From contig NZ_DS022298.1 of NCBI RefSeq assembly GCF_000153805.1, forward strand, positions 1,368,827-1,432,826: a stretch of DNA of 64,000 nt, in the 5' to 3' direction. This DNA comes from Synechococcus sp. BL107 (GTDB lineage: Bacteria; Cyanobacteriota; Cyanobacteriia; PCC-6307; Cyanobiaceae). Numbering within the stretch: the first letter of the stretch is position 1; each line of letters starts with the position of its first letter. Made by a program: the position numbers and the translations under genes. Below the pieces are notes generated by a model. That model was not told the DNA's origin. It saw only the letters and a list, made by a program, of their open reading frames with translations, and did not search any database. This document shows, piece by piece, positions 1-64,000 of the stretch.

Positions 1-1
1 G

Positions 2-934
2 GAACACAACAACGACATTGGCGTTCCGCTCACCGTGCTGTCTGCGGATTCCCACCATTGCGCCTTGGTGATTGAAATGGGCATGCGCGGTCCTGGTGAA
101 ATTGAACGCTTGTCGCGCTGCACCGAGCCGGATGTGGCGGTGATCACCAACATCGGCACAGCCCACATCGGCCGTCTTGGCAGCCGGGAGGCGATCGCCG
201 CCGCGAAATGTGAAATCACAGCCGCCCTGAAACCCGATGGTGTGGTGGTGATCCCAGCCGGTGATGCGTTGCTCGAGTCAGCCCTTTCGAAGGTGTGGAG
301 CGGCCGGGTTGTGCGGGTTCGGTTGGCAGACGACACCCCTGTGGCGGCTGATTGCATCGGTGTCATCGACGCTGGCCACCTTGAGGTTGGTGCGCATCGC
401 CTGCCGTTGCCCTTGGAGGGGCGCCATAACGCCCGTAATGTCTTGCTGGCCCTGGCGGTGGCAGACCAGCTCGGTGTTGATAGCGCCTCCCTCAACGCGA
501 TGGAGGTGTCGGTGCCGGGCGGGCGCAATCGCCGTTTGGTTCAGGGGAGACTCACGCTTCTCGATGAGACCTACAACGCCTCTCCTGAAGCGGTCATGGC
601 TGCCCTTGCTTTGTTGTCGTCCCAGCCCGGTCGGCGGTTTGCAGTCCTCGGCACGATGCTCGAGTTGGGTGCACAAAGCCTGCAGCTTCACGCTGATGTG
701 GCAACGCAGGCTGCAGCGCTGAAGCTGGATGGTTTGGTGGTGGTGGATGGCGGTGCTGAGGGGCGGGCGATGGCGAACGCTGCCGCTGGCTTGCCCCATC
801 TCGCTGTGGTGTCTTCGCCGGAGGACGCTGCAAAACCTTTAAAGGAATGGCTCAGGGCCGGGGATGTGGTGTTGCTGAAGGCCAGCCGCGGTGTGGCCCT
901 TGAGCGGCTGCTTCCCCTGTTGCCGTCCTTCTAG
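2..934 (+). CDS. murF: UDP-N-acetylmuramoyl-tripeptide--D-Ala-D-Ala ligase (5' truncated)
   Basis: MurF adds D-Ala-D-Ala to the UDP-MurNAc tripeptide, the last cytoplasmic step of the peptidoglycan precursor. The frame is open from base 2, so the N-terminal part with the ATP-binding P-loop lies outside the window. The first visible residues include NNDIGVPLT, a typical Mur ligase stretch, followed by the central ATPase domain (EMGMRGPGE, TNIGTAHIG) and the C-terminal domain (LDETYNASPEA, GTMLELG). About 310 residues of an expected 450 or so are present. It converges on glmU with a gap of about 10 bases, so two cell-wall genes face each other. Confidence 0.93.
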   Translation, partial: EHNNDIGVPLTVLSADSHHCALVIEMGMRGPGEIERLSRCTEPDVAVITNIGTAHIGRLGSREAIAAAKCEITAALKPDGVVVIPAGDALLESALSKVWSGRVVRVRLADDTPVAADCIGVIDAGHLEVGAHRLPLPLEGRHNARNVLLALAVADQLGVDSASLNAMEVSVPGGRNRRLVQGRLTLLDETYNASPEAVMAALALLSSQPGRRFAVLGTMLELGAQSLQLHADVATQAAALKLDGLVVVDGGAEGRAMANAAAGLPHLAVVSSPEDAAKPLKEWLRAGDVVLLKASRGVALERLLPLLPSF

Positions 935-944
935 GCCTGGGGAT

Positions 945-2297
945 CTAGGTCGAGCGATTTGCCCAGTTGTCCTTGGTCATTTGACGGGCGCGGCCAATGG
1001 AGAGCGCCTTGCTGGGGACGTCCTTGGTGATGGTTGAACCGGCTCCAATCGTGACGTGATCACCGATGGTGACTGGCGCGACGAGAACGCTGTTCGCACC
1101 GGTTTTGCTGTGATCTCCGATCACGGTTTGGTGTTTGTTCACGCCGTCGTAGTTCGCGGTGATCGTTCCTGCTCCCACATTCACGTTCTCGCCCAAGCTG
1201 GCGTCGCCGATGTAGCTGAGGTGGTTCACCTTGCTCCCGGCCCCCAAGCTGCTCTTTTTCACTTCAACAAAGTTGCCGATGCGGCAGCCATGGCCGACGT
1301 CTGCAGCGGGCCGCAGGTGAGCAAAGGGTCCAATGCTTACGTCATCTCCCACCTTTGCCTCTCGCACCACCGACTGCACGACCTCGACGCGATCGCCCAA
1401 GCTTGCATTGTCGATCAATGTTCCCGGCCCCAATTTGGAGTTGTCTCCAATCGAGCAGCATCCACGGAAATGGGTTTGTGGTTCAACCACCACGTCACGA
1501 CCAAAGCGGCAGTCTTCACTGAGGGTGCAACTGGTTGGGTCCACAAAGGTGACGCCTTCATCCATCCAGTAGTCCCGAAGGCGTTGCTGCAACACCCCTT
1601 CGCATTGGGCGAGCTGTTTGCGGTTGTTGATGCCGTTCACCTCATCCGGATCATCCACCTCCAGATGCATAGCGCGGGGCAACATCGCCACGGTGTCTGT
1701 GAGGTAGAGCTCCCCCTGATCGTTGTCTGTGCTGAGTTGGGGCAACACGTCTGCTAAGGCTGCCCAGTTGAAGCAATAAATACCGGCGTTGGTGAGGTTG
1801 TTGCCGCGTTGCTCTTCGCTGCAATCGCGATGCTCAATGATGCTGCTCACTTGGCCATCCGTATCGGCGAAAACACGGCCGTAGCCGGTTGGGTCGGCCA
1901 GCCGCGCCGTAAGCAGCGTCACATCGGCACCACTACTGCGGTGTCCTTGCACGAGGGCATCGATCGTTGCGGCCCGCAAGAGCGGCACATCACCGTTGAG
2001 AACGAGAAGTTCTCCCTCGAATCCGTCCATCACCGGCAGAAGTTGTTGCACTGCGTGGCCCGTGCCGTTTTGGGGCGACTGCAGCACAAATTCCAAACCG
2101 TTCAAGTGCTCCAGCGTTTGTTCAACGCGTTCGGCCTGGTGACCAACGATCAGCAGGCGTCGCTCAGGCTGCAGGTTCTTGGCGCTGGCGAGAACCCGTT
2201 CCACCAACGTTGCCCCCGCCAGGGGTTGCAGCACTTTCGGTAGGGCACTCTTCATGCGGGTGCCTTTCCCAGCGGCAAGAACGGCAACAGCGAGCAT
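945..2297 (-). CDS. glmU: bifunctional GlcNAc-1-P uridylyltransferase / glucosamine-1-P acetyltransferase
   Basis: GlmU makes UDP-GlcNAc from glucosamine-1-phosphate in two steps, feeding peptidoglycan and lipopolysaccharide. The 450-residue length is normal. The N-terminal nucleotidyltransferase signature LAAGKGTRM lies at residues 7-15 with the following PKVL, and LNGDVPLL marks the metal/sugar site. From about residue 250 the protein turns into hexapeptide repeats of the left-handed beta-helix acetyltransferase ([28 protein letters not shown]). The ATG start directly precedes the nucleotidyltransferase fold. Confidence 0.97.
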
Positions 2298-2324
2298 GCG
2301 GAGCAGGAATGGGTCCGGCGGAAT

Positions 2325-3344
2325 CTACCGGGAGAGTTTGGTGCTGCCTATGCCCCCGTTCGCATCAGCAGCACGCCAGCGCCGTTGCCAGCTGTTGGTG
2401 GCTTCGAGGCCGCAGTGCAGTTGCTCTTGTCGACGGCGCTCCAAAATGACGGGGGCCAGATCCCGCTGGTCTGGATCGCGGAAGGGAACCGCGGCACGGG
2501 TGAGCAGGTGCTCCTGTTCCATCGCCGAAAGCGGACGGCATCCCACTACTGACTTGTCCTGCTTGATGGCAACGGTTCCACTGCTCCATCCCGTCCGTTC
2601 GCCTGGAGCGGGTGATAACGATCGAAGCTCTAGGCCCGCCCGCTTCAGACTGCCTCGGATCGCCGCCGCTCGGCTGTAAGTGAGCAGACGCCCCCCGGGC
2701 GCCAACCGCTGGGCCAGAGCTCCAAGAAATTCCTCCGACCAAAGCTCCGGACATCGCTGCGGGGAAAAGGCGTCGTGCAGGATCAGATCGAAGCGCACCG
2801 CCTCGGGAATGGTGGAAAGCATCTCGCGCGCATCCCCCCAGAGTTGTTTGCCCTCATCCCCTGGTGTCGACCAGCCCCCTTGGTCGCGGATGGCAGCCAG
2901 TTTGTGAAGCACATCCTCAGACCACAGCGCTTGAAACCTGGGTTGCGACAAGGCGAGTTCAAGCGGGCGACGATCCAATTCCAGTCCCCACCAACGCACG
3001 GCAGGGGTTGGTGTCGGCAAGGACCCCAGCACGGCGGCGGTGTTGTAACCAAGCCCGAAGCACACATCGAGGATGTGCAGCGGTTCACCGCCCTTAAAAC
3101 GGTCGAGTTCGGCGGGGCCAACGAATTTGGCCCGTGCCTCGTTGAGCGCACCAGCGGAGTTGTGGAACGCTTCGCCAAAGTGCACGCTGTGGAGACTGAA
3201 GCTCCCATCGGCCGTCGGAAAGGCCTGGAGTTCCCCCAGATCTATCGAATCGCCTGACTTAGCGGTGCAATCGCTCAAGGTCGTCCCAGAAGGTGGGATA
3301 AGACACAGCTGCCGCTTCACTGCGGGCCAGGGTTGATGGGCCAT
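2325..3344 (-). CDS. MnmC N-domain-like (DUF752) SAM-dependent methyltransferase
   Basis: The protein resembles the methyltransferase half of MnmC, which finishes 5-methylaminomethyl-uridine at tRNA position 34. The SAM-binding motif [13 protein letters not shown] lies near residues 91-103 and the family motif [17 protein letters not shown] near residues 180-196. No FAD oxidase half is present; the stand-alone form is common in cyanobacteria. Starting at the upstream ATG would overlap aroA by 86 bases. A TTG codon further in would shorten the overlap to roughly 20 bases, so the start is uncertain. It lies downstream of aroA on the same strand and is probably co-transcribed with it. Confidence 0.82.
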
Positions 3345-4572
3345 TGGCCATCAATGCCGCCACGGCCATGCTCATCGCCACCCTGTGGTCGGTTTCGCTG
3401 TCTAAGGCCGTGCCATGCAATGGCCTGCCACCTCGGATGGTCATCCCGTCGTCGTGCTCCTCGATCTCGGCCCCCATCGCTTTGAGCTGACGGGCCATTA
3501 CCGCCAATCGGTCGGTTTCTTTCACCCGAAGTTCTGCTGCACCGCTGATCCGACTCTCCCCGTCGCAGAAACAGGCCGCAACGCTGAGGATTGGCACTTC
3601 GTCCACGAGGCGGGGCATGATTTCTTCCCCGAATTGGAAGGGCTTCAGTGGGCCGTGCTTCACCCGGAGATCTCCCACCGGTTCCCCAGCAACATCCCTG
3701 GGATTGACTATTTCGATGTTGGCGCCCATTTGATCCAGCACCTCCAGGATTCCGGTGCGCGTGGGGTTCAGCCCCACGTTCTCGATGGTGAGATCCGATC
3801 CGGGCACCAGGGCTCCAGCCACGAGCCAGAACGCTGCTGAACTGATATCACCGGGAACCACAACGGTTTGGCCGTGAAGCGTTGCCCCTGGCTTCACACT
3901 GATGTGACGCCCCATTTCTCCGCCCACCTCCAGGTTGGCTCCGAAGGCCCTCAGCATGCGTTCGCTGTGGTCCCGTGATTGCGATGGTTCGATCACGGTG
4001 GTGGGCCCATCGGCCGTGAGCGCTGCCAGCAGGATGGCCGACTTCACCTGGGCACTGGCCACCGGCGTTCCAACGATGGTTCCACGCAATGTGGTTCCTT
4101 GCACCGCCAGCGGAGCCAAGTTGCCGCTGTCGCGTCCTCGCACATCGGCACCCATGGAGGCCAATGGTTGGCCCACCCGACGCATCGGTCGTCGGCGTAG
4201 GGAAGCGTCGCCATCCAACACGAAATGCCGCCCGGCTCGGCCAGCTAGCAAGCCGAGCATCAGCCGCATCGTGGTGCCGGAGTTGCCGCAATTAAGAATG
4301 TGGTCTGGTTCTTGAAGACCATCAAGGCCCACCCCTTCCACGGTCACAAGTTGACCCGCTTCAATCGGACTGATGCTCACCCCCATGGCCCGCAGGCAAG
4401 CAGCGGTGCTGATCGGATCCTCCGCCGGTAAGAGGCCTTCGATCGTGGTGGTGCCTTCGGCAATGGCACCAAATAAGAGGGAACGGTGCGAGATCGACTT
4501 GTCGCCGGGGACTTTGACGCGCCCTTGGAGGCATCCCCCAGTCTTGAGATCTCGGGATGCGGACGCGCTCAA
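3259..4572 (-). CDS. aroA: 3-phosphoshikimate 1-carboxyvinyltransferase (EPSP synthase)
   Basis: EPSP synthase joins shikimate-3-phosphate and phosphoenolpyruvate in the shikimate pathway to aromatic amino acids and quinone precursors. The 437-residue protein has the substrate-binding [13 protein letters not shown] near residues 20-32, [12 protein letters not shown] near residues 93-104, and VKETDRL near residue 350. The length is normal. The neighbours ubiD (upstream, 24-base gap) and the MnmC-like gene (downstream, overlapping) run the same way, so the three may be one transcript. Confidence 0.97.
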
Positions 4573-4596
4573 GGCTCAGGCAATGCTTCTTTGATC

Positions 4597-6159
4597 CTAT
4601 TGGCCCAGCTTCATGCCCTGGATGAGCCGATCAAGGGCGTAGCCAAACAGGCTCGGATCAGCTTCCCCATCGCCGAGATCGTCGAGCCCCAGCTCAGACC
4701 ACCGCTCCGAAACCCGTTGTTCAAGGTCGGCTGGCCGGCTGAGGGGTTCACCCCATTCATGATTTTTTTCAGGCCCGATTTTTGTCGTGGCATCAATGGC
4801 GAGGCGTCCGCCAAGCCCCAGCTGCTCGCTAGCGAAATCAAGGCTGTCGAAGGGGGTGTTTTCCAGGGTGAATAAATCCCGCTGCGGATCCACCTGGGCA
4901 GCGATGGCCCACACCACTTGGCGAGGGTCCCGCACGTTGATGTGCTTGTCGACCACCACCACGAACTTGGTGTATGTGAATTGGGGCAAGGCGCTCCAGA
5001 AGGCCATGGCGGCCCGTTTTGCCTGGCCCGGATAGGCCTTGTCAATTGAAATCACCGCCAGCTTGTAGCTGAGCGCTTCCATCGGAAGGAAGAAATCGGT
5101 GATCTCGGGAATCTGCTGTCGCAGGATCGGCGTATAAATCCGGTTAAGGGCGATGGCCAGCATCGCCTCCTCCTTCGGTGGACGGCCGCTGAAGGTGGTG
5201 AGGAACACAGGATCGCGTCGCTGCGTCATGCAGTGGAACCGCACAAGCGGGGAGTCCTCCACGCCGCCGTAAAAACCCATGTGGTCGCCAAACGGACCAT
5301 CAGGGCTGACTTCCCCGGGGGTAATCGTTCCTTCCAGCACCACTTCGCTGTGGCTGGGAACTTGCAGATCGATGGTTTTGCACGGTGCCAAGCGCACGCC
5401 TTCCCCCGCGTAAATCCCGGCGAAGAGCCATTCGCTGAGTTGCACAGGAATGGGGGTTGCTGCCGCCATCACCAGCAAGGGATGCACGCCAATGGCGACA
5501 GCAACCTCTAATTTTTTACCCATCGCAGCCGCCTTGCGGAGGTGACGTGCACCGCCGCGCACGCTGAGCCAATGCACCGTCATGGTGTTCACCGACTGGC
5601 GTTGCAGGCGGTATACCCCCACGTTGGGCACACCCGTTTCTGGATCTTTGGTGATCACCAGCCCAAGGGTGATGACGCCACCGGCATCCCCTGGCCATGG
5701 GCGAATTAAAGGGATTGCATCAAGGTTCACCTCATCGCCACGGAACACCTGTTGACGACAGGGAGGGTTGAGATCTCGGTCGGGTTTGGCTTTCACCAAG
5801 TCCCAGAACACCCGCGCAAATTGCTTGGTTTCTTGCAGGCCTTTGGGGGGACGTGGCTGTTGAAGCAACGCCAGTCGCGAACCCAAGTCCTCGAGTTGCT
5901 CGGCGCGTTCTAATCCCATGCTCCACACCACCCGTTCGACGGTGCCGAGGGTGTTGACGGCCACCGGCATGGAAGAGCCGATCACGTTTTCGAACAGCAG
6001 GGCCGGTCCGCCCTGACCTAGCACCCTGTCAGCGATCGCGGCCAACTCCAGATCGGGATCGACGGGCGCCGTAATGCGCTTGAGCTGCCCACGCTCTTCC
6101 AGCAATTTGAGGAAGCCCCTCAGATCACGCGTTGCCGGGCCGGACTGGAACAGAGCCAT
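4597..6159 (-). CDS. ubiD: UbiD-family decarboxylase (4-hydroxy-3-prenylbenzoate carboxy-lyase type)
   Basis: UbiD enzymes use prenylated FMN to remove the carboxyl group from aromatic acids. In cyanobacteria the family is linked to plastoquinone biosynthesis, which fits the prenyl diphosphate synthase further along. I chose the ATG giving [17 protein letters not shown] (520 residues), because the open frame upstream of it is low in complexity and crosses the start of the divergent comB gene. Family stretches include the [11 protein letters not shown] region (about residues 150-160), [16 protein letters not shown] and the conserved [17 protein letters not shown]. The assignment to the family is firm; the exact substrate is inferred. 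Confidence 0.93.
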
Positions 6160-6222
6160 GGGGAGACAGAAACGGCGCGATCGATCTCGGTACTGTGTCG
6201 CACGTTGCTCAACAGCGTGGCC

Positions 6223-6954
6223 ATGCAGATTTCTTACTTCCATGTGCCAGCTGAGATGCCGCAGAGCGTTCATCCCAGTGCTGCTGTGGTGATTGATGTG
6301 TTGCGTGCCACCACCACCATCGCTTGGGCCCTCCATAACGGCGCCGAGGCCATCCAAGCCTTCGCCGATGTCGATGCTTTGCAAACTGCGGCCGCGGCTT
6401 GGCCTGCGGACGCACGCCTGTTGGTGGGGGAGCGAGGTGGTCAGAAATTGGAGGGGTTTGACTTGGGTAACTCCCCAGTGACCGTGGGCCCCGAAATCGT
6501 TTCTGGTAAACGCCTGTTTATGAGCACCACCAATGGAACCCGCGCCCTTGATCGGGTTCGTGATGTTCCCCTATTGATGACGGCCGCATTGCCTAACCGT
6601 GAAGCGGTGGCCCAGCGCTTGCATCAGCACAAGCCCGACACGCTTGCCATCGTCGGCAGCGGTTGGGAAGGGTCGTATTCGCTCGAAGACTCCTTGGCTG
6701 CCGGGGCCTTGGTTCATCGTCTGCTGGAACTGGATGCGGCTGCGAATGCTGCAGCGAATGATGAAGCCACGGCGGCCCTGGCGCTTTGGAAACAGTGGAT
6801 GCACGACCCCGAGGCTTGCCTGCGAACGGCGACCCATGGGCAACGCCTCATTCGCATCGGTAATCACGATGCAGATTTTCAGTGTTGCGCCGGCCTTGAT
6901 CAGCTGAGCACGGTTCCTATCCAAGGCGAACCTGGAGTTCTCAAGGCTGCATAG
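6223..6954 (+). CDS. comB: 2-phosphosulfolactate phosphatase family protein (ComB)
   Basis: The 243-residue protein belongs to the ComB family, whose founding member is the Mg-dependent 2-phosphosulfolactate phosphatase of coenzyme M synthesis. Cyanobacteria do not make coenzyme M, so the true substrate here is unknown. Family motifs are [11 protein letters not shown] near residue 25, [17 protein letters not shown], and [11 protein letters not shown] start at the ATG of MQISYFHVP; the ATG at 6205 lies only 18 bases upstream. It is transcribed away from ubiD from a short shared intergenic region. Confidence 0.88.
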
Positions 6955-6994
6955 ACGCTCGTAAAGTCCAAAAATCAACGACTGCCGTAATTCT

Positions 6995-7816
6995 GTGAGC
7001 GATTTTCTGGCTGCTGCCATTCAGCTCACCAGTGGTCAGGACCCCGAGTTGAATTTCAACGCCGCCGAGGAGCAGATCGACCTGGCGGTTCGTCGTGGGG
7101 CAGAGCTCATTGGCCTCCCGGAAAACTTTGCCTTCATGGGCGACGATTCCCGTCGATTGGAGATGGCTTCAGCTCTGTCTGAACAGTGCAGCCGCTTCTT
7201 GGTGACGATGGCGCGGCGTTATCAAGTGGCCCTGCTCGGTGGTGGATTTCCTGTTCCTGCTGGGGATGGTGCCCAAACGTTGAACCGTTCGGAGTTGGTG
7301 GATCGCGATGGCCAGCTCCTGGCCCGATACGACAAAATTCACCTGTTTGATGTTGATCTGCCCGACGGCAATACCTATCGGGAATCAGCAACGATTAAAT
7401 CTGGACAGGCGCCTCCGCCGGTGGTGGAGATCCCAGGTTTGTGTCGGGTGGGGCTGTCCATTTGTTACGACGTGCGCTTCCCTGAGCTGTATCGATATCT
7501 CGTGGCGTCCGGGGCTGACTTGTTGATGATTCCCGCCGCATTCACAGCCTTCACTGGAAAAGATCATTGGGATGTTCTGCTCCAGGCTCGTGCCATTGAA
7601 AACACCGCCTATGTGCTCGCTCCCGCGCAAACGGGTGTTCACTACGGCCGTCGTCAGTCCCATGGCCACGCGATGGTGATCGACCCTTGGGGAACGGTCT
7701 TGGCCGACGCTGGTGTTCAGACCGGTGCGGCGATTGCCCCGGTGAACACCGACCATCTCAGCCGTGTTCGTAATCAGATGCCGAGCCTGCGTCACCGCAA
7801 GCCCGCCCTGTTCTGA
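6995..7816 (+). CDS. carbon-nitrogen hydrolase (nitrilase/Nit family amidase)
   Basis: This is a nitrilase-superfamily amidase of 273 residues, closest in pattern to the Nit1/Nit2 (deaminated glutathione amidase, omega-amidase) branch. The Glu-Lys-Cys catalytic triad is visible: Glu in GLPENFAFMG, Lys in RYDKIHLFDVD and Cys in GLSICYDVRFPELYR. The start is a GTG 40 bases after comB. The substrate cannot be fixed from sequence. It is followed immediately by a cell-wall amidase gene in the same direction. Confidence 0.9.
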   Translation: MSDFLAAAIQLTSGQDPELNFNAAEEQIDLAVRRGAELIGLPENFAFMGDDSRRLEMASALSEQCSRFLVTMARRYQVALLGGGFPVPAGDGAQTLNRSELVDRDGQLLARYDKIHLFDVDLPDGNTYRESATIKSGQAPPPVVEIPGLCRVGLSICYDVRFPELYRYLVASGADLLMIPAAFTAFTGKDHWDVLLQARAIENTAYVLAPAQTGVHYGRRQSHGHAMVIDPWGTVLADAGVQTGAAIAPVNTDHLSRVRNQMPSLRHRKPALF

Positions 7817-8914
7817 GTGATGGTTGCGGCGCCTTCACGCCGAATGGCCTGGCTGCTTGCTGCCGTGTTGCAGTGCCCAGCTCTATTGGCTGCCATGCCC
7901 GCCCAAGCGGCGAGTGCACTGGCGGCATGGGCGATGACGGATCAAGGCGTCTTGCAGCTGCGTACGAGTCGCAATGCCAAGCTCAAAGCCTTTTTTCAGG
8001 CCGCAGGTGATGGCCGTGGAACCCGGGTCTGGATCGACTTCCCCGGTGAATTGCGCTTTCCCCGCCGTCTGGCTGGCAGGGGTGCGGTCAAGGAAATCCG
8101 CATCGGTAAACCGCGGACTGGGGCAACCCGGCTCGTGGTGGAGTTTCGCTCCGATGTGGATCTGAATCCAGAGGATTTGCGGCTTCGGGGGACGGCACCG
8201 GATCGATGGGAAATGGCCTTTGTCGGCTTACCCATCCGGGGGCTCAACGACATGGGAGAAGGAGATCTCACGGGACGGGCGACGGCCTGGCAAACCTCCC
8301 CCCGGTTCGCACCATCGCGAACCCCCGTCGACCCCTCGGGCCTCCCAACCGTTCCAAAAAATCGCTATCGGGTCGTGATTGATCCCGGCCATGGCGGCCC
8401 CGATCCTGGCGCTGTCGGAATTCGTGGGCTTCGCGAATCCGATGTGGTGCTGGATGTATCGCTGCAGGTTGCCGCGTTGCTGAGGGCCCGCGGTGTGGAT
8501 GTTCGGCTCACGCGCACCAGTGAGATCGATGTGGATTTACCGCCGCGGGTGTCCTTGGCCAATCGATTCGAGGCCACAGCTTTCATCAGCATTCATGCCA
8601 ATGCCTTGAGCATGAGACGGCCGGATGTGAATGGGATTGAAACCTTCTACTTCTCGGATCCACGCTCTGGACGTCTGGCGACCTATCTGCAGCAGCAAAT
8701 GATGGATGTGTCGCCGGGTACCCCCAATCGCGGCGTACGGCGGGGCCGATTTTTTGTGATTCGTCGAACCACCATGCCGTCAGCCTTGGTGGAAATGGGA
8801 TTCGTCACCGGGGCCATTGATTCACCGCGTCTCGCCCGCGCCGATCACCGTCGCCGCTTGGCCTTAGCGATTGCGGCGGGCACTTTGAACTATCTGAAGC
8901 AGGAGGTGCGATGA
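7817..8914 (+). CDS. N-acetylmuramoyl-L-alanine amidase with AMIN domain
   Basis: The protein cuts the bond between MurNAc and the stem peptide, as in daughter-cell separation. It has an N-terminal signal peptide (hydrophobic stretch ending near AMPAQA), an AMIN-type domain (about residues 40-150), a Pro-rich linker and a C-terminal Amidase_3 zinc enzyme. Catalytic and zinc-ligand motifs are VVIDPGHGGPDPGA, LRESDVVLDV, FISIHANAL and SALVEMGFVTG. The gene starts directly after the nitrilase stop, at GTG 7817 or ATG 7820. Its TGA overlaps the murI ATG (ATGA), which points to translational coupling. Confidence 0.93.
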   Translation: MMVAAPSRRMAWLLAAVLQCPALLAAMPAQAASALAAWAMTDQGVLQLRTSRNAKLKAFFQAAGDGRGTRVWIDFPGELRFPRRLAGRGAVKEIRIGKPRTGATRLVVEFRSDVDLNPEDLRLRGTAPDRWEMAFVGLPIRGLNDMGEGDLTGRATAWQTSPRFAPSRTPVDPSGLPTVPKNRYRVVIDPGHGGPDPGAVGIRGLRESDVVLDVSLQVAALLRARGVDVRLTRTSEIDVDLPPRVSLANRFEATAFISIHANALSMRRPDVNGIETFYFSDPRSGRLATYLQQQMMDVSPGTPNRGVRRGRFFVIRRTTMPSALVEMGFVTGAIDSPRLARADHRRRLALAIAAGTLNYLKQEVR

Positions 8915-9699
8915 CACCGCTTCTGGGGTTTTTCGACAGCGGCATCGGTGGCCTCACGGTGCTTCGTCAGGTGTTGGAACGTCACGGCCCGGTGCAGTGC
9001 ATTTATTTAGGCGATACGGCCCGCGTCCCCTACGGCAGCCGTTCGGCCCCTGAAATTCGCTTGATTGCGGCGGAGGTGGTGGCTTGGTTGCGCGATCAAC
9101 AGGTCTCCACCGTGGTGATGGCGTGCAATACCACCAATGCCTTGGCCCGTGATGTGGCCGAGGGGCAGGCAGGGGGGCCGGTCATTGGCTTGATCGGTGC
9201 GGCGGCGGCCATGGTTCAAACCTCACGGGTCGGCGTCTTGGCGACGCCAGCGACGGTTGCCTCCGAGGCCTATCGCTTCAGCATCGAAGCGCTTCATCCC
9301 GGCACCCTGGTGGTTGAACAGGCTTGTCCAGAGTTTGTGCCCCTGATTGAGTCCGGCGACTTGAGCAGCGATGAGCTTCGCCGTACAGCAAAGGAGTACT
9401 TGCATCCCCTGCTGGAAGCCTCGGTGGAGTCGATCGTGCTGGGCTGTACCCATTACCCGTTGTTGGAGCCAGTGCTGCGCCAGTTGTTACCGGATTCAGT
9501 CCAGTTGATTGATCCGGCTGTGGGTGTGGCGCGTCAGCTGGATTCGGTTCTCGGAGCTCCGAAACTATCCGTTGGGGAAGGGCTTCATCTTGATGATTGC
9601 CGTTTCTGTGTCACGGCTGATCCGGATGGGTTCGCGACGCGGGCGACCCCCTGGCTCGGCGAACGTCCACGCGTCCAGCTTGAAGTGCTGCAATCCTGA
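8911..9699 (+). CDS. murI: glutamate racemase
   Basis: MurI converts L-glutamate to the D-glutamate of peptidoglycan. The 262-residue protein carries the two catalytic cysteines in MACNTTNAL (about residue 73) and LGCTHYPLL (about residue 181), plus FFDSGIGGLTVL at the N-terminus and YLGDTARVPYG. The start overlaps the stop of the amidase gene by four bases, placing two cell-wall genes in one operon. Confidence 0.97.
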   Translation: MTPLLGFFDSGIGGLTVLRQVLERHGPVQCIYLGDTARVPYGSRSAPEIRLIAAEVVAWLRDQQVSTVVMACNTTNALARDVAEGQAGGPVIGLIGAAAAMVQTSRVGVLATPATVASEAYRFSIEALHPGTLVVEQACPEFVPLIESGDLSSDELRRTAKEYLHPLLEASVESIVLGCTHYPLLEPVLRQLLPDSVQLIDPAVGVARQLDSVLGAPKLSVGEGLHLDDCRFCVTADPDGFATRATPWLGERPRVQLEVLQS

Positions 9700-9736
9700 A
9701 GCTGAGGCCACTAGGATCGCGGCGCCGAGGGGTTTC

Positions 9737-10708
9737 ATGATCACCGTCACCGAGCTACTGCAACCGGTTGAGACCGATCTCGAGACTTTGCTCGGCGATT
9801 TGCGCAATTTGATTGGTGCTGGACACCCCATCCTTCAAGCTGCAGCGGAACATTTATTCAGTGCTGGCGGGAAGCGAATTCGCCCTGGCATTGTCTTGTT
9901 GATCTCGAGAGCCCTCGCAGCTGATGGAGAGCTCACACAGCGCCATCGGCGTTTGGCTGAAATCACTGAGATGATCCACACCGCATCGTTGGTTCACGAC
10001 GATGTGGTGGATGAAGCATCGACCCGTCGGGGTGTGGACACCGTTCACAGTCGATTCGATGCACGCGTTGCTGTTCTTGCTGGCGATTTTCTTTTTGCTC
10101 AAGCAAGTTGGCATCTTGCCAATCTGGATGATCTGGATGTCGTCAAATTATTGAGTCGTGTGATCATGGATCTCGCTGATGGCGAGGTCAAACAAGGGCT
10201 CTATCGATTCGACACGTCCCAGAGTTTTGAGACCTACTTCGAAAAAAGCTATTGCAAAACAGCGTCCTTAATTGCCAATAGCTCGAGAGCTGCCGGTGTT
10301 TTGAGTGAGTGCAATCCACAACAGTTGGATTCTCTCTATCAATTCGGTCGCCAATTGGGCTTGGCTTTTCAAGTTGTCGACGACATTCTTGATTTCACGG
10401 GTAGTGATCAGCAGTTGGGTAAGCCAGCTGCCAGTGATTTAGCGACTGGTTACTTAACAGCGCCCACTTTTTATGCACTGGAAGAAAATCCGGAGCTGGG
10501 AACGTTGATCGATCGTGAATTCAGCGAAGCTGGTGATCTTGAGCAGGCTCTCGAACTCGTCCGTTCGTCCCAAGCCATTCCTCGGACCCGAGAACTAGCC
10601 GAGAAATTTGCCCGCGAGTCTCGCGAATCAATTGCTTGGATGGCTGATTCACCCTCGAAGCGGGCCTTGCTCGAGCTGCCTGATTTTGTCCTTAGCCGCT
10701 TGTATTAA
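9737..10708 (+). CDS. sds: long-chain polyprenyl (solanesyl-type) diphosphate synthase
   Basis: This trans-prenyltransferase probably builds the plastoquinone side chain. Both aspartate-rich motifs are visible, in LVHDDVVDEASTRRG (about residues 86-100) and VVDDILDFTG (about residue 215), along with GGKRIRPGIVLL near residue 44. I start at the ATG giving MITVTELLQP (323 residues), which is the family's usual beginning. The 3' end overlaps the convergent HAD gene by 17 bases. Chain length cannot be read with confidence. Confidence 0.93.
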   Translation: MITVTELLQPVETDLETLLGDLRNLIGAGHPILQAAAEHLFSAGGKRIRPGIVLLISRALAADGELTQRHRRLAEITEMIHTASLVHDDVVDEASTRRGVDTVHSRFDARVAVLAGDFLFAQASWHLANLDDLDVVKLLSRVIMDLADGEVKQGLYRFDTSQSFETYFEKSYCKTASLIANSSRAAGVLSECNPQQLDSLYQFGRQLGLAFQVVDDILDFTGSDQQLGKPAASDLATGYLTAPTFYALEENPELGTLIDREFSEAGDLEQALELVRSSQAIPRTRELAEKFARESRESIAWMADSPSKRALLELPDFVLSRLY

Positions 10709-11351
10709 CGAGCTGGTCTAAAACAACCTCAAGACTTTCAACCCGGCAGGGATTTTGAGTTAGAGGGTCATTTTGAGATTCATTCGATAAAACCCATACG
10801 CGGCATCCTGCGGCTACAGCAGATTGCATTCCCGCGTTTGAATCTTCAAAGGCCCAGCAATCGCTGGGATCCACATTGAGCCGCTTGGCCGCCAGCAAAT
10901 ACGGCGCTGGATCTGGTTTTCCTGCTGCTAACTGCGGATCATCGCCATAAATGCGTTCTTTGATGGATTCAACCCAAGGGTGGTGGCTGGTTTTAAAGGC
11001 CACCGCCTCACGACTGCTGCTGGTGACGAGGGCTGTTTTGATGCCGTGATCCCAGCAGTGCTGCACCAATCCTTCTGCCCCCGGCATCGCGGGGGCCTGT
11101 GGGAGCAATGCTCGAACAATCGGTTGTTGAACCGCCAGGAGAACGTCAATTCCAATGGGGGTTGGAAGCCAATCGTCGACTTGCTGAGCGCAGTCCCTGC
11201 GCCGACGCCCTCTGAGCTGCAGTAATTGTTCGTCGCTCAGTTCGCCACCGAATTGGGCAGCGGCCTGACGCCAGCCCATCCCATGGAACGGCTCCGTATC
11301 GAGCAGGAGCCCATCCAAGTCAAATAAGCAGGCCACCGGTGGAAGCGTCAT
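10692..11351 (-). CDS. HAD-superfamily phosphatase/phosphoglucomutase-like protein
   Basis: This is a 219-residue HAD hydrolase of the beta-phosphoglucomutase-like subgroup. Motif I is FDLDGLLLDTEP (about residues 10-21), with a nucleophile Asp and a second Asp two residues on. Motif II is LVTSSSRE, motif III contains GKPDPAPYLLAA, and motif IV is FEDSNAGMQSA. The cap lies after motif I. The substrate is not determinable. It converges on and slightly overlaps the prenyl synthase. Confidence 0.88.
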   Translation of the reverse strand: MTLPPVACLFDLDGLLLDTEPFHGMGWRQAAAQFGGELSDEQLLQLRGRRRRDCAQQVDDWLPTPIGIDVLLAVQQPIVRALLPQAPAMPGAEGLVQHCWDHGIKTALVTSSSREAVAFKTSHHPWVESIKERIYGDDPQLAAGKPDPAPYLLAAKRLNVDPSDCWAFEDSNAGMQSAVAAGCRVWVLSNESQNDPLTQNPCRVESLEVVLDQLVNTSG

Positions 11352-11428
11352 CCCTGTAGGGGAGGTTCGGTTTCTCTAGTCAAGCGGTTCAACGGCATTC
11401 GACGGATTGATAAGCGTCTGCAAGAACC

Positions 11429-13450
11429 ATGGATCTGCTCCTTACCCTGAGCGATAAGCGCCTCGTTCAGCCTTCCTTGACGAACACCAACCCATCGATC
11501 GAAAGCGTGCTGCAGGAGCAGCGTGTGTTCGAACCTCCCGCGAGCTTTTCTGCAGAGGCTTCGATTAGCAGCCTTGAGGCTTACAGGGCCATGGCCGATG
11601 CGGCGAAGGCTGATCCGGACAGCTTTTGGGGAGACGCAGCCCGTCGCGAACTGCATTGGTTTGAGCCATTCCATACGGTTCTGGATTGGAGCGATGCCCC
11701 CTTCGCCCGCTGGTTTGAAGGGGGCACCACCAACTTGTCGTTCAACTGCCTCGATCGGCATCTTGAGGGCCCTACGGCCGACAAGACAGCTCTGATCTGG
11801 GAGGGAGAGCCTGGTGATGTGCGTCGCTTCACCTATCGCGAATTGCATGCCGAGGTCTGTAAGGCTGCCAATGCTTTGAAGGCCATGGGCCTCGGCAAGG
11901 GCGATCTGGTGGCGCTCTATATGCCGATGATCCCGGAAGCGGCGATTGCGATGCTCGCCTGTGCCCGTATTGGGGCGCCCCATTCCGTGGTGTTCGGTGG
12001 CTTCTCGGCCGAAGCATTGCGAGATCGGTTGATTGATGGCGAGGTGAAGGCGGTGATCACCGCCGATGGTGGCTTCCGTAAAGACAAACCTGTTTCGCTG
12101 AAGCCAGCCGTCGATGCTGCCCTGGCCGATGGGGCCTGCCCAACCGTTCACTCCGTGTTGGTGGTTCAGCGCACCAAGCAGGGCGTGACGATGGTCGAGG
12201 GTCGCGATCAGTGGTGGCATGAGTTGGTGTCGGGCCAAAGCGACGCCTGTGTGGCTGAGCCAATGGCGAGTGAAGACCGCTTATTTGTTCTCTACACCTC
12301 TGGTTCCACAGGAAAACCCAAGGGCGTGGTGCACACCACGGCTGGATACAACCTTTGGGCGCATCTCACCTTCCAATGGATTTTTGATTGTCGCGACGAC
12401 GACGTGTTTTGGTGCACAGCCGATGTGGGCTGGATTACAGGGCACAGCTACATCGTTTATGGCCCCCTTTCCAATGGAGCCACAACGGTGATGTACGAGG
12501 GCGCCCCACGTCCCTCTAAGCCAGGGGCGTTCTGGGAGCTGATTCAAAAGCACGGCATCACGATCTTTTACACCGCACCAACGGCGATTCGGGCCTTCAT
12601 GAAGGGCGGACGTTCGGTGCCCGATCAGTTCGATATGTCCAGCCTTCGTCTGCTGGGCACCGTCGGTGAGCCGATCAATCCAGAAGCTTGGATGTGGTAT
12701 CGCGACGTGATTGGTGGAAACCGTTGTCCGATCGTTGATACCTGGTGGCAAACCGAAACCGGTGGCGTGATGATCAGCCCCTTGCCTGGGGCAACGCCAA
12801 CCAAACCGGGTTCTGCAACCTTGCCCTTGCCTGGAATTCAGGCCGACATCATTGATGCTGAGGGCAACAGTTGTGGAGATGACGAGGGGGGCTATCTCGC
12901 GGTGCGTGCTCCTTGGCCGGGAATGATGCGCACGGTGCATGGCAACCCCCAGCGTTTCCGGGAGAGTTATTGGGAGCACATTCGTCCAGCGGATGGCTCC
13001 TATCTGTATTTCGCTGGCGATGGTGCTCGCCGCGATGCCGATGGCTACTTCTGGGTGATGGGACGGGTTGATGACGTCATCAATGTGTCCGGACATCGCC
13101 TGGGCACGATGGAAATCGAATCAGCTCTTGTGAGCCATCCCGCCGTTGCAGAAGCTGCGGTGGTGGGGCGTCCTGATGATCTCAAGGGGGAAGGAATCGT
13201 TGCCTTCGTCACCCTGGAAACGGGTCGGGAAGGCTCCGCGGAACTCCAAGCTGAATTGCGGAAGCATGTCGGTACAGAGATCGGACCGATTGCCCGTCCC
13301 GATGAAATCCGCTGCAGTGACGCGCTCCCAAAAACCCGCAGTGGAAAAATTATGCGGCGGATTCTGCGTGCCCTCGCCGCTGGTGAAGAGGTCACCGGAG
13401 ACACCAGCACCCTCGAAGATCGCTCCGTGCTCGATCGACTACGGGCTTAA
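11429..13450 (+). CDS. acs: acetyl-CoA synthetase (AMP-forming)
   Basis: Acs activates acetate to acetyl-CoA through acetyl-AMP. The 673-residue protein has the P-loop-like [16 protein letters not shown] (about residues 290-305), the WWQTETGG motif (about residue 440), the hinge [20 protein letters not shown], and the C-terminal lysine context TRSGKIMRR whose Lys is acetylated in characterised relatives. It is slightly longer than the usual 650 residues at the N-terminus, so the real start may lie further in, although the ATG used is plausible. Confidence 0.95.
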
Positions 13451-13469
13451 AAATCGGTCGTGGGCTGAC

Positions 13470-14195
13470 CTAACCAGCCCACTGGCCAATGGTTTGCGTA
13501 AGGCGGCGGATCACCTCGACCCGCTTTGGGTCATCCGCCCATGCGCCAAGCAGGCTCCGGCGTAGTCCGGCACTGGCCGGCGTGAGGTGATCGCCTGGCA
13601 ACTGCAACGCTTCGGTGTTGTCGGTGCTGCGCTTTTTTAGAGCTTCAAGGAGGTCATCGCTTTGGTCGAGCTCATCGCGACCGAACCGCACCACGAGATT
13701 GCGCTCTTGGATGTAGTAACGGGTGATCAGCCGTAGGGTTTCCTGCGGGCTCGGACTGAATTCCGTTTCGACCCCAAGCCTTGGTGCAAGTTCACCAAGA
13801 AGCGGGATCGATCGATCTGCCTGGAAATTGTTGAAGCTCAGGGCCACCAGGCCATGGCTGCTACGGCCTCCATCTGGGGCAAGGAGATGCAGCTTGCATC
13901 CAAGGCTGTGTCCCAGACGCAGAGGAGCGGGGAGCACTCCACAGCGATCCTCTAATTGACGCCGCGACTGACGGAAGGCCATCCAGGCCTTCTTCGCCTG
14001 GCTTTGGTGATCAAAGCCAGGCACATAGGCCCAAGCATGGATCGCTAGGCCTGCGTCGCATAGATCCTCGAGGATGCGTCGGTAGCTCACCTGCGGCGTG
14101 GCCGCGAGGTAGCTACCACCAATGAACTCAATCAGTCCCTGGGGCTGCTTCGGTCGGAGTTGCCAAATGCTTCCTTGCTGTCGCCAACTTTGCAT
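13470..14195 (-). CDS. DUF1350 family protein
   Basis: The 241-residue protein matches the cyanobacteria- and plant-restricted DUF1350 family, which looks like an alpha/beta-hydrolase relative. Visible family features are the start FIGGSYLAATPQVSYRRILE and the central LGHSLGCKLHLL, which resembles a nucleophile elbow (GHSLG). The molecular role is unknown. It sits 3 bases downstream of the peroxiredoxin gene on the same strand, so the two are probably co-transcribed. Confidence 0.82.
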   Translation of the reverse strand: MQSWRQQGSIWQLRPKQPQGLIEFIGGSYLAATPQVSYRRILEDLCDAGLAIHAWAYVPGFDHQSQAKKAWMAFRQSRRQLEDRCGVLPAPLRLGHSLGCKLHLLAPDGGRSSHGLVALSFNNFQADRSIPLLGELAPRLGVETEFSPSPQETLRLITRYYIQERNLVVRFGRDELDQSDDLLEALKKRSTDNTEALQLPGDHLTPASAGLRRSLLGAWADDPKRVEVIRRLTQTIGQWAG

Positions 14196-14198
14196 CGC

Positions 14199-14654
14199 TC
14201 AGGACTGCAATTCCTTGAGGACGCGTTCGGCTTCTCGGACGTGGGCAGGGCCGTCCAGGAGATTGCTGAATGTATGGCGAATCACACCCGTTGGGTCCAC
14301 CACATAGGTCACGCGTCCGGGCAGCATCCCTAAGGCCTTGGGCACACCCATCTGGCGTCGGAGGGCGTTGTTCCGGTCGCACAAAAGAGGAAACGACAGG
14401 GTGTGGCGTTCGGCAAAACGACGATGACTCACCGCATCGTCTCCACTGACTCCCCAAATTTCGGCGTTCAGCGCCGCAAAATTGCTGCTGTTGTCCCGGA
14501 AACTACAGGCCTCAGCCGTGCAACCTGGCGTGTCGTCCTTGGGATAGAAAAAGAGCACCAGCCAGCGGCCTTGCACGGATTCGGAAGAGCGTTGATCTCC
14601 GTTTTGATCCTCAACACTGAAGTTGGGTAAGCGATCACCGATGCCGAGGCCCAT
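14199..14654 (-). CDS. thioredoxin-dependent peroxiredoxin (PrxQ/BCP type)
   Basis: PrxQ reduces hydrogen peroxide and alkyl peroxides using thioredoxin. The motif FFYPKDDTPGCTAEAC shows the peroxidatic Cys and, five residues later, the resolving Cys that defines the atypical two-Cys PrxQ/BCP class. I start at the ATG of MGLGIGDRLPNF (151 residues, normal length); the frame is open 21 codons further upstream but without family similarity. It is transcribed with the DUF1350 gene and away from the exonuclease gene. Confidence 0.93.
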   Translation of the reverse strand: MGLGIGDRLPNFSVEDQNGDQRSSESVQGRWLVLFFYPKDDTPGCTAEACSFRDNSSNFAALNAEIWGVSGDDAVSHRRFAERHTLSFPLLCDRNNALRRQMGVPKALGMLPGRVTYVVDPTGVIRHTFSNLLDGPAHVREAERVLKELQS

Positions 14655-14739
14655 GGTTGTTTGTGCGATGTGAACGACCTTAGGCAGCTTTTGCTGTCCA
14701 CCGGGCACCAGAATCAACGTCGGGACTGGTTTTCTGGGG

Positions 14740-15597
14740 ATGGCTGATCAACTGGATCTGCTGGGTGGATTGCAACCCACGGTGCGCGCAAGTGCACCCA
14801 GCTCCAAACCGCGTGCAGCTGTACCAAGCCCTCCACTTGAGGACAGCCAACCTGAGGAGAGCGAAACCCGAGCAGCGTCTCCACCGAGCGTCGTCCCGAG
14901 GACGCTGTTGATCATCGATACGGAAACCACCGGCTTAGAGCCTGAAAATCATTGTTGCGTCGAGGTGGGCGCCATTTTGTTTGATGTGCAATCCAGGGCT
15001 GTCTTGGCGCAGCAATCATTTTTGTTGCCCGCCGAGACCAATGCCGCAGAGCCGATTAACCGGATCCCAGCAGCAGTCACCCGTCTTTCGCAACCGTGGA
15101 AGGAAGCGCTTCTTTGGTTTCAAAATCTTCTAGATGCGGCCGATGTTTTGGTGGCGCACAATGCTGCCTTCGACCGCCAATGGTTTGGGCGAGGCGAGTT
15201 ACCGGCGGTGACCCAGCCCTGGTTGTGTTCCATGGAGGACATGCGCTGGCCGGCGGATCGGCAATTGCGTTCACGGCCTTCGGTGCGTGATCTCGCGTTG
15301 GCCTACGGGGTTCCCGTTTGGGCGGCCCATCGGGCTCTCACCGATTGCATTTACCTGGCGGAAGTGTTTGCCCGTTGTGACGACCTGGAACAGCTCTTGC
15401 TCCAAGGCTTAGAACCCAGGCAATTGGTGCGCGCCAAGGTGTCGTACGACGACCGCCAGCTCGCCCGTGATGCGGGATTTCGCTGGAATGACCCGATCAA
15501 AGGGGCCTGGGCTCGACGGATGAGCGCGCGGGAGATCCAAGAGCTGTCGTTTCCCGTTGTGCCTGTGGATCTGGAGGCCGGGGACAGCAAAACTTGA
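14740..15597 (+). CDS. DEDDh 3'-5' exonuclease (DnaQ-like)
   Basis: This is a 285-residue exonuclease of the DNA polymerase III epsilon superfamily. The acidic active site is visible: LLIIDTETTGLEP (Asp60, Glu62), VAHNAAFDRQWF (Asp near 146) and AAHRALTDCIYLAEVF (His and Asp near 196-201). The first 50 residues are Pro/Ser-rich and likely disordered. A C-terminal segment (about 225-275, ending in GAWARRMSAREIQEL) is an extra module seen in some cyanobacterial DnaQ-like proteins. It may be a repair or RNA-processing nuclease rather than the replicative proofreader. Confidence 0.88.
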   Translation: MADQLDLLGGLQPTVRASAPSSKPRAAVPSPPLEDSQPEESETRAASPPSVVPRTLLIIDTETTGLEPENHCCVEVGAILFDVQSRAVLAQQSFLLPAETNAAEPINRIPAAVTRLSQPWKEALLWFQNLLDAADVLVAHNAAFDRQWFGRGELPAVTQPWLCSMEDMRWPADRQLRSRPSVRDLALAYGVPVWAAHRALTDCIYLAEVFARCDDLEQLLLQGLEPRQLVRAKVSYDDRQLARDAGFRWNDPIKGAWARRMSAREIQELSFPVVPVDLEAGDSKT

Positions 15598-15690
15598 TCC
15601 TCCGTCCAATCTCCTCCGTATTTGCTTTATCACTCCGAAGCGACTGGGTTGTTTTGCGCCGACTGAATCGAGCCCCAGCAATCTGAATGC

Positions 15691-15972
15691 ATGACCTGCT
15701 TCCGGCACCATCAGCAACGGCCGCTCCGTTCAAGGTTGCGTCACTGGCAGCAGGTGCGGACGTGGGCTCGGCTGATTCGTGAGGCAGAGGCGCTATGGCA
15801 TGTCGACGTCCGTGCCCTGCGCCGGATTGGAGCCCTCGAGTTATCCCAGTTGCTGGAAGAGGTGCCCCCGGAGCATCGCCAACGGGTGAACCGTTGGCTG
15901 CACTGTTACTCCACCTCCACACGGTTCACACCCGTGGCGACTGACCCAACCTCGGATTTCTGCCAACAATGA
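15691..15972 (+). CDS. small basic hypothetical protein
   Basis: The 93-residue frame lies between the exonuclease and pstS. It has a basic, Arg/His-rich start and a central segment with regular helical pattern (TWARLIREAEALW, LSQLLEEVPPEHRQRVNRWL). I do not recognise it. Codon use looks like that of neighbouring genes and no better frame covers this interval. Confidence 0.5.
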   Translation: MTCFRHHQQRPLRSRLRHWQQVRTWARLIREAEALWHVDVRALRRIGALELSQLLEEVPPEHRQRVNRWLHCYSTSTRFTPVATDPTSDFCQQ

Positions 15973-16045
15973 CGGCTCCTTCGTCAATCCACAACTGAGC
16001 ATGCAACTGCATTAATTAAGCTGCTGCTGCTGTTCAACGCCTTGG

Positions 16046-17041
16046 ATGTCATTCATGACTGCTATGCATCGGGTTCTGGTTCGCGTTTCGCTGGCCGCGT
16101 GTTGCGTGGGTCTGGCTGCATGCAGTGGCAACCAAGGCGCGAAACCTCTGAACGGAGCTGGTGCAACGTTCCCCGCCAAGATTTATCAGAGCTGGTTTGC
16201 CGGTTTAGCCCAGTCCGGTGGGTCCAAGGTGAACTATCAAGCGGTTGGCTCTGGTTCAGGCCGCAAGGCATTTATCGATCAAACCGTTGATTTCGCAGCA
16301 TCGGATGATCCGATCAAGGCAGTTGATCGTGAAAAGGTTGAACAGGGTGTGGTTCAAATTCCAATGGTGGGTGGAACCATTGCATTCGGATACAACAAAC
16401 CCGGTTGTGATCTAAAGCTCACGCAACAGCAAGCTGTTCAAGTTGCCATCGGCAAGATCAAGGATTGGGGCGATCTTGGCTGTGAAGCCGGAACGATTAC
16501 TTGGGTGCATCGATCGGATGGTTCTGGCACCACCAAAGCCTTCACGAATTCCATGGAAGCGTTTTCGCCTGAGTGGACCCTCGGCACGGGTAAGTCTGTT
16601 CAATGGCCGGTAGGGGTCGGCGGCAAAGGAAATTCTGGTGTTGCAGGTGTGATTGAAAACCGTGAGGGGGCGATCGGATATGTGAATCAGTCGTTTATCA
16701 AAGGCAATGTGGTGGCAGCTGCAGTGCAGAACAAATCAGGGGAGTTTTTGAAGCCTTCTGTGGAGTCTGGGGCGATTGCCTTGAATGGCATTCAACTCGA
16801 TCAATACCTCGCCGGTAAAAATCCAAACCCAACCAAAGAAGGTGCCTATCCAATCGCGACCCTCACATGGGTATTGGCCTATGAAACAGGCAACGGTGAT
16901 AAAACATCGGCTGTTAAAGATGTACTGAATTACATGTTGTCTGATGGTTCCCAAGACAAGGCGCCTTCCCTTGGATTTGTTCCTCTTAAGGGGGATATCT
17001 TGAAGGCTTCTAGGGCTGCCGTGAACAAGATTAGTGAATAG
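16046..17041 (+). CDS. pstS: phosphate ABC transporter substrate-binding lipoprotein (copy 1)
   Basis: PstS captures phosphate in the periplasm for the PstSCAB importer. The N-terminus is a lipoprotein signal (hydrophobic stretch then LAACSG), so this copy should be anchored to the membrane by its Cys near residue 27. The mature part begins with GAGATFPAKIYQSW and contains the phosphate-contacting VGSGSGRKAFI, FAASDDP and HRSDGSGTTKAFT. At 331 residues it is normal in length. Three in-frame ATGs (16046, 16055, 16064) could start it. No convincing Pho box lies in the 70 bases before it. The second pstS follows in the same direction, but pstC, pstA and pstB are not in the window. Confidence 0.95.
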   Translation: MSFMTAMHRVLVRVSLAACCVGLAACSGNQGAKPLNGAGATFPAKIYQSWFAGLAQSGGSKVNYQAVGSGSGRKAFIDQTVDFAASDDPIKAVDREKVEQGVVQIPMVGGTIAFGYNKPGCDLKLTQQQAVQVAIGKIKDWGDLGCEAGTITWVHRSDGSGTTKAFTNSMEAFSPEWTLGTGKSVQWPVGVGGKGNSGVAGVIENREGAIGYVNQSFIKGNVVAAAVQNKSGEFLKPSVESGAIALNGIQLDQYLAGKNPNPTKEGAYPIATLTWVLAYETGNGDKTSAVKDVLNYMLSDGSQDKAPSLGFVPLKGDILKASRAAVNKISE

Positions 17042-17374
17042 CTTCTTAGGAAGTAAGACTAGTCCTCACGAACTGAGGTGTTCGATTTGGTGCAACTTGT
17101 ACTCATAATGAATGTTTTTATAGATTTAATCCCTGCATCCAGAAAGATAGATTATTGATTAATTCATCGTAGCCTTTCTGAAGAGTCTATTTTACCTCTG
17201 CTATTTCCGGCTTTGTTATGAATTGCCGAAGACCTTTATTTTCTAGATACAGATGTCTTGCTCGACGGTTTTCTTAATCAAGCCTTAAACACATCTTCTT
17301 TGTGCCTTGATCTTCAATGTTATTGGATCAAGCATTATTAAGAAGCGCAATTGCGTTTTTCGCATCATTTTCTC
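17042..17374 (+). promoter_or_regulatory. pstS-pstS intergenic region
   Basis: This AT-rich stretch of about 330 bases separates the two pstS copies. It holds the Pho box at 17273-17302 and probably the promoter of the second copy. I see no reading frame of note and no clear terminator for the first copy. Confidence 0.5.
17273..17302 (+). promoter_or_regulatory. Pho box before second pstS
   Basis: Three 8-base units spaced by 3 bases read CTTAATCA, CTTAAACA and CTTCTTTG. The first two fit the cyanobacterial PhoB/SphR consensus PyTTAAPyPyT/A well; the third is weak. The box points towards the gene and lies about 70 bases before its ATG. Confidence 0.75.
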
Positions 17375-18349
17375 ATGAGCGTCTCTAGGAAGATTCTTGT
17401 TCTTTCTTCTTTGCTCGCCCTTGGGGCAGGCATGTCAGCTTCTGCAGCACCAAGAATCAACGGTGCTGGTGCATCATTCCCTGCCAAAATTTATCAGCGT
17501 TGGTTCGCTGATTTGGCGAGATCTGGTGGGCCACAAGTGAATTATCAATCCGTTGGCTCTGGTTCAGGCCGTAAGGCATTTATCGATCAAACAGTCAATT
17601 TTGCTGCATCGGATGATCCGATGAAGAAAAAAGATATGGGTAAGGTTGGCCGTGGTGTTGTCCAAATCCCAATGGTGGGTGGCACGATTGCTTTTGGCTT
17701 CAACAAGCCTGGTTGTGATTTAAAGCTGACTCAAACCCAAGCCGTCAGCGTGGCGATGGGTAAGGTCAGAAATTGGAAAGAACTTGGCTGTAAGCCTGGA
17801 ACTCTTGTTTGGGTCCATCGTTCAGATGGTTCCGGAACCACAAAAGCATTCACCAATTCGATGGAGGCCTTTTCATCAGAATGGACTCTTGGTACTGGTA
17901 AATCTGTGAAGTGGCCAGCTGGTGTTGGCGCTAAAGGTAACTCTGGCGTTGCTGGAGTGATCCAGAATCGCGTTGGTGCCATTGGATACGTCAACCAGTC
18001 CTACATCAAGGGAAATGTCAAGGCAGCTGCTTTGCAAAACAAGTCTGGTGAATTCCTGAAGCCCTCTGTTGATGCAGGAGCTCGTGCTTTGAACGGGATT
18101 ACGCTGGATAAGGATTTAGCAGGAAAAAATCCCAATCCTTCTGCAAAGGGTGCCTATCCGATCTCAACCTTGACATGGGCCTTGGCCTATAAAACTGGCA
18201 ATGGTGCTAATGCCAAGGTTGTGAAAGATGCCTTCAATTACATGCTGAGCTCTAAAGCACAGGCCATAGCTCCTGATCTGGGATTTGTCCCCCTGAAGGG
18301 AGATATCTTGAAGGCTTCTAAAGCTGCTGTTAACAAGATTGGTAAATAA
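17375..18349 (+). CDS. pstS: phosphate ABC transporter substrate-binding protein (copy 2, non-lipoprotein)
   Basis: This is a second PstS, about three-quarters identical to copy 1 by eye, with the same ligand motifs (VGSGSGRKAF, FAASDDP, HRSDGSGTTKAFT). It differs in two ways. Its signal peptide ends in ASAA with no lipobox Cys, so it should be soluble in the periplasm. Many acidic or neutral surface positions of copy 1 are Lys or Arg here, for example KKKDMGKVGRG in place of KAVDREKVEQG. I start at the ATG of MSVSRK (324 residues); a TTG eight codons upstream is possible. It has its own Pho box and a downstream terminator. Confidence 0.94.
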   Translation: MSVSRKILVLSSLLALGAGMSASAAPRINGAGASFPAKIYQRWFADLARSGGPQVNYQSVGSGSGRKAFIDQTVNFAASDDPMKKKDMGKVGRGVVQIPMVGGTIAFGFNKPGCDLKLTQTQAVSVAMGKVRNWKELGCKPGTLVWVHRSDGSGTTKAFTNSMEAFSSEWTLGTGKSVKWPAGVGAKGNSGVAGVIQNRVGAIGYVNQSYIKGNVKAAALQNKSGEFLKPSVDAGARALNGITLDKDLAGKNPNPSAKGAYPISTLTWALAYKTGNGANAKVVKDAFNYMLSSKAQAIAPDLGFVPLKGDILKASKAAVNKIGK

Positions 18350-18441
18350 TTGAAATAAAGAAGGCTTTGAAAAATGCTTTTTTTATTTCTGTATCGTTTT
18401 TAGTCGACAGTTAATCTTCTTCTAAAGCAAACACTAACAAG

Positions 18442-18472
18442 AGCCCTGCGTCCACTGTGCGTAGGGCTTTTT
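18442..18472 (+). terminator. rho-independent terminator after second pstS
   Basis: AGCCCTGCG (18442-18450) pairs with CGTAGGGCT (18460-18468) with one G-T wobble, followed by a run of T. It lies about 95 bases after the second pstS stop. The rest of the 18350-18780 interval between this gene and convergent arsJ shows no gene. Confidence 0.8.
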
Positions 18473-18780
18473 GTTGTTGCCAAAAGCATTGAAGTTTCTA
18501 GTAGCCATTGCGATGCCACTAGAGATTCTGCCAATAACGTGTCATCTGGTCGCTGTCAGCTTGTCAACAGATGTCTGCGCCAAGAAATAGCCCATTGCAA
18601 TTGTAATGATTCATCCATCTTTGATGGGAAGTTGAGGTTAGTTGATCAATAGATATCGGCATTTTGACTTCTTAAGCGTGAAAAATTTGGGAATTTTTCT
18701 TGTTAACTGGCCAATAATGCCTCCTGATCAAGGCTGATTTGATTTGCTATATCAATTCAAAGGGTGTTATCTTAGAACGA

Positions 18781-20034
18781 TTAATTAATTGGCAATAAAG
18801 ACGATGATCTCAACGTTGGTGGTAAGCGAAGGCTGGTAAGCCAAGCTAACCCCACCAGTAAACAAGACGTCCACAAACAGGCTTGCATTCCTCCAAGAAG
18901 AAAAATAGCTCCCGACAGTAACGTTCCTATTAATCGTCCAGATGCGTTGGCCATGTAATAAAAACCGACGTTCAGGCTTACGCTTTCGGAATCTGTGTAG
19001 GCAAGAACCATATACGAGTGGATCGAAGAGTTCATGGCAAACACCACTCCAAACAGAGCTAAACCAGCGGTAATTGCAATCGATACATCCACCTCGCGCC
19101 ATAGCGCAACAGCTAAAAGAGCCGGCACTGCTGTTAATAAGCCATTCCAGAATTGCAGGGCAGAGGCACCAGGAGATTGGGATTGTCCCCAGAATCGTCG
19201 CAAGGCCGGTGCTGATGCTTGGACGATCCCGTACCCAACAACCCAAAGCCCCAGGAATCCGCCGATTTCCGAGAAGTTCCAGCCCAGCGCTTCCTCCAAA
19301 AACACCGGTAATGCAACCACAAACCACACGTCCCTAGCTCCGAACAGGAAGAAACGTGCCAAGGAGAGAACATTGATTCCTTGAGACTTAGACAGGATTG
19401 ATGACAATGCAGGCTTGACTTTCATTTTGCCCATCTGCCCCGGGAGAACCAGCGTGGGGATTAATGCCATTGCCAAGCCGGCTGCCATCCACCCCATGGC
19501 CGAATTGAATCCCATCGACATGAGAAGTAAGCCACCAAGAAAAAAACCGACTCCCTTTAGGGCATTCTTTGACCCAGTGAGGATCGCAACCCATTTAAAC
19601 AATCTTTTCTCTCCAACTTGAAGATTCTCTGGGGTTTCGGAAATAACAGTTTTGATAGCACTCTTTGCACTCATTTTGTTGAGATCTTTTGCGATACCAC
19701 TGATGGCCTGAGCTATCATCACGTAGACCACACTTAATACTTTGGGCCAACTACTAGACACTGGCATTAGCATCAACAATGCCAGAATCTGAAGACATGT
19801 TCCAACCCATAGGGTTAGGCGTAATCCATATCGAGCACCAATTAATCCGCCATATAGGTTGGTAACAACACCAAAAAATTCGTAAAATAAGAATAAAAAA
19901 GCAATCTCCAGTGTCGAGTAGCCGAGGGCATGGAAGTGGAACAGCACCAGCATGCGCATGGCTCCATCCGTGAGCGTGAATGCCCAATAATTTGTTGTGA
20001 CGATGCCATATTGCTTTAACGGGGATAAATTCAT
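18781..20034 (-). CDS. arsJ: ArsJ-type MFS transporter, organoarsenical (1-arseno-3-phosphoglycerate) efflux
   Basis: The 417-residue major-facilitator protein has 11-12 hydrophobic segments. ArsJ exports 1-arseno-3-phosphoglycerate, which a partner GAPDH makes from arsenate, so the pair detoxifies arsenate. The strongest evidence for ArsJ rather than a generic MFS protein is linkage: its ATG overlaps the stop of a GAPDH gene by four bases (ATGA), the arrangement described for arsJ. N-terminal features are [27 protein letters not shown]. The position between pstS and ptrA agrees with arsenate entering through phosphate importers. Confidence 0.88.
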
Positions 20035-21056
20035 GATCCTAGATTTTCGGCAACATGACAGGCAAGATCGGCCATGCGGGAGCTATATCCCCACTCGTTG
20101 TCGTACCAGGCATAAACCTTAATTTGTGTCTTGTTCACCACCATCGTGGAAAGAGCATCAATGATGCCGCTGCGACTGTCGTTGACGTAGTCCACCGACA
20201 CCAACGGACGTGTTTCGTATCCAAGGATTCCATGGAGTTCTCCATTGGCAGCAGCTTCGAAGGCAATATTCACCTCCTGCACCGTGACCTCTTGCTCGAG
20301 TTCAAACACCGCATCCGTTAAGGAGGCATTGAGAAGAGGAACCCTGACCGCATGGCCATTGAGCTTTCCTTCTAATTCAGGAAAGATCATGCTGATCGCT
20401 TTTGCCGATCCGGTGGTTGTTGGGATCAAGCTCTGCATGCAGGAACGGGATCGCCGTAGGTCTTTATGAAATCCATCCACGACAACCTGCGTATTCGTCA
20501 CATCATGCAGAGTTGTAATCGAGCCATGTTTTATTCGAAATTTTTCGTGAACGACTTTCACTACTGGGGCTAGACAGTTGGTTGTACAGGATGCAGCTGT
20601 GATCACGCGGTGATAACCCGGGTCATAGTGATGATGATTCACACCATAAACAATATTTAAGATCTCTATATCGTTGATATGTCCCTTCACCGGGCAGGCC
20701 ACCACAATCTGTTTTAGTTTTGCTTTCTCAAAGATTGATTCGAGTATTTCTGGTTTTTTAAATTGTCCGCTGCACTCCAGCAGCATCTCAACTCCTGTCT
20801 CACACCAGGGAGCAACAGTTGGATCACTTTCACAGCTATAACTCACCAGTTGGTTTTCGACTAAAAAACCTTTTGTGTTCGCTTCAGTGGATGGTGTCCA
20901 ACGTCCATGAACAGAATCAAATACAAGAAGGTGAGCCGCTGCAGCAGCATCACCGGCGCATTCATTGACATGTACGATTTCGATGCCTGGACGACCCCAA
21001 AGAGCGCGAAAGACGAGACGCCCTATTCGACCAAAACCATTAATGCCAACCCGCAT
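20031..21056 (-). CDS. gap: ArsJ-associated glyceraldehyde-3-phosphate dehydrogenase
   Basis: The 341-residue GAPDH has the NAD-binding start [14 protein letters not shown] (residues 4-17) and the catalytic Cys in [11 protein letters not shown] (about residue 155). Its coupling to arsJ suggests that it uses arsenate in place of phosphate to make 1-arseno-3-phosphoglycerate for export, rather than serving mainly in glycolysis or the Calvin cycle. The sequence is divergent in places ([16 protein letters not shown]), unlike a housekeeping gap2. It lies directly behind a probable Pho box and is transcribed away from ptrA. Confidence 0.9.
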
Positions 21057-21107
21057 CGAATCTAAAACTACGAATCGTTCTATTAAAACTCAAACTCCTG
21101 CTGTGTT

Positions 21108-21126
21108 TAGTTCAGGTTGGGTTAAG
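21108..21126 (-). promoter_or_regulatory. probable Pho box before gap-arsJ
   Basis: On the minus strand two units, CTTAACCC (21119-21126) and CTGAACTA (21108-21115), are separated by 3 bases and point towards gap, about 50 bases before its ATG. A third unit would be poor, so this is weaker than the other boxes. Confidence 0.55.
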
Positions 21127-21301
21127 GTTTTGGAACTGTTATGGCTTCATCACCAGATTGATCCTCTAGTTTTTTGCTTCTACGTTAGAACTGCAAAAAG
21201 AATGTCCTTGACACAACTGATTTAGACCTTATAGATAAGAGAATCTTTTGATGTCTTCTGCTTGGATCAGGAGGTTTTGTGCGGTGGATAGCTCTTAGGT
21301 T

Positions 21302-21331
21302 CTTAACCCGATGATTGCTTGCCCTTAGTCC
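21302..21331 (+). promoter_or_regulatory. probable Pho box before ptrA
   Basis: Units CTTAACCC, GATTGCTT and CTTAGTCC are spaced by 3 bases; the outer two fit the consensus and the middle one is poor. The box ends about 48 bases before the chosen ptrA ATG and points towards the gene. Confidence 0.6.
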
Positions 21332-21379
21332 GTGAACGCATCATGTTGCCTAGCTTCAGTGCAGCTCAGGAGCTTTTGT

Positions 21380-22006
21380 ATGGTTTTCACTCCAAACAGC
21401 GCGAATGACTTTCTTGGCGATTTAGAAAATAGTTATCAACGTCGAAATATTGTCCATTTTATAGCTGGTTCCTCAATCCCTTTGTTGCCTGATCATGTTT
21501 GGATCGTTGTCCGAGGAATGATCAAGTTGAGTTGTCTCAATGAGCAGGGTGAAGACACTCTGCTTGGGATATTGGGTCCTAATCAGTGCTTTGGCGAACC
21601 ATTCACAGATCTCGAACTTTGTGAGTCCAAGACCTTGAGCGATTGCGATCTGTTGTGCATATCAATGGACGAAATTACATCGACTCCTCATTTGAGTGCC
21701 AACTTGATGCATTGTCTGATCAATCGGTACCGTCAATCAGAATCTTTTATTGCCCTGTTGGGTCTGCGGGGAGTACAAAATCGTGTTTGTGGTCTTCTTG
21801 AATTGCTTGTTCAAGATTACGGCCAACCCTGTGACCAGGGACTCCTGCTGACGCTTCGAATCACGCATCAGGAAATTGCTAATGCTCTTAGCACCACTCG
21901 CGTGACAGTGACGAGGGTGATGGGTATTCTCAAAGATCAGGGTTGGTTGCTACACGATAAAGACCAAAGAATTATTGTGAAACATTTACCCAAAAGAAAA
22001 TTTTAA
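21380..22006 (+). CDS. ptrA: PtrA-type Crp/Fnr family transcription regulator
   Basis: The 208-residue protein has an N-terminal cyclic-nucleotide-binding-like beta-barrel (about 20-110) and a C-terminal Crp helix-turn-helix (ITHQEIANALSTTRVTVTRVMGIL, about 165-190). In marine picocyanobacteria the Crp relative beside pstS and phoB is PtrA, which controls part of the phosphate-stress response; the context here is the same. I start at the ATG of MVFTPNSAND because AGGAG lies 7 bases before it; the upstream GTG at 21332 would overlap the Pho box end. It converges on the response-regulator gene. Confidence 0.85.
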   Translation: MVFTPNSANDFLGDLENSYQRRNIVHFIAGSSIPLLPDHVWIVVRGMIKLSCLNEQGEDTLLGILGPNQCFGEPFTDLELCESKTLSDCDLLCISMDEITSTPHLSANLMHCLINRYRQSESFIALLGLRGVQNRVCGLLELLVQDYGQPCDQGLLLTLRITHQEIANALSTTRVTVTRVMGILKDQGWLLHDKDQRIIVKHLPKRKF

Positions 22007-22048
22007 TGATTTTTTGTTGGCGTCTGATGAATTAATTGTCAGCTTTGG

Positions 22049-22753
22049 TTAGCAAAAGCGATATCCAAATCCCCGTACCGTTGATAACTTGGTCGGATCT
22101 GAAGGATTGGCTTCAATCTTTTCACGTAACCAGCGAATATGTACGTCGACTGTTTTTCTGTCGCCAATGTAATCAACTCCCCAGATTTGGTCAATTAAAT
22201 CATCCCTGCTCCAAACTCGTTTAGGATTCTGAATAAATAATTCCAAGAGCTTATATTCTTTGGGTGACAGTTTGAGGTCTTTACCACCTCTGGTAGCCCT
22301 ACATTCCTCAGGAATAAGTTCCAGATCGCAGCATTCAAATTTGTCCAGTAAGGATCGACTCAAGGGGTGTCTGCGCAACATGGCTCGACAGCGTGCAACG
22401 AATTCCCGATTGCCAAATGGCTTAACGAGATAGTCGTCGGCTCCCACCTCAAGGCCTAAAACGCAATCGGACTCTACATTCTCATCATTGATAATAAGAA
22501 TGATGGATTGAATATTATTCATCCTAAGCTCCCTGCATAGATCGAAGCAGTTCAGTCCTTTTGTTTTTCGATCTAAAATGATTAGCTCATAAGCGTCTTG
22601 TTTTAATAAATCTCTAGCATTTTTAGCATTCGCAGCTGTGGTTATAAAGCCTTCATCGTTAAGTACGTCGCACAGTGAATCTTGTGTTGCGTTGTTTTGT
22701 TCCAGGACCAGTACGCGAGGATTATCAGAAATGTCGAAAAAGTTCGTGGTCAT
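22049..22753 (-). CDS. PhoB/SphR-like OmpR-family response regulator with eroded receiver
   Basis: The 234-residue regulator has a receiver domain (13-130) and an OmpR winged helix (145-233) close in pattern to PhoB/SphR (LSPKEYKLLELF, RVWSRDDLIDQIWG, KTVDVHIRWLREK, TVRGFGYRF). The presumed phospho-acceptor Asp61 and Lys111 (VKPF) are kept. However, the acidic pair that binds magnesium is Glu18-Gln19 (VLVLEQN) instead of Asp/Glu-Asp, and the Thr/Ser of beta-4 is Asn89. Phosphorylation may therefore be weak or absent. No histidine kinase gene is adjacent. A three-unit Pho box lies upstream, in inverted orientation. Confidence 0.88.
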   Translation of the reverse strand: MTTNFFDISDNPRVLVLEQNNATQDSLCDVLNDEGFITTAANAKNARDLLKQDAYELIILDRKTKGLNCFDLCRELRMNNIQSIILIINDENVESDCVLGLEVGADDYLVKPFGNREFVARCRAMLRRHPLSRSLLDKFECCDLELIPEECRATRGGKDLKLSPKEYKLLELFIQNPKRVWSRDDLIDQIWGVDYIGDRKTVDVHIRWLREKIEANPSDPTKLSTVRGFGYRFC

Positions 22754-22775
22754 GCTGATTGGGCCATCGCTAGGA

Positions 22776-22795
22776 ATTTCACTAGGGAGTGAAAT
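22776..22795. repeat. inverted repeat in leader of the PhoB-like regulator
   Basis: ATTTCACT and AGTGAAAT form a perfect 8-base inverted repeat around AGGG, about 23-42 bases before the regulator's ATG. There is no T run, so it looks more like a protein-binding site or an mRNA hairpin than a terminator. Confidence 0.55.
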
Positions 22796-22828
22796 GATCT
22801 GCTCGTTTACTTTAGCCGCCCATTCTTG

Positions 22829-22858
22829 CTTAGGAGTTGCTTAACCCACGCTTAACCT
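22829..22858 (+). promoter_or_regulatory. Pho box upstream of the PhoB-like regulator (inverted)
   Basis: Three units, CTTAGGAG, CTTAACCC and CTTAACCT, have exact 3-base spacers; the last two are near-perfect. The box reads on the plus strand, opposite to the regulator gene whose ATG is 76 bases away. On the minus strand a TAAAGT that could be a -10 hexamer lies about 14 bases beyond the box, while I see no -10-like sequence on the plus side. Confidence 0.75.
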
Positions 22859-23080
22859 CTCGATGAATGCTTGTTTTGTGGATCTTGATCTGCCAATGAT
22901 GTTGTCTTGATCAATGAATGAAATCATTGACTCTTACCCCTTCCACATTGTTACTATTTAATAGTCAAATTGATCGTTTTTTTGAATCGTGGCCTCTTGT
23001 CGATTGACTGTCTGTCGATCGTGATTTCCATTTCGATTGAATTGGTTCATTGAGTATCTTGTTGCCATTACGTGTTGTTT
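22859..23080. other. intergenic stretch without a gene
   Basis: This AT-rich sequence lies between the regulator's Pho box and the porin terminator. No reading frame of note, RNA gene or repeat is apparent. Confidence 0.5.
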
Positions 23081-23114
23081 GAGTTGATAAAAAAAGCGCC
23101 CCGTAGGGCGCTTT
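23081..23114 (-). terminator. rho-independent terminator of the porin gene
   Basis: On the minus strand AAAGCGCCC (23106-23114) pairs perfectly with GGGCGCTTT (23093-23101) around TACG, followed by a T run. It lies about 35 bases after the porin stop. Confidence 0.9.
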
Positions 23115-23150
23115 GGTCAATCGTCTGAACTGAAGCGGATGCTTCTCGAA

Positions 23151-24818
23151 TCAGAACTTGAAGGTGGTTTGAATTAAGCCACCGAAAACTCCCAGGGACT
23201 TGTCGTTCCCTTTGAAGTTCTGGGTGTCGTCGCCATAGGGGCGAGACAACCAATACACCGCGGGCGTCACAGAGATGTTATCGGTGACTTGGAACTTGTA
23301 CCAAAGCTCCATCGCGTAGTTCGAATCGTCGAGGTTGTCACCGCCATTGTTGTCGACTTCAGTCACGAACTGAGGTTGACCAACTGCGGCGCCAAGGGCG
23401 TTCCCTTCCATGAACACATCGTTCCAGGTAAGGCCCACCATCCAGCTCGCCATCTCGCGCTTGCTGGTGTTGTTTTCCCAGGCCGAGTTGCCGTTCAAGT
23501 AAGACGCACCCACGCCTGCACTGACTGAAGGCATCCAACCAGAGTCTTCAGGACGCCAGAAGGCATTCAAAGACCAGCTGTGGCTGTCTGCATTCGTACG
23601 AACGTCCTCACCGTTTTTGTTGGTGACGGTGCAGGGCGTGCCCCACTTGCCGGAAGACGCATACTCAGTGCCGGTGCGGAACTTGGCTCCACACTGCCCA
23701 TAGCGGTAACCGGCTGCCAGACCCCACTGCTTGTTGCCATAGGCAAGTTGTGAGGTGATGTTGCCCTCGGAGTTGTCGGTCATGAAGCCGCCCGCGTTGG
23801 GGTTGCTGTCATTCGCTTCGCCTGAGTCAGCAACGTAGTTCGCTGCGACGGTGAAGTAGGCGTCGCCTTTGTCGACATTCTTCTTGTTGGAATACATCAG
23901 ACCGAAGCCGCCGCCGGTCTCTTTGTTCCAAACGCCAGGGACACCCAAGGATCCTCCGAAGAAGTCCAAGACCTTCTGACCGCCTTTGGCGTAGGCCGTC
24001 GCCTTGTAGCCCATCATCTCGGTGTTACGAGTTAACGGACCCGCCTGCACCGTGAAGCCTTCGCCGAGTGGGAAGCGGTAATACAGACGATCAATTTCAA
24101 CAAGGTTGCCGCCGGGGGCTGCCGTGTCGAGCTTGTTCAAGCCAACGCCGTTGCCGTCCCAAACACTGTCGTCGCCCATGTTGCCCGCGCGCATGCGGGT
24201 GTACAGCAGATCCTTGCCAGTGAAGGAGGTCTTCAGGCCAAGGCGCAGGTCGTAGCTGAGGGAGAAAGCTCCGTACTCAGCGTTGTAGGCCGACCGCTGA
24301 CCTTCCGATTTTTTGCTCTCTGCTTTGTAATTGTCTCCCGTGGCTTGCGTGCCACCCATGACCCAGACAGATTTTGCCTTGAGCTTGGTGGTGGTGGAGA
24401 ACTGGGTTGCTTCCAGTTCGCCAACACGAGCTTCGAGGCCGTCAACGCGTCCGCGGAGGATGGCGAGCTCGGTTTCGAATTCTTCAAGAAGGCGACGCAG
24501 TTCGTCGGTGACTTCAGTGATGCGGTCGAGACATGCGTTCAGCAGTGCTGCAGCCTCGTAACGGGTCATCGCCCGGTTGCCGCGGAAGGTGCCGTTGGGG
24601 TAACCAGCGACGCAGCCGTACTGCTCAACCAAGTTGCTGAGCGCCTGATAGGCCCAGTCAGTTGGGTAAACGTCGGAGAATTGGGTAACGCTGGTGACTT
24701 GATCGGCAGAAGCCGCGTAGTCAGAAACGCCGTTGATGTTGAGCTCGGCGGCATTGGCGCCGGAGGCCAGAAGGCCCAGGGTGGCAGGAGCCACCAGCAT
24801 TTGCTGGAAAAGCTTCAT
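23151..24818 (-). CDS. SLH-domain outer-membrane porin (Som/OprB-like), probably phosphate-regulated
   Basis: This is a 555-residue cyanobacterial porin. It has a signal peptide (ending SGANA), an SLH domain that ties it to the cell wall (FSDVYPTDWAYQAL to YEAAALLNACLDRI, about 45-100), a coiled coil (EVTDELRRLLEEFETELAILR, 104-140) and a long beta-barrel ending in Phe, the usual outer-membrane assembly signal. I start at the ATG of MKLFQQML, where the signal peptide begins. A four-unit Pho box lies about 125 bases upstream. In Prochlorococcus a porin called PhoE sits in the same kind of cluster, so this one probably helps phosphate cross the outer membrane; that role is inferred. Confidence 0.93.
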   Translation of the reverse strand: MKLFQQMLVAPATLGLLASGANAAELNINGVSDYAASADQVTSVTQFSDVYPTDWAYQALSNLVEQYGCVAGYPNGTFRGNRAMTRYEAAALLNACLDRITEVTDELRRLLEEFETELAILRGRVDGLEARVGELEATQFSTTTKLKAKSVWVMGGTQATGDNYKAESKKSEGQRSAYNAEYGAFSLSYDLRLGLKTSFTGKDLLYTRMRAGNMGDDSVWDGNGVGLNKLDTAAPGGNLVEIDRLYYRFPLGEGFTVQAGPLTRNTEMMGYKATAYAKGGQKVLDFFGGSLGVPGVWNKETGGGFGLMYSNKKNVDKGDAYFTVAANYVADSGEANDSNPNAGGFMTDNSEGNITSQLAYGNKQWGLAAGYRYGQCGAKFRTGTEYASSGKWGTPCTVTNKNGEDVRTNADSHSWSLNAFWRPEDSGWMPSVSAGVGASYLNGNSAWENNTSKREMASWMVGLTWNDVFMEGNALGAAVGQPQFVTEVDNNGGDNLDDSNYAMELWYKFQVTDNISVTPAVYWLSRPYGDDTQNFKGNDKSLGVFGGLIQTTFKF

Positions 24819-24942
24819 TGAATAGTTCCTCACACAGGAAGCGGATTTGATTGTCAAACCCGACTCATTTTATACATAAAAATGTTCCAATTAAGTGTTC
24901 TATGTCACCTGCGGATGGAAAATAGCCCAGGTATATTGATCG

Positions 24943-24983
24943 CTTAAATTGCTCTTAACCAAGCCTTATTCGCTGCTTAATAT
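24943..24983 (+). promoter_or_regulatory. four-unit Pho box upstream of the porin (inverted)
   Basis: CTTAAATT, CTTAACCA, CTTATTCG and CTTAATAT follow each other with exact 3-base spacers. This is the longest Pho-type array in the window. It reads on the plus strand, opposite to the porin gene; nothing on the plus strand downstream looks like a target. On the minus strand, AT-rich candidates for a -10 lie just beyond it (CAATAT and TATTTT near 24920-24940). Confidence 0.78.
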
Positions 24984-25113
24984 TCTTCCGGGGGTTTCAT
25001 TTTGTTGAGGCCTCAGGTTTGATTTTTGTAAGTTTCGAAGTCTTTGATTGACGCTTACTGATTTTTTGAGCTGCCTAAAAACTGATACGAGCGCTGGGTT
25101 GTTTGATTAGCCA

Positions 25114-25146
25114 AATAAAAAGCCACCCCATTGCTGGAAGGTGGCT
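25114..25146 (-). terminator. rho-independent terminator after tRNA-Pro
   Basis: On the minus strand AGCCACC (25140-25146) pairs with GGTGGCT (25121-25127), followed by TTTTATTT. It lies about 35 bases downstream of the tRNA. Confidence 0.85.
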
Positions 25147-25179
25147 TCTTGTTGAGGTTTTGACGGTCGATTCAAAAAA

Positions 25180-25253
25180 TCGGAGCGGCGGGATTTGAAC
25201 CCACGACCCCTACTACCCCAAAGTAGTGCGCTACCAAGCTGCGCCACGCCCCG
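25180..25253 (-). tRNA. tRNA-Pro (GGG anticodon)
   Basis: The 74-base minus-strand sequence folds as a full cloverleaf: acceptor CGGGGCG with CGCTCCG, D-stem GCGC/GCGC, anticodon stem CTACT/AGTAG around loop TTGGGGT (anticodon GGG, reads CCC and CCU) and T-arm with TTCAAAT. The discriminator base is A. CCA is not encoded. Confidence 0.95.
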
Positions 25254-25267
25254 TCAAACCAAAGCTA

Positions 25268-25606
25268 TCACAGTGCATTCCGGCGTCTGAGTCGTCGTAG
25301 AAGCCGAGCGTTGAGCCGAGACCGGGTGTCCATGGCGTAGTGCAAAAGACGCATCTCGCGCGCCAAGTTGCGCATCTCGCTGAGGCTCATTGAAGCCAAT
25401 CGAAGTTCTGGCAAGGTCCGCCAGGCCCGAGCTCGCATCGGTAGCGAATCGACCCCATTGATTTGCCCCAAGTTGATGGTTCCGTCGGCGATCCACTCAG
25501 GAATCAGCACAACCAGAACAGCAATGAGTCCGTACAGCTCAACCAATCCCCTCGGAAGTGGATGCAGGCGCCGTTGCTCTGATTGATCAGGTCGTTGCGC
25601 ACTCAC
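25268..25606 (-). CDS. small hypothetical protein with N-terminal hydrophobic segment
   Basis: This 112-residue protein sits upstream of the tRNA on the same strand. Residues 20-36 (LVELYGLIAVLVVLIPEW) are hydrophobic, and the tail is strongly basic (RSRLNARLLRRLRRRN). It resembles short conserved proteins of marine cyanobacteria, but I cannot assign a family. Confidence 0.65.
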   Translation of the reverse strand: MSAQRPDQSEQRRLHPLPRGLVELYGLIAVLVVLIPEWIADGTINLGQINGVDSLPMRARAWRTLPELRLASMSLSEMRNLAREMRLLHYAMDTRSRLNARLLRRLRRRNAL

Positions 25607-25673
25607 TGGGTTGTTCGAGGCGCTCTAGTTATTCCACGATGGCATCGCTGCATCAATTTGCCCCCCGATTGAT

Positions 25674-25838
25674 TCAGATGGCCAACGACTTCGTCGGTTG
25701 GTCGGGTTGGTCTCTCCAGAGCAAACCAGGCTCTCGCTCTTGTTCTGGCTTCACACTCATTAGAACCAAGCCAATCACCACAACCAATGTGAGTGCAATG
25801 GCAGCCAAAACTTGGCGATCGGTCAATTGATTGGGCAT
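25674..25838 (-). CDS. small single-span membrane protein
   Basis: This 54-residue frame begins 8 bases after the msrA stop. It has one clear membrane segment (LAAIALTLVVVIGLVLM, about 11-27) and a charged C-terminus. The longer frame upstream of this ATG runs into msrA and is not used. The function is unknown; it is probably co-transcribed with msrA. Confidence 0.65.
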   Translation of the reverse strand: MPNQLTDRQVLAAIALTLVVVIGLVLMSVKPEQEREPGLLWRDQPDQPTKSLAI

Positions 25839-25846
25839 TTGTTGCG

Positions 25847-26560
25847 TTAGTGCTTCGGGATTGGGCTGTTGTCGCCGCGAAGAACGCAGTGCTGAATGCT
25901 CCAGTCGTAGTTCTCCCAAACTTTGTTTGGAAGTTTGTAGGTGGCGCCAGAAAAATCCGCTAGCAATGCCTGGGTCGGCATGGCTGAGCAATAGGGGCGG
26001 CTGCCTGGTTTGGCGAGGTACTGCTGGTGGTACTCCTCGGCAAAGAAAAACTGTTGATCCGCCAAGATTTCGGTGGTGATCGGTCCGAAACCACGCTGGT
26101 TCAATTCACCTTGGTAAGCCTCTTTGCTCGCATTGGCGAGGAGCAATTGCTGCTCTGTTGTGGTGTAAATCGCTGAGCGGTATTGGCTGCCCGTGTCGTT
26201 GCCCTGGCGGTTGCCTTGGGTTGGGTCATGGCATTCCCAAAACAATTTCAAAAGATCGCTGAAATCGATCGCTGGCGTGCTCCAAACCACCCGGACGACT
26301 TCCGTGTGGCCAGTCCGACCTGAACACACCTGGTTGTAGGAAGGATTCTCAACGGTTCCGCCGGCATAGCCCACGGCAGTACTCACCACACCTGGTAAGC
26401 GCCAAAAGCCCTTTTCGGCTCCCCAAAAACATCCACAGGCAAACACCGCTTCTTCTTGGTCATCCATTAATGGAGCCCGTAGAGCTGTCCCCAACACCGC
26501 GTGGATGGCAGCCTTTTGTTGCTCGTCACTGCCACCAGAAGACAGCCAAGAGGGAAGCAT
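25847..26560 (-). CDS. msrA: peptide methionine-(S)-S-oxide reductase
   Basis: MsrA repairs oxidised methionine in proteins. The active-site Cys lies in [14 protein letters not shown] (about residues 41-54), and [17 protein letters not shown] and [14 protein letters not shown] are family signatures. At 237 residues it is slightly longer than core MsrA because of an N-terminal extension of about 35 residues. Confidence 0.95.
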
Positions 26561-26584
26561 GGTGATTCAATCGTGGAGCTGAGC

Positions 26585-26848
26585 CTAAGCAGCTCCTTCG
26601 TTTTCGGTGACTGGCTCCAGCTGAATGTGGTTCAGCAGGGTGGTCACAAAGGCAAACAGTAAAAAGGGAAGGCTGAGCACAAGGATCAAACCAACACCCA
26701 CCAATGCAAATAAGGGACGTGATGAACCCATCAGCGCCAATCCGGCAGCAAGGCTGACAAAGATCACCACCATCCATGCCAAAACTTGGCCGTAGATGTC
26801 TCCGAAGGAGAGCGTGCAGCGCATCGCGAGGGGGGATCCGGCTGTCAT
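26585..26848 (-). CDS. two-span membrane protein, unknown
   Basis: From the ATG giving MTAGSPLAMRC this is an 87-residue protein with two hydrophobic segments (VLAWMVVIFVSLAAGLALM and PLFALVGVGLILVLSLPFLLF). The longer frame upstream overlaps the ABC transporter and is unlikely. It lies between msrA and the ABC exporter on the same strand. No function is apparent. Confidence 0.65.
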   Translation of the reverse strand: MTAGSPLAMRCTLSFGDIYGQVLAWMVVIFVSLAAGLALMGSSRPLFALVGVGLILVLSLPFLLFAFVTTLLNHIQLEPVTENEGAA

Positions 26849-26915
26849 CACATTCAGTCGCCTTGCATTAGCTAAGCCCCGAACGGCGTATTTGGCCGGC
26901 CCGTGTCCTACTTCT

Positions 26916-28679
26916 TTAAGAAGCCATCGCGTCGAGCTCTTCCACTGCTTGCTCTCGTTCCCAAAGACGGCGATAGACACCAGCGATCTGAATCAGCTCG
27001 TTGTGGTGTCCTTGTTGAACGATTTGACCGTTGTCCATCACCAGAATCCGATCGCAAGCAGCTGCTGCTGAGAGTTGGTGACTGATCATCACAATTGTGC
27101 GCCCATCTTGCGCACGAATGGAGTCGAGAATCGCTGCGGCCGTGTTGTTGTCCACGCTGGCGAGGGCATCATCCAGCACCAGAACTGGGGCATCCACCAG
27201 GAGGGCGCGACCGAGGGCCGTGCGTTGGCGTTGCCCTCCACTCAACGTGATTCCCCGTTCTCCCACGATCGTCTTGTAGCCGTCGGGGAAGCCTTTGATG
27301 TCGTCAGCCAATCGTGCTTGAGTTGCTGCCGTTTCCACTTGAGCCGTGTCGGCCTCCGGCTCCCCGTAACGGAGGTTGTCCGCCAGGGTGCTCGTGAACA
27401 GAAATCCCTCTTGGGGAACGATGGCCACGTCGTGGCGTAGCTCCTGTAGGGCGAGATCGGTGATGTCGACTCCATCGAGGAAGAGTTCTCCTTCCGCCAC
27501 AGGCACCATCCGTCCGAAGGCCCTGGCCAGGGTTGTCTTCCCACAGCCAACAGCGCCAACCACCGCCACCAACTCGCCGGGTTCGATCGTGAACGTCAGT
27601 CCGTTGAGGGTGTCGCGATCAGCCCCGTCGTAGCGAACTCTGAGATTGCGAGCTTCGAATCGGCCGCGGGGCTCATGCTCCTGCTTGGTAATAGAAATTG
27701 TGGAGGTTCGATCCTGGATCGCTGGTTCGCGTTGGAGAAGTTCTTCCACGCGTTCAAGACTCACTTGTCCGGTTTGAAAGGTGTTGAGCGTGAATCCCAA
27801 CAGCGCTGTGGGGAAGACCAATTGCTCCACATAAATGATCAGAGCCACCAAACCGCCAATGCTGAGCGTTCCTGACTCGAGTTGGCCGCTACCGATGGCG
27901 AGCAGCAGCAGCAGCGAAATCGATGAGATTCCCTCCAGCAGCGGGAAGAGTGTGCTGCGGGTCCGTGCGAGGCGGATCGCACTGTCGCGATAGCGCCGGT
28001 TTCGCCCCGAAAATGCATCCTGTTCTGATGCTTCTTGTCCATAAATTTTGATCGCACCGATCCCGGATAAATCCTCCTGAATCAGGTTGCTTAACCCCGC
28101 AAGTTCTTGTTGTTGAGCCCGCTGTTGGCGCATCATCCGACCACCAAACAAGCGCACCGTGCCAAGCATCAGGGGGTAAAGCCCTACAGCAGCCAGGGTG
28201 AGTTTTGGATCAATCGCCAGCATCGCCGGCAATGTCATGGCGTAAGCCAAAAGCGTGTTGGTGAGGCTGAGAATGGCGAATCCAAGCAATCGGCGAATGT
28301 TTTCAACATCGCTGGTGGCCCGGCTGATCACTTCGCCGCTACCGGTGGTTTGAACCCAGTTCGGCTCCTGCCGCAACATGTGTTCAAACAAACGTTGTCG
28401 GAGATCCACTTCCACCTGGCGACCAATCCCAAACACCAGCTGGCGTGAGATCAATCGAATCACCGCCATCGTGCTGGTGAGCACCACGATCCAACCCGCT
28501 TGCCGAAGGATTCCTGTGTATGAAAACCCCTGCTGTAACTCGTCAACGACGTTACGAACCTCAAGCGGAATGGTGACTCTGAGGAAATTGACCAGAACGA
28601 GCGCGATGGCTCCGATCACCACCGTTTTTCGATGGGGTCGTAAATAACGGCCGATCAGATCAAGACGGAATGCGGCCAT
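26916..28679 (-). CDS. ABC exporter, fused permease and ATPase
   Basis: This is a type-I ABC exporter half-transporter (587 residues from MAAFRLDLIGRYL). Six membrane segments fill residues 20-310. The nucleotide-binding domain has Walker A GAVGCGKTTLA, signature LSGGQRQRTALGRAL, Walker B VLVLDDALASVD and an H-loop (ISHQLS). The substrate is unknown; lipid or drug export is typical. The upstream ATG at 28733 adds 18 residues and cannot be excluded. Confidence 0.92.
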   Translation of the reverse strand: MAAFRLDLIGRYLRPHRKTVVIGAIALVLVNFLRVTIPLEVRNVVDELQQGFSYTGILRQAGWIVVLTSTMAVIRLISRQLVFGIGRQVEVDLRQRLFEHMLRQEPNWVQTTGSGEVISRATSDVENIRRLLGFAILSLTNTLLAYAMTLPAMLAIDPKLTLAAVGLYPLMLGTVRLFGGRMMRQQRAQQQELAGLSNLIQEDLSGIGAIKIYGQEASEQDAFSGRNRRYRDSAIRLARTRSTLFPLLEGISSISLLLLLAIGSGQLESGTLSIGGLVALIIYVEQLVFPTALLGFTLNTFQTGQVSLERVEELLQREPAIQDRTSTISITKQEHEPRGRFEARNLRVRYDGADRDTLNGLTFTIEPGELVAVVGAVGCGKTTLARAFGRMVPVAEGELFLDGVDITDLALQELRHDVAIVPQEGFLFTSTLADNLRYGEPEADTAQVETAATQARLADDIKGFPDGYKTIVGERGITLSGGQRQRTALGRALLVDAPVLVLDDALASVDNNTAAAILDSIRAQDGRTIVMISHQLSAAAACDRILVMDNGQIVQQGHHNELIQIAGVYRRLWEREQAVEELDAMAS

Positions 28680-28776
28680 GCGGAGGTCCGTTTGGTTGAA
28701 CAACCTAGGCATTTGCCGAAGCAACCCTGGCAAGCCACCGGCTGATTGGTAATAGTGGAAGTGTCCCCATCACCTG

Positions 28777-28807
28777 GCCCGGCGTGCATCGCACCCGGGC
28801 TTTTTTT
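28777..28807 (+). terminator. terminator-like hairpin immediately before trpD
   Basis: GCCCGG (28777-28782) pairs with CCGGGC (28795-28800). Inside it GTGC pairs with GCAC around ATC, with one bulged C, and seven T follow (28801-28807). It has all marks of an intrinsic terminator on the plus strand, yet it ends 9 bases before the trpD ATG, suggesting attenuation or a leader RNA. Confidence 0.75.
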
Positions 28808-28816
28808 CTGGCTGTC

Positions 28817-29872
28817 ATGGCTGAACTGCCCTCCACGATTTCTTGGCCCCAGCGTCTTGAGCAGCTCCTGCAGGGGCAGGATCTATCGGCGACTGCGGCG
28901 GCGTCGTTGATGCAAGCGTGGTTGGCGGAGGAGTTATCACCTGTTCAAACAGGTGCCTTCCTCGCCGGTTTGCGTGCCAAAGGGATAGTGGCCGATGAAC
29001 TGGCCGCCATGGCCTCTGTGTTGCGTGGGGCTTGCCCACTACCCTGCGACCGCCCCGATTTAGCGATGGTGGATACGTGTGGCACCGGCGGAGACGGTGC
29101 TGACACCTTCAACATCTCCACGGCCGTGGCGTTCACGGCTGCCGCCCTTGGTGTGAATGTGGCCAAGCATGGCAATCGCAGTGCGAGCGGCAAAGTGGGC
29201 TCAGCAGATGTGTTGGAAGGGTTAGGCCTCAACCTCAAAGCACCTCTCACCTCCGTTGTGGATGCCATCTCCACAACGGGAGTCACCTTTTTATTTGCAC
29301 CGGCGTGGCATCCAGCCCTGGTGAACCTGGCTCCCCTACGTCGCAGTCTTGGCGTTCGCACCGTGTTCAACCTGTTGGGCCCACTGGTGAACCCTCTACA
29401 ACCTCAGGCCCAAGTGCTTGGAGTTGCGCGAGCTGATCTACTCGATCCCATGGCTGGAGCCCTCCACCAACTGCGGTTAGATCGTGCCGTTGTGGTGCAT
29501 GGCGCTGGCGGTTTGGACGAAGCCTCCCTGGCAGGTGCGAACGAACTACGCATGATCGAAGCAGGGCAACCGATTGCAACACGCTTGGTCTCACCCGACG
29601 ATTTAGGGCTGGCCGCTGCACCGCTCGAGGCATTGCGTGGTGGTGATTTGGCAGACAATCAGCGCATTCTTGAGAACGTCCTGAAGGGCCAGGCCACCGT
29701 TGCCCAAATGGATGTTGTGGCCTTCAACACGGCCTTGGTTCTCTGGGTTGCTGGTGTTGAACTCGATCTGAAAACAGCCGCTCGACGGGCGTCAGACACT
29801 CTCCGCGAGGGTCTGCCTTGGCAAAAACTTCAAGGCCTTCAACGGGTCTTGTCCCATGAAAATGGACAATGA
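28817..29872 (+). CDS. trpD: anthranilate phosphoribosyltransferase
   Basis: TrpD joins anthranilate and PRPP in tryptophan biosynthesis. The 351-residue protein has the PRPP/metal motif [17 protein letters not shown] (about 81-97), the anthranilate-site [18 protein letters not shown], and the later [17 protein letters not shown] start at the ATG of [10 protein letters not shown], because the frame further upstream runs through the T tract of the hairpin. carA follows closely in the same direction. Confidence 0.96.
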
Positions 29873-29879
29873 AAGCAAG

Positions 29880-31052
29880 ATGACCCTGTCTTCGGTCCCA
29901 ATGCCTGGTTCCCCGTCCGGCGAAGCGCACCTCGTTCTCGCCGATGGCACGGTTCTGAGTGGCATCGGTTTTGGACACCGCGGAACAGCGGTTGGAGAGG
30001 TTGTTTTTACTACCGGGATGACCGGCTACCAGGAGGTCTTGACCGACCCCTCCTATGAAGGTCAGCTGGTGACGTTCACCTATCCCGAGCTGGGTAATAC
30101 CGGTGTGAATGCCGATGATCAGGAGGCTGACTCTCCTCATGCTCGTGGGGTTATCGCCCGGCAACTAGCACCTAATTTCAGCAATTGGCGTGGCCAGGCT
30201 TCCCTTGAATCCTGGATGGATGACCATCAACTAGTGGGTATTTGTGGCGTCGATACGCGCGCCCTTGTTCGCCATCTCCGTGATTGCGGTGCAATGAACG
30301 GTGTGATTTGCAGTGATGGCCGCAGCCCGGCTGCGCTGCTTGAAGAACTGCGGGCCGCTCCTTTGATGGAGGGATTGAATCTGGCCAGTCGTGTGTCGAC
30401 AAAAGAGTCCTATCGCTGGACCAAGGCTTGCCGCGTCGATTTTGATCAGCGCCTACACAACAATCCCAATCGACCATTCCACGTGGTGGCGATCGATTTT
30501 GGGATTAAGCGCGCCATTTTGGATCGTCTAGTGGCCCACGGTTGCGAGCTCACGGTGCTGCCAGCGAATAGCGATGTCGCCACGGTTCGTTCCCACCAGC
30601 CCGATGGTGTTTTTCTCTCCAATGGTCCGGGTGATCCAGCCGCTGTGACCCAAGGCATTGCCCTGGCTAAGGATCTTCTACAGGAAGAAAATCTTCCAGT
30701 GTTTGGAATCTGCCTGGGGCACCAGATCCTTGGTTTGGCCTTGGGGGGCTCCACATTCAAGCTCGCCTATGGCCATCGCGGTTTGAACCATCCCTGCGGG
30801 ACCACGGGTCAGGTGGAGATCACCAGCCAAAATCACGGGTTCGCTCTCGATGCGAATTCCCTTGCGTCGGATCAGATCGATGTCACCCATTTCAATCTCA
30901 ACGATCGAACCGTCGCGGCCATCGCCCACCGTGAGAAACCCATCTTTGGCGTTCAATACCACCCAGAGGCAAGCCCTGGGCCCCACGATGCAGACCATCA
31001 CTTTTCCCGATTCGTGGCGTTGATGTCTGAACGACGTCGAGTGGGTGGTTGA
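29880..31052 (+). CDS. carA: carbamoyl-phosphate synthase small (glutaminase) subunit
   Basis: CarA releases ammonia from glutamine for carbamoyl phosphate, the precursor of arginine and pyrimidines. The class-I glutaminase has the nucleophile Cys in [15 protein letters not shown] (about 275-289) and the His-Glu pair in [12 protein letters not shown] (about 362). The start is ambiguous: ATGs at 29856 and 29862 overlap the trpD end, while the ATG at 29880 leaves a short gap. I chose the latter. Confidence 0.95.
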
Positions 31053-31083
31053 TCACTGACACCATCACTACAATTCGTGCCGA

Positions 31084-31470
31084 ATGCCCGGGGGGCTTGA
31101 ACCCATCAGCGAGCTTCAACGACTCACCGTTTCACTTCGCGGCGGTTTTGAACAAAAGGATCGATGTCTGGTGTTTCATTTCACCGGGCAACTCGATGCG
31201 TATTCCGAAAAACAATTTTCGGAATACGCCTCTGATGTGTTGAAAGCCAACAAACTTCCTGCATTGTTCGATCTCAGCAAGATCGACTTTGTCGACTCGT
31301 CTGGATTGGGTGCTCTGGTTCAGCTTGCAAAGCAGTGCACCGATTCCAAACGTGCCTTTCAACTTGTAGGGAACACCCGCGTCGCGCAAACCATCAAATT
31401 GGTGCGCCTTGAGGAGTTCCTTCACCTCGTCAATGATGTGCCGACGGCTCTTAGCAACTTGTCGGCTTGA
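31084..31470 (+). CDS. STAS-domain anti-sigma-factor antagonist-like protein
   Basis: This 128-residue protein is a lone STAS domain. The phospho-acceptor Ser motif is FVDSSGLGALVQLAKQ (about 73-88), as in SpoIIAA/RsbV-type switches. No kinase or sigma factor lies nearby, so its partner must be elsewhere. Its stop overlaps the start of the mini-RNase III gene. A perfect 14-base inverted repeat (31198-31229) sits inside the coding region. Confidence 0.88.
   Translation: MPGGLEPISELQRLTVSLRGGFEQKDRCLVFHFTGQLDAYSEKQFSEYASDVLKANKLPALFDLSKIDFVDSSGLGALVQLAKQCTDSKRAFQLVGNTRVAQTIKLVRLEEFLHLVNDVPTALSNLSA
31198..31229. repeat. perfect 14-bp inverted repeat inside the STAS gene
   Basis: GCGTATTCCGAAAA (31198-31211) and TTTTCGGAATACGC (31216-31229) are perfect reverse complements around ACAA. 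The repeat is in phase with the codons, so residues 39-49 read as the palindromic peptide AYSEKQFSEYA. No T run follows. Confidence 0.9.
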
Positions 31471-31898
31471 GCGATTGGATTCGAGCCCAAGCTGGACGCG
31501 GTGGAGCTGATCAGCTCGGGCCTCTTCAGCTTGCATGGATTGGGGATGCTGTTTGGGAGCTGCATCAGCGCCTTCGTCTGGGAGCTCGTCCAGGACGCTC
31601 CGATGCATTGCATAAGGCTGTCGTCGCCGAGGTTCGCGCTGATGCCCAGTCGAACCTTTTGGCCTGGCTTGAACAACATGATTTGCTTCACGATGACGAG
31701 CTTGATCTGGTCCGACGGGGTCGTAATAGTGCGGGGCGTGGTCCGCGGCGAGCGGACGCGGCTGTGTATGGAAGGGCCACAGGGTTTGAGACAATGGTTG
31801 GCTGGCTGTTTCTGAACAACCCAGTCCGGCTGGCTGAGCTCCTTGATCAACTGGAGATGGCCGGATCCAATTCGATAACCCCGCCCCCAACTCCATGA
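31467..31898 (+). CDS. mrnC: mini-ribonuclease III
   Basis: Mini-III is an RNase III catalytic domain without the dsRNA-binding domain; in other bacteria it matures 23S rRNA. The 143-residue protein shows LQLAWIGDAVWELHQRL (about 21-37) with the catalytic acid and ADAAVYGRATGFETMVGWLFL near residue 110. It starts with TTG overlapping the STAS stop (TTGA). Its own TGA overlaps the next ATG (ATGA). Placement before an rRNA methyltransferase fits a rRNA-maturation operon. Confidence 0.88.
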   Translation: MSDWIRAQAGRGGADQLGPLQLAWIGDAVWELHQRLRLGARPGRSDALHKAVVAEVRADAQSNLLAWLEQHDLLHDDELDLVRRGRNSAGRGPRRADAAVYGRATGFETMVGWLFLNNPVRLAELLDQLEMAGSNSITPPPTP

Positions 31899-33790
31899 GC
31901 CCTCGCATTGAACGTCGTTCCGGCGGCCCCTCCCGCGATGGTCGCCAGGGAGGGTCTGGCAGTGGTCGCTCGTCTGGAGGACGCCCGTCATCGTCTGGTT
32001 ATTCCAGCCGGAATTCCGACAGCAGATCGCCGCGGGGATATGACGACCGCCGACCGTCGAGGGAGCGCCCGAGCGGTGATCGTCCTTATGGGAATCGTTC
32101 ATCCAGCAGTCGCTCATCAACTGAGCGTTATTCGAACGATCGTTCTACGAATGACCGCTTTTCTCGCGATCGCGGCCCTTCCGATCGGTCGTCAAGCGAC
32201 CGCCCATCGGGTGATCGCTTTTCGAAAGATCGCTTTTCCAGTAATCGTTCGTCTAGTAATCGTCCTCAGAGAGAGCGACCCTCCAGTTACGGTTCATCAG
32301 GCGATCGTCCCTACGGACGCCGGGACGGCTCTAGCCCTCGCCCCTACGGCCAAAGGGATCAGCAGGGATCGCGCCCCTATGGACGCCGAGAAGATCGCCG
32401 AGAAGATCGTTCTCCGCGCTTTTCAGGTCGCCCTGATGACGATGGCAAGCGTCCCTATGAACGTCGTGATGACCAGGGCGCGCGTTCCTCGGCTCCGAAT
32501 CGGTTCCGTTCGGATCGCTCGGCCCAAGGACGCTTCCGTGATCGTTCTGAACGATCACCCGATCGATACCGTTCCGGCGATGAACGTCGCCAGTCGTCCC
32601 AAAGGCCCCGCTTTGGCGACTCGGCTCCCCGTTCCCAGCGTCCCAATCTGCCGCCCGAGGCTGAAGCCTCGACGCCGCCTGCAGATGATTTGATTTGGGG
32701 GCGCCATGCATCCCAGGCAGCCCTTGAATCAGGCCGCCCGATTCACAGGATTTGGTGCACGCCAGAGATGCGCAGTGCTTCCAAATTTCTCCAATTGCTC
32801 CGGGAAGCCAAAGCATCGGGTGTGTTGGTGGAAGAAGTCACCTGGGCGAGGCTTGCGCAAGTCACAGGAGGCTCTGTTCACCAGGGCATTGCTCTCCAGA
32901 CCGCCGCTGCAGACACCCTGGATCTAAACGCCCTCATCGATGGTTGCTCCGAGCTTGGTGAGCCCCCCTTGTTGCTTGCCCTCGATGGGATCACCGATCC
33001 CCACAATCTTGGTGCCGTCGTCCGGTCTGCCGAGGCGATGGGGGCCCATGGTCTTGTTCTGCCACAACGTCGGAGTGCAGGTTTAACGGGCTCAGCCGCC
33101 AAAGTGGCTGCGGGTGCCATGGAACATCTGCCAGTAGCTCGAGTCGTCAACCTCAATCGCTCCCTTGAGAAGCTCAAGGATTCGGGGTACAGGGTGATCG
33201 GCCTCGCCGCCGAGGGAGACGTCACGCTCATGGATGTGGATTTAGATGGTCCGCTCGTCTTGGTGACTGGTTCAGAAGACCAGGGTCTGTCGTTGCTCAC
33301 CCGGCGCCATTGCGACCAATTGGTGCGGATTCCCTTGCGTGGTATCACCCCCAGCTTGAACGCCTCGGTAGCGACTGCGATGTGTGTGTACGAGGTGGCT
33401 CGTCGCAACTGGATGAAGGACATTCATGGCCAGGCTCCGTCGCCGCCGATTGTGCGTCCCCAGGTGAAAACGCAAGTGGTCTCCCCCCCGGTTCCTCCCG
33501 TGTCTGAAACGCCCGTGCTCGAAACGATTAAGGCAGAGTCGTCGAAGACAGATCCGTCGAATGTTGATCCTTCGAACACTGAACTATCAGCATCTGACCA
33601 CGCAAGCGAAGACAACGCATCGCTCAATCGACAGTTGTCCGATACGGGTTCTGAACACTCGGATGTGATGAAAACGGAGTCTCCTCAAGAGGATTCCCCT
33701 CCCCTTGCACCCACGATTGAGCTTGATTTGACCGGATCTAAACCTGAACTGGACCTTCAGTTCGATCAGAGCATCAAGCTTTCCCCATAA
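31895..33790 (+). CDS. rlmB: TrmH/SpoU-family rRNA methyltransferase (RlmB-like) with long Arg/Ser-rich N-terminus
   Basis: The enzyme core lies at about residues 265-515: an RNA-binding substrate domain (DLIWGRHASQAALES) and a SPOUT 2'-O-methyltransferase knot with motifs DGITDPHNLGAVVRSAEA, LVTGSEDQGLS and IPLRGITPSLNASVATAM. The usual RlmB is about 250 residues, but this protein has 631. About 260 residues before the core are rich in Arg, Ser, Asp and Gly with recurring SGDRP and RPYGRR units. About 110 residues after it are acidic and rich in Ser and Pro. Both tails are probably disordered. The start overlaps the mini-III stop. Confidence 0.92.
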   Translation: MSPRIERRSGGPSRDGRQGGSGSGRSSGGRPSSSGYSSRNSDSRSPRGYDDRRPSRERPSGDRPYGNRSSSSRSSTERYSNDRSTNDRFSRDRGPSDRSSSDRPSGDRFSKDRFSSNRSSSNRPQRERPSSYGSSGDRPYGRRDGSSPRPYGQRDQQGSRPYGRREDRREDRSPRFSGRPDDDGKRPYERRDDQGARSSAPNRFRSDRSAQGRFRDRSERSPDRYRSGDERRQSSQRPRFGDSAPRSQRPNLPPEAEASTPPADDLIWGRHASQAALESGRPIHRIWCTPEMRSASKFLQLLREAKASGVLVEEVTWARLAQVTGGSVHQGIALQTAAADTLDLNALIDGCSELGEPPLLLALDGITDPHNLGAVVRSAEAMGAHGLVLPQRRSAGLTGSAAKVAAGAMEHLPVARVVNLNRSLEKLKDSGYRVIGLAAEGDVTLMDVDLDGPLVLVTGSEDQGLSLLTRRHCDQLVRIPLRGITPSLNASVATAMCVYEVARRNWMKDIHGQAPSPPIVRPQVKTQVVSPPVPPVSETPVLETIKAESSKTDPSNVDPSNTELSASDHASEDNASLNRQLSDTGSEHSDVMKTESPQEDSPPLAPTIELDLTGSKPELDLQFDQSIKLSP

Positions 33791-33847
33791 CTGATGAGCT
33801 CAATGGCCTGTCCGCAGGTCAAAATGCTCTTACTCACCTTTGCCCCA

Positions 33848-34093
33848 ATGAGCCCCCTGATTCGGCCACTGCGAAGCCTCGCCAATGGCCTCGGTGTTGC
33901 CTGGTGGGCTCGGATCCAAACGTCTGGGCCAGATGTCACCTACTGGTTCGGTCCGTTTATCAGCAAATCAGGTTTGGAGTCCCAGTTGTCCACCTTCTTG
34001 GACGACATCAATTCCGAGCATCCCCAGTCCATCAGCCATTCATTGCTGCGCACACGAAGGGGTGAACCCTTAACCATCACCAGTGAGGGGTGA
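33848..34093 (+). CDS. DUF1816 family protein
   Basis: The 81-residue protein has the DUF1816 pattern: WWARIQTSGPDVTYWFGPFISK near residues 17-38, followed by a short helix that ends the domain. The family is restricted to cyanobacteria and its role is unknown. I start at the ATG of MSPLIRPLRS; an ATG 54 bases upstream adds a segment without family similarity. Confidence 0.75.
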   Translation: MSPLIRPLRSLANGLGVAWWARIQTSGPDVTYWFGPFISKSGLESQLSTFLDDINSEHPQSISHSLLRTRRGEPLTITSEG

Positions 34094-34120
34094 CAGACGG
34101 CTGATAGCGTCGGCCCTGCA

Positions 34121-35596
34121 ATGGATCGCAAGACCATGACGATCAGCGCGTGGCGTCAGCAACTGCAGAACGGTGATATTTCATCCCGTGAGCTTGTTGA
34201 TCAGCACATCGACAGGCTGAAATCAGCTGAGCCGGCCCTCAGTGTTTACAACGAGATCACGGTTGAGCGAGCTCGGGCCGATGCGGATCGCATCGATGCT
34301 GCCCGTGCCGCCGGTGAATCGCTTGGTCCGCTAGCTGGTTTGCCGCTGGCGATTAAGGACAACCTCTGCACCCGAGGTGTGCGAACCACCTGTTCAAGCC
34401 GCATGCTTGAACATTTCGTTCCGCCCTATGAGTCCACCGCCACGGAGCGTCTGTGGCAGGCCGGAGGCGTACTGGTTGGTAAAACCAACCTCGATGAATT
34501 TGCGATGGGTGGCTCGACTGAAACCTCGGCGTTTGGGGCGACGCACAACCCTTGGAATCTCGACCACGTTCCTGGCGGTAGCTCTGGTGGAAGTGCGGCG
34601 GCGGTTGCCTCTGGCAGTTGTATTGCGTCGCTGGGTTCTGATACCGGCGGATCGATCCGTCAGCCAGCGTCTTTCTGCGGTGTTGTTGGCTTGAAACCCA
34701 CCTATGGCCGCGTAAGTCGTTGGGGTCTGGTGGCGTTTGCGAGCTCCCTTGATCAAGTGGGCCCTTTTGCGACGACCGTGGCCGATGCGGCTGAGCTGTT
34801 GCAGGTGATTGCCGGACCTGATCCGCGCGATTCAACCTGTCTGAACGTCGACGTTCCCGATTATTCAGCAGGTCTGAATCAGTCGATCAAGGGGTTGAAG
34901 GTGGGGGTGATCAAGGAATGCTTTGACGCCAAGGGGTTGGATGGCGAAGTCAAAGCATCTGTACAGGCGGCAGCCGCACAGCTTGAGGCCCTTGGTGCTG
35001 AATTGGTTGAGGTGAGTTGCCCTCGTTTTAACGATGGCATTGCTACGTATTACGTGATTGCTCCCTCAGAAGCATCGGCCAATTTGGCTCGTTACGACGG
35101 CGTGAAGTACGGCTTTCGGGCTGCGGATGCGGAGAGTTTGGCCACGATGACCTCGAGCAGTCGGGCTGAAGGCTTTGGTGAAGAGGTCCAACGGCGGATC
35201 TTGATCGGCACCTATGCACTCTCCGCGGGATATGTCGATGCGTACTACAAAAAGGCACAGCAGGTGCGCACCTTGATCCGCCGCGATTTTGATGCCGCGT
35301 TCCAATCGGTGGATGTGCTGCTTACCCCTACGGCGCCCTCGACGGCCTTCAAGGCTGGTGCCCATAAAGATGATCCTTTGGCCATGTATCTGGCGGACCT
35401 CCTAACAATCCCCGTCAATTTGGCTGGTTTACCTGCGATCAGTGTTCCCTGCGGTTTTAGTCAGGCGGGGCTGCCCATCGGCGTGCAGTTGATCGGCAAT
35501 GTGCTCGATGAGGCGCGTTTGTTGCAGGTTGCCCACCAATACGAACAAGCGGCTGATGTGTTGTCCCAACGCCCGCAGGCCGCTTTGGTGCCTTAA
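34121..35596 (+). CDS. gatA: Asp/Glu-tRNA(Asn/Gln) amidotransferase subunit A
   Basis: GatA is the amidase subunit of GatCAB, which turns misacylated Glu-tRNA(Gln) or Asp-tRNA(Asn) into the correct form. The amidase signature with the Ser-cisSer-Lys triad is present: Lys in [12 protein letters not shown] (about residue 80), Ser residues in [14 protein letters not shown] (about 152-165) and [15 protein letters not shown]. The length of 491 residues is normal. The ATG at 34136 is an alternative start. Confidence 0.97.
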
Positions 35597-35666
35597 AAAG
35601 CGCCAGATGTGGTGGTTGGTCGTGCAGCGATACGCTTGATCTTGCGTTGGGCCCTAATCTGGGTCC

Positions 35667-38600
35667 ATGGCATTTGTTCCCCTCCATAACCACAGCGACT
35701 ACAGCCTGCTCGACGGGGCGTCTCAGCTGCCGTCGATGGTGGAACGGGCGAAGGAGCTGGGCATGCCCGCTATCGCCCTCACCGATCACGGTGTGATGTA
35801 TGGCGCGATTGAACTGCTCAAACTTTGTAAGGGAACCGATCTCAAGCCAATCATTGGCAACGAAATGTATGTCATCAATGGTTCGATTGATGATCCTCAG
35901 CCGAAAAAAGAGAAGCGATATCACCTCGTTGTTTTGGCGAAGAATGCCATCGGGTACCGCAATCTGGTGAAGCTCACCAGCATTAGTCATCTGCGTGGCA
36001 TGCGGGGCCGTGGAATCTTTTCCCGGGCATGCGTCGATAAAGATTTACTCCAGCGCTATAGCGAAGGGCTCATCATTGCCACGGCGTGTCTTGGAGGAGA
36101 GATTCCCCAAGCGATTTTGCGCGGTCGTCCCGAAGTCGCTCGCGATGTTGCCCGCTGGTATCAGAACGTTTTTGGAGACGATTTTTATCTAGAAATCCAA
36201 GATCATGGTTCTCCTGAAGATCGAATTGTTAATTCCGAAATTGTCAAGATCGCCGAGGAACTCAACATTCAATTGGTGGCCACGAATGATGCCCACTACC
36301 TCACGAAACAGGATGTGGAGGCGCACGATGCGCTCCTCTGCGTGCTTACTGGAAAGTTAATTAGCGATGAAAAACGGCTTCGCTACACCGGTACGGAATA
36401 CATCAAGACAGAAGAAGAGATGGGCCGTTTATTTACGGATCATTTAGACCCTGATGTTGTCCAAAAGGCCATTACGAACACTGCCAAGGTGGCGGAGAAG
36501 GTTGAGGACTACGACATCCTCGGTAAGTACCAAATGCCACGCTTCCCCATCCCCGATGGGCACACGGCAGTGACCTATCTCCGTGAGGTGACGCTGCAGG
36601 GGTTGCGTGACCGACTGGAGCTCAAGGCCGACGATCCGATTGCTGAAAACTATGCCGATCGGATGAGCCATGAGCTCGAAATCATGGAGCAGATGGGTTT
36701 CCCCACCTACTTCCTTGTGGTTTGGGACTACATCCGTTTTGCGAGGGAGCAGAGCATCCCAGTGGGGCCAGGTCGGGGGTCTGCTGCGGGCTCCTTGGTG
36801 GCCTACGCCCTGGGGATCACCAACATCGATCCGGTGAGCAATGGCTTGCTGTTTGAGCGATTCCTCAACCCAGAACGGAAGTCCATGCCTGACATCGACA
36901 CCGATTTCTGTATTGAACGTCGGTGTGAAGTGATCGATTATGTGACTGAACGCTATGGCGACGACAAAGTTGCCCAGATCATCACGTTTAACCGGATGAC
37001 ATCCAAGGCCGTCCTCAAGGATGTGGCCCGGGTGCTCGATATTCCCTATGGAGATGCCGACCGTCTCGCCAAGTTGATTCCTGTCGTTCGGGGTAAGCCG
37101 GCCAAATTGAAGGCCATGATCGGAGATGAGTCGCCCAATCCGGAGTTTCGCGAAAAATACTTAGGTGACCCTGCTGTGAAGCACTGGGTTGATATGGCGA
37201 TGCGGATTGAAGGTACTAACAAAACCTTTGGTGTTCATGCGGCAGGTGTGGTGATTGCTGCTGATCCCCTCGATCAACTTGTGCCCCTCCAGCGCAACAA
37301 CGATGGTCAGGTCATTACTCAATACTTCATGGAAGATGTTGAGTCGATGGGTTTACTCAAGATGGATTTTCTTGGGCTTAAAAACCTCACAATGATCGAT
37401 AAGACGCTGGAACTTGTTGAGGTTAGTAGCGGGACACGCATCGATCCCGACAAGCTTCCTCCCCAGGATGCCGACACCTTTGCGTTGCTCGCTCGTGGTG
37501 ATTTAGAGGGGATCTTTCAACTTGAATCAAGCGGCATGCGTCAGATCGTTAGAGATCTGAAGCCCTCATCCCTTGAAGATATTTCATCAATTCTGGCCCT
37601 CTATCGGCCTGGTCCGCTTGATGCCGGCTTGATTCCAAAGTTCATTAATCGAAAACATGGCCGCGAGGCGATTGATTTTGCCCACGAGATTCTTGAGCCG
37701 ATCTTGAGTGAAACCTACGGAATCATGGTTTATCAGGAACAGATTATGCGGATCGCGCAAGATCTAGCGGGATATTCCCTGGGGCAGGCAGACCTCCTGC
37801 GTCGGGCGATGGGTAAGAAAAAGGTGTCCGAGATGCAAAAGCATCGCGGCATTTTTGTGGAGGGTGCGAAAGAGCGCGGTGTCGATGTGAAAGTGTCCGA
37901 CGAATTATTTGATCAGATGGTGCTCTTTGCCGAGTACTGCTTCAACAAGAGTCATTCCACTGCCTACGGAGCGGTGACGTATCAAACCGCCTACTTGAAG
38001 GCCCACTACCCAGTGGCCTATATGGCGGCTTTGCTCACCGTGAATGCTGGCGCCGCCGACAAGGTGCAGCGCTACATCTCCAATTGCAATGCCATGGGGA
38101 TTGAGGTGATGCCTCCCGATCTGAATGCCTCACTCATCGATTTCACTCCCAACGGCGATCGAATTTTGTTCGGCTTGTCGGCGGTTCGAAATCTTGGAGA
38201 TGGTGCGATCCGGCGCTTGATCGAATCCCGTGAAAATGATGGTCCGTTCCGTTCCTTGGCAGATCTGTGTGATCGCCTTCCATCCAGCGTTTTGAATCGC
38301 CGTGGCTTGGAATCCTTAATCCATTGCGGAGCAATGGATGCCATGGATCCGAATGCCAACCGAGCGCAGTTAATGGCAGATCTCGATCTGCTTTTGGATT
38401 GGGCCTCCTCTCGAGCAAAGGATCGAGATAGTGGTCAGGGAAATCTGTTCGACCTCATGGCTGCCCCAGCGGAGGACGATGGTCCGACGGATCTCAGCAT
38501 GGCGCCGAAAGCGGCGCCTGTTCCGGACTATCCCCCCTCTGAAAAGCTCAGACTGGAGAAAGATCTTGTTGGTTTTTATCTTTCAGATCATCCGCTTAAA

Positions 38601-39185
38601 CAGCTCACTCCTTCATCGCGTTTGTTGGCACCCATTGGCTTGGGTTCCTTGGAGGAGCAGCCGGATAAAGCCAAGGTCAGCGCGATCACGATGATCACTG
38701 AATTGCGTCAAGTCACGACGCGAAAAGGCGATCGGATGGCCATTTTGCAACTTGAAGATCTCACCGGTAGTTGTGAAGCGGTTGTGTTTCCCAAAAGTTA
38801 TGCCCGCTTGGCCGACCATCTGATGGCAGAAGCTCGCTTGCTCGTGTGGGCTGGCGTCGATCGACGCGATGAACGTGTTCAGTTGATCATTGACGACTGT
38901 CGTGCCATTGATGACCTCAAATTGCTCCTTGTTCAGATTCCCTCTGATCAAGCTAATGACATCGCTGTTCAACATAAATTACGTGAATGTTTGACGCAAT
39001 ATCGTCCTGAGCGCGATGAGCTCGGCGTGAAAGTTCCAGTGGTGGCTGAGGTTTGTCTCGGAGACTCGGTTCGTTATGTTCGGCTTGGTGCACAATTCTG
39101 TGTGCGAGATCCAGTTGCTGCCGTGCAAGCATTGAATGATCAATCGTTTACAGCGCGTTGTAGTGATCGGCTTGTGCTGGGTTGA
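35667..39185 (+). CDS. dnaE: DNA polymerase III alpha subunit
   Basis: This is the replicative polymerase, 1172 residues. The N-terminal PHP domain begins [15 protein letters not shown] (residues 5-19) with its metal-binding His residues and TDHGVMYG. The palm holds [16 protein letters not shown] (about 367-382) and the catalytic Asp pair in MPDIDTDFC (about 411-419). A C-terminal OB fold includes [18 protein letters not shown]. The intergenic 39186-39361 after it is AT-rich and shows no gene. Confidence 0.98.
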
Positions 39186-39361
39186 TGTATAGCGCTGATT
39201 GCTAGACCTGGCTCAACAGAAATATTGGCGAATAGATGTTAACTTTAAGCTTTTATGGCCTATTGTTATCAGTTATTGCATTGATTTCATAAGGTAATTA
39301 ATTTGTTTAAGGATTTTTGTATGCTGGGGAAGGGATTTTATTGTCCACAGATTTCTTTGTT

Positions 39362-39775
39362 TTATTGATCTTTTCCGTTTCCCTTTGACTGCTTTTGCGC
39401 CCGAATCGATTCACGCATGCGTTGAACATTTGGCTTGAAATTCTCGAATCCCAAAAGAGATCCAGGTTCCTTGTCCCAGCTGGCCGTTAGGACCCCGACG
39501 CTCAGGCCAACGAGGCCAAGAACAAAGAAAAAACCCGATCCAACCAACGTTGCACCAGGTGGTATCTCTGCAATATCTCGTGTCACAACGAAGTAGCTGG
39601 CAACAAAAACCCCCATGCCCGCAAGGGACGGAAGTCCTGTAAAAATCGCGACGCGACGGGCCATCCGGTCTGCGACATAACGGGGAATGGCTTCTTGCTT
39701 CACCCCAGCAGGTTCTTTTGCCGCTTTCCCTGAGCCTTTTGGCTCAAAGGGAAGCGGGCTGCGTTGCTCAGCCAT
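39362..39775 (-). CDS. PAM68-like (DUF3464) photosystem II assembly protein
   Basis: The 137-residue protein has a charged N-terminus, two membrane segments (VAIFTGLPSLAGMGVFVASYF and TLVGSGFFFVLGLVGLSVGVL) and the C-terminal GSLLGFENFKPNVQRMRESIRA typical of DUF3464. The plant homologue PAM68 assists early photosystem II assembly. It starts 12 bases after rpsO on the same strand. Confidence 0.87.
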   Translation of the reverse strand: MAEQRSPLPFEPKGSGKAAKEPAGVKQEAIPRYVADRMARRVAIFTGLPSLAGMGVFVASYFVVTRDIAEIPPGATLVGSGFFFVLGLVGLSVGVLTASWDKEPGSLLGFENFKPNVQRMRESIRAQKQSKGNGKDQ

Positions 39776-39787
39776 GAGGGATCCCGA

Positions 39788-40057
39788 TCAGCCGCGGATG
39801 CCCAGCTTGGAGATGGTCTCGCTGTAGCGCTGCTCGCTCTTGCTGCGCATGTAATTGAGAAGGCGCTTGCGGCGTCCAATCATCTTCAGTAGTCCCTGAC
39901 GGGAAGAGAAGTCGTGGATGTTGTTCTGAAGATGGCTGCTGAGGCGATTAATGCGCTCACTCAACATGGCCACCTGAACCTCTGCGGAGCCGGTGTCGGT
40001 GCCGTGGGTCTGGTGGGAGTTGATCAGCTGTTGCTTTTCGGTGGTATCAAGCGACAT
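39788..40057 (-). CDS. rpsO: 30S ribosomal protein S15
   Basis: The 89-residue protein has the S15 signature [29 protein letters not shown] (split over residues 42-70) and the early [16 protein letters not shown]. The length is normal. It is followed by the PAM68-like gene and preceded, with a 76-base gap, by ruvA. Confidence 0.98.
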
Positions 40058-40133
40058 GCGCGGGGGGCGGCCCTGTCATTGCAAAAAAGCATCTTACCGA
40101 CTGATGGCCCCCTTTTCGACGCGAAGTCTCCGA

Positions 40134-40778
40134 TTAAGCGGATTCCCTGCTCAGCCATTGAAGACAACTCCGTAGCCAACCGTCTTGATCGGTGCCGGAG
40201 GGCGGCACACCACTGGCCCCATCGGCAATGGCGCGTATGGCTCGGCGAATTTCGAGTTCGTCGTAGCCCAGGCTGATCAGCGTGGCTTCCACGTCCTCTC
40301 CCGCTTCGGGGATTTGTTCTGAGGCCAGTCCCTCCACGAGGGATGGTTGGGGATCGAGCCCGCCAAATGCCGCGATCGGGGTGCGCAGGTCGACGGCGAG
40401 GCGCTCGGCTGTGCGTTTACCGATGCCTTGGGCTTGGCAAAGCCGTTTGAGGTCTCCACCGCTAATCGCTGCGACCAATTCATGAGGCTTGCATTCATGC
40501 AGAAGCGCTAAACCGGCTTGGGGCCCAACGCCATTGACGCCAATCAGCAGGCGAAACAGGTCCCGTTCTTGGCGACAGGGGAAGCCAAATAAGCTGCTTC
40601 CATCCTCCCGTTGCACTTGGTGGATCCAAAGGGTGAGTTCACTGTCAGGCTGGAGTTGTTTTTGATGGCGTGAGGTGAGTTGCACCTCGTAGCCCACTCC
40701 CGCACACACCAGCAGCACTCCGCTGCGATTTCCCTGGGTCCAGCACTCCATGTGCCGTCCTTGCAGCCAGCCGATCAT
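40134..40778 (-). CDS. ruvA: Holliday junction branch-migration protein RuvA
   Basis: RuvA binds Holliday junctions and recruits the RuvB motor. The 214-residue protein has an N-terminal OB fold ([11 protein letters not shown]), two helix-hairpin-helix units ([14 protein letters not shown] and [16 protein letters not shown]) and a C-terminal RuvB-binding domain ([12 protein letters not shown]). I start at the ATG of MIGWLQG, the normal RuvA beginning. Confidence 0.96.
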
Positions 40779-40800
40779 GGAGAAACGAATCAACCGCGTC

Positions 40801-41274
40801 ATGTTGCCGCAGCTGTCTCTGTCTGTCCCGTCCCAATCCCATCCTGGCAGCGCTCTTTGGCGCTACGTCGTCCATGGGTTGTGCGTGCTCTTGCTGCTTT
40901 TGTCGTTGACGGCTTGTGGCGGATCTCAGCCCCCCAGGGCTTTGTTGAATGAGGCGCTCTCCCTGCAGATTCAACTCACCCAAACGGCCATTTCAAAATC
41001 CTTGAATCTTCCACCCATTTCGTTGACCCCCAACGTCAGCCGTGTGCGCGTCGAGGAACAAGAAGCCCTCAATCTTGGGGAGGAGCGTGGCCTTCGGGTG
41101 TCAGGCCGGTTTGATTGGCAGCTGCCCGGCGATCGCGTGCAGGTCGATAGTCCTTTTGAGGTTTATCTACAGCGGGGTGAGCGTGGCGAGAGCTGGCGGC
41201 TGGCGCGGCCAAATGGTCCAGACCAGGATCAACAGTCTTGGTTGCTGTATCCGCTGGGTCAGAGCAAGGCTTAG
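40801..41274 (+). CDS. putative lipoprotein, unknown
   Basis: From the ATG at 40801 this is 157 residues with a hydrophobic segment ([15 protein letters not shown]) that ends in a lipobox Cys. The rest is soluble and beta-rich in appearance ([28 protein letters not shown]). ATGs at 40750 and 40777 would overlap ruvA's start. It is a probable envelope protein of unknown role. The 224 bases after it, before the DMT gene, show no gene. Confidence 0.7.
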
Positions 41275-41498
41275 CGCCCATCGTTTGAATGTTGCCTGTT
41301 TGCCTCCATTGCTTGATCGAATGAACTGATCAACCATTTTTATTTTATTGATGTTCTTTTAGTAGGATTTGACTCGTCCTTGGTCTTAAGTTTTTAGTTA
41401 TTAGGTCCGAGAATGTCTGAACGAAAAAAATTCTCAATATTCCCCTAAAATTAAGCCATTGAGGTGGAATCACTGGCCTTGATTATTGATTCAATCCT

Positions 41499-42407
41499 TC
41501 AAGTTGGCTGATTGTTTTTCGCAGAGAGGCTGATCATCGTCGCAATCAGAACAAGACCGCTTCCGCCAATTTGCCAAAGGCTGATCGATTCAGAAAACCA
41601 CAGCCAACCCCAGCTCGCAGCAAAAACCACCTGGATGTAATTGATCGATGTGGCCCTTGCCGCGGGGAGGCGACGCAGCCCATCCGTCACCCAGATTTGG
41701 CCTAGCTGCGTGAGCACGCCAACGCCCAGAAGCCATATCCACTCCACTCCCATGGGCCAAACCCCTGTTCCGATGACCCAAGGGAGAGTGATCGGAACAG
41801 AAATGAGTGGGAAATACAGAATGATCACCAGGGGGTGTTCGGTGGCCGATAACCGGCGCACACTCACATATGCCAAGGCTGTGAACAGCGCACCCAAGAT
41901 GCCAATCAGAGCTGGCGTTAGAGGCAACGCTTGAACATCACCGGTTAACCAGTCCGGTTGAACCACAAACGTGATACCCACCCAGCCAAGCAACACCGCA
42001 AAAATAATTCTTTTGCGCAAGGATTCCCCGAGCAAGAACAGGGCTGCGAGGGCGGTGAACGTTGGGTAGGTGTACTGCAGCACCGTTGCAGCGGCGAGGG
42101 GCAATGTGTCGATGGCTTGAAAAAAGCACAGCAACGCCATGCTCCCTGCGATCCCTCTTGCGAAGAGAAGTCCGCGAGCTTTGGCGGTGCCCCACGGTTG
42201 TACCCCCGCCAACCGCAAGCCCATCCCGGTGAGCGCCAAGCTGATGATTGCCCGAACGAGCACGATTTCAGTGACAGGGATTCGGCCATTCAGTTGCTTG
42301 ACGCAGACGGTCATCAAACTGAAGGCAAGCGAACTGAGAATCAGGGAGCGACTGCCTTTTGCCTGCTCACTGGCCCACCAAGGGGAGGCCGTCTGGGGGT
42401 CAGGCAT
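41499..42407 (-). CDS. EamA/DMT-family transporter
   Basis: The 302-residue membrane protein has about ten hydrophobic helices in two EamA repeats (first near 30-145, second near 165-295). The family exports metabolites such as amino acids, but the substrate cannot be inferred. It is transcribed away from dnaG across about 50 bases. Confidence 0.88.
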   Translation of the reverse strand: MPDPQTASPWWASEQAKGSRSLILSSLAFSLMTVCVKQLNGRIPVTEIVLVRAIISLALTGMGLRLAGVQPWGTAKARGLLFARGIAGSMALLCFFQAIDTLPLAAATVLQYTYPTFTALAALFLLGESLRKRIIFAVLLGWVGITFVVQPDWLTGDVQALPLTPALIGILGALFTALAYVSVRRLSATEHPLVIILYFPLISVPITLPWVIGTGVWPMGVEWIWLLGVGVLTQLGQIWVTDGLRRLPAARATSINYIQVVFAASWGWLWFSESISLWQIGGSGLVLIATMISLSAKNNQPT

Positions 42408-42460
42408 CGGTTTGAGAATCGCGGGGTAGACGGTGTCCTGCGACTTCGCAGAATGGTGTG

Positions 42461-44521
42461 ATGGTCAATGCCCGCTTACATCCCCGAACGATCGAGGCCG
42501 TGAAGGAGCGGGCCGACATCGTTGACGTGGTTGGTGAGCACGTTGTTCTGAAGAAAAAGGGACGCGAGTTCGTCGGCATCTGCCCTTTCCATGACGACAG
42601 CAAACCGTCGATGACGGTGTCTCCCGCTAAACAGTTCTACTACTGCTTCTCCTGCGGGGCAGGGGGCAACTCCATCAAGTTTTTGATGGAGTTTCAGCGT
42701 CAGAGCTTCAGCGATGTGGTGCTGGATTTGGCGCGTCGCTACCAGCTACCGATTGAGACGGTTGATGGTCCACAGCAGGAACGATTACGCCAACAGCTCT
42801 CGCGTCGCGACAAGCTCCAACGCGCTTTGGCCCTCGCTTCGGGTTGGTTTCGCACCCAGTTGCGCAGTCCAGCTGGTCATGAGGCCCTCAACTACCTCAC
42901 GGAACAACGTGGACTCAGTCCGGCCGTCCAGGACGCCTTTGAATTGGGTTATGCCCCGGATCAATGGGATGGCCTGCTGAATCATTTGCAGCAAGTGGAG
43001 GGACTGGCTCCAGACTTGCTCGAAGCGGCTGGATTGGTGGTTCCCCGTAAGGGGGGAAACGGGTTTTACGACCGTTTTCGTCACCGCGTCATCGTGCCGA
43101 TTCACGACCGCCAGGGGCGCGTGATCGGTTTTGGTGGTCGCAGCCTCGATGGCAGTGAGCCGAAATACCTCAACTCTCCAGAAACGGAGGTGTTTGAGAA
43201 GGGAAAACACCTCTTTGGCCTTGATAAGGCGTCCAATGCCATCCGAAAGGATGACCGCGCCGTGGTTGTCGAAGGGTATTTCGATGTCATCGCCCTTCAC
43301 GCTGCCGGAATCACCAATGCGGTGGCATCTCTCGGGACGGCCCTCAGCAGTCAACAAATCACCCAGCTGTGTCGCGTTACCGACAGCAAGCGCATCGTGC
43401 TCAATTTCGATGCAGATGGTGCTGGGGTTCGTGCGGCGAATCGAGCGATCGGTGAGGTGGAGCAACTCTCGCTTCAGGGTCAACTGGAGCTGCGCGTTCT
43501 TCACTTGCCCACGGGTAAGGATCCTGATGAGTTCCTTAAAGATCACGGCGCTGGCGATTACCGGGCGCTTTTGGATCAGGCGCCGCTCTGGCTCGATTGG
43601 CAGATCGAGCAGGCTCTGGCTGATCGTGATCTGAGTCGTGCAGATCAATTTCAGCAAGCGGTCAGTTCGCTGGTGGCGTTGTTGGGGAAGCTGCCCCAGT
43701 CGGCCGTGCGCACCCATTACCTCCAGCGGGTGGCAGAGCGGCTGAGCGGAGGTCAGGGACGCCTTGCCTTGCAGCTCGAGGAAGACCTGCGTCAACAAGT
43801 GAAGGGGCAGCGTTGGCATGGCCGATCCAGCCGCCATGAGCAGCCCGGTGAGATCAGCCAGCGAGAGCGTTCCGAAGCCGATCTGCTGCGGTTGTACCTG
43901 CATTGCCCTCGCCATCGAGCTGTGATTCGTCAGGAGTTGCGTCAGCGGGAGCTGGAAGATTTCGCTATCCAGCACCATCGCCATCTATGGGCTGCCATTA
44001 CCGAACTCGAGGAAACGAATCTGGGGGTGGGTCGATTGGAGGCGATTAGTCGTTGTGACGATGCCGGAGACGGTTTGGATGATCTGGATCTACCCCGTTT
44101 GTTGACCGATCAACTCTTGCTGGAAAACAGTGCTTTGGTCTCGCGTCTGACGCCCTTGCTGGAACCTGGAGAACTCCAACGGGTCTCGTTGGCGGAGCCG
44201 CTGGAGCTCCTGCGTGGCACGGCAGCGCTGTTGGAGCGTCAGAAAAGTTTGAAGCGCTGCCGCCATCTCTTGGAGGCATGGGGTGGTCAGCGGTTGCAAA
44301 CGTTGGAGTCTTGTATTGCTGTTCTGATCGATCAGATCCAGCAGATCACCGACCCCCACGACAACACGGATATGGAGATGCGAATCCAAGCGTTATTCGA
44401 TGATTTGAATCGTGATGCTCTGCGTTATCAAGAGCTTTATTACACGGAGCGTAAGCATATTTCTCATCTGGATGAGCAGCGTTGTGCGGGCTATTCCACG
44501 GGCGATCAGCTACCAGCCTGA
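42461..44521 (+). CDS. dnaG: DNA primase
   Basis: DnaG makes RNA primers for replication. The zinc-binding domain shows CPFHDDSKPSMTV and FYYCFSCGAGGN (about residues 40-73). The catalytic core has the EGYFDVIALHAAG and FDADGAG Toprim motifs (about residues 270-325), and YLNSPETEVFEKG lies before them. A C-terminal DnaB-interaction domain follows. I prefer the ATG at 42461 over the adjacent GTG at 42458. Confidence 0.97.
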   Translation: MVNARLHPRTIEAVKERADIVDVVGEHVVLKKKGREFVGICPFHDDSKPSMTVSPAKQFYYCFSCGAGGNSIKFLMEFQRQSFSDVVLDLARRYQLPIETVDGPQQERLRQQLSRRDKLQRALALASGWFRTQLRSPAGHEALNYLTEQRGLSPAVQDAFELGYAPDQWDGLLNHLQQVEGLAPDLLEAAGLVVPRKGGNGFYDRFRHRVIVPIHDRQGRVIGFGGRSLDGSEPKYLNSPETEVFEKGKHLFGLDKASNAIRKDDRAVVVEGYFDVIALHAAGITNAVASLGTALSSQQITQLCRVTDSKRIVLNFDADGAGVRAANRAIGEVEQLSLQGQLELRVLHLPTGKDPDEFLKDHGAGDYRALLDQAPLWLDWQIEQALADRDLSRADQFQQAVSSLVALLGKLPQSAVRTHYLQRVAERLSGGQGRLALQLEEDLRQQVKGQRWHGRSSRHEQPGEISQRERSEADLLRLYLHCPRHRAVIRQELRQRELEDFAIQHHRHLWAAITELEETNLGVGRLEAISRCDDAGDGLDDLDLPRLLTDQLLLENSALVSRLTPLLEPGELQRVSLAEPLELLRGTAALLERQKSLKRCRHLLEAWGGQRLQTLESCIAVLIDQIQQITDPHDNTDMEMRIQALFDDLNRDALRYQELYYTERKHISHLDEQRCAGYSTGDQLPA

Positions 44522-44620
44522 TCATCATCGGGTTGGTGGGATTGTTCTTTCAGGAGGCGAAAGGCTGATGAGAGCGATGCCGGCTGAGAATTTGAACAGA
44601 TCGCTAGGCAGCATTGATGT

Positions 44621-45982
44621 TCAAACCCCATCCATTAATTGATGGAGCGCTTGTTGGAGGTCTGCCATGAACGCTTGGACAGCTTGACGACGGTTGTGGC
44701 GATAGGAGTTCAACCGGGGGAGGACTGCCATGGGTTCCCCCAAGCTCAATTCCACCCGTTGAGGACCTAGCGATGGGGAACTCTTCCAGGGGCGGTCCTC
44801 AATCCAGCCAATTGTCTCTTCCACTAACAAAAGCATTTCTGCTAATCGGTCGAAGTTGGCTTCATCGCTAATCGATTGGCCGGTCACACAAATGAAGTGC
44901 TCCACCAGCCGCATGCGGCTGAGTTGGAGGTCCGCTTCTCTGGCCTCCCAGTCGGCAATGCTCCGTTCAAGGGGGGGCAGCTGCTCAAGACCCTCGCGAT
45001 AAATCCGGTCCCATGCCGCCTGTTCAATGCGTCGACAGCGCTCCTGCAATGTGCCCGCTGCTTTTAAACCGAAATGGGATTCGGCTTTGGCTAATCCATG
45101 CAAGCGGTAGGTCGTGATGCGATGAACCAGCGGCTGGTCTGGCTCGTGCTGTAGCCGCTCCAGGTGTTCAAGGGCATCAATCAGGGCGTCACCGATCCGC
45201 AGAAATCGCTGACGGTGCACTTGGTGGGGGTCATCCCATTCCTCATTCAGCGGTTCTCCCTGAACCCCGAGATGGCGTTCAAGTGCCTGAAGGCGAGCAT
45301 CAAGAGCGGTCCAGTTCTGATGCCTCCAGCTGTAGGTCAGGCTGACGGGGAGCACCTGAAGGTCCTGGGTTTGCCCACTTTTTTCGAGATCCTCGGCCGC
45401 CCAAAAGGCCAGTTGGGCAACTCCCGGTTCTAGGGGGGCCATCTCGGTGGAGAGATTATTGGTGGCTCCCTCCGGGGCAATCACGAGGGGGTAGCGACCT
45501 TGGGCTAGCACCTGACGTGCTTCGGCCAGAGCGGGACGGTCGAGTCGTCCTCTATGAATTGCGATTCCGCCACAACGTTGCAGTAGCCAGCCAATCAACG
45601 GTCCAGCCCAAATGGGAATGCCACGGTCATACAAAAAGCGCAGTTCCACAGGGCGAGCCAATGGACTGTTGCGCTGGCGAGCTGTATTGGCTGTCCGGTT
45701 CCAAAACAGATCAGCCAGCACGAGTGGATCCCGAGTGCTGGGATGCCGAAAGGCGATCAAAAGGGTGGTTTCTCCGGCTTGGTGCGCTTGGAAGGCTTTG
45801 GCCAAGCCTTCTGCTGCATTTCCATTGCAGACCTCTAACCCTTGGACGCGGAAGACCATGGGTAGTAGTCGACCGACAAGGCTCTGGACTGGACGGCTGG
45901 ACCTGGTGGGCAACCGTCGTAAGGCAGGACGAGCGAATTGGGTTGAGACGCGGGGCATCGTGCCTGCGGGTGACACGCCCAT
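44621..45982 (-). CDS. PlsC-like glycerolipid acyltransferase domain protein
   Basis: This resembles 1-acylglycerol-3-phosphate acyltransferases. The catalytic HX4D motif is visible in IAFRHPSTRDPLVLAD, and APEGATNN matches the EGT block that binds the glycerol phosphate. The protein is longer (about 450 residues) than classical PlsC, with a C-terminal helical extension after residue 250. I start at the ATG at 45982, 9 bases from the divergent permease; an ATG at 45958 is equally plausible. The frame continues upstream into the permease gene but should not be translated there. Confidence 0.8.
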   Translation of the reverse strand: MGVSPAGTMPRVSTQFARPALRRLPTRSSRPVQSLVGRLLPMVFRVQGLEVCNGNAAEGLAKAFQAHQAGETTLLIAFRHPSTRDPLVLADLFWNRTANTARQRNSPLARPVELRFLYDRGIPIWAGPLIGWLLQRCGGIAIHRGRLDRPALAEARQVLAQGRYPLVIAPEGATNNLSTEMAPLEPGVAQLAFWAAEDLEKSGQTQDLQVLPVSLTYSWRHQNWTALDARLQALERHLGVQGEPLNEEWDDPHQVHRQRFLRIGDALIDALEHLERLQHEPDQPLVHRITTYRLHGLAKAESHFGLKAAGTLQERCRRIEQAAWDRIYREGLEQLPPLERSIADWEAREADLQLSRMRLVEHFICVTGQSISDEANFDRLAEMLLLVEETIGWIEDRPWKSSPSLGPQRVELSLGEPMAVLPRLNSYRHNRRQAVQAFMADLQQALHQLMDGV

Positions 45983-45991
45983 ACTGATTCG

Positions 45992-46867
45992 ATGAACCTT
46001 CTCTTGGAACCCCTGAGTCACGCCTTCATGTTGCGTGCCCTGTTGGTGAGTGCTCTGGTTGGTGGGGTTTGTGGGTTGCTGTCTTGCTATATGACGCTCA
46101 AGGGTTGGGCGCTCATGGGTGACGCGGTCTCCCATGCGGTGTTGCCCGGTGTTGTAGTGGCCTACGCCCTTGGCCTGCCGTTTTCGCTTGGAGCGTTTGT
46201 ATTTGGGGTGGGTTCAGTCGCCGCGATTGGCTTTGTGAAGCAGAAATCGAGGGTGAAGGAGGACACCGTGATCGGTTTGGTGTTCACCGGATTTTTTGCC
46301 CTCGGTTTAGTTCTGGTGTCGAAAACACGCAGCAATATTGATCTCACGCACATCCTGTTTGGAAATGTGCTCGGTATTAACGCGGCCGACATCGTTCAAA
46401 CCTTGTTGATTTCGCTTTTGGTCTTGGTGACGTTGTTGGTGTTTCGTCGGGATTTGATGCTGTTCTGCTTTGATCCCACGCATGCACGCTCCATTGGCAT
46501 CAACACAGGGGTATTGCATTACATGCTGCTCGGACTGCTGTCCCTCGCGGCTGTTGCAGGACTGCAAACCGTTGGAATCATTCTTGTGGTGGCCATGTTG
46601 GTCACTCCCGGTGCCACGGCTTATCTCTTAACCGATCGCTTTGATCGAATGACATTGCTAGCTGTCACTAGCAGTGTGTTGTCGAGCTTGTTGGGGGTTT
46701 TCATTAGTTATTGGACCGACAGCTCAACGGCGGGGTGCATCGTGCTGGTGCAAACCGCGCAATTTCTCTGCGCTTTCTTGTTTGCCCCCCGGCATGGAGT
46801 GTTGCGTCGTTACGCGGCGATGCCGTCGCTTAGTGGTGACACCAATGACGGTGACCAGATGCCCTGA
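45992..46867 (+). CDS. Mn/Zn-type ABC transporter permease
   Basis: This is an ABC-3 family permease (291 residues, about eight hydrophobic helices) of the MntB/ZnuB/SitC group. Motifs include LKGWALMGDAVSHAVLPGVVVAYALG near residues 37-62 and GLQTVGIILVVAMLVTPGATAYLL near 192-215. The matching ATPase and binding-protein genes are not adjacent; the ABC ATPase at 47769-48566 is of a different subgroup. The metal cannot be told from sequence, though manganese is plausible in a cyanobacterium. Confidence 0.88.
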   Translation: MNLLLEPLSHAFMLRALLVSALVGGVCGLLSCYMTLKGWALMGDAVSHAVLPGVVVAYALGLPFSLGAFVFGVGSVAAIGFVKQKSRVKEDTVIGLVFTGFFALGLVLVSKTRSNIDLTHILFGNVLGINAADIVQTLLISLLVLVTLLVFRRDLMLFCFDPTHARSIGINTGVLHYMLLGLLSLAAVAGLQTVGIILVVAMLVTPGATAYLLTDRFDRMTLLAVTSSVLSSLLGVFISYWTDSSTAGCIVLVQTAQFLCAFLFAPRHGVLRRYAAMPSLSGDTNDGDQMP

Positions 46868-46923
46868 GCGCTCGTTCGGTGGGATCCATCTGGTGTGGGG
46901 ACAAAGACATGCTGTTGTTGGTG

Positions 46924-47073
46924 CTAAGCCATCTCCTCATCTGCTTCATCGTCGTCGTACACATCGTTAAACCTGGCTACACCTGCTTCTCGGAACAGAA
47001 ACTCACTGGCGTGACGTGAACGTTTCGTTCCCTCATCGGCCCAGGCTTCGCGATAGTCGCTGTCATGGTCCAT
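46924..47073 (-). CDS. acidic 49-residue microprotein
   Basis: Reading the minus strand directly gives a 49-residue protein starting MDHDSDYREAWADEG and ending in an acidic tail (VYDDDEADEEMA). The centre is basic (KRSRHASEFLFREA). It fills the otherwise empty gap between the permease and the next gene. A GGA lies a few bases before the ATG. I do not know the family. Confidence 0.55.
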   Translation of the reverse strand: MDHDSDYREAWADEGTKRSRHASEFLFREAGVARFNDVYDDDEADEEMA

Positions 47074-47110
47074 CCGATGTGCTTCCTTGTATGGATACAT
47101 CCATCAAATA

Positions 47111-47416
47111 ATGACCGCTGACAAGGAGCTGCTCAAGGAAGTGGCGTTGGAGCTTTGGAACACCACGAAGAAGCTCCGTCCCGGATTACCAAAGGCCCCC
47201 AGGGCTCAACTGGTCCTTAAAGCCCTTTTGACACTCGGAGATATCAGCGATCAACTTCAGGCCGCCATGATTCTTGGCGTGATCGAGGCTCAGGAACCTG
47301 ACGATGAGCCGGTTGACGCAAAGCAGAGCGAACAAACTGGCGAAGATAAGACCGTGGTCGTCGAAGAATCCCGCTCAACTCCTCGTGTCGTCCGAAAGCG
47401 TTCAGGCGCTAGCTAG
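47111..47416 (+). CDS. small hypothetical protein, helical N-terminus and disordered tail
   Basis: From the ATG of MTADKELLKEVALELW this is a 101-residue protein. The first 65 residues are helical and rich in Leu/Lys (NTTKKLRPGLPKAPRAQLVLKALLTLGD); the remainder is acidic then basic and probably disordered. It looks like a conserved cyanobacterial small protein, with no assigned function. Its stop lies 5 bases from the convergent gene's stop. Confidence 0.72.
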   Translation: MTADKELLKEVALELWNTTKKLRPGLPKAPRAQLVLKALLTLGDISDQLQAAMILGVIEAQEPDDEPVDAKQSEQTGEDKTVVVEESRSTPRVVRKRSGAS

Positions 47417-47421
47417 CAGAT

Positions 47422-47691
47422 TCAGGCTGCTACTGCTCCTCGATTTCGTCCCAGGGGTTCAATCCAATCGATCAAAACGTGCTGATGGTGGGATTGGGCC
47501 CTGGCTGTGTCGGAATTCGCGATCCGGCAGCCCAAATTCACCTCTCCGTCGTCCATCAGACGACCAAGGCGGATGGCGGCGGCTTCTTCAGCGCGACTGA
47601 ACGATTCTTGATGGGATGCAAGCCAACCGACCTCAGCCTCTGTAATAACACCGGTCGTTAAGGATTCGAGAACAACTTCTCCGACAGTCAT
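47422..47691 (-). CDS. small hypothetical protein
   Basis: The 89-residue protein begins MTVGEVVLESLTTGVITEAEVGWLASHQ and has RLGRLMDDGEVNLGCRI in the centre. Its pattern is like a short helical protein conserved in marine picocyanobacteria, but I cannot name a function. A perfect inverted repeat lies 6 bases before its ATG. Confidence 0.72.
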   Translation of the reverse strand: MTVGEVVLESLTTGVITEAEVGWLASHQESFSRAEEAAAIRLGRLMDDGEVNLGCRIANSDTARAQSHHQHVLIDWIEPLGRNRGAVAA

Positions 47692-47696
47692 GGGGT

Positions 47697-47720
47697 GGAT
47701 GTAACGAATTTGTTACATCC
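47697..47720. repeat. perfect 9-bp inverted repeat before a small gene
   Basis: GGATGTAAC (47697-47705) and GTTACATCC (47712-47720) are perfect reverse complements around GAATTT. The repeat lies just upstream of the minus-strand ATG at 47691 and covers its ribosome-binding region. It has no T run, so an operator or an mRNA hairpin is more likely than a terminator. Confidence 0.7.
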
Positions 47721-47768
47721 TGGCGCGTGGCTCAGCCTGCTGTGGAGTTGCGCCCAAAAAAGGGTTTG

Positions 47769-48566
47769 TTAAGCCGGAAAAACCTGCCGAAATCCATGGG
47801 CTTCCACCACCGCTACTGGTGTGTCGTACAACGCGCTGAGTTTCGTCGATGTGAGCATCTCAGCGGGCGTTCCATCACCAACAATGCGCCCTTTTTGAAG
47901 AAAGAGAACCCGCTTCATTTCTGGAATAATCGTGTCGATCCTGTGGGTGACTTGCACAAGGGTGGTGCCATGACGGCAGAGAGCACTAAGGGTGTGCATC
48001 AGCTGATGGCATCCCCTCAAATCCAATGCCCGGCTTGGTTCATCCAAAACAAGAACGTCTGGTTCATGCACTAAGGCTCTGGCCATCAGCAGACGTCGCC
48101 GTTGGCCATCTGAGAGCTGGCCATAGGGCTGATCAGAAATCGACTGAAGATTGAGCTGTTCAAGAACGTGTCTTGCTCGGATGCGTTGACGATCGGTTGG
48201 GTTTTGGTCGTGCCCTAGGCGTGTCGATCCAAAAAATCCAGCAAGAACTAGTTCAAGGGCGGTGATCGCTCCTGGGATGCGCTCCTCCATCGGAGTACTG
48301 ACAATTCCGAGGCGTTGTCGCAGTTGCCAAAGATTCACGCTTGAACGTCCGAATAGATGCAGGTAGGCCTGGTCTTGAACGATCGGGTGCAGCGAACGAT
48401 CAATCAGCTTCACCAAACAGCTCTTTCCTGCACCATTGGGGCCCAAAACAGTGGTCGACTCACCAAGCCTCAAGTCGAGGTTGATGTCGTGGAGCACAGG
48501 TGCTCCTCCTAGCCAGGCTTCTCCGTGGCGGATCTCGAGCCAGGTAGTTGAGCCCAAATCAATCAA
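47769..48566 (-). CDS. ABC transporter ATP-binding protein
   Basis: The 265-residue ATPase has Walker A GPNGAGKS (about 42-49), a signature of diverged form QLSDGQRRRLLMARAL (LSDGQ in place of LSGGQ), Walker B VLVLDEPSRALD and the H-loop His in QVTHRID. It is most like ModF/YlmA-type stand-alone ATPases, and no permease is next to it. It overlaps the stop of the Nudix gene by 8 bases, so the two are translated together. Confidence 0.85.
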   Translation of the reverse strand: MIDLGSTTWLEIRHGEAWLGGAPVLHDINLDLRLGESTTVLGPNGAGKSCLVKLIDRSLHPIVQDQAYLHLFGRSSVNLWQLRQRLGIVSTPMEERIPGAITALELVLAGFFGSTRLGHDQNPTDRQRIRARHVLEQLNLQSISDQPYGQLSDGQRRRLLMARALVHEPDVLVLDEPSRALDLRGCHQLMHTLSALCRHGTTLVQVTHRIDTIIPEMKRVLFLQKGRIVGDGTPAEMLTSTKLSALYDTPVAVVEAHGFRQVFPA

Positions 48567-48978
48567 TCAGCAAACGTTTAATCACTTGGTCGAGACCTGG
48601 GGCAATCGGTCGGGCTTCACTGCGTCGATCGCTCCAGATGCTTCCTTGACGAAGCTCATATTTGGACGTGAGTTTGAGGTCTTGCCCCTCTAGCAACGTC
48701 AACTGTTCCACGGGCACGCTGAGCCAACCGCGAAAGACATGGGCAATGCGAGGTCCATCTTGACTTGTGAACCAGTGCTTCAGCGGAGAGGCTGGTTTCC
48801 AATTGATTTCTTCGAGCAATTCACGATGTACGGCTTCTGAAGGTGTTTCATCAGGATCAAGATGGCCTCCAAACAGTCCCCAGTGGCCGGGATAGAGAAT
48901 CGATTCCTTGTCATCTCTGAGTTGTAGGAGCCATGCTCCGTCGCGTTCGAGAACGGCCAAAGCCACCTCGCGTTTCAT
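48559..48978 (-). CDS. Nudix hydrolase
   Basis: A Nudix box is visible in GHLDPDETPSEAVHRELLEE, which fits GX5EX7REUXEE; the Gly of the last position is replaced (INW). The protein is 139 residues from MKREVALAVLERDG. I choose this start because its ATG overlaps the stop of the upstream fibrillin-like gene (ATGA). The substrate is unknown; a nucleoside diphosphate derivative is typical. Confidence 0.85.
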   Translation of the reverse strand: MKREVALAVLERDGAWLLQLRDDKESILYPGHWGLFGGHLDPDETPSEAVHRELLEEINWKPASPLKHWFTSQDGPRIAHVFRGWLSVPVEQLTLLEGQDLKLTSKYELRQGSIWSDRRSEARPIAPGLDQVIKRLLID

Positions 48979-49514
48979 TCGCTTTCGATCGAACGTTTGT
49001 TCCAAAGAGCTAACCCACCACCACGACCGCGGGCAATCAACAAACCCTGGCTTGGGTCGAGATGAATCAGTGCAAAAAAGGGCATACGTTGTATCGAAGG
49101 TGTGTCGATCGCTTTGCTGAACCAGACCTTGTCTGCAACTTCTAGCTGGACGCGATTAAAGCTGAAAAACAGCAGTGGGCGATTTCCTTTGAGCTGAGCT
49201 GCCCCCTGAAAACTGAGCCGAAATCCGGCAACTTGAACTCGGTTCTCGATCTGTATGTGTTCGGACTGAGGCGAGTCGAGCTCAGGCGAGACCGTGAGAA
49301 TTAAGCATGCATCGAAGGCCCGAAGACAAGCGTCCGTTCCCGGTGTTGAGGGGGCGCCTGAACGATTCCATGTGGTTTGAAGTCTCCAACATCCTTGAAG
49401 TTGGTCTGCTTGGATACCACTGCCCTTGCGACGAGCTTCTCGCTCGAGATTCAACAGAGTTGCTCTATCGGGACGCGGTGCTGTTGTGATCATGGTGCGA
49501 AGCAGTGCAGCCAT
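48975..49514 (-). CDS. fibrillin/PAP-like lipid-associated protein (diverged)
   Basis: The 179-residue protein begins with a helical segment (RATLLNLEREARRKG) and continues as a beta-rich, lipocalin-like fold (LQGCWRLQTTW, RVQVAGFRLSFQGAAQLKG). The end LIARGRGGGLALW matches the C-terminal signature shape of plastid-lipid-associated proteins (fibrillins), seen more clearly in the gene at 53908. Fibrillins act at thylakoid lipids. It is the first gene of an operon with the Nudix and ABC genes. Confidence 0.6.
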   Translation of the reverse strand: MAALLRTMITTAPRPDRATLLNLEREARRKGSGIQADQLQGCWRLQTTWNRSGAPSTPGTDACLRAFDACLILTVSPELDSPQSEHIQIENRVQVAGFRLSFQGAAQLKGNRPLLFFSFNRVQLEVADKVWFSKAIDTPSIQRMPFFALIHLDPSQGLLIARGRGGGLALWNKRSIESE

Positions 49515-49531
49515 CTTTCCGGAACGAAGCC

Positions 49532-49723
49532 ATGCAACCGGAACCGAGCCGAAAAGAGCTGATCACTAGCTTCATCCTGCGCGGTTTCAGGATTGGAGCG
49601 AGCACGATTGCCATCCTCGAACTGTTGCGCAGTGATTGGACGAGTGCTGGCCTAGCCAGTTTGGCTTGGTTGATTTTTGTGCAGGTTGAAAGGCGGCGAA
49701 CCGCGCTCAAACCTCCGTCCTAA
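49532..49723 (+). CDS. small membrane protein, unknown
   Basis: This 63-residue protein, from MQPEPSRKELI, has one or two hydrophobic segments (LRGFRIGASTIAILELL and AGLASLAWLIFVQV). It overlaps the convergent small gene's end by 17 bases. An ATG 27 bases upstream is possible. Function unknown. Confidence 0.55.
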   Translation: MQPEPSRKELITSFILRGFRIGASTIAILELLRSDWTSAGLASLAWLIFVQVERRRTALKPPS

Positions 49724-49892
49724 GAATCGAATCGATGCAATTGGGGTGAGCCCGAATGTAGGCGTTGAATTCCATCGCCAACATCCGCGCTTCGAAAGCG
49801 TCGCTGGCATAGAAACAAGATTCAAGTTTCTCGCCGTCTGAAGTCTTATGCCGAACGGTGTAGGGGTTGCGGCCCTGAATCGGATTGGCCAT
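49707..49892 (-). CDS. small hypothetical protein
   Basis: From the ATG of MANPIQGRNPYTVRHKTSDG this is a 61-residue soluble protein (ESCFYASDAFEARMLAMEFNAYIRAHPNCIDSIL). The compact, well-mixed composition suggests a real protein. I do not recognise a family. Confidence 0.65.
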   Translation of the reverse strand: MANPIQGRNPYTVRHKTSDGEKLESCFYASDAFEARMLAMEFNAYIRAHPNCIDSILRTEV

Positions 49893-50042
49893 GAAAGATG
49901 CCCCGTATGACTTCACCGTGGCATTTGGTGTGGGCTTGGCGCCATAGCTATTGATTCATGTTTGCGTTTCAACGCTTCATGAAGTTATGGAACAGCCTGG
50001 TAAATCAGTCAGAAATGTCTAATCAGGCGTTAAATCACGGTT

Positions 50043-50345
50043 TTACTCGCGCACTAAAAAATCCACGATCAAGTCACCTTCAATATTGCGGGTGATGCGG
50101 AAATCAAAATCCTCCACCTGGCCTGTCCAGATTCCTTCATCTGGATCGGCTTGTTCACCCTTGATGGATTGAACGTTGTGGCCGTAGAGCTCTTGAAAGA
50201 CATGAGCCGCAACGCTGGCCGCCATCACCTCATCCATCTCATCTAACTCATGGGCAGCAACGCTGCAGCCCTGAAGCATTTCTGAGTCGAGGACATTTCC
50301 CTTGCCGATATCTTCAACGAGGGAGAGCAGATCTGAATGGTCCAT
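50043..50345 (-). CDS. small acidic hypothetical protein
   Basis: This 100-residue protein starts MDHSDLLSLVEDIGKGN and is acidic throughout, with a helical first half and a probable beta-rich second half (TGQVEDFDFRITRNIEGDLIVDFLV). An ATG 18 bases upstream is possible. Unknown function. Confidence 0.65.
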   Translation of the reverse strand: MDHSDLLSLVEDIGKGNVLDSEMLQGCSVAAHELDEMDEVMAASVAAHVFQELYGHNVQSIKGEQADPDEGIWTGQVEDFDFRITRNIEGDLIVDFLVRE

Positions 50346-50674
50346 AAGCGGTTTAATCCTCAATTGAGTGTGTCAACACAAATCCCTGTTGTCAGCATGG
50401 CTGGATCTCAGAACAAGAAAAAAATCTAGATTTCATGTCACACGTCGGTAAGAAATAATGCTGAGAACAATAATTGCGAGCATAAATATAAATAAAACGA
50501 AACTAAAAGTGTATTGATAGCTATTGTTTAGATCTGCATGCAATGATTTTATTTATCGGTCGAACGTTGTGTATTGGTGTGGGTCGATGGATTGATGAAT
50601 TTTTAATTTGATCCGAGTGGTTTGGAATTAATCTATCAATTAGGTCGTAGAATTTTGTCCATTGGAAATGTGGT
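50346..50674. other. intergenic stretch without a supported gene
   Basis: This AT-rich region between two small divergent genes has no RNA gene or clear repeat. A minus-strand frame of 80 codons (50521-50763) overlaps the next gene and has no protein-like character. Confidence 0.5.
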
Positions 50675-50917
50675 ATGCCGCATCCAACGGCTTCGATTAT
50701 TGCCCAAGCCTCTACCCAGCAATTAAAGGAATATTTGCTCGGCTTCACGGAAGAGGCTGCCATTCTCGCGGTTCGAGAGTTGGTAAGCCGTGGTGAACCT
50801 GCGGATCAAATTATTCAGGATCTGGAAGATCAACTGCAACCGAGCCTTGATAATGGAATGCCGATGCGTTCGTGCCAGGCTTTAATCGCTGCACTTAAGT
50901 CTGAGTTTTCTGATTAG
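50675..50917 (+). CDS. small hypothetical protein, helical
   Basis: This 80-residue protein is rich in Ala, Leu and Glu (ASTQQLKEYLLGFTEEAAILAVRELVSRG) and probably all-helical. No family is recognised. A Gly-Pro boundary at residues 40-42 splits two helical halves. Confidence 0.6.
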   Translation: MPHPTASIIAQASTQQLKEYLLGFTEEAAILAVRELVSRGEPADQIIQDLEDQLQPSLDNGMPMRSCQALIAALKSEFSD

Positions 50918-51028
50918 GAGCCTTGTGCGTTCAACCGTTAAGCCGTTGAACATTGGTTGGGTCGAGAGCTGATTGATTAATTGTGTTCTCCCATGAACAG
51001 ACTAAGCTTAAAGACCCGAGATTGAAAG

Positions 51029-51283
51029 GTGAATCCAGCTTCTATTCGACGATTTATATTGACCTTGATCACGGGATACCTAGCCATTTTTGGCGTAAGG
51101 CAACTTCCTTATGAATTTGAGAATGAATGGTTTGTTATTGTTCCCGTCCTGCTTGTTGTCTACATTCTAACGATTTGGATTGATGGGCAGATATTTAGTG
51201 ATGATGAAACTCAAATCTCCGTACCCAAGAAGAAAAAGCTAAGTCAAAATAAATCCGATAAGAAAGGTTTCGGTGATGCATAG
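51029..51283 (+). CDS. small two-span membrane protein
   Basis: Starting at GTG, the 84-residue protein has two hydrophobic segments (FILTLITGYLAIFGV and FVIVPVLLVVYILTIWI) and a Lys-rich tail (PKKKKLSQNKSDKKG) likely in the cytoplasm. Unknown function. Confidence 0.6.
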   Translation: MNPASIRRFILTLITGYLAIFGVRQLPYEFENEWFVIVPVLLVVYILTIWIDGQIFSDDETQISVPKKKKLSQNKSDKKGFGDA

Positions 51284-51312
51284 TGACTTTGTTGGCTGGC
51301 ACTCAGATGCAT

Positions 51313-52005
51313 TTATGTCTGTTTAGTATTCTTCTCGACCTCTGTATAAGGATTACGAACCGGTTTCCAGTTTCCTTTGTAGTGGGGATACAAAAAAGTC
51401 CAATCTTCATCAATGCGAATCCCATGGCTTTTGAGAAGGCGTTTGGATGAATCCGATTTGGTAAAACCGATAGCAAACTTCTTCCTCTTCCCACAGGTAT
51501 GAGCAATTGCGTCAAGCACTTCTGTTCGTCCTTTTTTATCTTCCAAAACAGCCCGCTTCCACTGCCCATAGGCCTTATCTCCGTGGCCTGTGACGATGGC
51601 TTCACGAATTTGTTTGGCCCCGGTTTTGTAAAAGTCACCAACTAAAACTGAAAGACTCCACCGTGGATAAGTGTCCTCGATTCCCTCACTATCTTCTAGC
51701 TCAAGGGATCCACACCAGAATCCACTCATCCAACAAAGTTGTGCGCCATTTTTGTATTTTTGTGCAAATAATCCCTTGCCAGGTCTTCGAAGCAATAATT
51801 CAAGTTTTGCAGGAGTACGCACATTTTCATTGCTCTTTGCGAGAAAACTGTCGCGCGTGCTTTCCTTCGTACCTTGCTCTTCTAAATGATTTCTTAGTTC
51901 TTCGATGGTTGGATCATGAAAGTGCGGTGGTTTATTAAAGTTCTGTTTGGTTAGCTTCCAGGATGTTCCGTCACCTCGGGTTGGCTCGTCAAGGAAATTA
52001 GCCAT
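51313..52005 (-). CDS. hypothetical protein, 230 residues
   Basis: I do not recognise this protein. It starts MANFLDEPTRGDGTSWKL and is soluble, rich in Lys, Glu and Trp, with a central WMSGFWCGSLELED and a basic C-terminal half (AHTCGKRKKFAIGFTKSDSSKRLL). Its base composition is more AT-rich than the housekeeping genes, so transfer is possible. Confidence 0.6.
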   Translation of the reverse strand: MANFLDEPTRGDGTSWKLTKQNFNKPPHFHDPTIEELRNHLEEQGTKESTRDSFLAKSNENVRTPAKLELLLRRPGKGLFAQKYKNGAQLCWMSGFWCGSLELEDSEGIEDTYPRWSLSVLVGDFYKTGAKQIREAIVTGHGDKAYGQWKRAVLEDKKGRTEVLDAIAHTCGKRKKFAIGFTKSDSSKRLLKSHGIRIDEDWTFLYPHYKGNWKPVRNPYTEVEKNTKQT

Positions 52006-52157
52006 GGGTGAATCAACTCCGTTGTGTTTGGTTTTAGCTTAGGAAGATCGTACAATGTGATTGATTACTAGTCTGTTTGAAATGATATCAATATAGGTTG
52101 TGTCCTAAGCATGAAGGCCGAAAAGATAATTGTTTTAAAAAATTAAGTTTATTGGCT

Positions 52158-52421
52158 TTACTTTGGTTCAGTTGGAAAGAGTTTCCAATCACCCTCTGGG
52201 ATATCTGGAGTTTGTTTAAGGTCTTTGGGCTCCTTGAAGAGCACGCGCCATTCAGGCACACGACAAGGTACAAAGTCTGGGCTTTCAATGCGTATTCCAC
52301 CAAGAATAGAAGGAGCTCCATAGAAGCCTGCTTTCCATGAGCCGTCTTGTTTCAGTGGATCACCTTTGAACCAAACCCAACAGCGTTCATTTGCGCAGGT
52401 TGTGGATTTTGGCGCTGCCAT
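52158..52421 (-). CDS. small hypothetical protein
   Basis: This 87-residue protein (MAAPKSTTCANERCWVW to the end) has many Trp and Pro (SWKAGFYGAPSILGG, EWRVLFKEPKDLKQTP) and looks like a compact soluble protein. No family is recognised. It is on the same strand as the 230-residue gene after it. Confidence 0.5.
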   Translation of the reverse strand: MAAPKSTTCANERCWVWFKGDPLKQDGSWKAGFYGAPSILGGIRIESPDFVPCRVPEWRVLFKEPKDLKQTPDIPEGDWKLFPTEPK

Positions 52422-53411
52422 TTAGAAAAACTGTCATTTCTTTGTTGAGCTTATCTACGATACCAATAAACACGTTTTTGAAAGTAGAGAGCAAAGACTC
52501 AATTATTTTGTTCTAAAATGCAAATCAATTTGAGTACAATTGTTTATTGGCAAGCGTGATGGATGTGCAGTTTACTTTTCTACCCATTGAATTGGATATT
52601 GAGTTAATGCGTTCATGTTATGGTTTGACGTTTCGGTTGATTTGAATTGTGATTGACGACTAATGATAAGACCTTTTAACCATGTCTTGGCATTCTTTAG
52701 TGATGATTTTAAGGGCATCATTGGCTGTGAAAATCCTTCTCAAATAGTATCGATCGATTGAGTGTTTGCAAGATTCCGTCCGGTTCGCGCTGGGAAAGAG
52801 AGTTTTAGGCCTTTCCGGCCCATTGGGGGCTGTGGAAGTTTCAAGGCAGTGGTCGTTTGGCCTGTATTGCGGTTGCTAAGCACGCCGTTTCCACTGTCGG
52901 AGGTTTTGCTTGAGAGGGCAATGCGCCTTAACACCGATGGCAAACGAGCTGTGCTGGGCAAAAGTATGGGCATCGAAATCGGAGGTGCCCATGACGGCCG
53001 AAACTCCACCTGAGCAAGCGCTAGAAGCACGCTGACTTTTCTGGCCCCTGCTCCAACTTTCAACCCATCCGTGAGCCGTCCGTCTGGCGCGACAACGCTG
53101 AGCGTCAACCCAGTCGACTTTCCTCTGCATCGTTGAGGTGCCCCAGCAGGAAAAGAGGTTTCACACCTGGTCGCAATGGCCCCAGGGTTTGCCACCAAGC
53201 CAGTCGCTTCGCTCTTCTTCTTTCAGTTCACTTTCTTTCAGTGATTGAACTACGACATGATCTCTGCTTTTTGGAAGAGGAAGCAGTGGTTTCGGAAGCG
53301 AGGAATACGAGAAATCCCCCCATCCCTGTCGTAGGTGGGCTGGTTTCTCACTTCAAGCCTTGTTTGGGAGATCCATGAACAAACGAGCGAGATCGGCCGT
53401 CTCTTCCATCC
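52422..53411. other. unexplained GC-richer block with no assigned gene
   Basis: About 1 kb without a recognisable gene. The first 300 bases are AT-rich; 52750-53400 is visibly richer in G and C. A minus-strand frame at 52740-53198 (152 codons) and several overlapping plus-strand frames are open, but none has clear protein character. A good plus-strand terminator follows at 53412, which suggests a transcript here. I tested by eye for tmRNA and RNase P RNA and found neither. Confidence 0.5.
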
Positions 53412-53433
53412 GGGAGGGGCGGCCTCCCTTTTT
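53412..53433 (+). terminator. orphan rho-independent terminator
   Basis: GGGAGG (53412-53417) pairs with CCTCCC (53423-53428) around GGCGG, followed by five T. No plus-strand gene is assigned upstream of it. Confidence 0.75.
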
Positions 53434-53461
53434 CAAGGATGACAACCGTTTAACGGTGACT

Positions 53462-53489
53462 CAAAAAAAAAGCCCCCGGTGGGGCTTTT
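53462..53489 (-). terminator. terminator of the DUF4278-like gene
   Basis: On the minus strand AAAAGCCCC and GGGGCTTTT pair around ACCG, followed by a long T run (plus strand 53462-53489). It lies 9 bases after the stop of the small gene. Confidence 0.88.
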
Positions 53490-53497
53490 GATTTGGA

Positions 53498-53677
53498 TCA
53501 GTTGATGTAAGAGATACCGCGTTGAACGCAAATCGTCTGTTCAAACTGACTCGTTGGCGCTTGGTGGGCGGTGGTATTAACACCCCGATAAGCGGTTTGG
53601 CGCAGATGTGCCATTTGAGCCTCGTTGAGGCGATGCTTACGCTTCTGTAGGCGTTGAGCGAGGGCGAGAGGTGACAT
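53498..53677 (-). CDS. DUF4278-like small protein
   Basis: The 59-residue protein, from MSPLALAQRLQKRKH, ends with an RQTAYRGVNTTAHQ and QTICVQRGISYIN pattern, which resembles the repeated YRG(V/I)xY of DUF4278. Role unknown. A clear terminator follows. The frame upstream of this ATG is not protein-like. Confidence 0.65.
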   Translation of the reverse strand: MSPLALAQRLQKRKHRLNEAQMAHLRQTAYRGVNTTAHQAPTSQFEQTICVQRGISYIN

Positions 53678-53907
53678 ACAAGTCTCCACAGCGACCAGGA
53701 CCCCGTTGCGTGACCTGGCTCTAACTGCAACCGACAACTATCGGTTCAACGTTTAAAAAGTATACATAACTTGAACCTAGATGGATGAACGTCTAGGGGC
53801 GGTTCTGGATTGACCCTTGTAATTGGTTTTTGATGAGTCGAATTTTGTTGAAGGCTTTCTTGCTTGGTTGATGGGATGTGGACTGCGCCAACATGTTGTG
53901 CAGCGAG

Positions 53908-54483
53908 CTACTGAGTCCAGTCTGGAAGATGGATATCGGGTCTTTTGAGTAAGGCAAAAATGGTTCCAGCATTCCCACGACAGATGCGCAATGCATCATC
54001 CAGCACGGTGATATCAAGCCAAGCCGGGAAACTTTGTTCAATAGAGCGCAAGAGCTGAAGTTTCCGTCCTGCAATGCTTGGTCCAGCCCAACCGCCCCGT
54101 TTGAAGCACACATTCACCCGTTGCTGACTAGCAACGCTGATGTCTGCATCAACCTGGATTCCTGCAAATTGTCCAAGCGGACCACCCAATTGAAGAATGT
54201 TGCGTCCTCGGCCTTGGTCGGGGTCAAGGATTTGTAGGTTGAGAAGCCCTGGTGATTGTTTCAACCACGGTTGACTTGAGCTACTCCATCGCAGCTCCCA
54301 AGTGCCGGTCAACTGATCGAGTTGATCGGAGAGATCTGCCGGCTGTTCCTGCTCAAGCTGCTGAACGAGTTCGAAAATCTTTTCCGAGCTTGGATGATTT
54401 CGCAGCAGCTCGGCCAAAGTGATTCGTGTCTGTGTCAGCGTCCCTTTACCAATCAGTTCTCCCATGTTGGCGTGTCGATCCAT
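53908..54483 (-). CDS. fibrillin (PAP) family protein
   Basis: Fibrillins are lipocalin-like proteins bound to thylakoid lipids. The 191-residue protein has DLSDQLDQLTGTWELRWSSS as the family start of the barrel, central VNVCFKRGGWAGPSIAGRK, and the C-terminal signature ITVLDDALRICRGNAGTIFALLK. I start at the ATG of MDRHANMGELIGKG; ATG at 54465 is an alternative. It is divergent from, and overlaps slightly with, the start of the secreted gene. Confidence 0.82.
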   Translation of the reverse strand: MDRHANMGELIGKGTLTQTRITLAELLRNHPSSEKIFELVQQLEQEQPADLSDQLDQLTGTWELRWSSSSQPWLKQSPGLLNLQILDPDQGRGRNILQLGGPLGQFAGIQVDADISVASQQRVNVCFKRGGWAGPSIAGRKLQLLRSIEQSFPAWLDITVLDDALRICRGNAGTIFALLKRPDIHLPDWTQ

Positions 54484-54892
54484 CGCTTTGTGTTGCTTGA
54501 GTGGGCTGGTCGCAATGATTTCTTGCCCTGTTCGTGCCAATTGGCATCCCGAGCCCGAACCCATCTTCTGGAGTCAATTGCGGAAAACGCATCTCCCTGG
54601 TGGGGGTTGGACGTTTGTTGATGCCATGGCCAAACCTCAGCTCCAAGCGGCGGAATACTTGCGCTCGCCGCGTGTTTCGACGACCAGATCGGATGGGATT
54701 GTCGTGGAGATCGAAGCTGGTCTGCTGTTAAAACGTGCTGATCAGTCGGAGTGGAAAGCCAAGGTGATACCGATGCGCGCAGACTGTGATGCAGGACGGA
54801 TGGATCGCCAGGATTCGATCGGCAGATGGAGTGCCTATCCCAGTCGACCCGACACGCCCGTTAAGGTCGCCTGGATGTGCTCGCTCCCATGA
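54464..54892 (+). CDS. secreted hypothetical protein
   Basis: The 142-residue protein begins with a signal peptide (MLACRSIALCCLSGLVAMISCPVRA) and has a mature domain with EIEAGLLLKRADQSEWKAKVI and Cys residues near ADCDAG and the C-terminus. The stop overlaps the hli ATG (ATGA), so the two are probably one transcript. Unknown family. Confidence 0.68.
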   Translation: MLACRSIALCCLSGLVAMISCPVRANWHPEPEPIFWSQLRKTHLPGGGWTFVDAMAKPQLQAAEYLRSPRVSTTRSDGIVVEIEAGLLLKRADQSEWKAKVIPMRADCDAGRMDRQDSIGRWSAYPSRPDTPVKVAWMCSLP

Positions 54893-55110
54893 CCCGTCAG
54901 ACTTTTAAATATGAGACGCCGGAACGATTCGGCGAATCGTTAACCACAGCTCGTCCGTGGAATCGCTCAGCCCTTGGAGAGGTTGAGCTGCTCAATGGTC
55001 GGGCGGCAATGCTGGGCTTCATGGCTGCAATTGTTGTTGAACGAATTACGGGCTATGGAATTGTTGGTCAACTCACTGGAGTCGTCCGCTGGTACCTCGA
55101 TCTTGGTTAA
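54889..55110 (+). CDS. hli: high-light-inducible protein (Hli)
   Basis: Hli proteins are single-helix chlorophyll-binding relatives of the light-harvesting complex family; they protect photosystems under light or nutrient stress. The 73-residue protein has the helix signature ELLNGRAAMLGFMAAIVVER (about residues 34-53), in which the ExxxGRxAMxGF core is intact. The start overlaps the secreted gene's stop, and the methyltransferase follows. Confidence 0.93.
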   Translation: MTRQTFKYETPERFGESLTTARPWNRSALGEVELLNGRAAMLGFMAAIVVERITGYGIVGQLTGVVRWYLDLG

Positions 55111-55113
55111 TTG

Positions 55114-55767
55114 ATGTCTGTTGTTCAGGTTCTTGATGAGTCACAGCGGTTTAAACTAGATCGAAGTGATGATGCTCTTTTCTATAATGAGCCACGATTT
55201 GTTCATCATCTAGATTCTCCTTTTAGAGAACGATTAACCACTCTTTATCGGCAAAAGCTTCCTCCATGTGCTGTTGTTCTTGATTTGATGAGCAGCTGGG
55301 TTAGCCACCTTCCAGAAGATGTGATCTATGACGAAGTTATTGGGCATGGTTTAAACGCGGAGGAGCTCAATGCCAATTCGCGTCTCGATAGGAATTGGGT
55401 CCAAAATTTAAATAGGGATCAAGTCTTGCCCTTATCAGATTCAAGTATTGATGCCACATTAATTGTTGCTGGATGGCAATATTTACAGCAGCCTGAGGCT
55501 GTCGCTGCCGAGCTTCTACGTATTACACGGCCAATGGGACAAGTGATTGTCGCTTTTTCGAACCGGATGTTTTTTACCAAAGCACCTCAGGTTTGGACTG
55601 ATGGTGACGACGGAGATCATTTGACGTATGTGTCTTCAGTGTTGATGGCCCAAGGTTGGATGAAGCCTGAAGTTATTGCAGAAGACACTCGATCGGATGG
55701 GGTGATGGGTCTTTTTGGTGGCAAAGGTGATCCATTTTTCGCTGTGGTTGCCACGAAATCTCGGTAG
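55114..55767 (+). CDS. SAM-dependent methyltransferase-like protein
   Basis: The 217-residue protein has a class-I methyltransferase pattern: motif I is degraded (AVVLDLMSSWVSHL, without GxGxG), with a later LPLSDSSIDATLIVAGWQYL and a GQVIVAFSNRMFF strand. The substrate is unknown. It follows hli by 3 bases (TTG overlapping the ATG region), so the two are co-transcribed. Confidence 0.78.
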   Translation: MSVVQVLDESQRFKLDRSDDALFYNEPRFVHHLDSPFRERLTTLYRQKLPPCAVVLDLMSSWVSHLPEDVIYDEVIGHGLNAEELNANSRLDRNWVQNLNRDQVLPLSDSSIDATLIVAGWQYLQQPEAVAAELLRITRPMGQVIVAFSNRMFFTKAPQVWTDGDDGDHLTYVSSVLMAQGWMKPEVIAEDTRSDGVMGLFGGKGDPFFAVVATKSR

Positions 55768-55841
55768 TTGTCTCTACTGAATATCTGATATGTTAACTAA
55801 ACTTTATCGGCCTATGAATCTTTTTTAGTTATAATCAATGC

Positions 55842-56039
55842 ATGAATCATGAAATCTACTCGGCGGCTCTTCCTATTCTTGAATTAGTGAATAGCGACTC
55901 ACGGCTCCGCGCTCAGACTTCAGATTATGGCGACTGGTATGACAATCTTCTAGAGCATGTCTGTGATTTTGAATCTGAAAGCCTTGAGATGTGTACGCTT
56001 TTGAGAGCCTTACGTAAGCAAATGTCTGATCGATCTTAG
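55842..56039 (+). CDS. small acidic hypothetical protein
   Basis: This 65-residue protein starts MNHEIYSAALPILELVNSDSRLR and is helical and acidic (DWYDNLLEHVCDFESESLEMC), ending in a basic stretch. No family is recognised. Confidence 0.6.
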   Translation: MNHEIYSAALPILELVNSDSRLRAQTSDYGDWYDNLLEHVCDFESESLEMCTLLRALRKQMSDRS

Positions 56040-56109
56040 GTGGAAGATGCAATCACTATTATCTGAATGAAATTATACTTACTGTATATGTTGTTTCGAG
56101 AGGATTAAT

Positions 56110-56184
56110 TTAATTCTTGAATGGATTTTGTGTTTTTAGAACCCATGCGATGAATGCCCAGGTCACAATAAGAAAAAATTCCAT
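56110..56184 (-). CDS. possible 24-residue membrane peptide
   Basis: A minus-strand reading frame gives a 24-residue peptide with one hydrophobic helix (FFLIVTWAFIAWVL). I see no Shine-Dalgarno sequence, so this is only a candidate. The surrounding 56040-56351 stretch shows no other gene. Confidence 0.25.
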   Translation of the reverse strand: MEFFLIVTWAFIAWVLKTQNPFKN

Positions 56185-56351
56185 CAGTTATTTATAATCA
56201 ACTGAACGACTTGCCTGAATGGCACCTAGGTACGGAGAACCGAACTCATATTTTTCATCGGTTTTCAATGATTATTTTCTGTTTCGGGCGGGTTCCACTG
56301 CTATCAACGAAGTGCTTATTCAGAGCAAGTTCATTAGAGTATGAAGTATGA

Positions 56352-56792
56352 ATGACGTCAGGGATGATCGAAACTATTGATAACGTCTTAAACCAGCTTG
56401 TTCTTGCAGGTGGTTTGAAGATCGACTGGATCGAAGGAGAAGAACGCAAATGCCCGAATGGAAGTTGGTGGGTCGACGACCCCGTCGACCATCAGTTGTT
56501 TGACGATCAGCTCCAGCCAACAGCCATGATTCAGATGCAGCATCTCGCCATGGTGGTCGAACTCAGCCAGACATCTGCGGCCCACCTCCATCTATTGTTT
56601 GACCCCGAAACACGGCGCATTGAAGCTGCAGAAGTGTCGGACCCGATGACTGGTGGCACGCTGCTCACCCTGATGTTTTGGCCAGGTCTTGCATCGGCTC
56701 GAAAGCTGGCTATCGCAACAATGACCCACTGGCTAGAAGCCATTGATGATGGCTGGCTCGACTCTCAGAGTGCGCTCGATAAACCGCTGTAG
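56352..56792 (+). CDS. hypothetical protein, 146 residues
   Basis: The protein begins MTSGMIETIDNVLNQLVLAGGLKIDWIEGEERKCPNG. A central segment of mixed polarity (LAMVVELSQTSAAHLHLLFDPETRRIEAAEV) is followed by a hydrophobic stretch (TLLTLMFWPGLASARKLAIA). The second ATG, four codons in, is also possible. Function unknown. Confidence 0.6.
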   Translation: MTSGMIETIDNVLNQLVLAGGLKIDWIEGEERKCPNGSWWVDDPVDHQLFDDQLQPTAMIQMQHLAMVVELSQTSAAHLHLLFDPETRRIEAAEVSDPMTGGTLLTLMFWPGLASARKLAIATMTHWLEAIDDGWLDSQSALDKPL

Positions 56793-56920
56793 TGCTTTTT
56801 TGTTCCACTGACGAATCGTGTTCTTTCGGCGGCTTGGGCAGGTCGAAAACATCACATTCTTTATCATTTCACCCCGTTTTGAGCTCGCGGAACCTCTCAT
56901 CGGTTAGCGATAATTAAGCA

Positions 56921-57049
56921 ATGAAGGACGAAATCAAGCTCAGCATTGCTTTCTTGGCCCTGAATGCAGGAGTCATTGCATTGGTTGTCTCGGGCTATGT
57001 AAAAGGTGGAATGAGCTTTGGTTCCGTTTTCGATTTTATTTTTAAGTGA
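56921..57049 (+). CDS. 42-residue single-span membrane protein
   Basis: Direct reading gives a 42-residue protein, MKDEIKLSIAFLALNAGVIALVVSGYVKGG and a short tail. One membrane helix follows a charged N-terminus. It lies before the DUF427 gene, whose stop is 10 bases away on the other strand. Unknown function. Confidence 0.45.
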   Translation: MKDEIKLSIAFLALNAGVIALVVSGYVKGGMSFGSVFDFIFK

Positions 57050-57058
57050 TATTTTTGG

Positions 57059-57541
57059 TCAAATTAATTCGGGGTGATTCGGGTCTCCTTTAAATGGTCC
57101 CATTATCCAACTTGTGATCCATCCTCCATAAAATAATCCTGGTTGAGGAATCACCTCTTCCCCCTCCAAATAGCATCCGTCGACGACTCTTGGATAGACG
57201 CTAATCCAAGACTTTAATGATGAATATCGATGATCTGGATTGTCATAACTCCAACCTGCCTTTTGCCGAATATTTTTCCCGCTGGATTGTGATAAATCCC
57301 AGTAGGTTGCTAGTCCCTTCCACTCACAAAATGATGGACGGCCTGAGACTTGATGCAATGTTCCTGGGGCAAATGCTGATGGTTTGATGTAGATACTTGG
57401 CGGATGAAATGTTTCACAAACTCTGATATACTCGCAATCCTTGGCAATTATTTCGTTGCTAATATGAATTGATACTGTTCCTGAGATGAGTTCAATTCTT
57501 GGTGGTCTTGGGTAGTCAGCAACGTATTCAATCGTGGCCAT
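57059..57541 (-). CDS. DUF427 family protein
   Basis: The 160-residue protein has the family's typical end (PRVVDGCYLEGEEVIPQPGLFYGGWITSWI) and the W-x-Y start pattern in SYDNPDHRYSSLKSW. DUF427 proteins are small beta-barrel proteins of unknown role. A low-confidence frame overlaps its 5' end. Confidence 0.85.
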   Translation of the reverse strand: MATIEYVADYPRPPRIELISGTVSIHISNEIIAKDCEYIRVCETFHPPSIYIKPSAFAPGTLHQVSGRPSFCEWKGLATYWDLSQSSGKNIRQKAGWSYDNPDHRYSSLKSWISVYPRVVDGCYLEGEEVIPQPGLFYGGWITSWIMGPFKGDPNHPELI

Positions 57542-57801
57542 AGCTGATCTGACTCTTGATATTCCATTCTAGGTTTTGAAATGACTCCTGATTGCTCCTC
57601 TTCTTTAAATTTTAAAACTAACGCAGCACAAATGATTTTAGTTTCAACGTTGCCTGCTCGCAAATATTCTCTAGCCGAGATGGATGGGGTTACGAAGTAA
57701 ATATACTTATTATTAGGGTTATCGAAAGTTACAGATTTTGCATCGGAGATCTTGCAGGATTGGGATGGACTTGTTGGATTTATTTGGCAATGTGCAATCA
57801 C
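57448..57801 (-). CDS. possible gene overlapping DUF427
   Basis: This 117-codon frame overlaps the DUF427 start by 94 bases on the same strand. The N-terminal 90 residues look protein-like (SVTFDNPNNKYIYFVTPSISAREYL and FKEEEQSG), but the end lies in antiphase within DUF427. It may be a shadow or a decayed gene. Confidence 0.3.
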   Translation of the reverse strand: MIAHCQINPTSPSQSCKISDAKSVTFDNPNNKYIYFVTPSISAREYLRAGNVETKIICAALVLKFKEEEQSGVISKPRMEYQESDQLWPRLNTLLTTQDHQELNSSQEQYQFILATK

Positions 57802-57818
57802 TAGTTCCCTGCTATTTC

Positions 57819-58013
57819 ATGTCCTTCACCCTTCCTGGCCTTCTTCCGTGGCATTTCCGCATCGTGCTTATCGGTCAGCATGTGGTGTTAGAGGCTTCAT
57901 CTGAGAGTCAACGTCTTAGCACGATTCTTGAGCCTACTAGCAGCCGTATATGTCGTGGATATGAATTAATTCAATCACCCCAATGCGAATTGATTAATGA
58001 TTGTCCCGGTTGA
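57819..58013 (+). CDS. possible small protein
   Basis: From MSFTLPGLLPWHFRIVLIGQHVV this frame gives 64 residues with two Cys pairs near the C-terminus (SRICRGYELIQSPQCELINDCPG). It lies just after the divergent DUF427-side frame. Support is weak. Confidence 0.35.
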   Translation: MSFTLPGLLPWHFRIVLIGQHVVLEASSESQRLSTILEPTSSRICRGYELIQSPQCELINDCPG

Positions 58014-58215
58014 AGCTCTTGAAGATCTCAGTTGGTTTCAACTCTCTATTTCCTCTTCGATTGATTTTTAATCAGTCAGGAAGCTTGTAAGCGATGTCTA
58101 TGGCTGGGCTGATCCCATATTTCTGAGCAAACTGTGTCATTGCTTGGATCAACGTTGGTGTCCGACTGTGTCAGGCGCTCAGGCATTGTTAGGTGATATT
58201 GCAGCCTGATCCTCG

Positions 58216-58566
58216 GTGACCAACAAACGTGCGACTAGTAGCGACAGTGGATCGGGTGGGTTTGGCGGTTCAACCACCACCAGGTCGAAGGCATCAAAGG
58301 CGAGGCGTAAGCCCCGTAAATCGAACCATCGGCGAGAGCAGTGTCCATTAGGTCGTGATCCTGAACTAGAGGCTATAAAGGCTCGCCAGAGTCTTGGCTT
58401 GCCGTTGACGGGCCGATTGAAAGCTCTTCAGGTAAAACAAGCTCATAAATCGCTTGCTGTTCAACACCATCCTGATAAGGGTGGTGATCCGGCGATGATG
58501 ACACGCTTCAATAATGCCCGTGATGTATTACTTGAGCCAGTGATGGAAAGTATCGCTAGTGAATAA
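58216..58566 (+). CDS. J-domain protein with basic N-terminus
   Basis: The 116-residue protein starts with GTG. Its N-terminus is basic and low in complexity (GSTTTRSKASKARRKPRKSNHRREQ) and the C-terminal half contains a J-domain core with the HPD motif (AVQHHPDKGGDPAMMTRFNNARDVL) that stimulates Hsp70 ATPase activity. The protein is shorter than DnaJ proper and has no zinc domain, so it may direct an Hsp70 to a particular partner. Confidence 0.75.
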   Translation: MTNKRATSSDSGSGGFGGSTTTRSKASKARRKPRKSNHRREQCPLGRDPELEAIKARQSLGLPLTGRLKALQVKQAHKSLAVQHHPDKGGDPAMMTRFNNARDVLLEPVMESIASE

Positions 58567-58573
58567 GCCTGGC

Positions 58574-58696
58574 TCATTGCTTGGGCGACCGGCCAAGCAC
58601 TAACCAACAAATCCAAAGGATCCCTACCAAACTCACAACCGTGTAAATCCAGTCGGCATAGGGGGTCCAAAACATTCCTACGTATAAATGATTCAC
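58574..58696 (-). CDS. 40-residue membrane protein, second of overlapping pair
   Basis: Starting at GTG (VNHLYVGMFWTPYADW), this gives 40 residues with one hydrophobic helix (IYTVVSLVGILWICWLVLG) and a short basic tail. The start overlaps the stop of the 29-residue gene by 2 bases. A shorter ATG start at 58675 is possible. Confidence 0.45.
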   Translation of the reverse strand: MNHLYVGMFWTPYADWIYTVVSLVGILWICWLVLGRSPKQ

Positions 58697-58782
58697 CGAT
58701 CCCAAACCAAAATGAGGACGGCCAACACTGCACCAAATACCAAAAATGGTGTTGCGATGGTCAGAATCGATTGCGTGTCCAT
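58693..58782 (-). CDS. 29-residue membrane protein, first of overlapping pair
   Basis: Direct reading gives MDTQSILTIATPFLVFG and continues to a total of 29 residues with one membrane helix (FLVFGAVLAVLILVW). Its TGA overlaps the GTG of the following mini-protein gene, an arrangement typical of translational coupling. Confidence 0.45.
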   Translation of the reverse strand: MDTQSILTIATPFLVFGAVLAVLILVWDR

Positions 58783-58971
58783 CGACGATGCGGGGCTCAC
58801 AAATAGTCTCTCCGCAAGTGCCTAGGTTGTCAATTGTTTGATATCATTTGATATCTATTAAGCTTTAAATTAAGTCTTAATTAGCCTGAATATTTGGACG
58901 TCTCTCTCTATTTGTCAAATCTTCTAATTAGCTTCGAATGTCATGCTTATCATGCTTGTATATATGACCTG

Positions 58972-59229
58972 TCAGCGAATGATGGTTGCTTTAAAAAAAC
59001 CTAGTCCAAGGCCAAATGACTGTTTTTTATCGCGATGAAGTGTAATCGCGATATCAAAATCAAGTAATCCCTCCTGATTGATATCTTGGCACGTTAAGCC
59101 ATGGGTGTTTTCATGTTCAAACTGATCCATGATCTTGTCTTTGTTCGCTTCAAGATTTTCGACAATCTGCTTGAGTACATAATCTCGCCAGGCATTGATT
59201 GCTTCCTGACTGATTGAGTCACTATTCAT
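58972..59229 (-). CDS. small hypothetical protein
   Basis: This 85-residue protein begins MNSDSISQEAINAWRDYVLKQIVENLEANKDKIMDQF and is helical and charged; the end (SFGLGLGFFKATIIR) is more hydrophobic. No family is recognised. Confidence 0.6.
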   Translation of the reverse strand: MNSDSISQEAINAWRDYVLKQIVENLEANKDKIMDQFEHENTHGLTCQDINQEGLLDFDIAITLHRDKKQSFGLGLGFFKATIIR

Positions 59230-59423
59230 GGCTAGGATTGAGATTAAGGTTTTAAAGGAGAAAGTATATATACGGCAGTATAGTGGTACTAAGATCCTGT
59301 TGATTAAATTTCTTCAGTCTTTATATTGTCGTTGTGTATTGACTAGATCGGCAATCTTCTGGCATCAAATTGAGTCTTAATTTTAGCTTCCACGGATGGT
59401 TCATGGTCTGGTGTGTTCTGTGC

Positions 59424-59963
59424 CTAGATCAGCCAGTAGCCGGACCAATCAGGAGCTTCGGATGCTGACACCTCCACTGTGCTGGGTGACAATTGGATAT
59501 GCCAGCGACCATTGCCATCGATCGGTAAGAGGTCATCCACGATTGGGTTGCCATCAATCTTGTATAAATCGTCCTTGTGGATTTGATTCATTCCGTTGAG
59601 CCAGCGTTGCTTAGCTATCGCCTTTGCTGATTGAGCTGTTCGTGCAACGACGATGCCGAATTCATGTTGCTCGGCCATCGATTGGTTTGAATATCCCCCA
59701 AGGTTCACAAACCAAAGTTTATATTCATTGGGTGAATCATTCTTTATTGGTGAATTAACAACAGCCACCGACATCCCGTCAACATGCTGAATTTTGCGAT
59801 AGCTATCGATGTGGAGACCTTTTTTATCTCCAAACCATTCGTTTTTAAGCGTCCTGATTGTATCTTCTATTGATTCTCCAATGACCCAGCGGACGTCATG
59901 GAGTTCAACATTGCAACCGTTGATCCGTCCGCCTAAAACAACAAGGAATAAACGGCTTGTCAT
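59424..59963 (-). CDS. DUF1543 domain protein
   Basis: The 179-residue protein begins RLFLVVLGGRINGCNVELHDVRWVIGESIEDTI, which matches the DUF1543 start (LGGR...NIELHDV...). The second half has a repeated similar unit with IVVARTAQSAKAIAKQRWL and a Trp-rich end. Molecular role unknown. Confidence 0.82.
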   Translation of the reverse strand: MTSRLFLVVLGGRINGCNVELHDVRWVIGESIEDTIRTLKNEWFGDKKGLHIDSYRKIQHVDGMSVAVVNSPIKNDSPNEYKLWFVNLGGYSNQSMAEQHEFGIVVARTAQSAKAIAKQRWLNGMNQIHKDDLYKIDGNPIVDDLLPIDGNGRWHIQLSPSTVEVSASEAPDWSGYWLI

Positions 59964-60043
59964 GGAGGGATGGCTTAATGGGAACTAGATTTTTACATTA
60001 CGTTATTCGATTAACTCATCTATCAATTTTTATTGCTCCTTTC

Positions 60044-62518
60044 TTAAACTTCTTTGTTCAAAGCATCTTTTTGCATGCGCATGATTCGCTCGAGAACAGT
60101 CTCATTCGACATGCGTGAATTGAGACGCTCGACTAACAATGGAAAAGCTAGTGGCCCTGGGCGCGGTGTTTGTACATGGAGCCATTCCTGGGAAGCGGCG
60201 CGAGTTAGTGCCTTGTCTAATCTGCTGAGTTCTAGTTGGTCGTGCATCACTTCTTGATAAGCCTGTTGAAGTAATCGATTAGTTGGTTCATGTCGATTAA
60301 ACACATCAAACAGCAGAGATGCACTAATTTGTAGTTTACCAGTGCTTTTGCTTGATCCTGGAAACCCCCGATTCATTAGCCCTGCTATTTGTGCAATGGC
60401 TCTAAATCGTCGTCTCTGAAGCTCTGATAGATTTAGTGCATTTTGCAGATCATGCTCGAGATTCTCTTTGTCTAGTAGCAGATCGGCATGGTCTTCAACG
60501 AGCTCTTCCATTGGATAGCTTCTTGGTGCTAAAAGTTCAAATCCATAGTCATTGACAGAAACTGTGATTGTGCCGCGATTTAGCTTTGTGAGTCTGGATG
60601 CCCACAGAAATCCGATTCCTTCGTGGACAAACCGTCCTTCAAATGGATATGCAAATAGATGGGATCCTTCGCGTGTCTGACAGGTTTCAATGAGTAGCTG
60701 ATGAGTCTTTGGTAAAACAGATAGATCCTGTTGGCGGTCAAATAATGGTTTTAATGCCTTCAATTCTGGTGTATCAAGATCTTCTCGCCTTGCCCGATCT
60801 ATTTCCTGTCGAAGGTGATGGGTCAGCAGATCAGATAGAGCCATTTGTCCGCCTGCCCATGCTGGAACCGTACGACTTTTTTTCGTGCTTACCTTGACGT
60901 AGGCTGTCATCTCTCTTAAACGAATAAATTCAAGTTGTCGTCCTGAAAAAAAGAAAACATCCTTGGGTTTTAGCTGGCTAATAAATGTTTCTTCGACATG
61001 TCCCAATACAGCTCCTCGTACAAAACGGACTGTGATTGATGGTGCTGCTGTGATCGTACCAATATTGAATCGATGTAGTCTTGCAATAGTTTTCTCGCGA
61101 ATATGAAATCTATCGCTTTCCGTACTCCATTCAAGTTTTTTGTATCTTGGGTAGGCGCCTAAGCATTCTCCACCGTCTTTAAGAAACATTAGGCTCCAAT
61201 CCCAGTCGGCTTGGCTGAGATGTTCATAAGATGCGCTTGTCCTTACTGAACTAAGTGTTTGTTCTGGGTTGAAACCAGGTCCACATGCAAGGCTTGTTAG
61301 GTGTTGAAGTAATACATCAAGGGGTGCATTGGGTGGTTTTCGTTGCTCGACTAGTCCTTCTTCTAAACCACGTCGAACAGCGCTTAGTTCTAGGAGCTCA
61401 AGTGCATTTGTTGGCATAAATAATACTTTAGAGGTGCCTCCTGGTACGTGGGCAGACCGACCTGCCCGTTGTAATAGGCGAGCTAAATTCTTAGGACTGC
61501 CGATTTGTACAACTTGTTCTACGGGCTGAAAATCAACACCTAAATCAAGGGAACTTGTGCACACAACCCAACGAATATCTCCAACTTTTACAGCTGATTC
61601 AATCGACTCACGTTCCCCACGATCAATCGCGCTGTGATGCAACGCGAGTGCCCCTTCCATTTCAGGACAAGCGAAACGAAGACACTGATGCCAGCGCTCT
61701 GATTGATTTCTTGTGTTGGTGAAAAGTAGTGTGCTGACGCTCGGATTGAGTACAGCTACTAACTCTTCATACATTCGCAGTCCGAGATGGCCTGCCCACG
61801 GGAAACCATCAATTGTTTCTGGGAAGATGCTACGGATATCCGTGGTTCTCGCTGGTGCGCCCCCAATCATGATGGGTTGACATTTTGTTCCGAGTGCGTG
61901 TCGTGCGGCTTGGTTTAAATTTCCAATCGTGGCACTAATTGCCCAGGTCTGTAGTTTTGGTCGTTGTTGGCGAAGCCATGAAAGGCATAGCTCTGTTTGG
62001 CTACCCCGCTTGCTTCCCATCAATTCATGCCATTCATCCAAAATCACGGTGTCGAGGTTTTTGAACAAAAACTCTGCTTTCGGATTGCTGAGCAACAGTG
62101 TGAGTGATTCAGGTGTGGTGACTAATATTTCTGGTGGTGTTTTCAGTTGTTTTGTCCGTTCACTACTTTTACTGTCGCCATTCCGGATACCCACCCGTAG
62201 CGGCCAGTCCATTGCTTCGATTGGTTCGCGAATTGCTAGAGCGAGATCCCGACTCAATGCACGTAGTGGTGTGAGATACAGCAAACGTATCCCAGTGCAA
62301 TCCGTGTTGTCTGCCAACATTTTGGCTATTGGTCCCATGACTGCAGCAAACGTTTTGCCAGACCCTGTTGGTACTTGGATTAGGCCACTTTGCCCCTTTA
62401 GATGTGCTTTCCATGTTTCAGTTTGAAATGTTAACGGCGACCATCCCTGATGATTGAACCAATCATGAATAGGTTGTAGTTGATCGGTAAATACCAATTC
62501 CATTTCATGTCCAAGCAT
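60044..62518 (-). CDS. ligase-associated Lhr-like DEAD/DEAH-box helicase
   Basis: The 824-residue protein is a superfamily-2 helicase of the Lhr type found next to ATP-dependent DNA ligases. Walker A is PTGSGKTFAAVM (about residues 50-61), the DEAD/DEAH-type box is DEWHEL, and SATIGN, STLLFTNTRNQSERW and SSLDLGVDFQ and RAGRSAHVPG are conserved helicase motifs. A winged-helix and C-terminal region follow. It starts 15 bases after the ligase gene, indicating an operon with a joint DNA repair role; that role is inferred from context and family. Confidence 0.9.
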   Translation of the reverse strand: MLGHEMELVFTDQLQPIHDWFNHQGWSPLTFQTETWKAHLKGQSGLIQVPTGSGKTFAAVMGPIAKMLADNTDCTGIRLLYLTPLRALSRDLALAIREPIEAMDWPLRVGIRNGDSKSSERTKQLKTPPEILVTTPESLTLLLSNPKAEFLFKNLDTVILDEWHELMGSKRGSQTELCLSWLRQQRPKLQTWAISATIGNLNQAARHALGTKCQPIMIGGAPARTTDIRSIFPETIDGFPWAGHLGLRMYEELVAVLNPSVSTLLFTNTRNQSERWHQCLRFACPEMEGALALHHSAIDRGERESIESAVKVGDIRWVVCTSSLDLGVDFQPVEQVVQIGSPKNLARLLQRAGRSAHVPGGTSKVLFMPTNALELLELSAVRRGLEEGLVEQRKPPNAPLDVLLQHLTSLACGPGFNPEQTLSSVRTSASYEHLSQADWDWSLMFLKDGGECLGAYPRYKKLEWSTESDRFHIREKTIARLHRFNIGTITAAPSITVRFVRGAVLGHVEETFISQLKPKDVFFFSGRQLEFIRLREMTAYVKVSTKKSRTVPAWAGGQMALSDLLTHHLRQEIDRARREDLDTPELKALKPLFDRQQDLSVLPKTHQLLIETCQTREGSHLFAYPFEGRFVHEGIGFLWASRLTKLNRGTITVSVNDYGFELLAPRSYPMEELVEDHADLLLDKENLEHDLQNALNLSELQRRRFRAIAQIAGLMNRGFPGSSKSTGKLQISASLLFDVFNRHEPTNRLLQQAYQEVMHDQLELSRLDKALTRAASQEWLHVQTPRPGPLAFPLLVERLNSRMSNETVLERIMRMQKDALNKEV

Positions 62519-62532
62519 ACTTAAGATCTCCG

Positions 62533-64000
62533 CTATTTTTTCATTAATTCTTTTGCATCGCTTAAGTAATTTCCTTCTTGGGCAGGCTTATCCTTCCGCC
62601 AGCGAAGAATTCTTGGGAAACGCACGGCTATTCCAGCTTTGTGCCGTTTTGATGGATGAATTCCTTCAAACCCCAGTTCAAAGACTTGTTCGGGACGAAC
62701 AGATCGCGTTGGACCAAAACGTTGCAGCGTGTTCTTTCTGATCCATCGATCGAGTTCAAGGATTTCTTCGTTATCAAGTCCGGAGTAAGCCTTTGCGAAG
62801 GTTATTAGTTCTGGTTTTTCTGCATCGTTCCAAAGACCAAATGTGTAATCGGTAAATAAATTTGCGCGCCGACCATGACCTGCCTGTGCGTACAGAAGAA
62901 CCGCATCCAGGTGCATGGGATCTAGCTTGTATTTCCACCAGGTACCACGCTTTCGACCAGCTAAATAGGGAGATGTGCAGTGCTTCAGCATTACCCCTTC
63001 AGCATGCTTTGTTTTTGCTTCCTGTCGCTGCTGATCGAGCTCTTCCCATGTTTTTAGCTGCCAGTGCTGGCTTTGTTGTAATCGCCACTGCTCCGGATGT
63101 GTCAGCGTCCTGATCAGTTCAGATAGCTTTTGCTGTCGTTCTGTAATGGGTTCTTGTCGAATGTCTTGTCCGTTGTGTTCCAACAGGTCGTAGGCGACAA
63201 AACGCATCGGACATTCTCGTTTCAACAGGTTTCCCACGTGTTTCCGTCCCAGACGTCGTTGCAATTGGTCGAAGCCGAGTGGCGTTGAATCTCCTTTCTT
63301 CCAACAGATCACTTCTCCATCGAGAACAGTTCCATCCGGTAGAGCCTCTCCGATCGAGATCAGTTCCGGAAAACTGTCATTCACGAGTTCCTCTCCTCGA
63401 CTCCACAGGAATGTTCCGTTTCCTCGGTGAATCAATTGGCCCCGAATGCCATCCCATTTCCATTCGACGAGCCAGTTCTTCGGGTCGCTCCCTTGAAGTC
63501 GACGAAGGTCGATGGGGCTGGCTAGAAAAAAAGGATAAGGAGTGCCCCTTGATTGTTGTTCTTCTGCGTTGGCGGGAAGGGTGAGCTGCTGGAAATTCTC
63601 TGCCGTTGGATCAAAGCCGCCCATTAACCGTTGGACAACTAGCTCGATGTCGAGCGCATACGCCTCTGCAATTGCGCGACTGATCAACCCCGTTGAGACA
63701 CCCACTCGGAATCCCCCCGTGAGCAGTTTATTGATCACAAAGTGTTGATTATTTGGAACTGTCTGCCATAGCTCAAGAACAGCGTTGGCTTCGTTGTCGT
63801 CCTTAAGCCTGCTGATCGATGGCAGAAGGATATCCATCCACCATTGCAGTGGTTGATTCTCTGGAATGTTTGGAAGGTCTGAGGTCACCGGATCGACCTT
63901 GTCACGAACAGCTGGCCATAACAGGGTGATCGTCTCGGCTGAATCTCCGACCTGTCCGTGGCATTCGTCAACTAACCATTCAGGGATTCCACCCCGTTGC
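62533..64000 (-). CDS. ATP-dependent DNA ligase (5' truncated by window end)
   Basis: The ligase joins nicked DNA using an AMP-lysine intermediate. The nucleophile Lys is in VEWKWDGIRGQL (motif I). Others are VLDGEVICWKKGD (motif III region), AEGVMLKHCTSPYLAG and RGTWWKYK (motifs IV-V). The frame is open beyond the window edge, upstream of any start, with IPEWLVDECHGQVGDSAETI typical of the family's N-terminal domain, so part of the gene lies outside. The downstream helicase belongs to the same module. Confidence 0.93.
   Translation of the reverse strand, partial: QRGGIPEWLVDECHGQVGDSAETITLLWPAVRDKVDPVTSDLPNIPENQPLQWWMDILLPSISRLKDDNEANAVLELWQTVPNNQHFVINKLLTGGFRVGVSTGLISRAIAEAYALDIELVVQRLMGGFDPTAENFQQLTLPANAEEQQSRGTPYPFFLASPIDLRRLQGSDPKNWLVEWKWDGIRGQLIHRGNGTFLWSRGEELVNDSFPELISIGEALPDGTVLDGEVICWKKGDSTPLGFDQLQRRLGRKHVGNLLKRECPMRFVAYDLLEHNGQDIRQEPITERQQKLSELIRTLTHPEQWRLQQSQHWQLKTWEELDQQRQEAKTKHAEGVMLKHCTSPYLAGRKRGTWWKYKLDPMHLDAVLLYAQAGHGRRANLFTDYTFGLWNDAEKPELITFAKAYSGLDNEEILELDRWIRKNTLQRFGPTRSVRPEQVFELGFEGIHPSKRHKAGIAVRFPRILRWRKDKPAQEGNYLSDAKELMKK

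Follow-up and report, generated by a model that had tools for sequence, protein, structure and literature searches.

The cassette and its porin

The window, the whole 64,000-nucleotide stretch of Synechococcus sp. BL107 analysed here, comes from a genome held in a single contig of 2,285,034 bases. It contains a cassette with the order pstS (plus), arsJ (minus), ArsJ-type gap (minus), ptrA (plus), phoB (minus) and porin (minus), whose features are as follows.

17033-25018, no strand: segment absent from the sister genome G006, which has 53 bp instead; it contains the whole phosphate/arsenate cassette
17273-17302, plus strand: predicted Pho box of the second pstS, CTTAATCA/CTTAAACA/CTTCTTTG, toward the gene
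17351-18349, plus strand: second pstS; the open reading frame begins at TTG 17351, and an ATG near 17376 is the likelier start
18781-20034, minus strand: ArsJ organoarsenical efflux transporter (NF033734)
20031-21056, minus strand: ArsJ-associated glyceraldehyde-3-phosphate dehydrogenase, gap (NF033735)
21332-22006, plus strand: PtrA, a CRP-family regulator (NF053664, 300.5 bits, above the cut-off of 300)
22049-22753, minus strand: divergent PhoB, no PhoR found; phospho-acceptor Asp, Lys and DNA-binding domain kept
22829-22858, plus strand: three-unit array upstream of phoB, CTTAGGAG/CTTAACCC/CTTAACCT, away from phoB (minus strand)
23151-24818, minus strand: porin gene with OprB and SLH domains (NCBIfam por_somb, "iron uptake porin")
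24867-24874, minus strand: candidate porin -10 (TATAAA / TAAAAT), a hexamer match, with TAAAAT 22 bp after GTGN8CAC
24895-24908, minus strand: CRP/NtcA-type palindrome GTGN8CAC (GTGACATAGAACAC), 34 bp from the array on the porin side
24943-24983, plus strand: four-unit predicted Pho-box array, CTTAAATT/CTTAACCA/CTTATTCG/CTTAATAT, 11-nt period, away from the porin

The sister genome G006 is otherwise collinear with the window at 92-94%, and the segment that it lacks runs on for 35 bp beyond the array. Five species of another genus (g64: G104, G144, G169, G190 and G296) share the cassette order, preceded on the left by the same genes (acs, bcp and dnaQ), and have one pstS to the window's two; loss in G006 is therefore at least as likely as gain here. 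Within the phosphate cassette sits an arsenate detoxification pair, ArsJ and its associated GAPDH (18781-21056, minus strand). Viral spread of the porin was considered and rejected: 10 stretches in viral contigs fit a pattern, and none encoded a relative.

Sequence and rarity of the array

Cyanobacterial Pho boxes are SphR/PhoB-binding direct repeats of 8 bp separated by 3-bp linkers (Su et al. 2007, PMC1906773). The units before the porin, CTTAAATT (24943-24950), CTTAACCA (24954-24961), CTTATTCG (24965-24972) and CTTAATAT (24976-24983), follow one another on the plus strand with 3-base gaps, so that the array has the usual composition of tandem 8-bp units like CTTAACCT, three or more in number. 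With the porin start at 24818 on the minus strand, the array lies 125-165 bp upstream and reads away from the porin, not toward the gene that it would control.

Four CTTA motifs at the 11-nt period occur once in the 2.285 Mb genome, and the reversed-pattern control gives no match; the preliminary description of a four-unit Pho box with 3-base spacing, the longest array here, is borne out. Three such motifs give three overlapping forward matches in two places, this array and 22829-22858, and none in reverse (controls 0 and 1). The triple has no match in 33 same-genus genomes, where the control has 3, and is present in 20 of the 98 genomes searched, mostly larger genomes from other families. A looser YTTA triple returns the same two places in the genome; because its reversed control gives 8 matches, the strict CTTA pattern alone counts as rare. 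YTTAA-N6-YTTAA has 12 matches (7 forward, 5 reverse; controls 7 and 15), and both units are CTTAA in four of them, three inside the window (pstS, phoB and porin). Scored as four units with a matrix built from 57 units in 19 rows of Table 1 of Su et al. 2007 (PMC1906773), the array reaches 29.9 in the away direction (0/200 dinucleotide shuffles) and 6.4 toward the porin (64/200).

Orientation of the other boxes in the cassette

A three-unit test took the best box within 250 bp upstream and 200 shuffles per promoter at six loci, the window and the five g64 species. Boxes of pstS read toward the gene in 6/6 loci (shuffle frequency at most 0.010), as do those of ptrA (at most 0.035), with window scores of 17.0 (0.010) and 12.2 (0.035), respectively; porin boxes read away in 6/6 (0/200). 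The pstS of one g64 locus (L243) also has an away box, at a shuffle frequency of 0.015. The boxes of pstS, ptrA and gap had been described as facing their genes, which holds for the first two. The gap box is weak in the window (3.8, shuffle frequency 0.835), clear in two g64 loci (L246, 0.005; L244, 0.025) and at 0.055-0.135 in the three others. Because gap and ptrA share one intergenic region, the away box of either gene is the toward box of the other.

That every box other than the porin's faces its gene is contradicted by the array upstream of phoB (22829-22858), which reads away with a score of 17.2 (1/200, 0.005) and toward with 11.1 (12/200). The five g64 loci yielded no away array upstream of phoB and one weak toward match (L245, 0.045). 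The phoB array points to possible autoregulation of phoB.

Conservation of the inverted array

Comparison of the upstream region in relatives, a check named beforehand as an alignment, covered the g64 species and a third genus, g9; units were compared by score because the alignment left the window units unaligned to those of the relatives. An away array precedes the phoB-linked porin in all 8 other scorable loci, five in g64 and three in g9, which sustains both the array and its reported direction (9/9 scored phoB-linked porins). With four-unit scoring all nine loci, which represent three lineages and are not independent cases, have the away array at no more than 1/200 shuffles, and the best toward value is 26/200. 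The three g9 genomes with a phoB-linked porin each have a three-unit away array at 0/200, and the L246 porin also has a three-unit toward box at a shuffle frequency of 0.045. Four genomes could not be scored: the contig of G332 ends in the porin, and no porin was found in the stretches from G133, G200 and G229. By blastn, 24860-25018 (the array and its flanks) has no match beyond its own genome among 257 loci, and 25019-25180 matches G006 at 93%.

Porins of the same genus that are not known to lie beside phoB have a gene-facing box in 11/22 cases (at most 10/200; about 1 expected) and an away-facing box in 0/22 (lowest 24/200), phoB distance being judged from match coordinates and several genomes being drafts. 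Seven of 29 porin loci from other genomes were omitted from this set, their start codon or upstream DNA lying outside the match. The gene-facing porins include near orthologues: L151 (86% identical, 5/200) and L152 and L154 (85%, 0/200). A porin-wide explanation was rejected, there being no away boxes among the 22. Gene-facing Pho-box-like arrays lie about 117 bp before the porin starts in L152, L154, L155, L170 and others. Two explanations of the direction had been offered at the outset, that orientation does not matter here or that a plus-strand transcript exists; the former best fits 9/9 boxes facing away versus 11/22 facing the gene.

What the array faces

The plus side of the array differs between lineages. 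In g9, a DUF2808 gene divergent from the phoB-linked porin is faced by the array and starts 86, 87 and 119 bp from it at three loci.

L247, 1792-2382: DUF2808 gene divergent from the porin
L248, 1015-1602: DUF2808 gene divergent from the porin
L249, 1765-2352: DUF2808 gene divergent from the porin

The DUF2808 gene, to which no function is assigned, is a possible member of the Pho regulon. In g64, bioY occupies the plus side in 5/5 loci at about 380-510 bp (Pfam in L242; tblastn in five), and part of the interval between array and bioY is alike among these species. In the window, the plus side holds a minus-strand tRNA-Pro(ggg), and no plus-strand open reading frame of at least 80 aa lies between the array and 25558. 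When the three DUF2808 proteins served as tblastn queries (E up to 5), the window gave no match and the five g64 loci a single one at chance level (L242, E 0.22). Judged from gene order, the porin is the constant partner of the array across lineages.

If the array drove a plus-strand transcript, such as a small or untranslated RNA, it would act in the usual orientation and the porin would be a mere neighbour. This would suit the pstS and ptrA boxes, which face a transcribed unit in 6/6 loci, the DUF2808 gene that the array faces in the three g9 genomes, and the partly conserved space before bioY in g64. The transcript is nevertheless unsupported, because the gene faced by the array changes between lineages while the porin stays. 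No -10-like or TAnnnT-like hexamer recurs at a fixed spacing after the array (by eye), and the segment absent from G006 stops 35 bp beyond it. An Rfam search of 20000-30000 at E≤1 returned the tRNA and one match far under the gathering score, and nothing else; one terminator-like site lies right after the array (24991-25014, plus strand), with 0.9 expected by chance. With no Rfam family at the array and a lone terminator-like site at chance level, a plus-strand small RNA was rejected as a candidate, and we consider a plus-strand role for the array unlikely.

The porin promoter

Between the array and the porin, a GTRN8YAC palindrome is present in 8/9 loci, 20-34 bp from the array, and is missing in L246. 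In 4/6 porin promoters (window, L242, L243 and L245), it is followed after 19-26 bp by TAnnnT or TATAAA, with shuffle frequencies of 0-0.030 for a palindrome that is short and was found after the fact. The distance from palindrome to -10-like hexamer varies from 22 to about 30, the upper value being judged by eye. No CRP-like site at class-II spacing was found in the pstS, ptrA, gap and phoB promoters of the same cassettes (0/24). A sigma-70 scan of 24700-25400 on both strands gave 0 pairs of -35 and -10 elements (0.6 expected).

PtrA scores 76.1 bits with the NtcA model, and its recognition helix presumably resembles that of NtcA. PtrA is NtcA-like and therefore a candidate for the palindrome at 24895-24908, a candidate PtrA or NtcA site. 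Because the array lies 20-34 bp upstream of the palindrome in 8/9 loci, PhoB may act as the upstream partner of a CRP-family activator.

By blastn, the 22 bases immediately ahead of the porin start have matches in G006 porins. The stretch 24377-24840, which covers the 5' end of the porin gene and the adjoining upstream bases, is 98% identical to three G006 porin places and 94% to a fourth; being far closer to G006 than the rest of the gene, this stretch points to recent exchange between porin genes.

The array and the candidate -10 are about 68 bp apart; relative to the likely start, the array occupies roughly -80 to -120. Pho boxes of E. coli have a fixed orientation. They lie 10 bp upstream of the -10 (PMC1906773), and the inverted, distant placement of the array differs from theirs in both respects, which speaks against activation of the porin. 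The same placement, different also from the pstS and ptrA boxes, would suit a repressor site, at which bound PhoB blocks or loops the porin promoter and porin levels fall under phosphate limitation; the array also adjoins a possible activator site. Against repression, the array stands clear of the candidate -10, and porins of related cyanobacteria rise at low phosphate, one of them through PhoB. Synechocystis 6803 porin slr1908 is reported as PhoB-bound and increases 7.5- and 4.6-fold without phosphate, less so in a phoB mutant (PMC11126600); porin SYNW2224 of WH8102 shows a 2.1-fold increase at low phosphate with Zn (PMC3865332); and the PhoE porin of Prochlorococcus MIT9312 rises more than 15-fold (PMC3349580). 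Repression seems improbable to us, ranking below the plus-strand transcript.

A PhoB for which no PhoR was found

The window PhoB has changes in its receiver: the second beta-1 acidic residue is Q in place of D, and the switch Ser/Thr is N. Its pocket residues (two beta-1 acids, Asp, Ser/Thr and Lys) read E/Q/D/N/K and depart from the full set. All six PhoBs of the orphan clade (window and five g64) have Q or H in place of the second beta-1 acid, and in one g64 PhoB (L215) the phospho-acceptor Asp is N; all five residues are kept in the other 41 of 47 rows, counting E/D and S/T as equal. TIGR02154 (PhoB) is the best family for the window protein at 175.3 bits, under its cut-off of 296.2, and a PhoR-adjacent relative is also under it, at 219.2. 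The genome holds one PhoB-type gene at E≤1e-40, with 49-59% identity to same-genus PhoBs and 66-68% to the five g64 PhoBs (400 genomes of the family sampled). A PhoB scan of genome contigs yielded 80 loci, mostly distant regulators, the best at 53% apart from one partial match at 71%.

Synechocystis 6803 and Prochlorococcus have a PhoR-type sensor. The best PhoR match in the window's own genome has an E value of 8.7e-22, versus 5.4e-129, 9.2e-94 and 4.5e-86 in G133, G314 and G329, and the best matches in G000, G006 and the five g64 genomes (8.7e-22 to 7.0e-30) are at the level of other kinases. No partner PhoR was thus found that would make a PhoBR pair with the window PhoB. The ptrA-phoB interval holds phoR in 20/21 g9 loci, the remaining locus showing no ptrA, but not in the window or g64; a porin lies beside phoB (within 1.5 kb) in 4/21 of the g9 loci. 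In a PhoB tree, the window and the five g64 proteins form one branch (100/100) adjoining G332 (95/86); another neighbour of the orphan branch is a g9 group of four proteins, three with an observed link to a porin (11 rows, 100/99). The window branch is long, and long-branch joins are flagged. The window PhoB is apparently an orphan whose partner sensor, PhoR, seems to be lost. With an eroded receiver and no PhoR found, it may not be activated by low phosphate.

Erosion of the receiver and the failure to find a sensor would also be expected if the array were left over from a divergent promoter and no longer acted on the porin, and neither the window nor any of the five g64 loci has the divergent gene next to the porin. 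However, units and spacing outscore nearly all shuffles in 6/6 genomes without the divergent gene, and the DNA-binding domain of PhoB is conserved. A relic is, in our estimate, the least probable of the alternatives.

Proposed control of the porin by an array that faces away

The array, its orientation and conservation, the turnover of its neighbours, the receiver changes and the failure to find PhoR are read from the DNA. They lead us to favour, at a probability of roughly 60%, a PhoB site that controls the porin although it faces away from it, most likely raising transcription when phosphate is scarce. Several PhoB (SphR) molecules would bind the array head to tail and control the minus-strand porin gene; under phosphate scarcity, PhoB on the array would increase porin transcription. 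PhoB would serve as the upstream partner of a CRP-family activator, possibly PtrA, in place of the usual -35 contact. The array may descend from, or resemble, a shared divergent control region: in g9, with PhoR beside PhoB, it lies between the porin and divergent DUF2808, and in the window and g64 it is kept where DUF2808 is not beside the porin. Against activation, the g9 array could serve DUF2808 alone in its three genomes.

A wider proposal is tentative, and we hold it at clearly less than even odds. One lineage of marine picocyanobacteria, conceivably that of the clades said to be without phoB and phoR, may have kept phosphate control through an orphan, pocket-degraded PhoB without PhoR; its signal would come through PtrA or the amount of PhoB, and it would read conserved Pho boxes, including the inverted array acting on the porin with a CRP-type site. 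Clade I and IV strains are all reported to be without phoB and phoR (PMC7522525), and an orphan PhoB bears on their phosphate response if the present genomes belong to them. Pho-box scans seek direct repeats that point at a gene, so a conserved inverted array could be missed or misassigned. The array also offers a natural test of the role of orientation in PhoB activation, and the facing boxes of same-genus porins versus the away box here make promoter swaps possible. Among the titles and opening lines of abstracts searched in the open-licence literature, none describes an inverted cyanobacterial Pho box or an orphan PhoB in these strains.

Comparison with known systems

The array resembles the cyanobacterial Pho box in its 8-bp units, 3-bp linkers, at least three tandem CTTAACCT-like copies and position upstream of a phosphate-related gene, and differs in reading away from its likeliest target, about 68 bp from the candidate -10 (PMC1906773). 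Predicted boxes and PhoB binding do not always coincide: in phage S-PM2, two promoters with predicted boxes are reported as unbound by PhoB, and one without a box as bound (PMC10976474). As with slr1908 (PMC11126600) and Prochlorococcus PhoE (PMC3349580), the predicted target of phosphate control in the window is an outer-membrane porin, which, unlike those two, adjoins phoB.

The window PhoB is comparable to ChxR, HP1043 and NblR, atypical OmpR/PhoB-type regulators that work independently of phosphorylation (PMC3960148), in its lost receiver pocket residues and in that no partner kinase was found. Unlike them, it retains both the phospho-acceptor Asp and the Lys, and it has the DNA-binding domain and nearby boxes of PhoB. 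A further parallel is the PhoBR-PtrA cascade of Synechococcus WH8102 (cited in PMC11098088), with which the window shares phoB, ptrA, pstS and a Pho-box-like array before ptrA; unlike that cascade, the window has no PhoR found, and ptrA directly follows phoB tail to tail.
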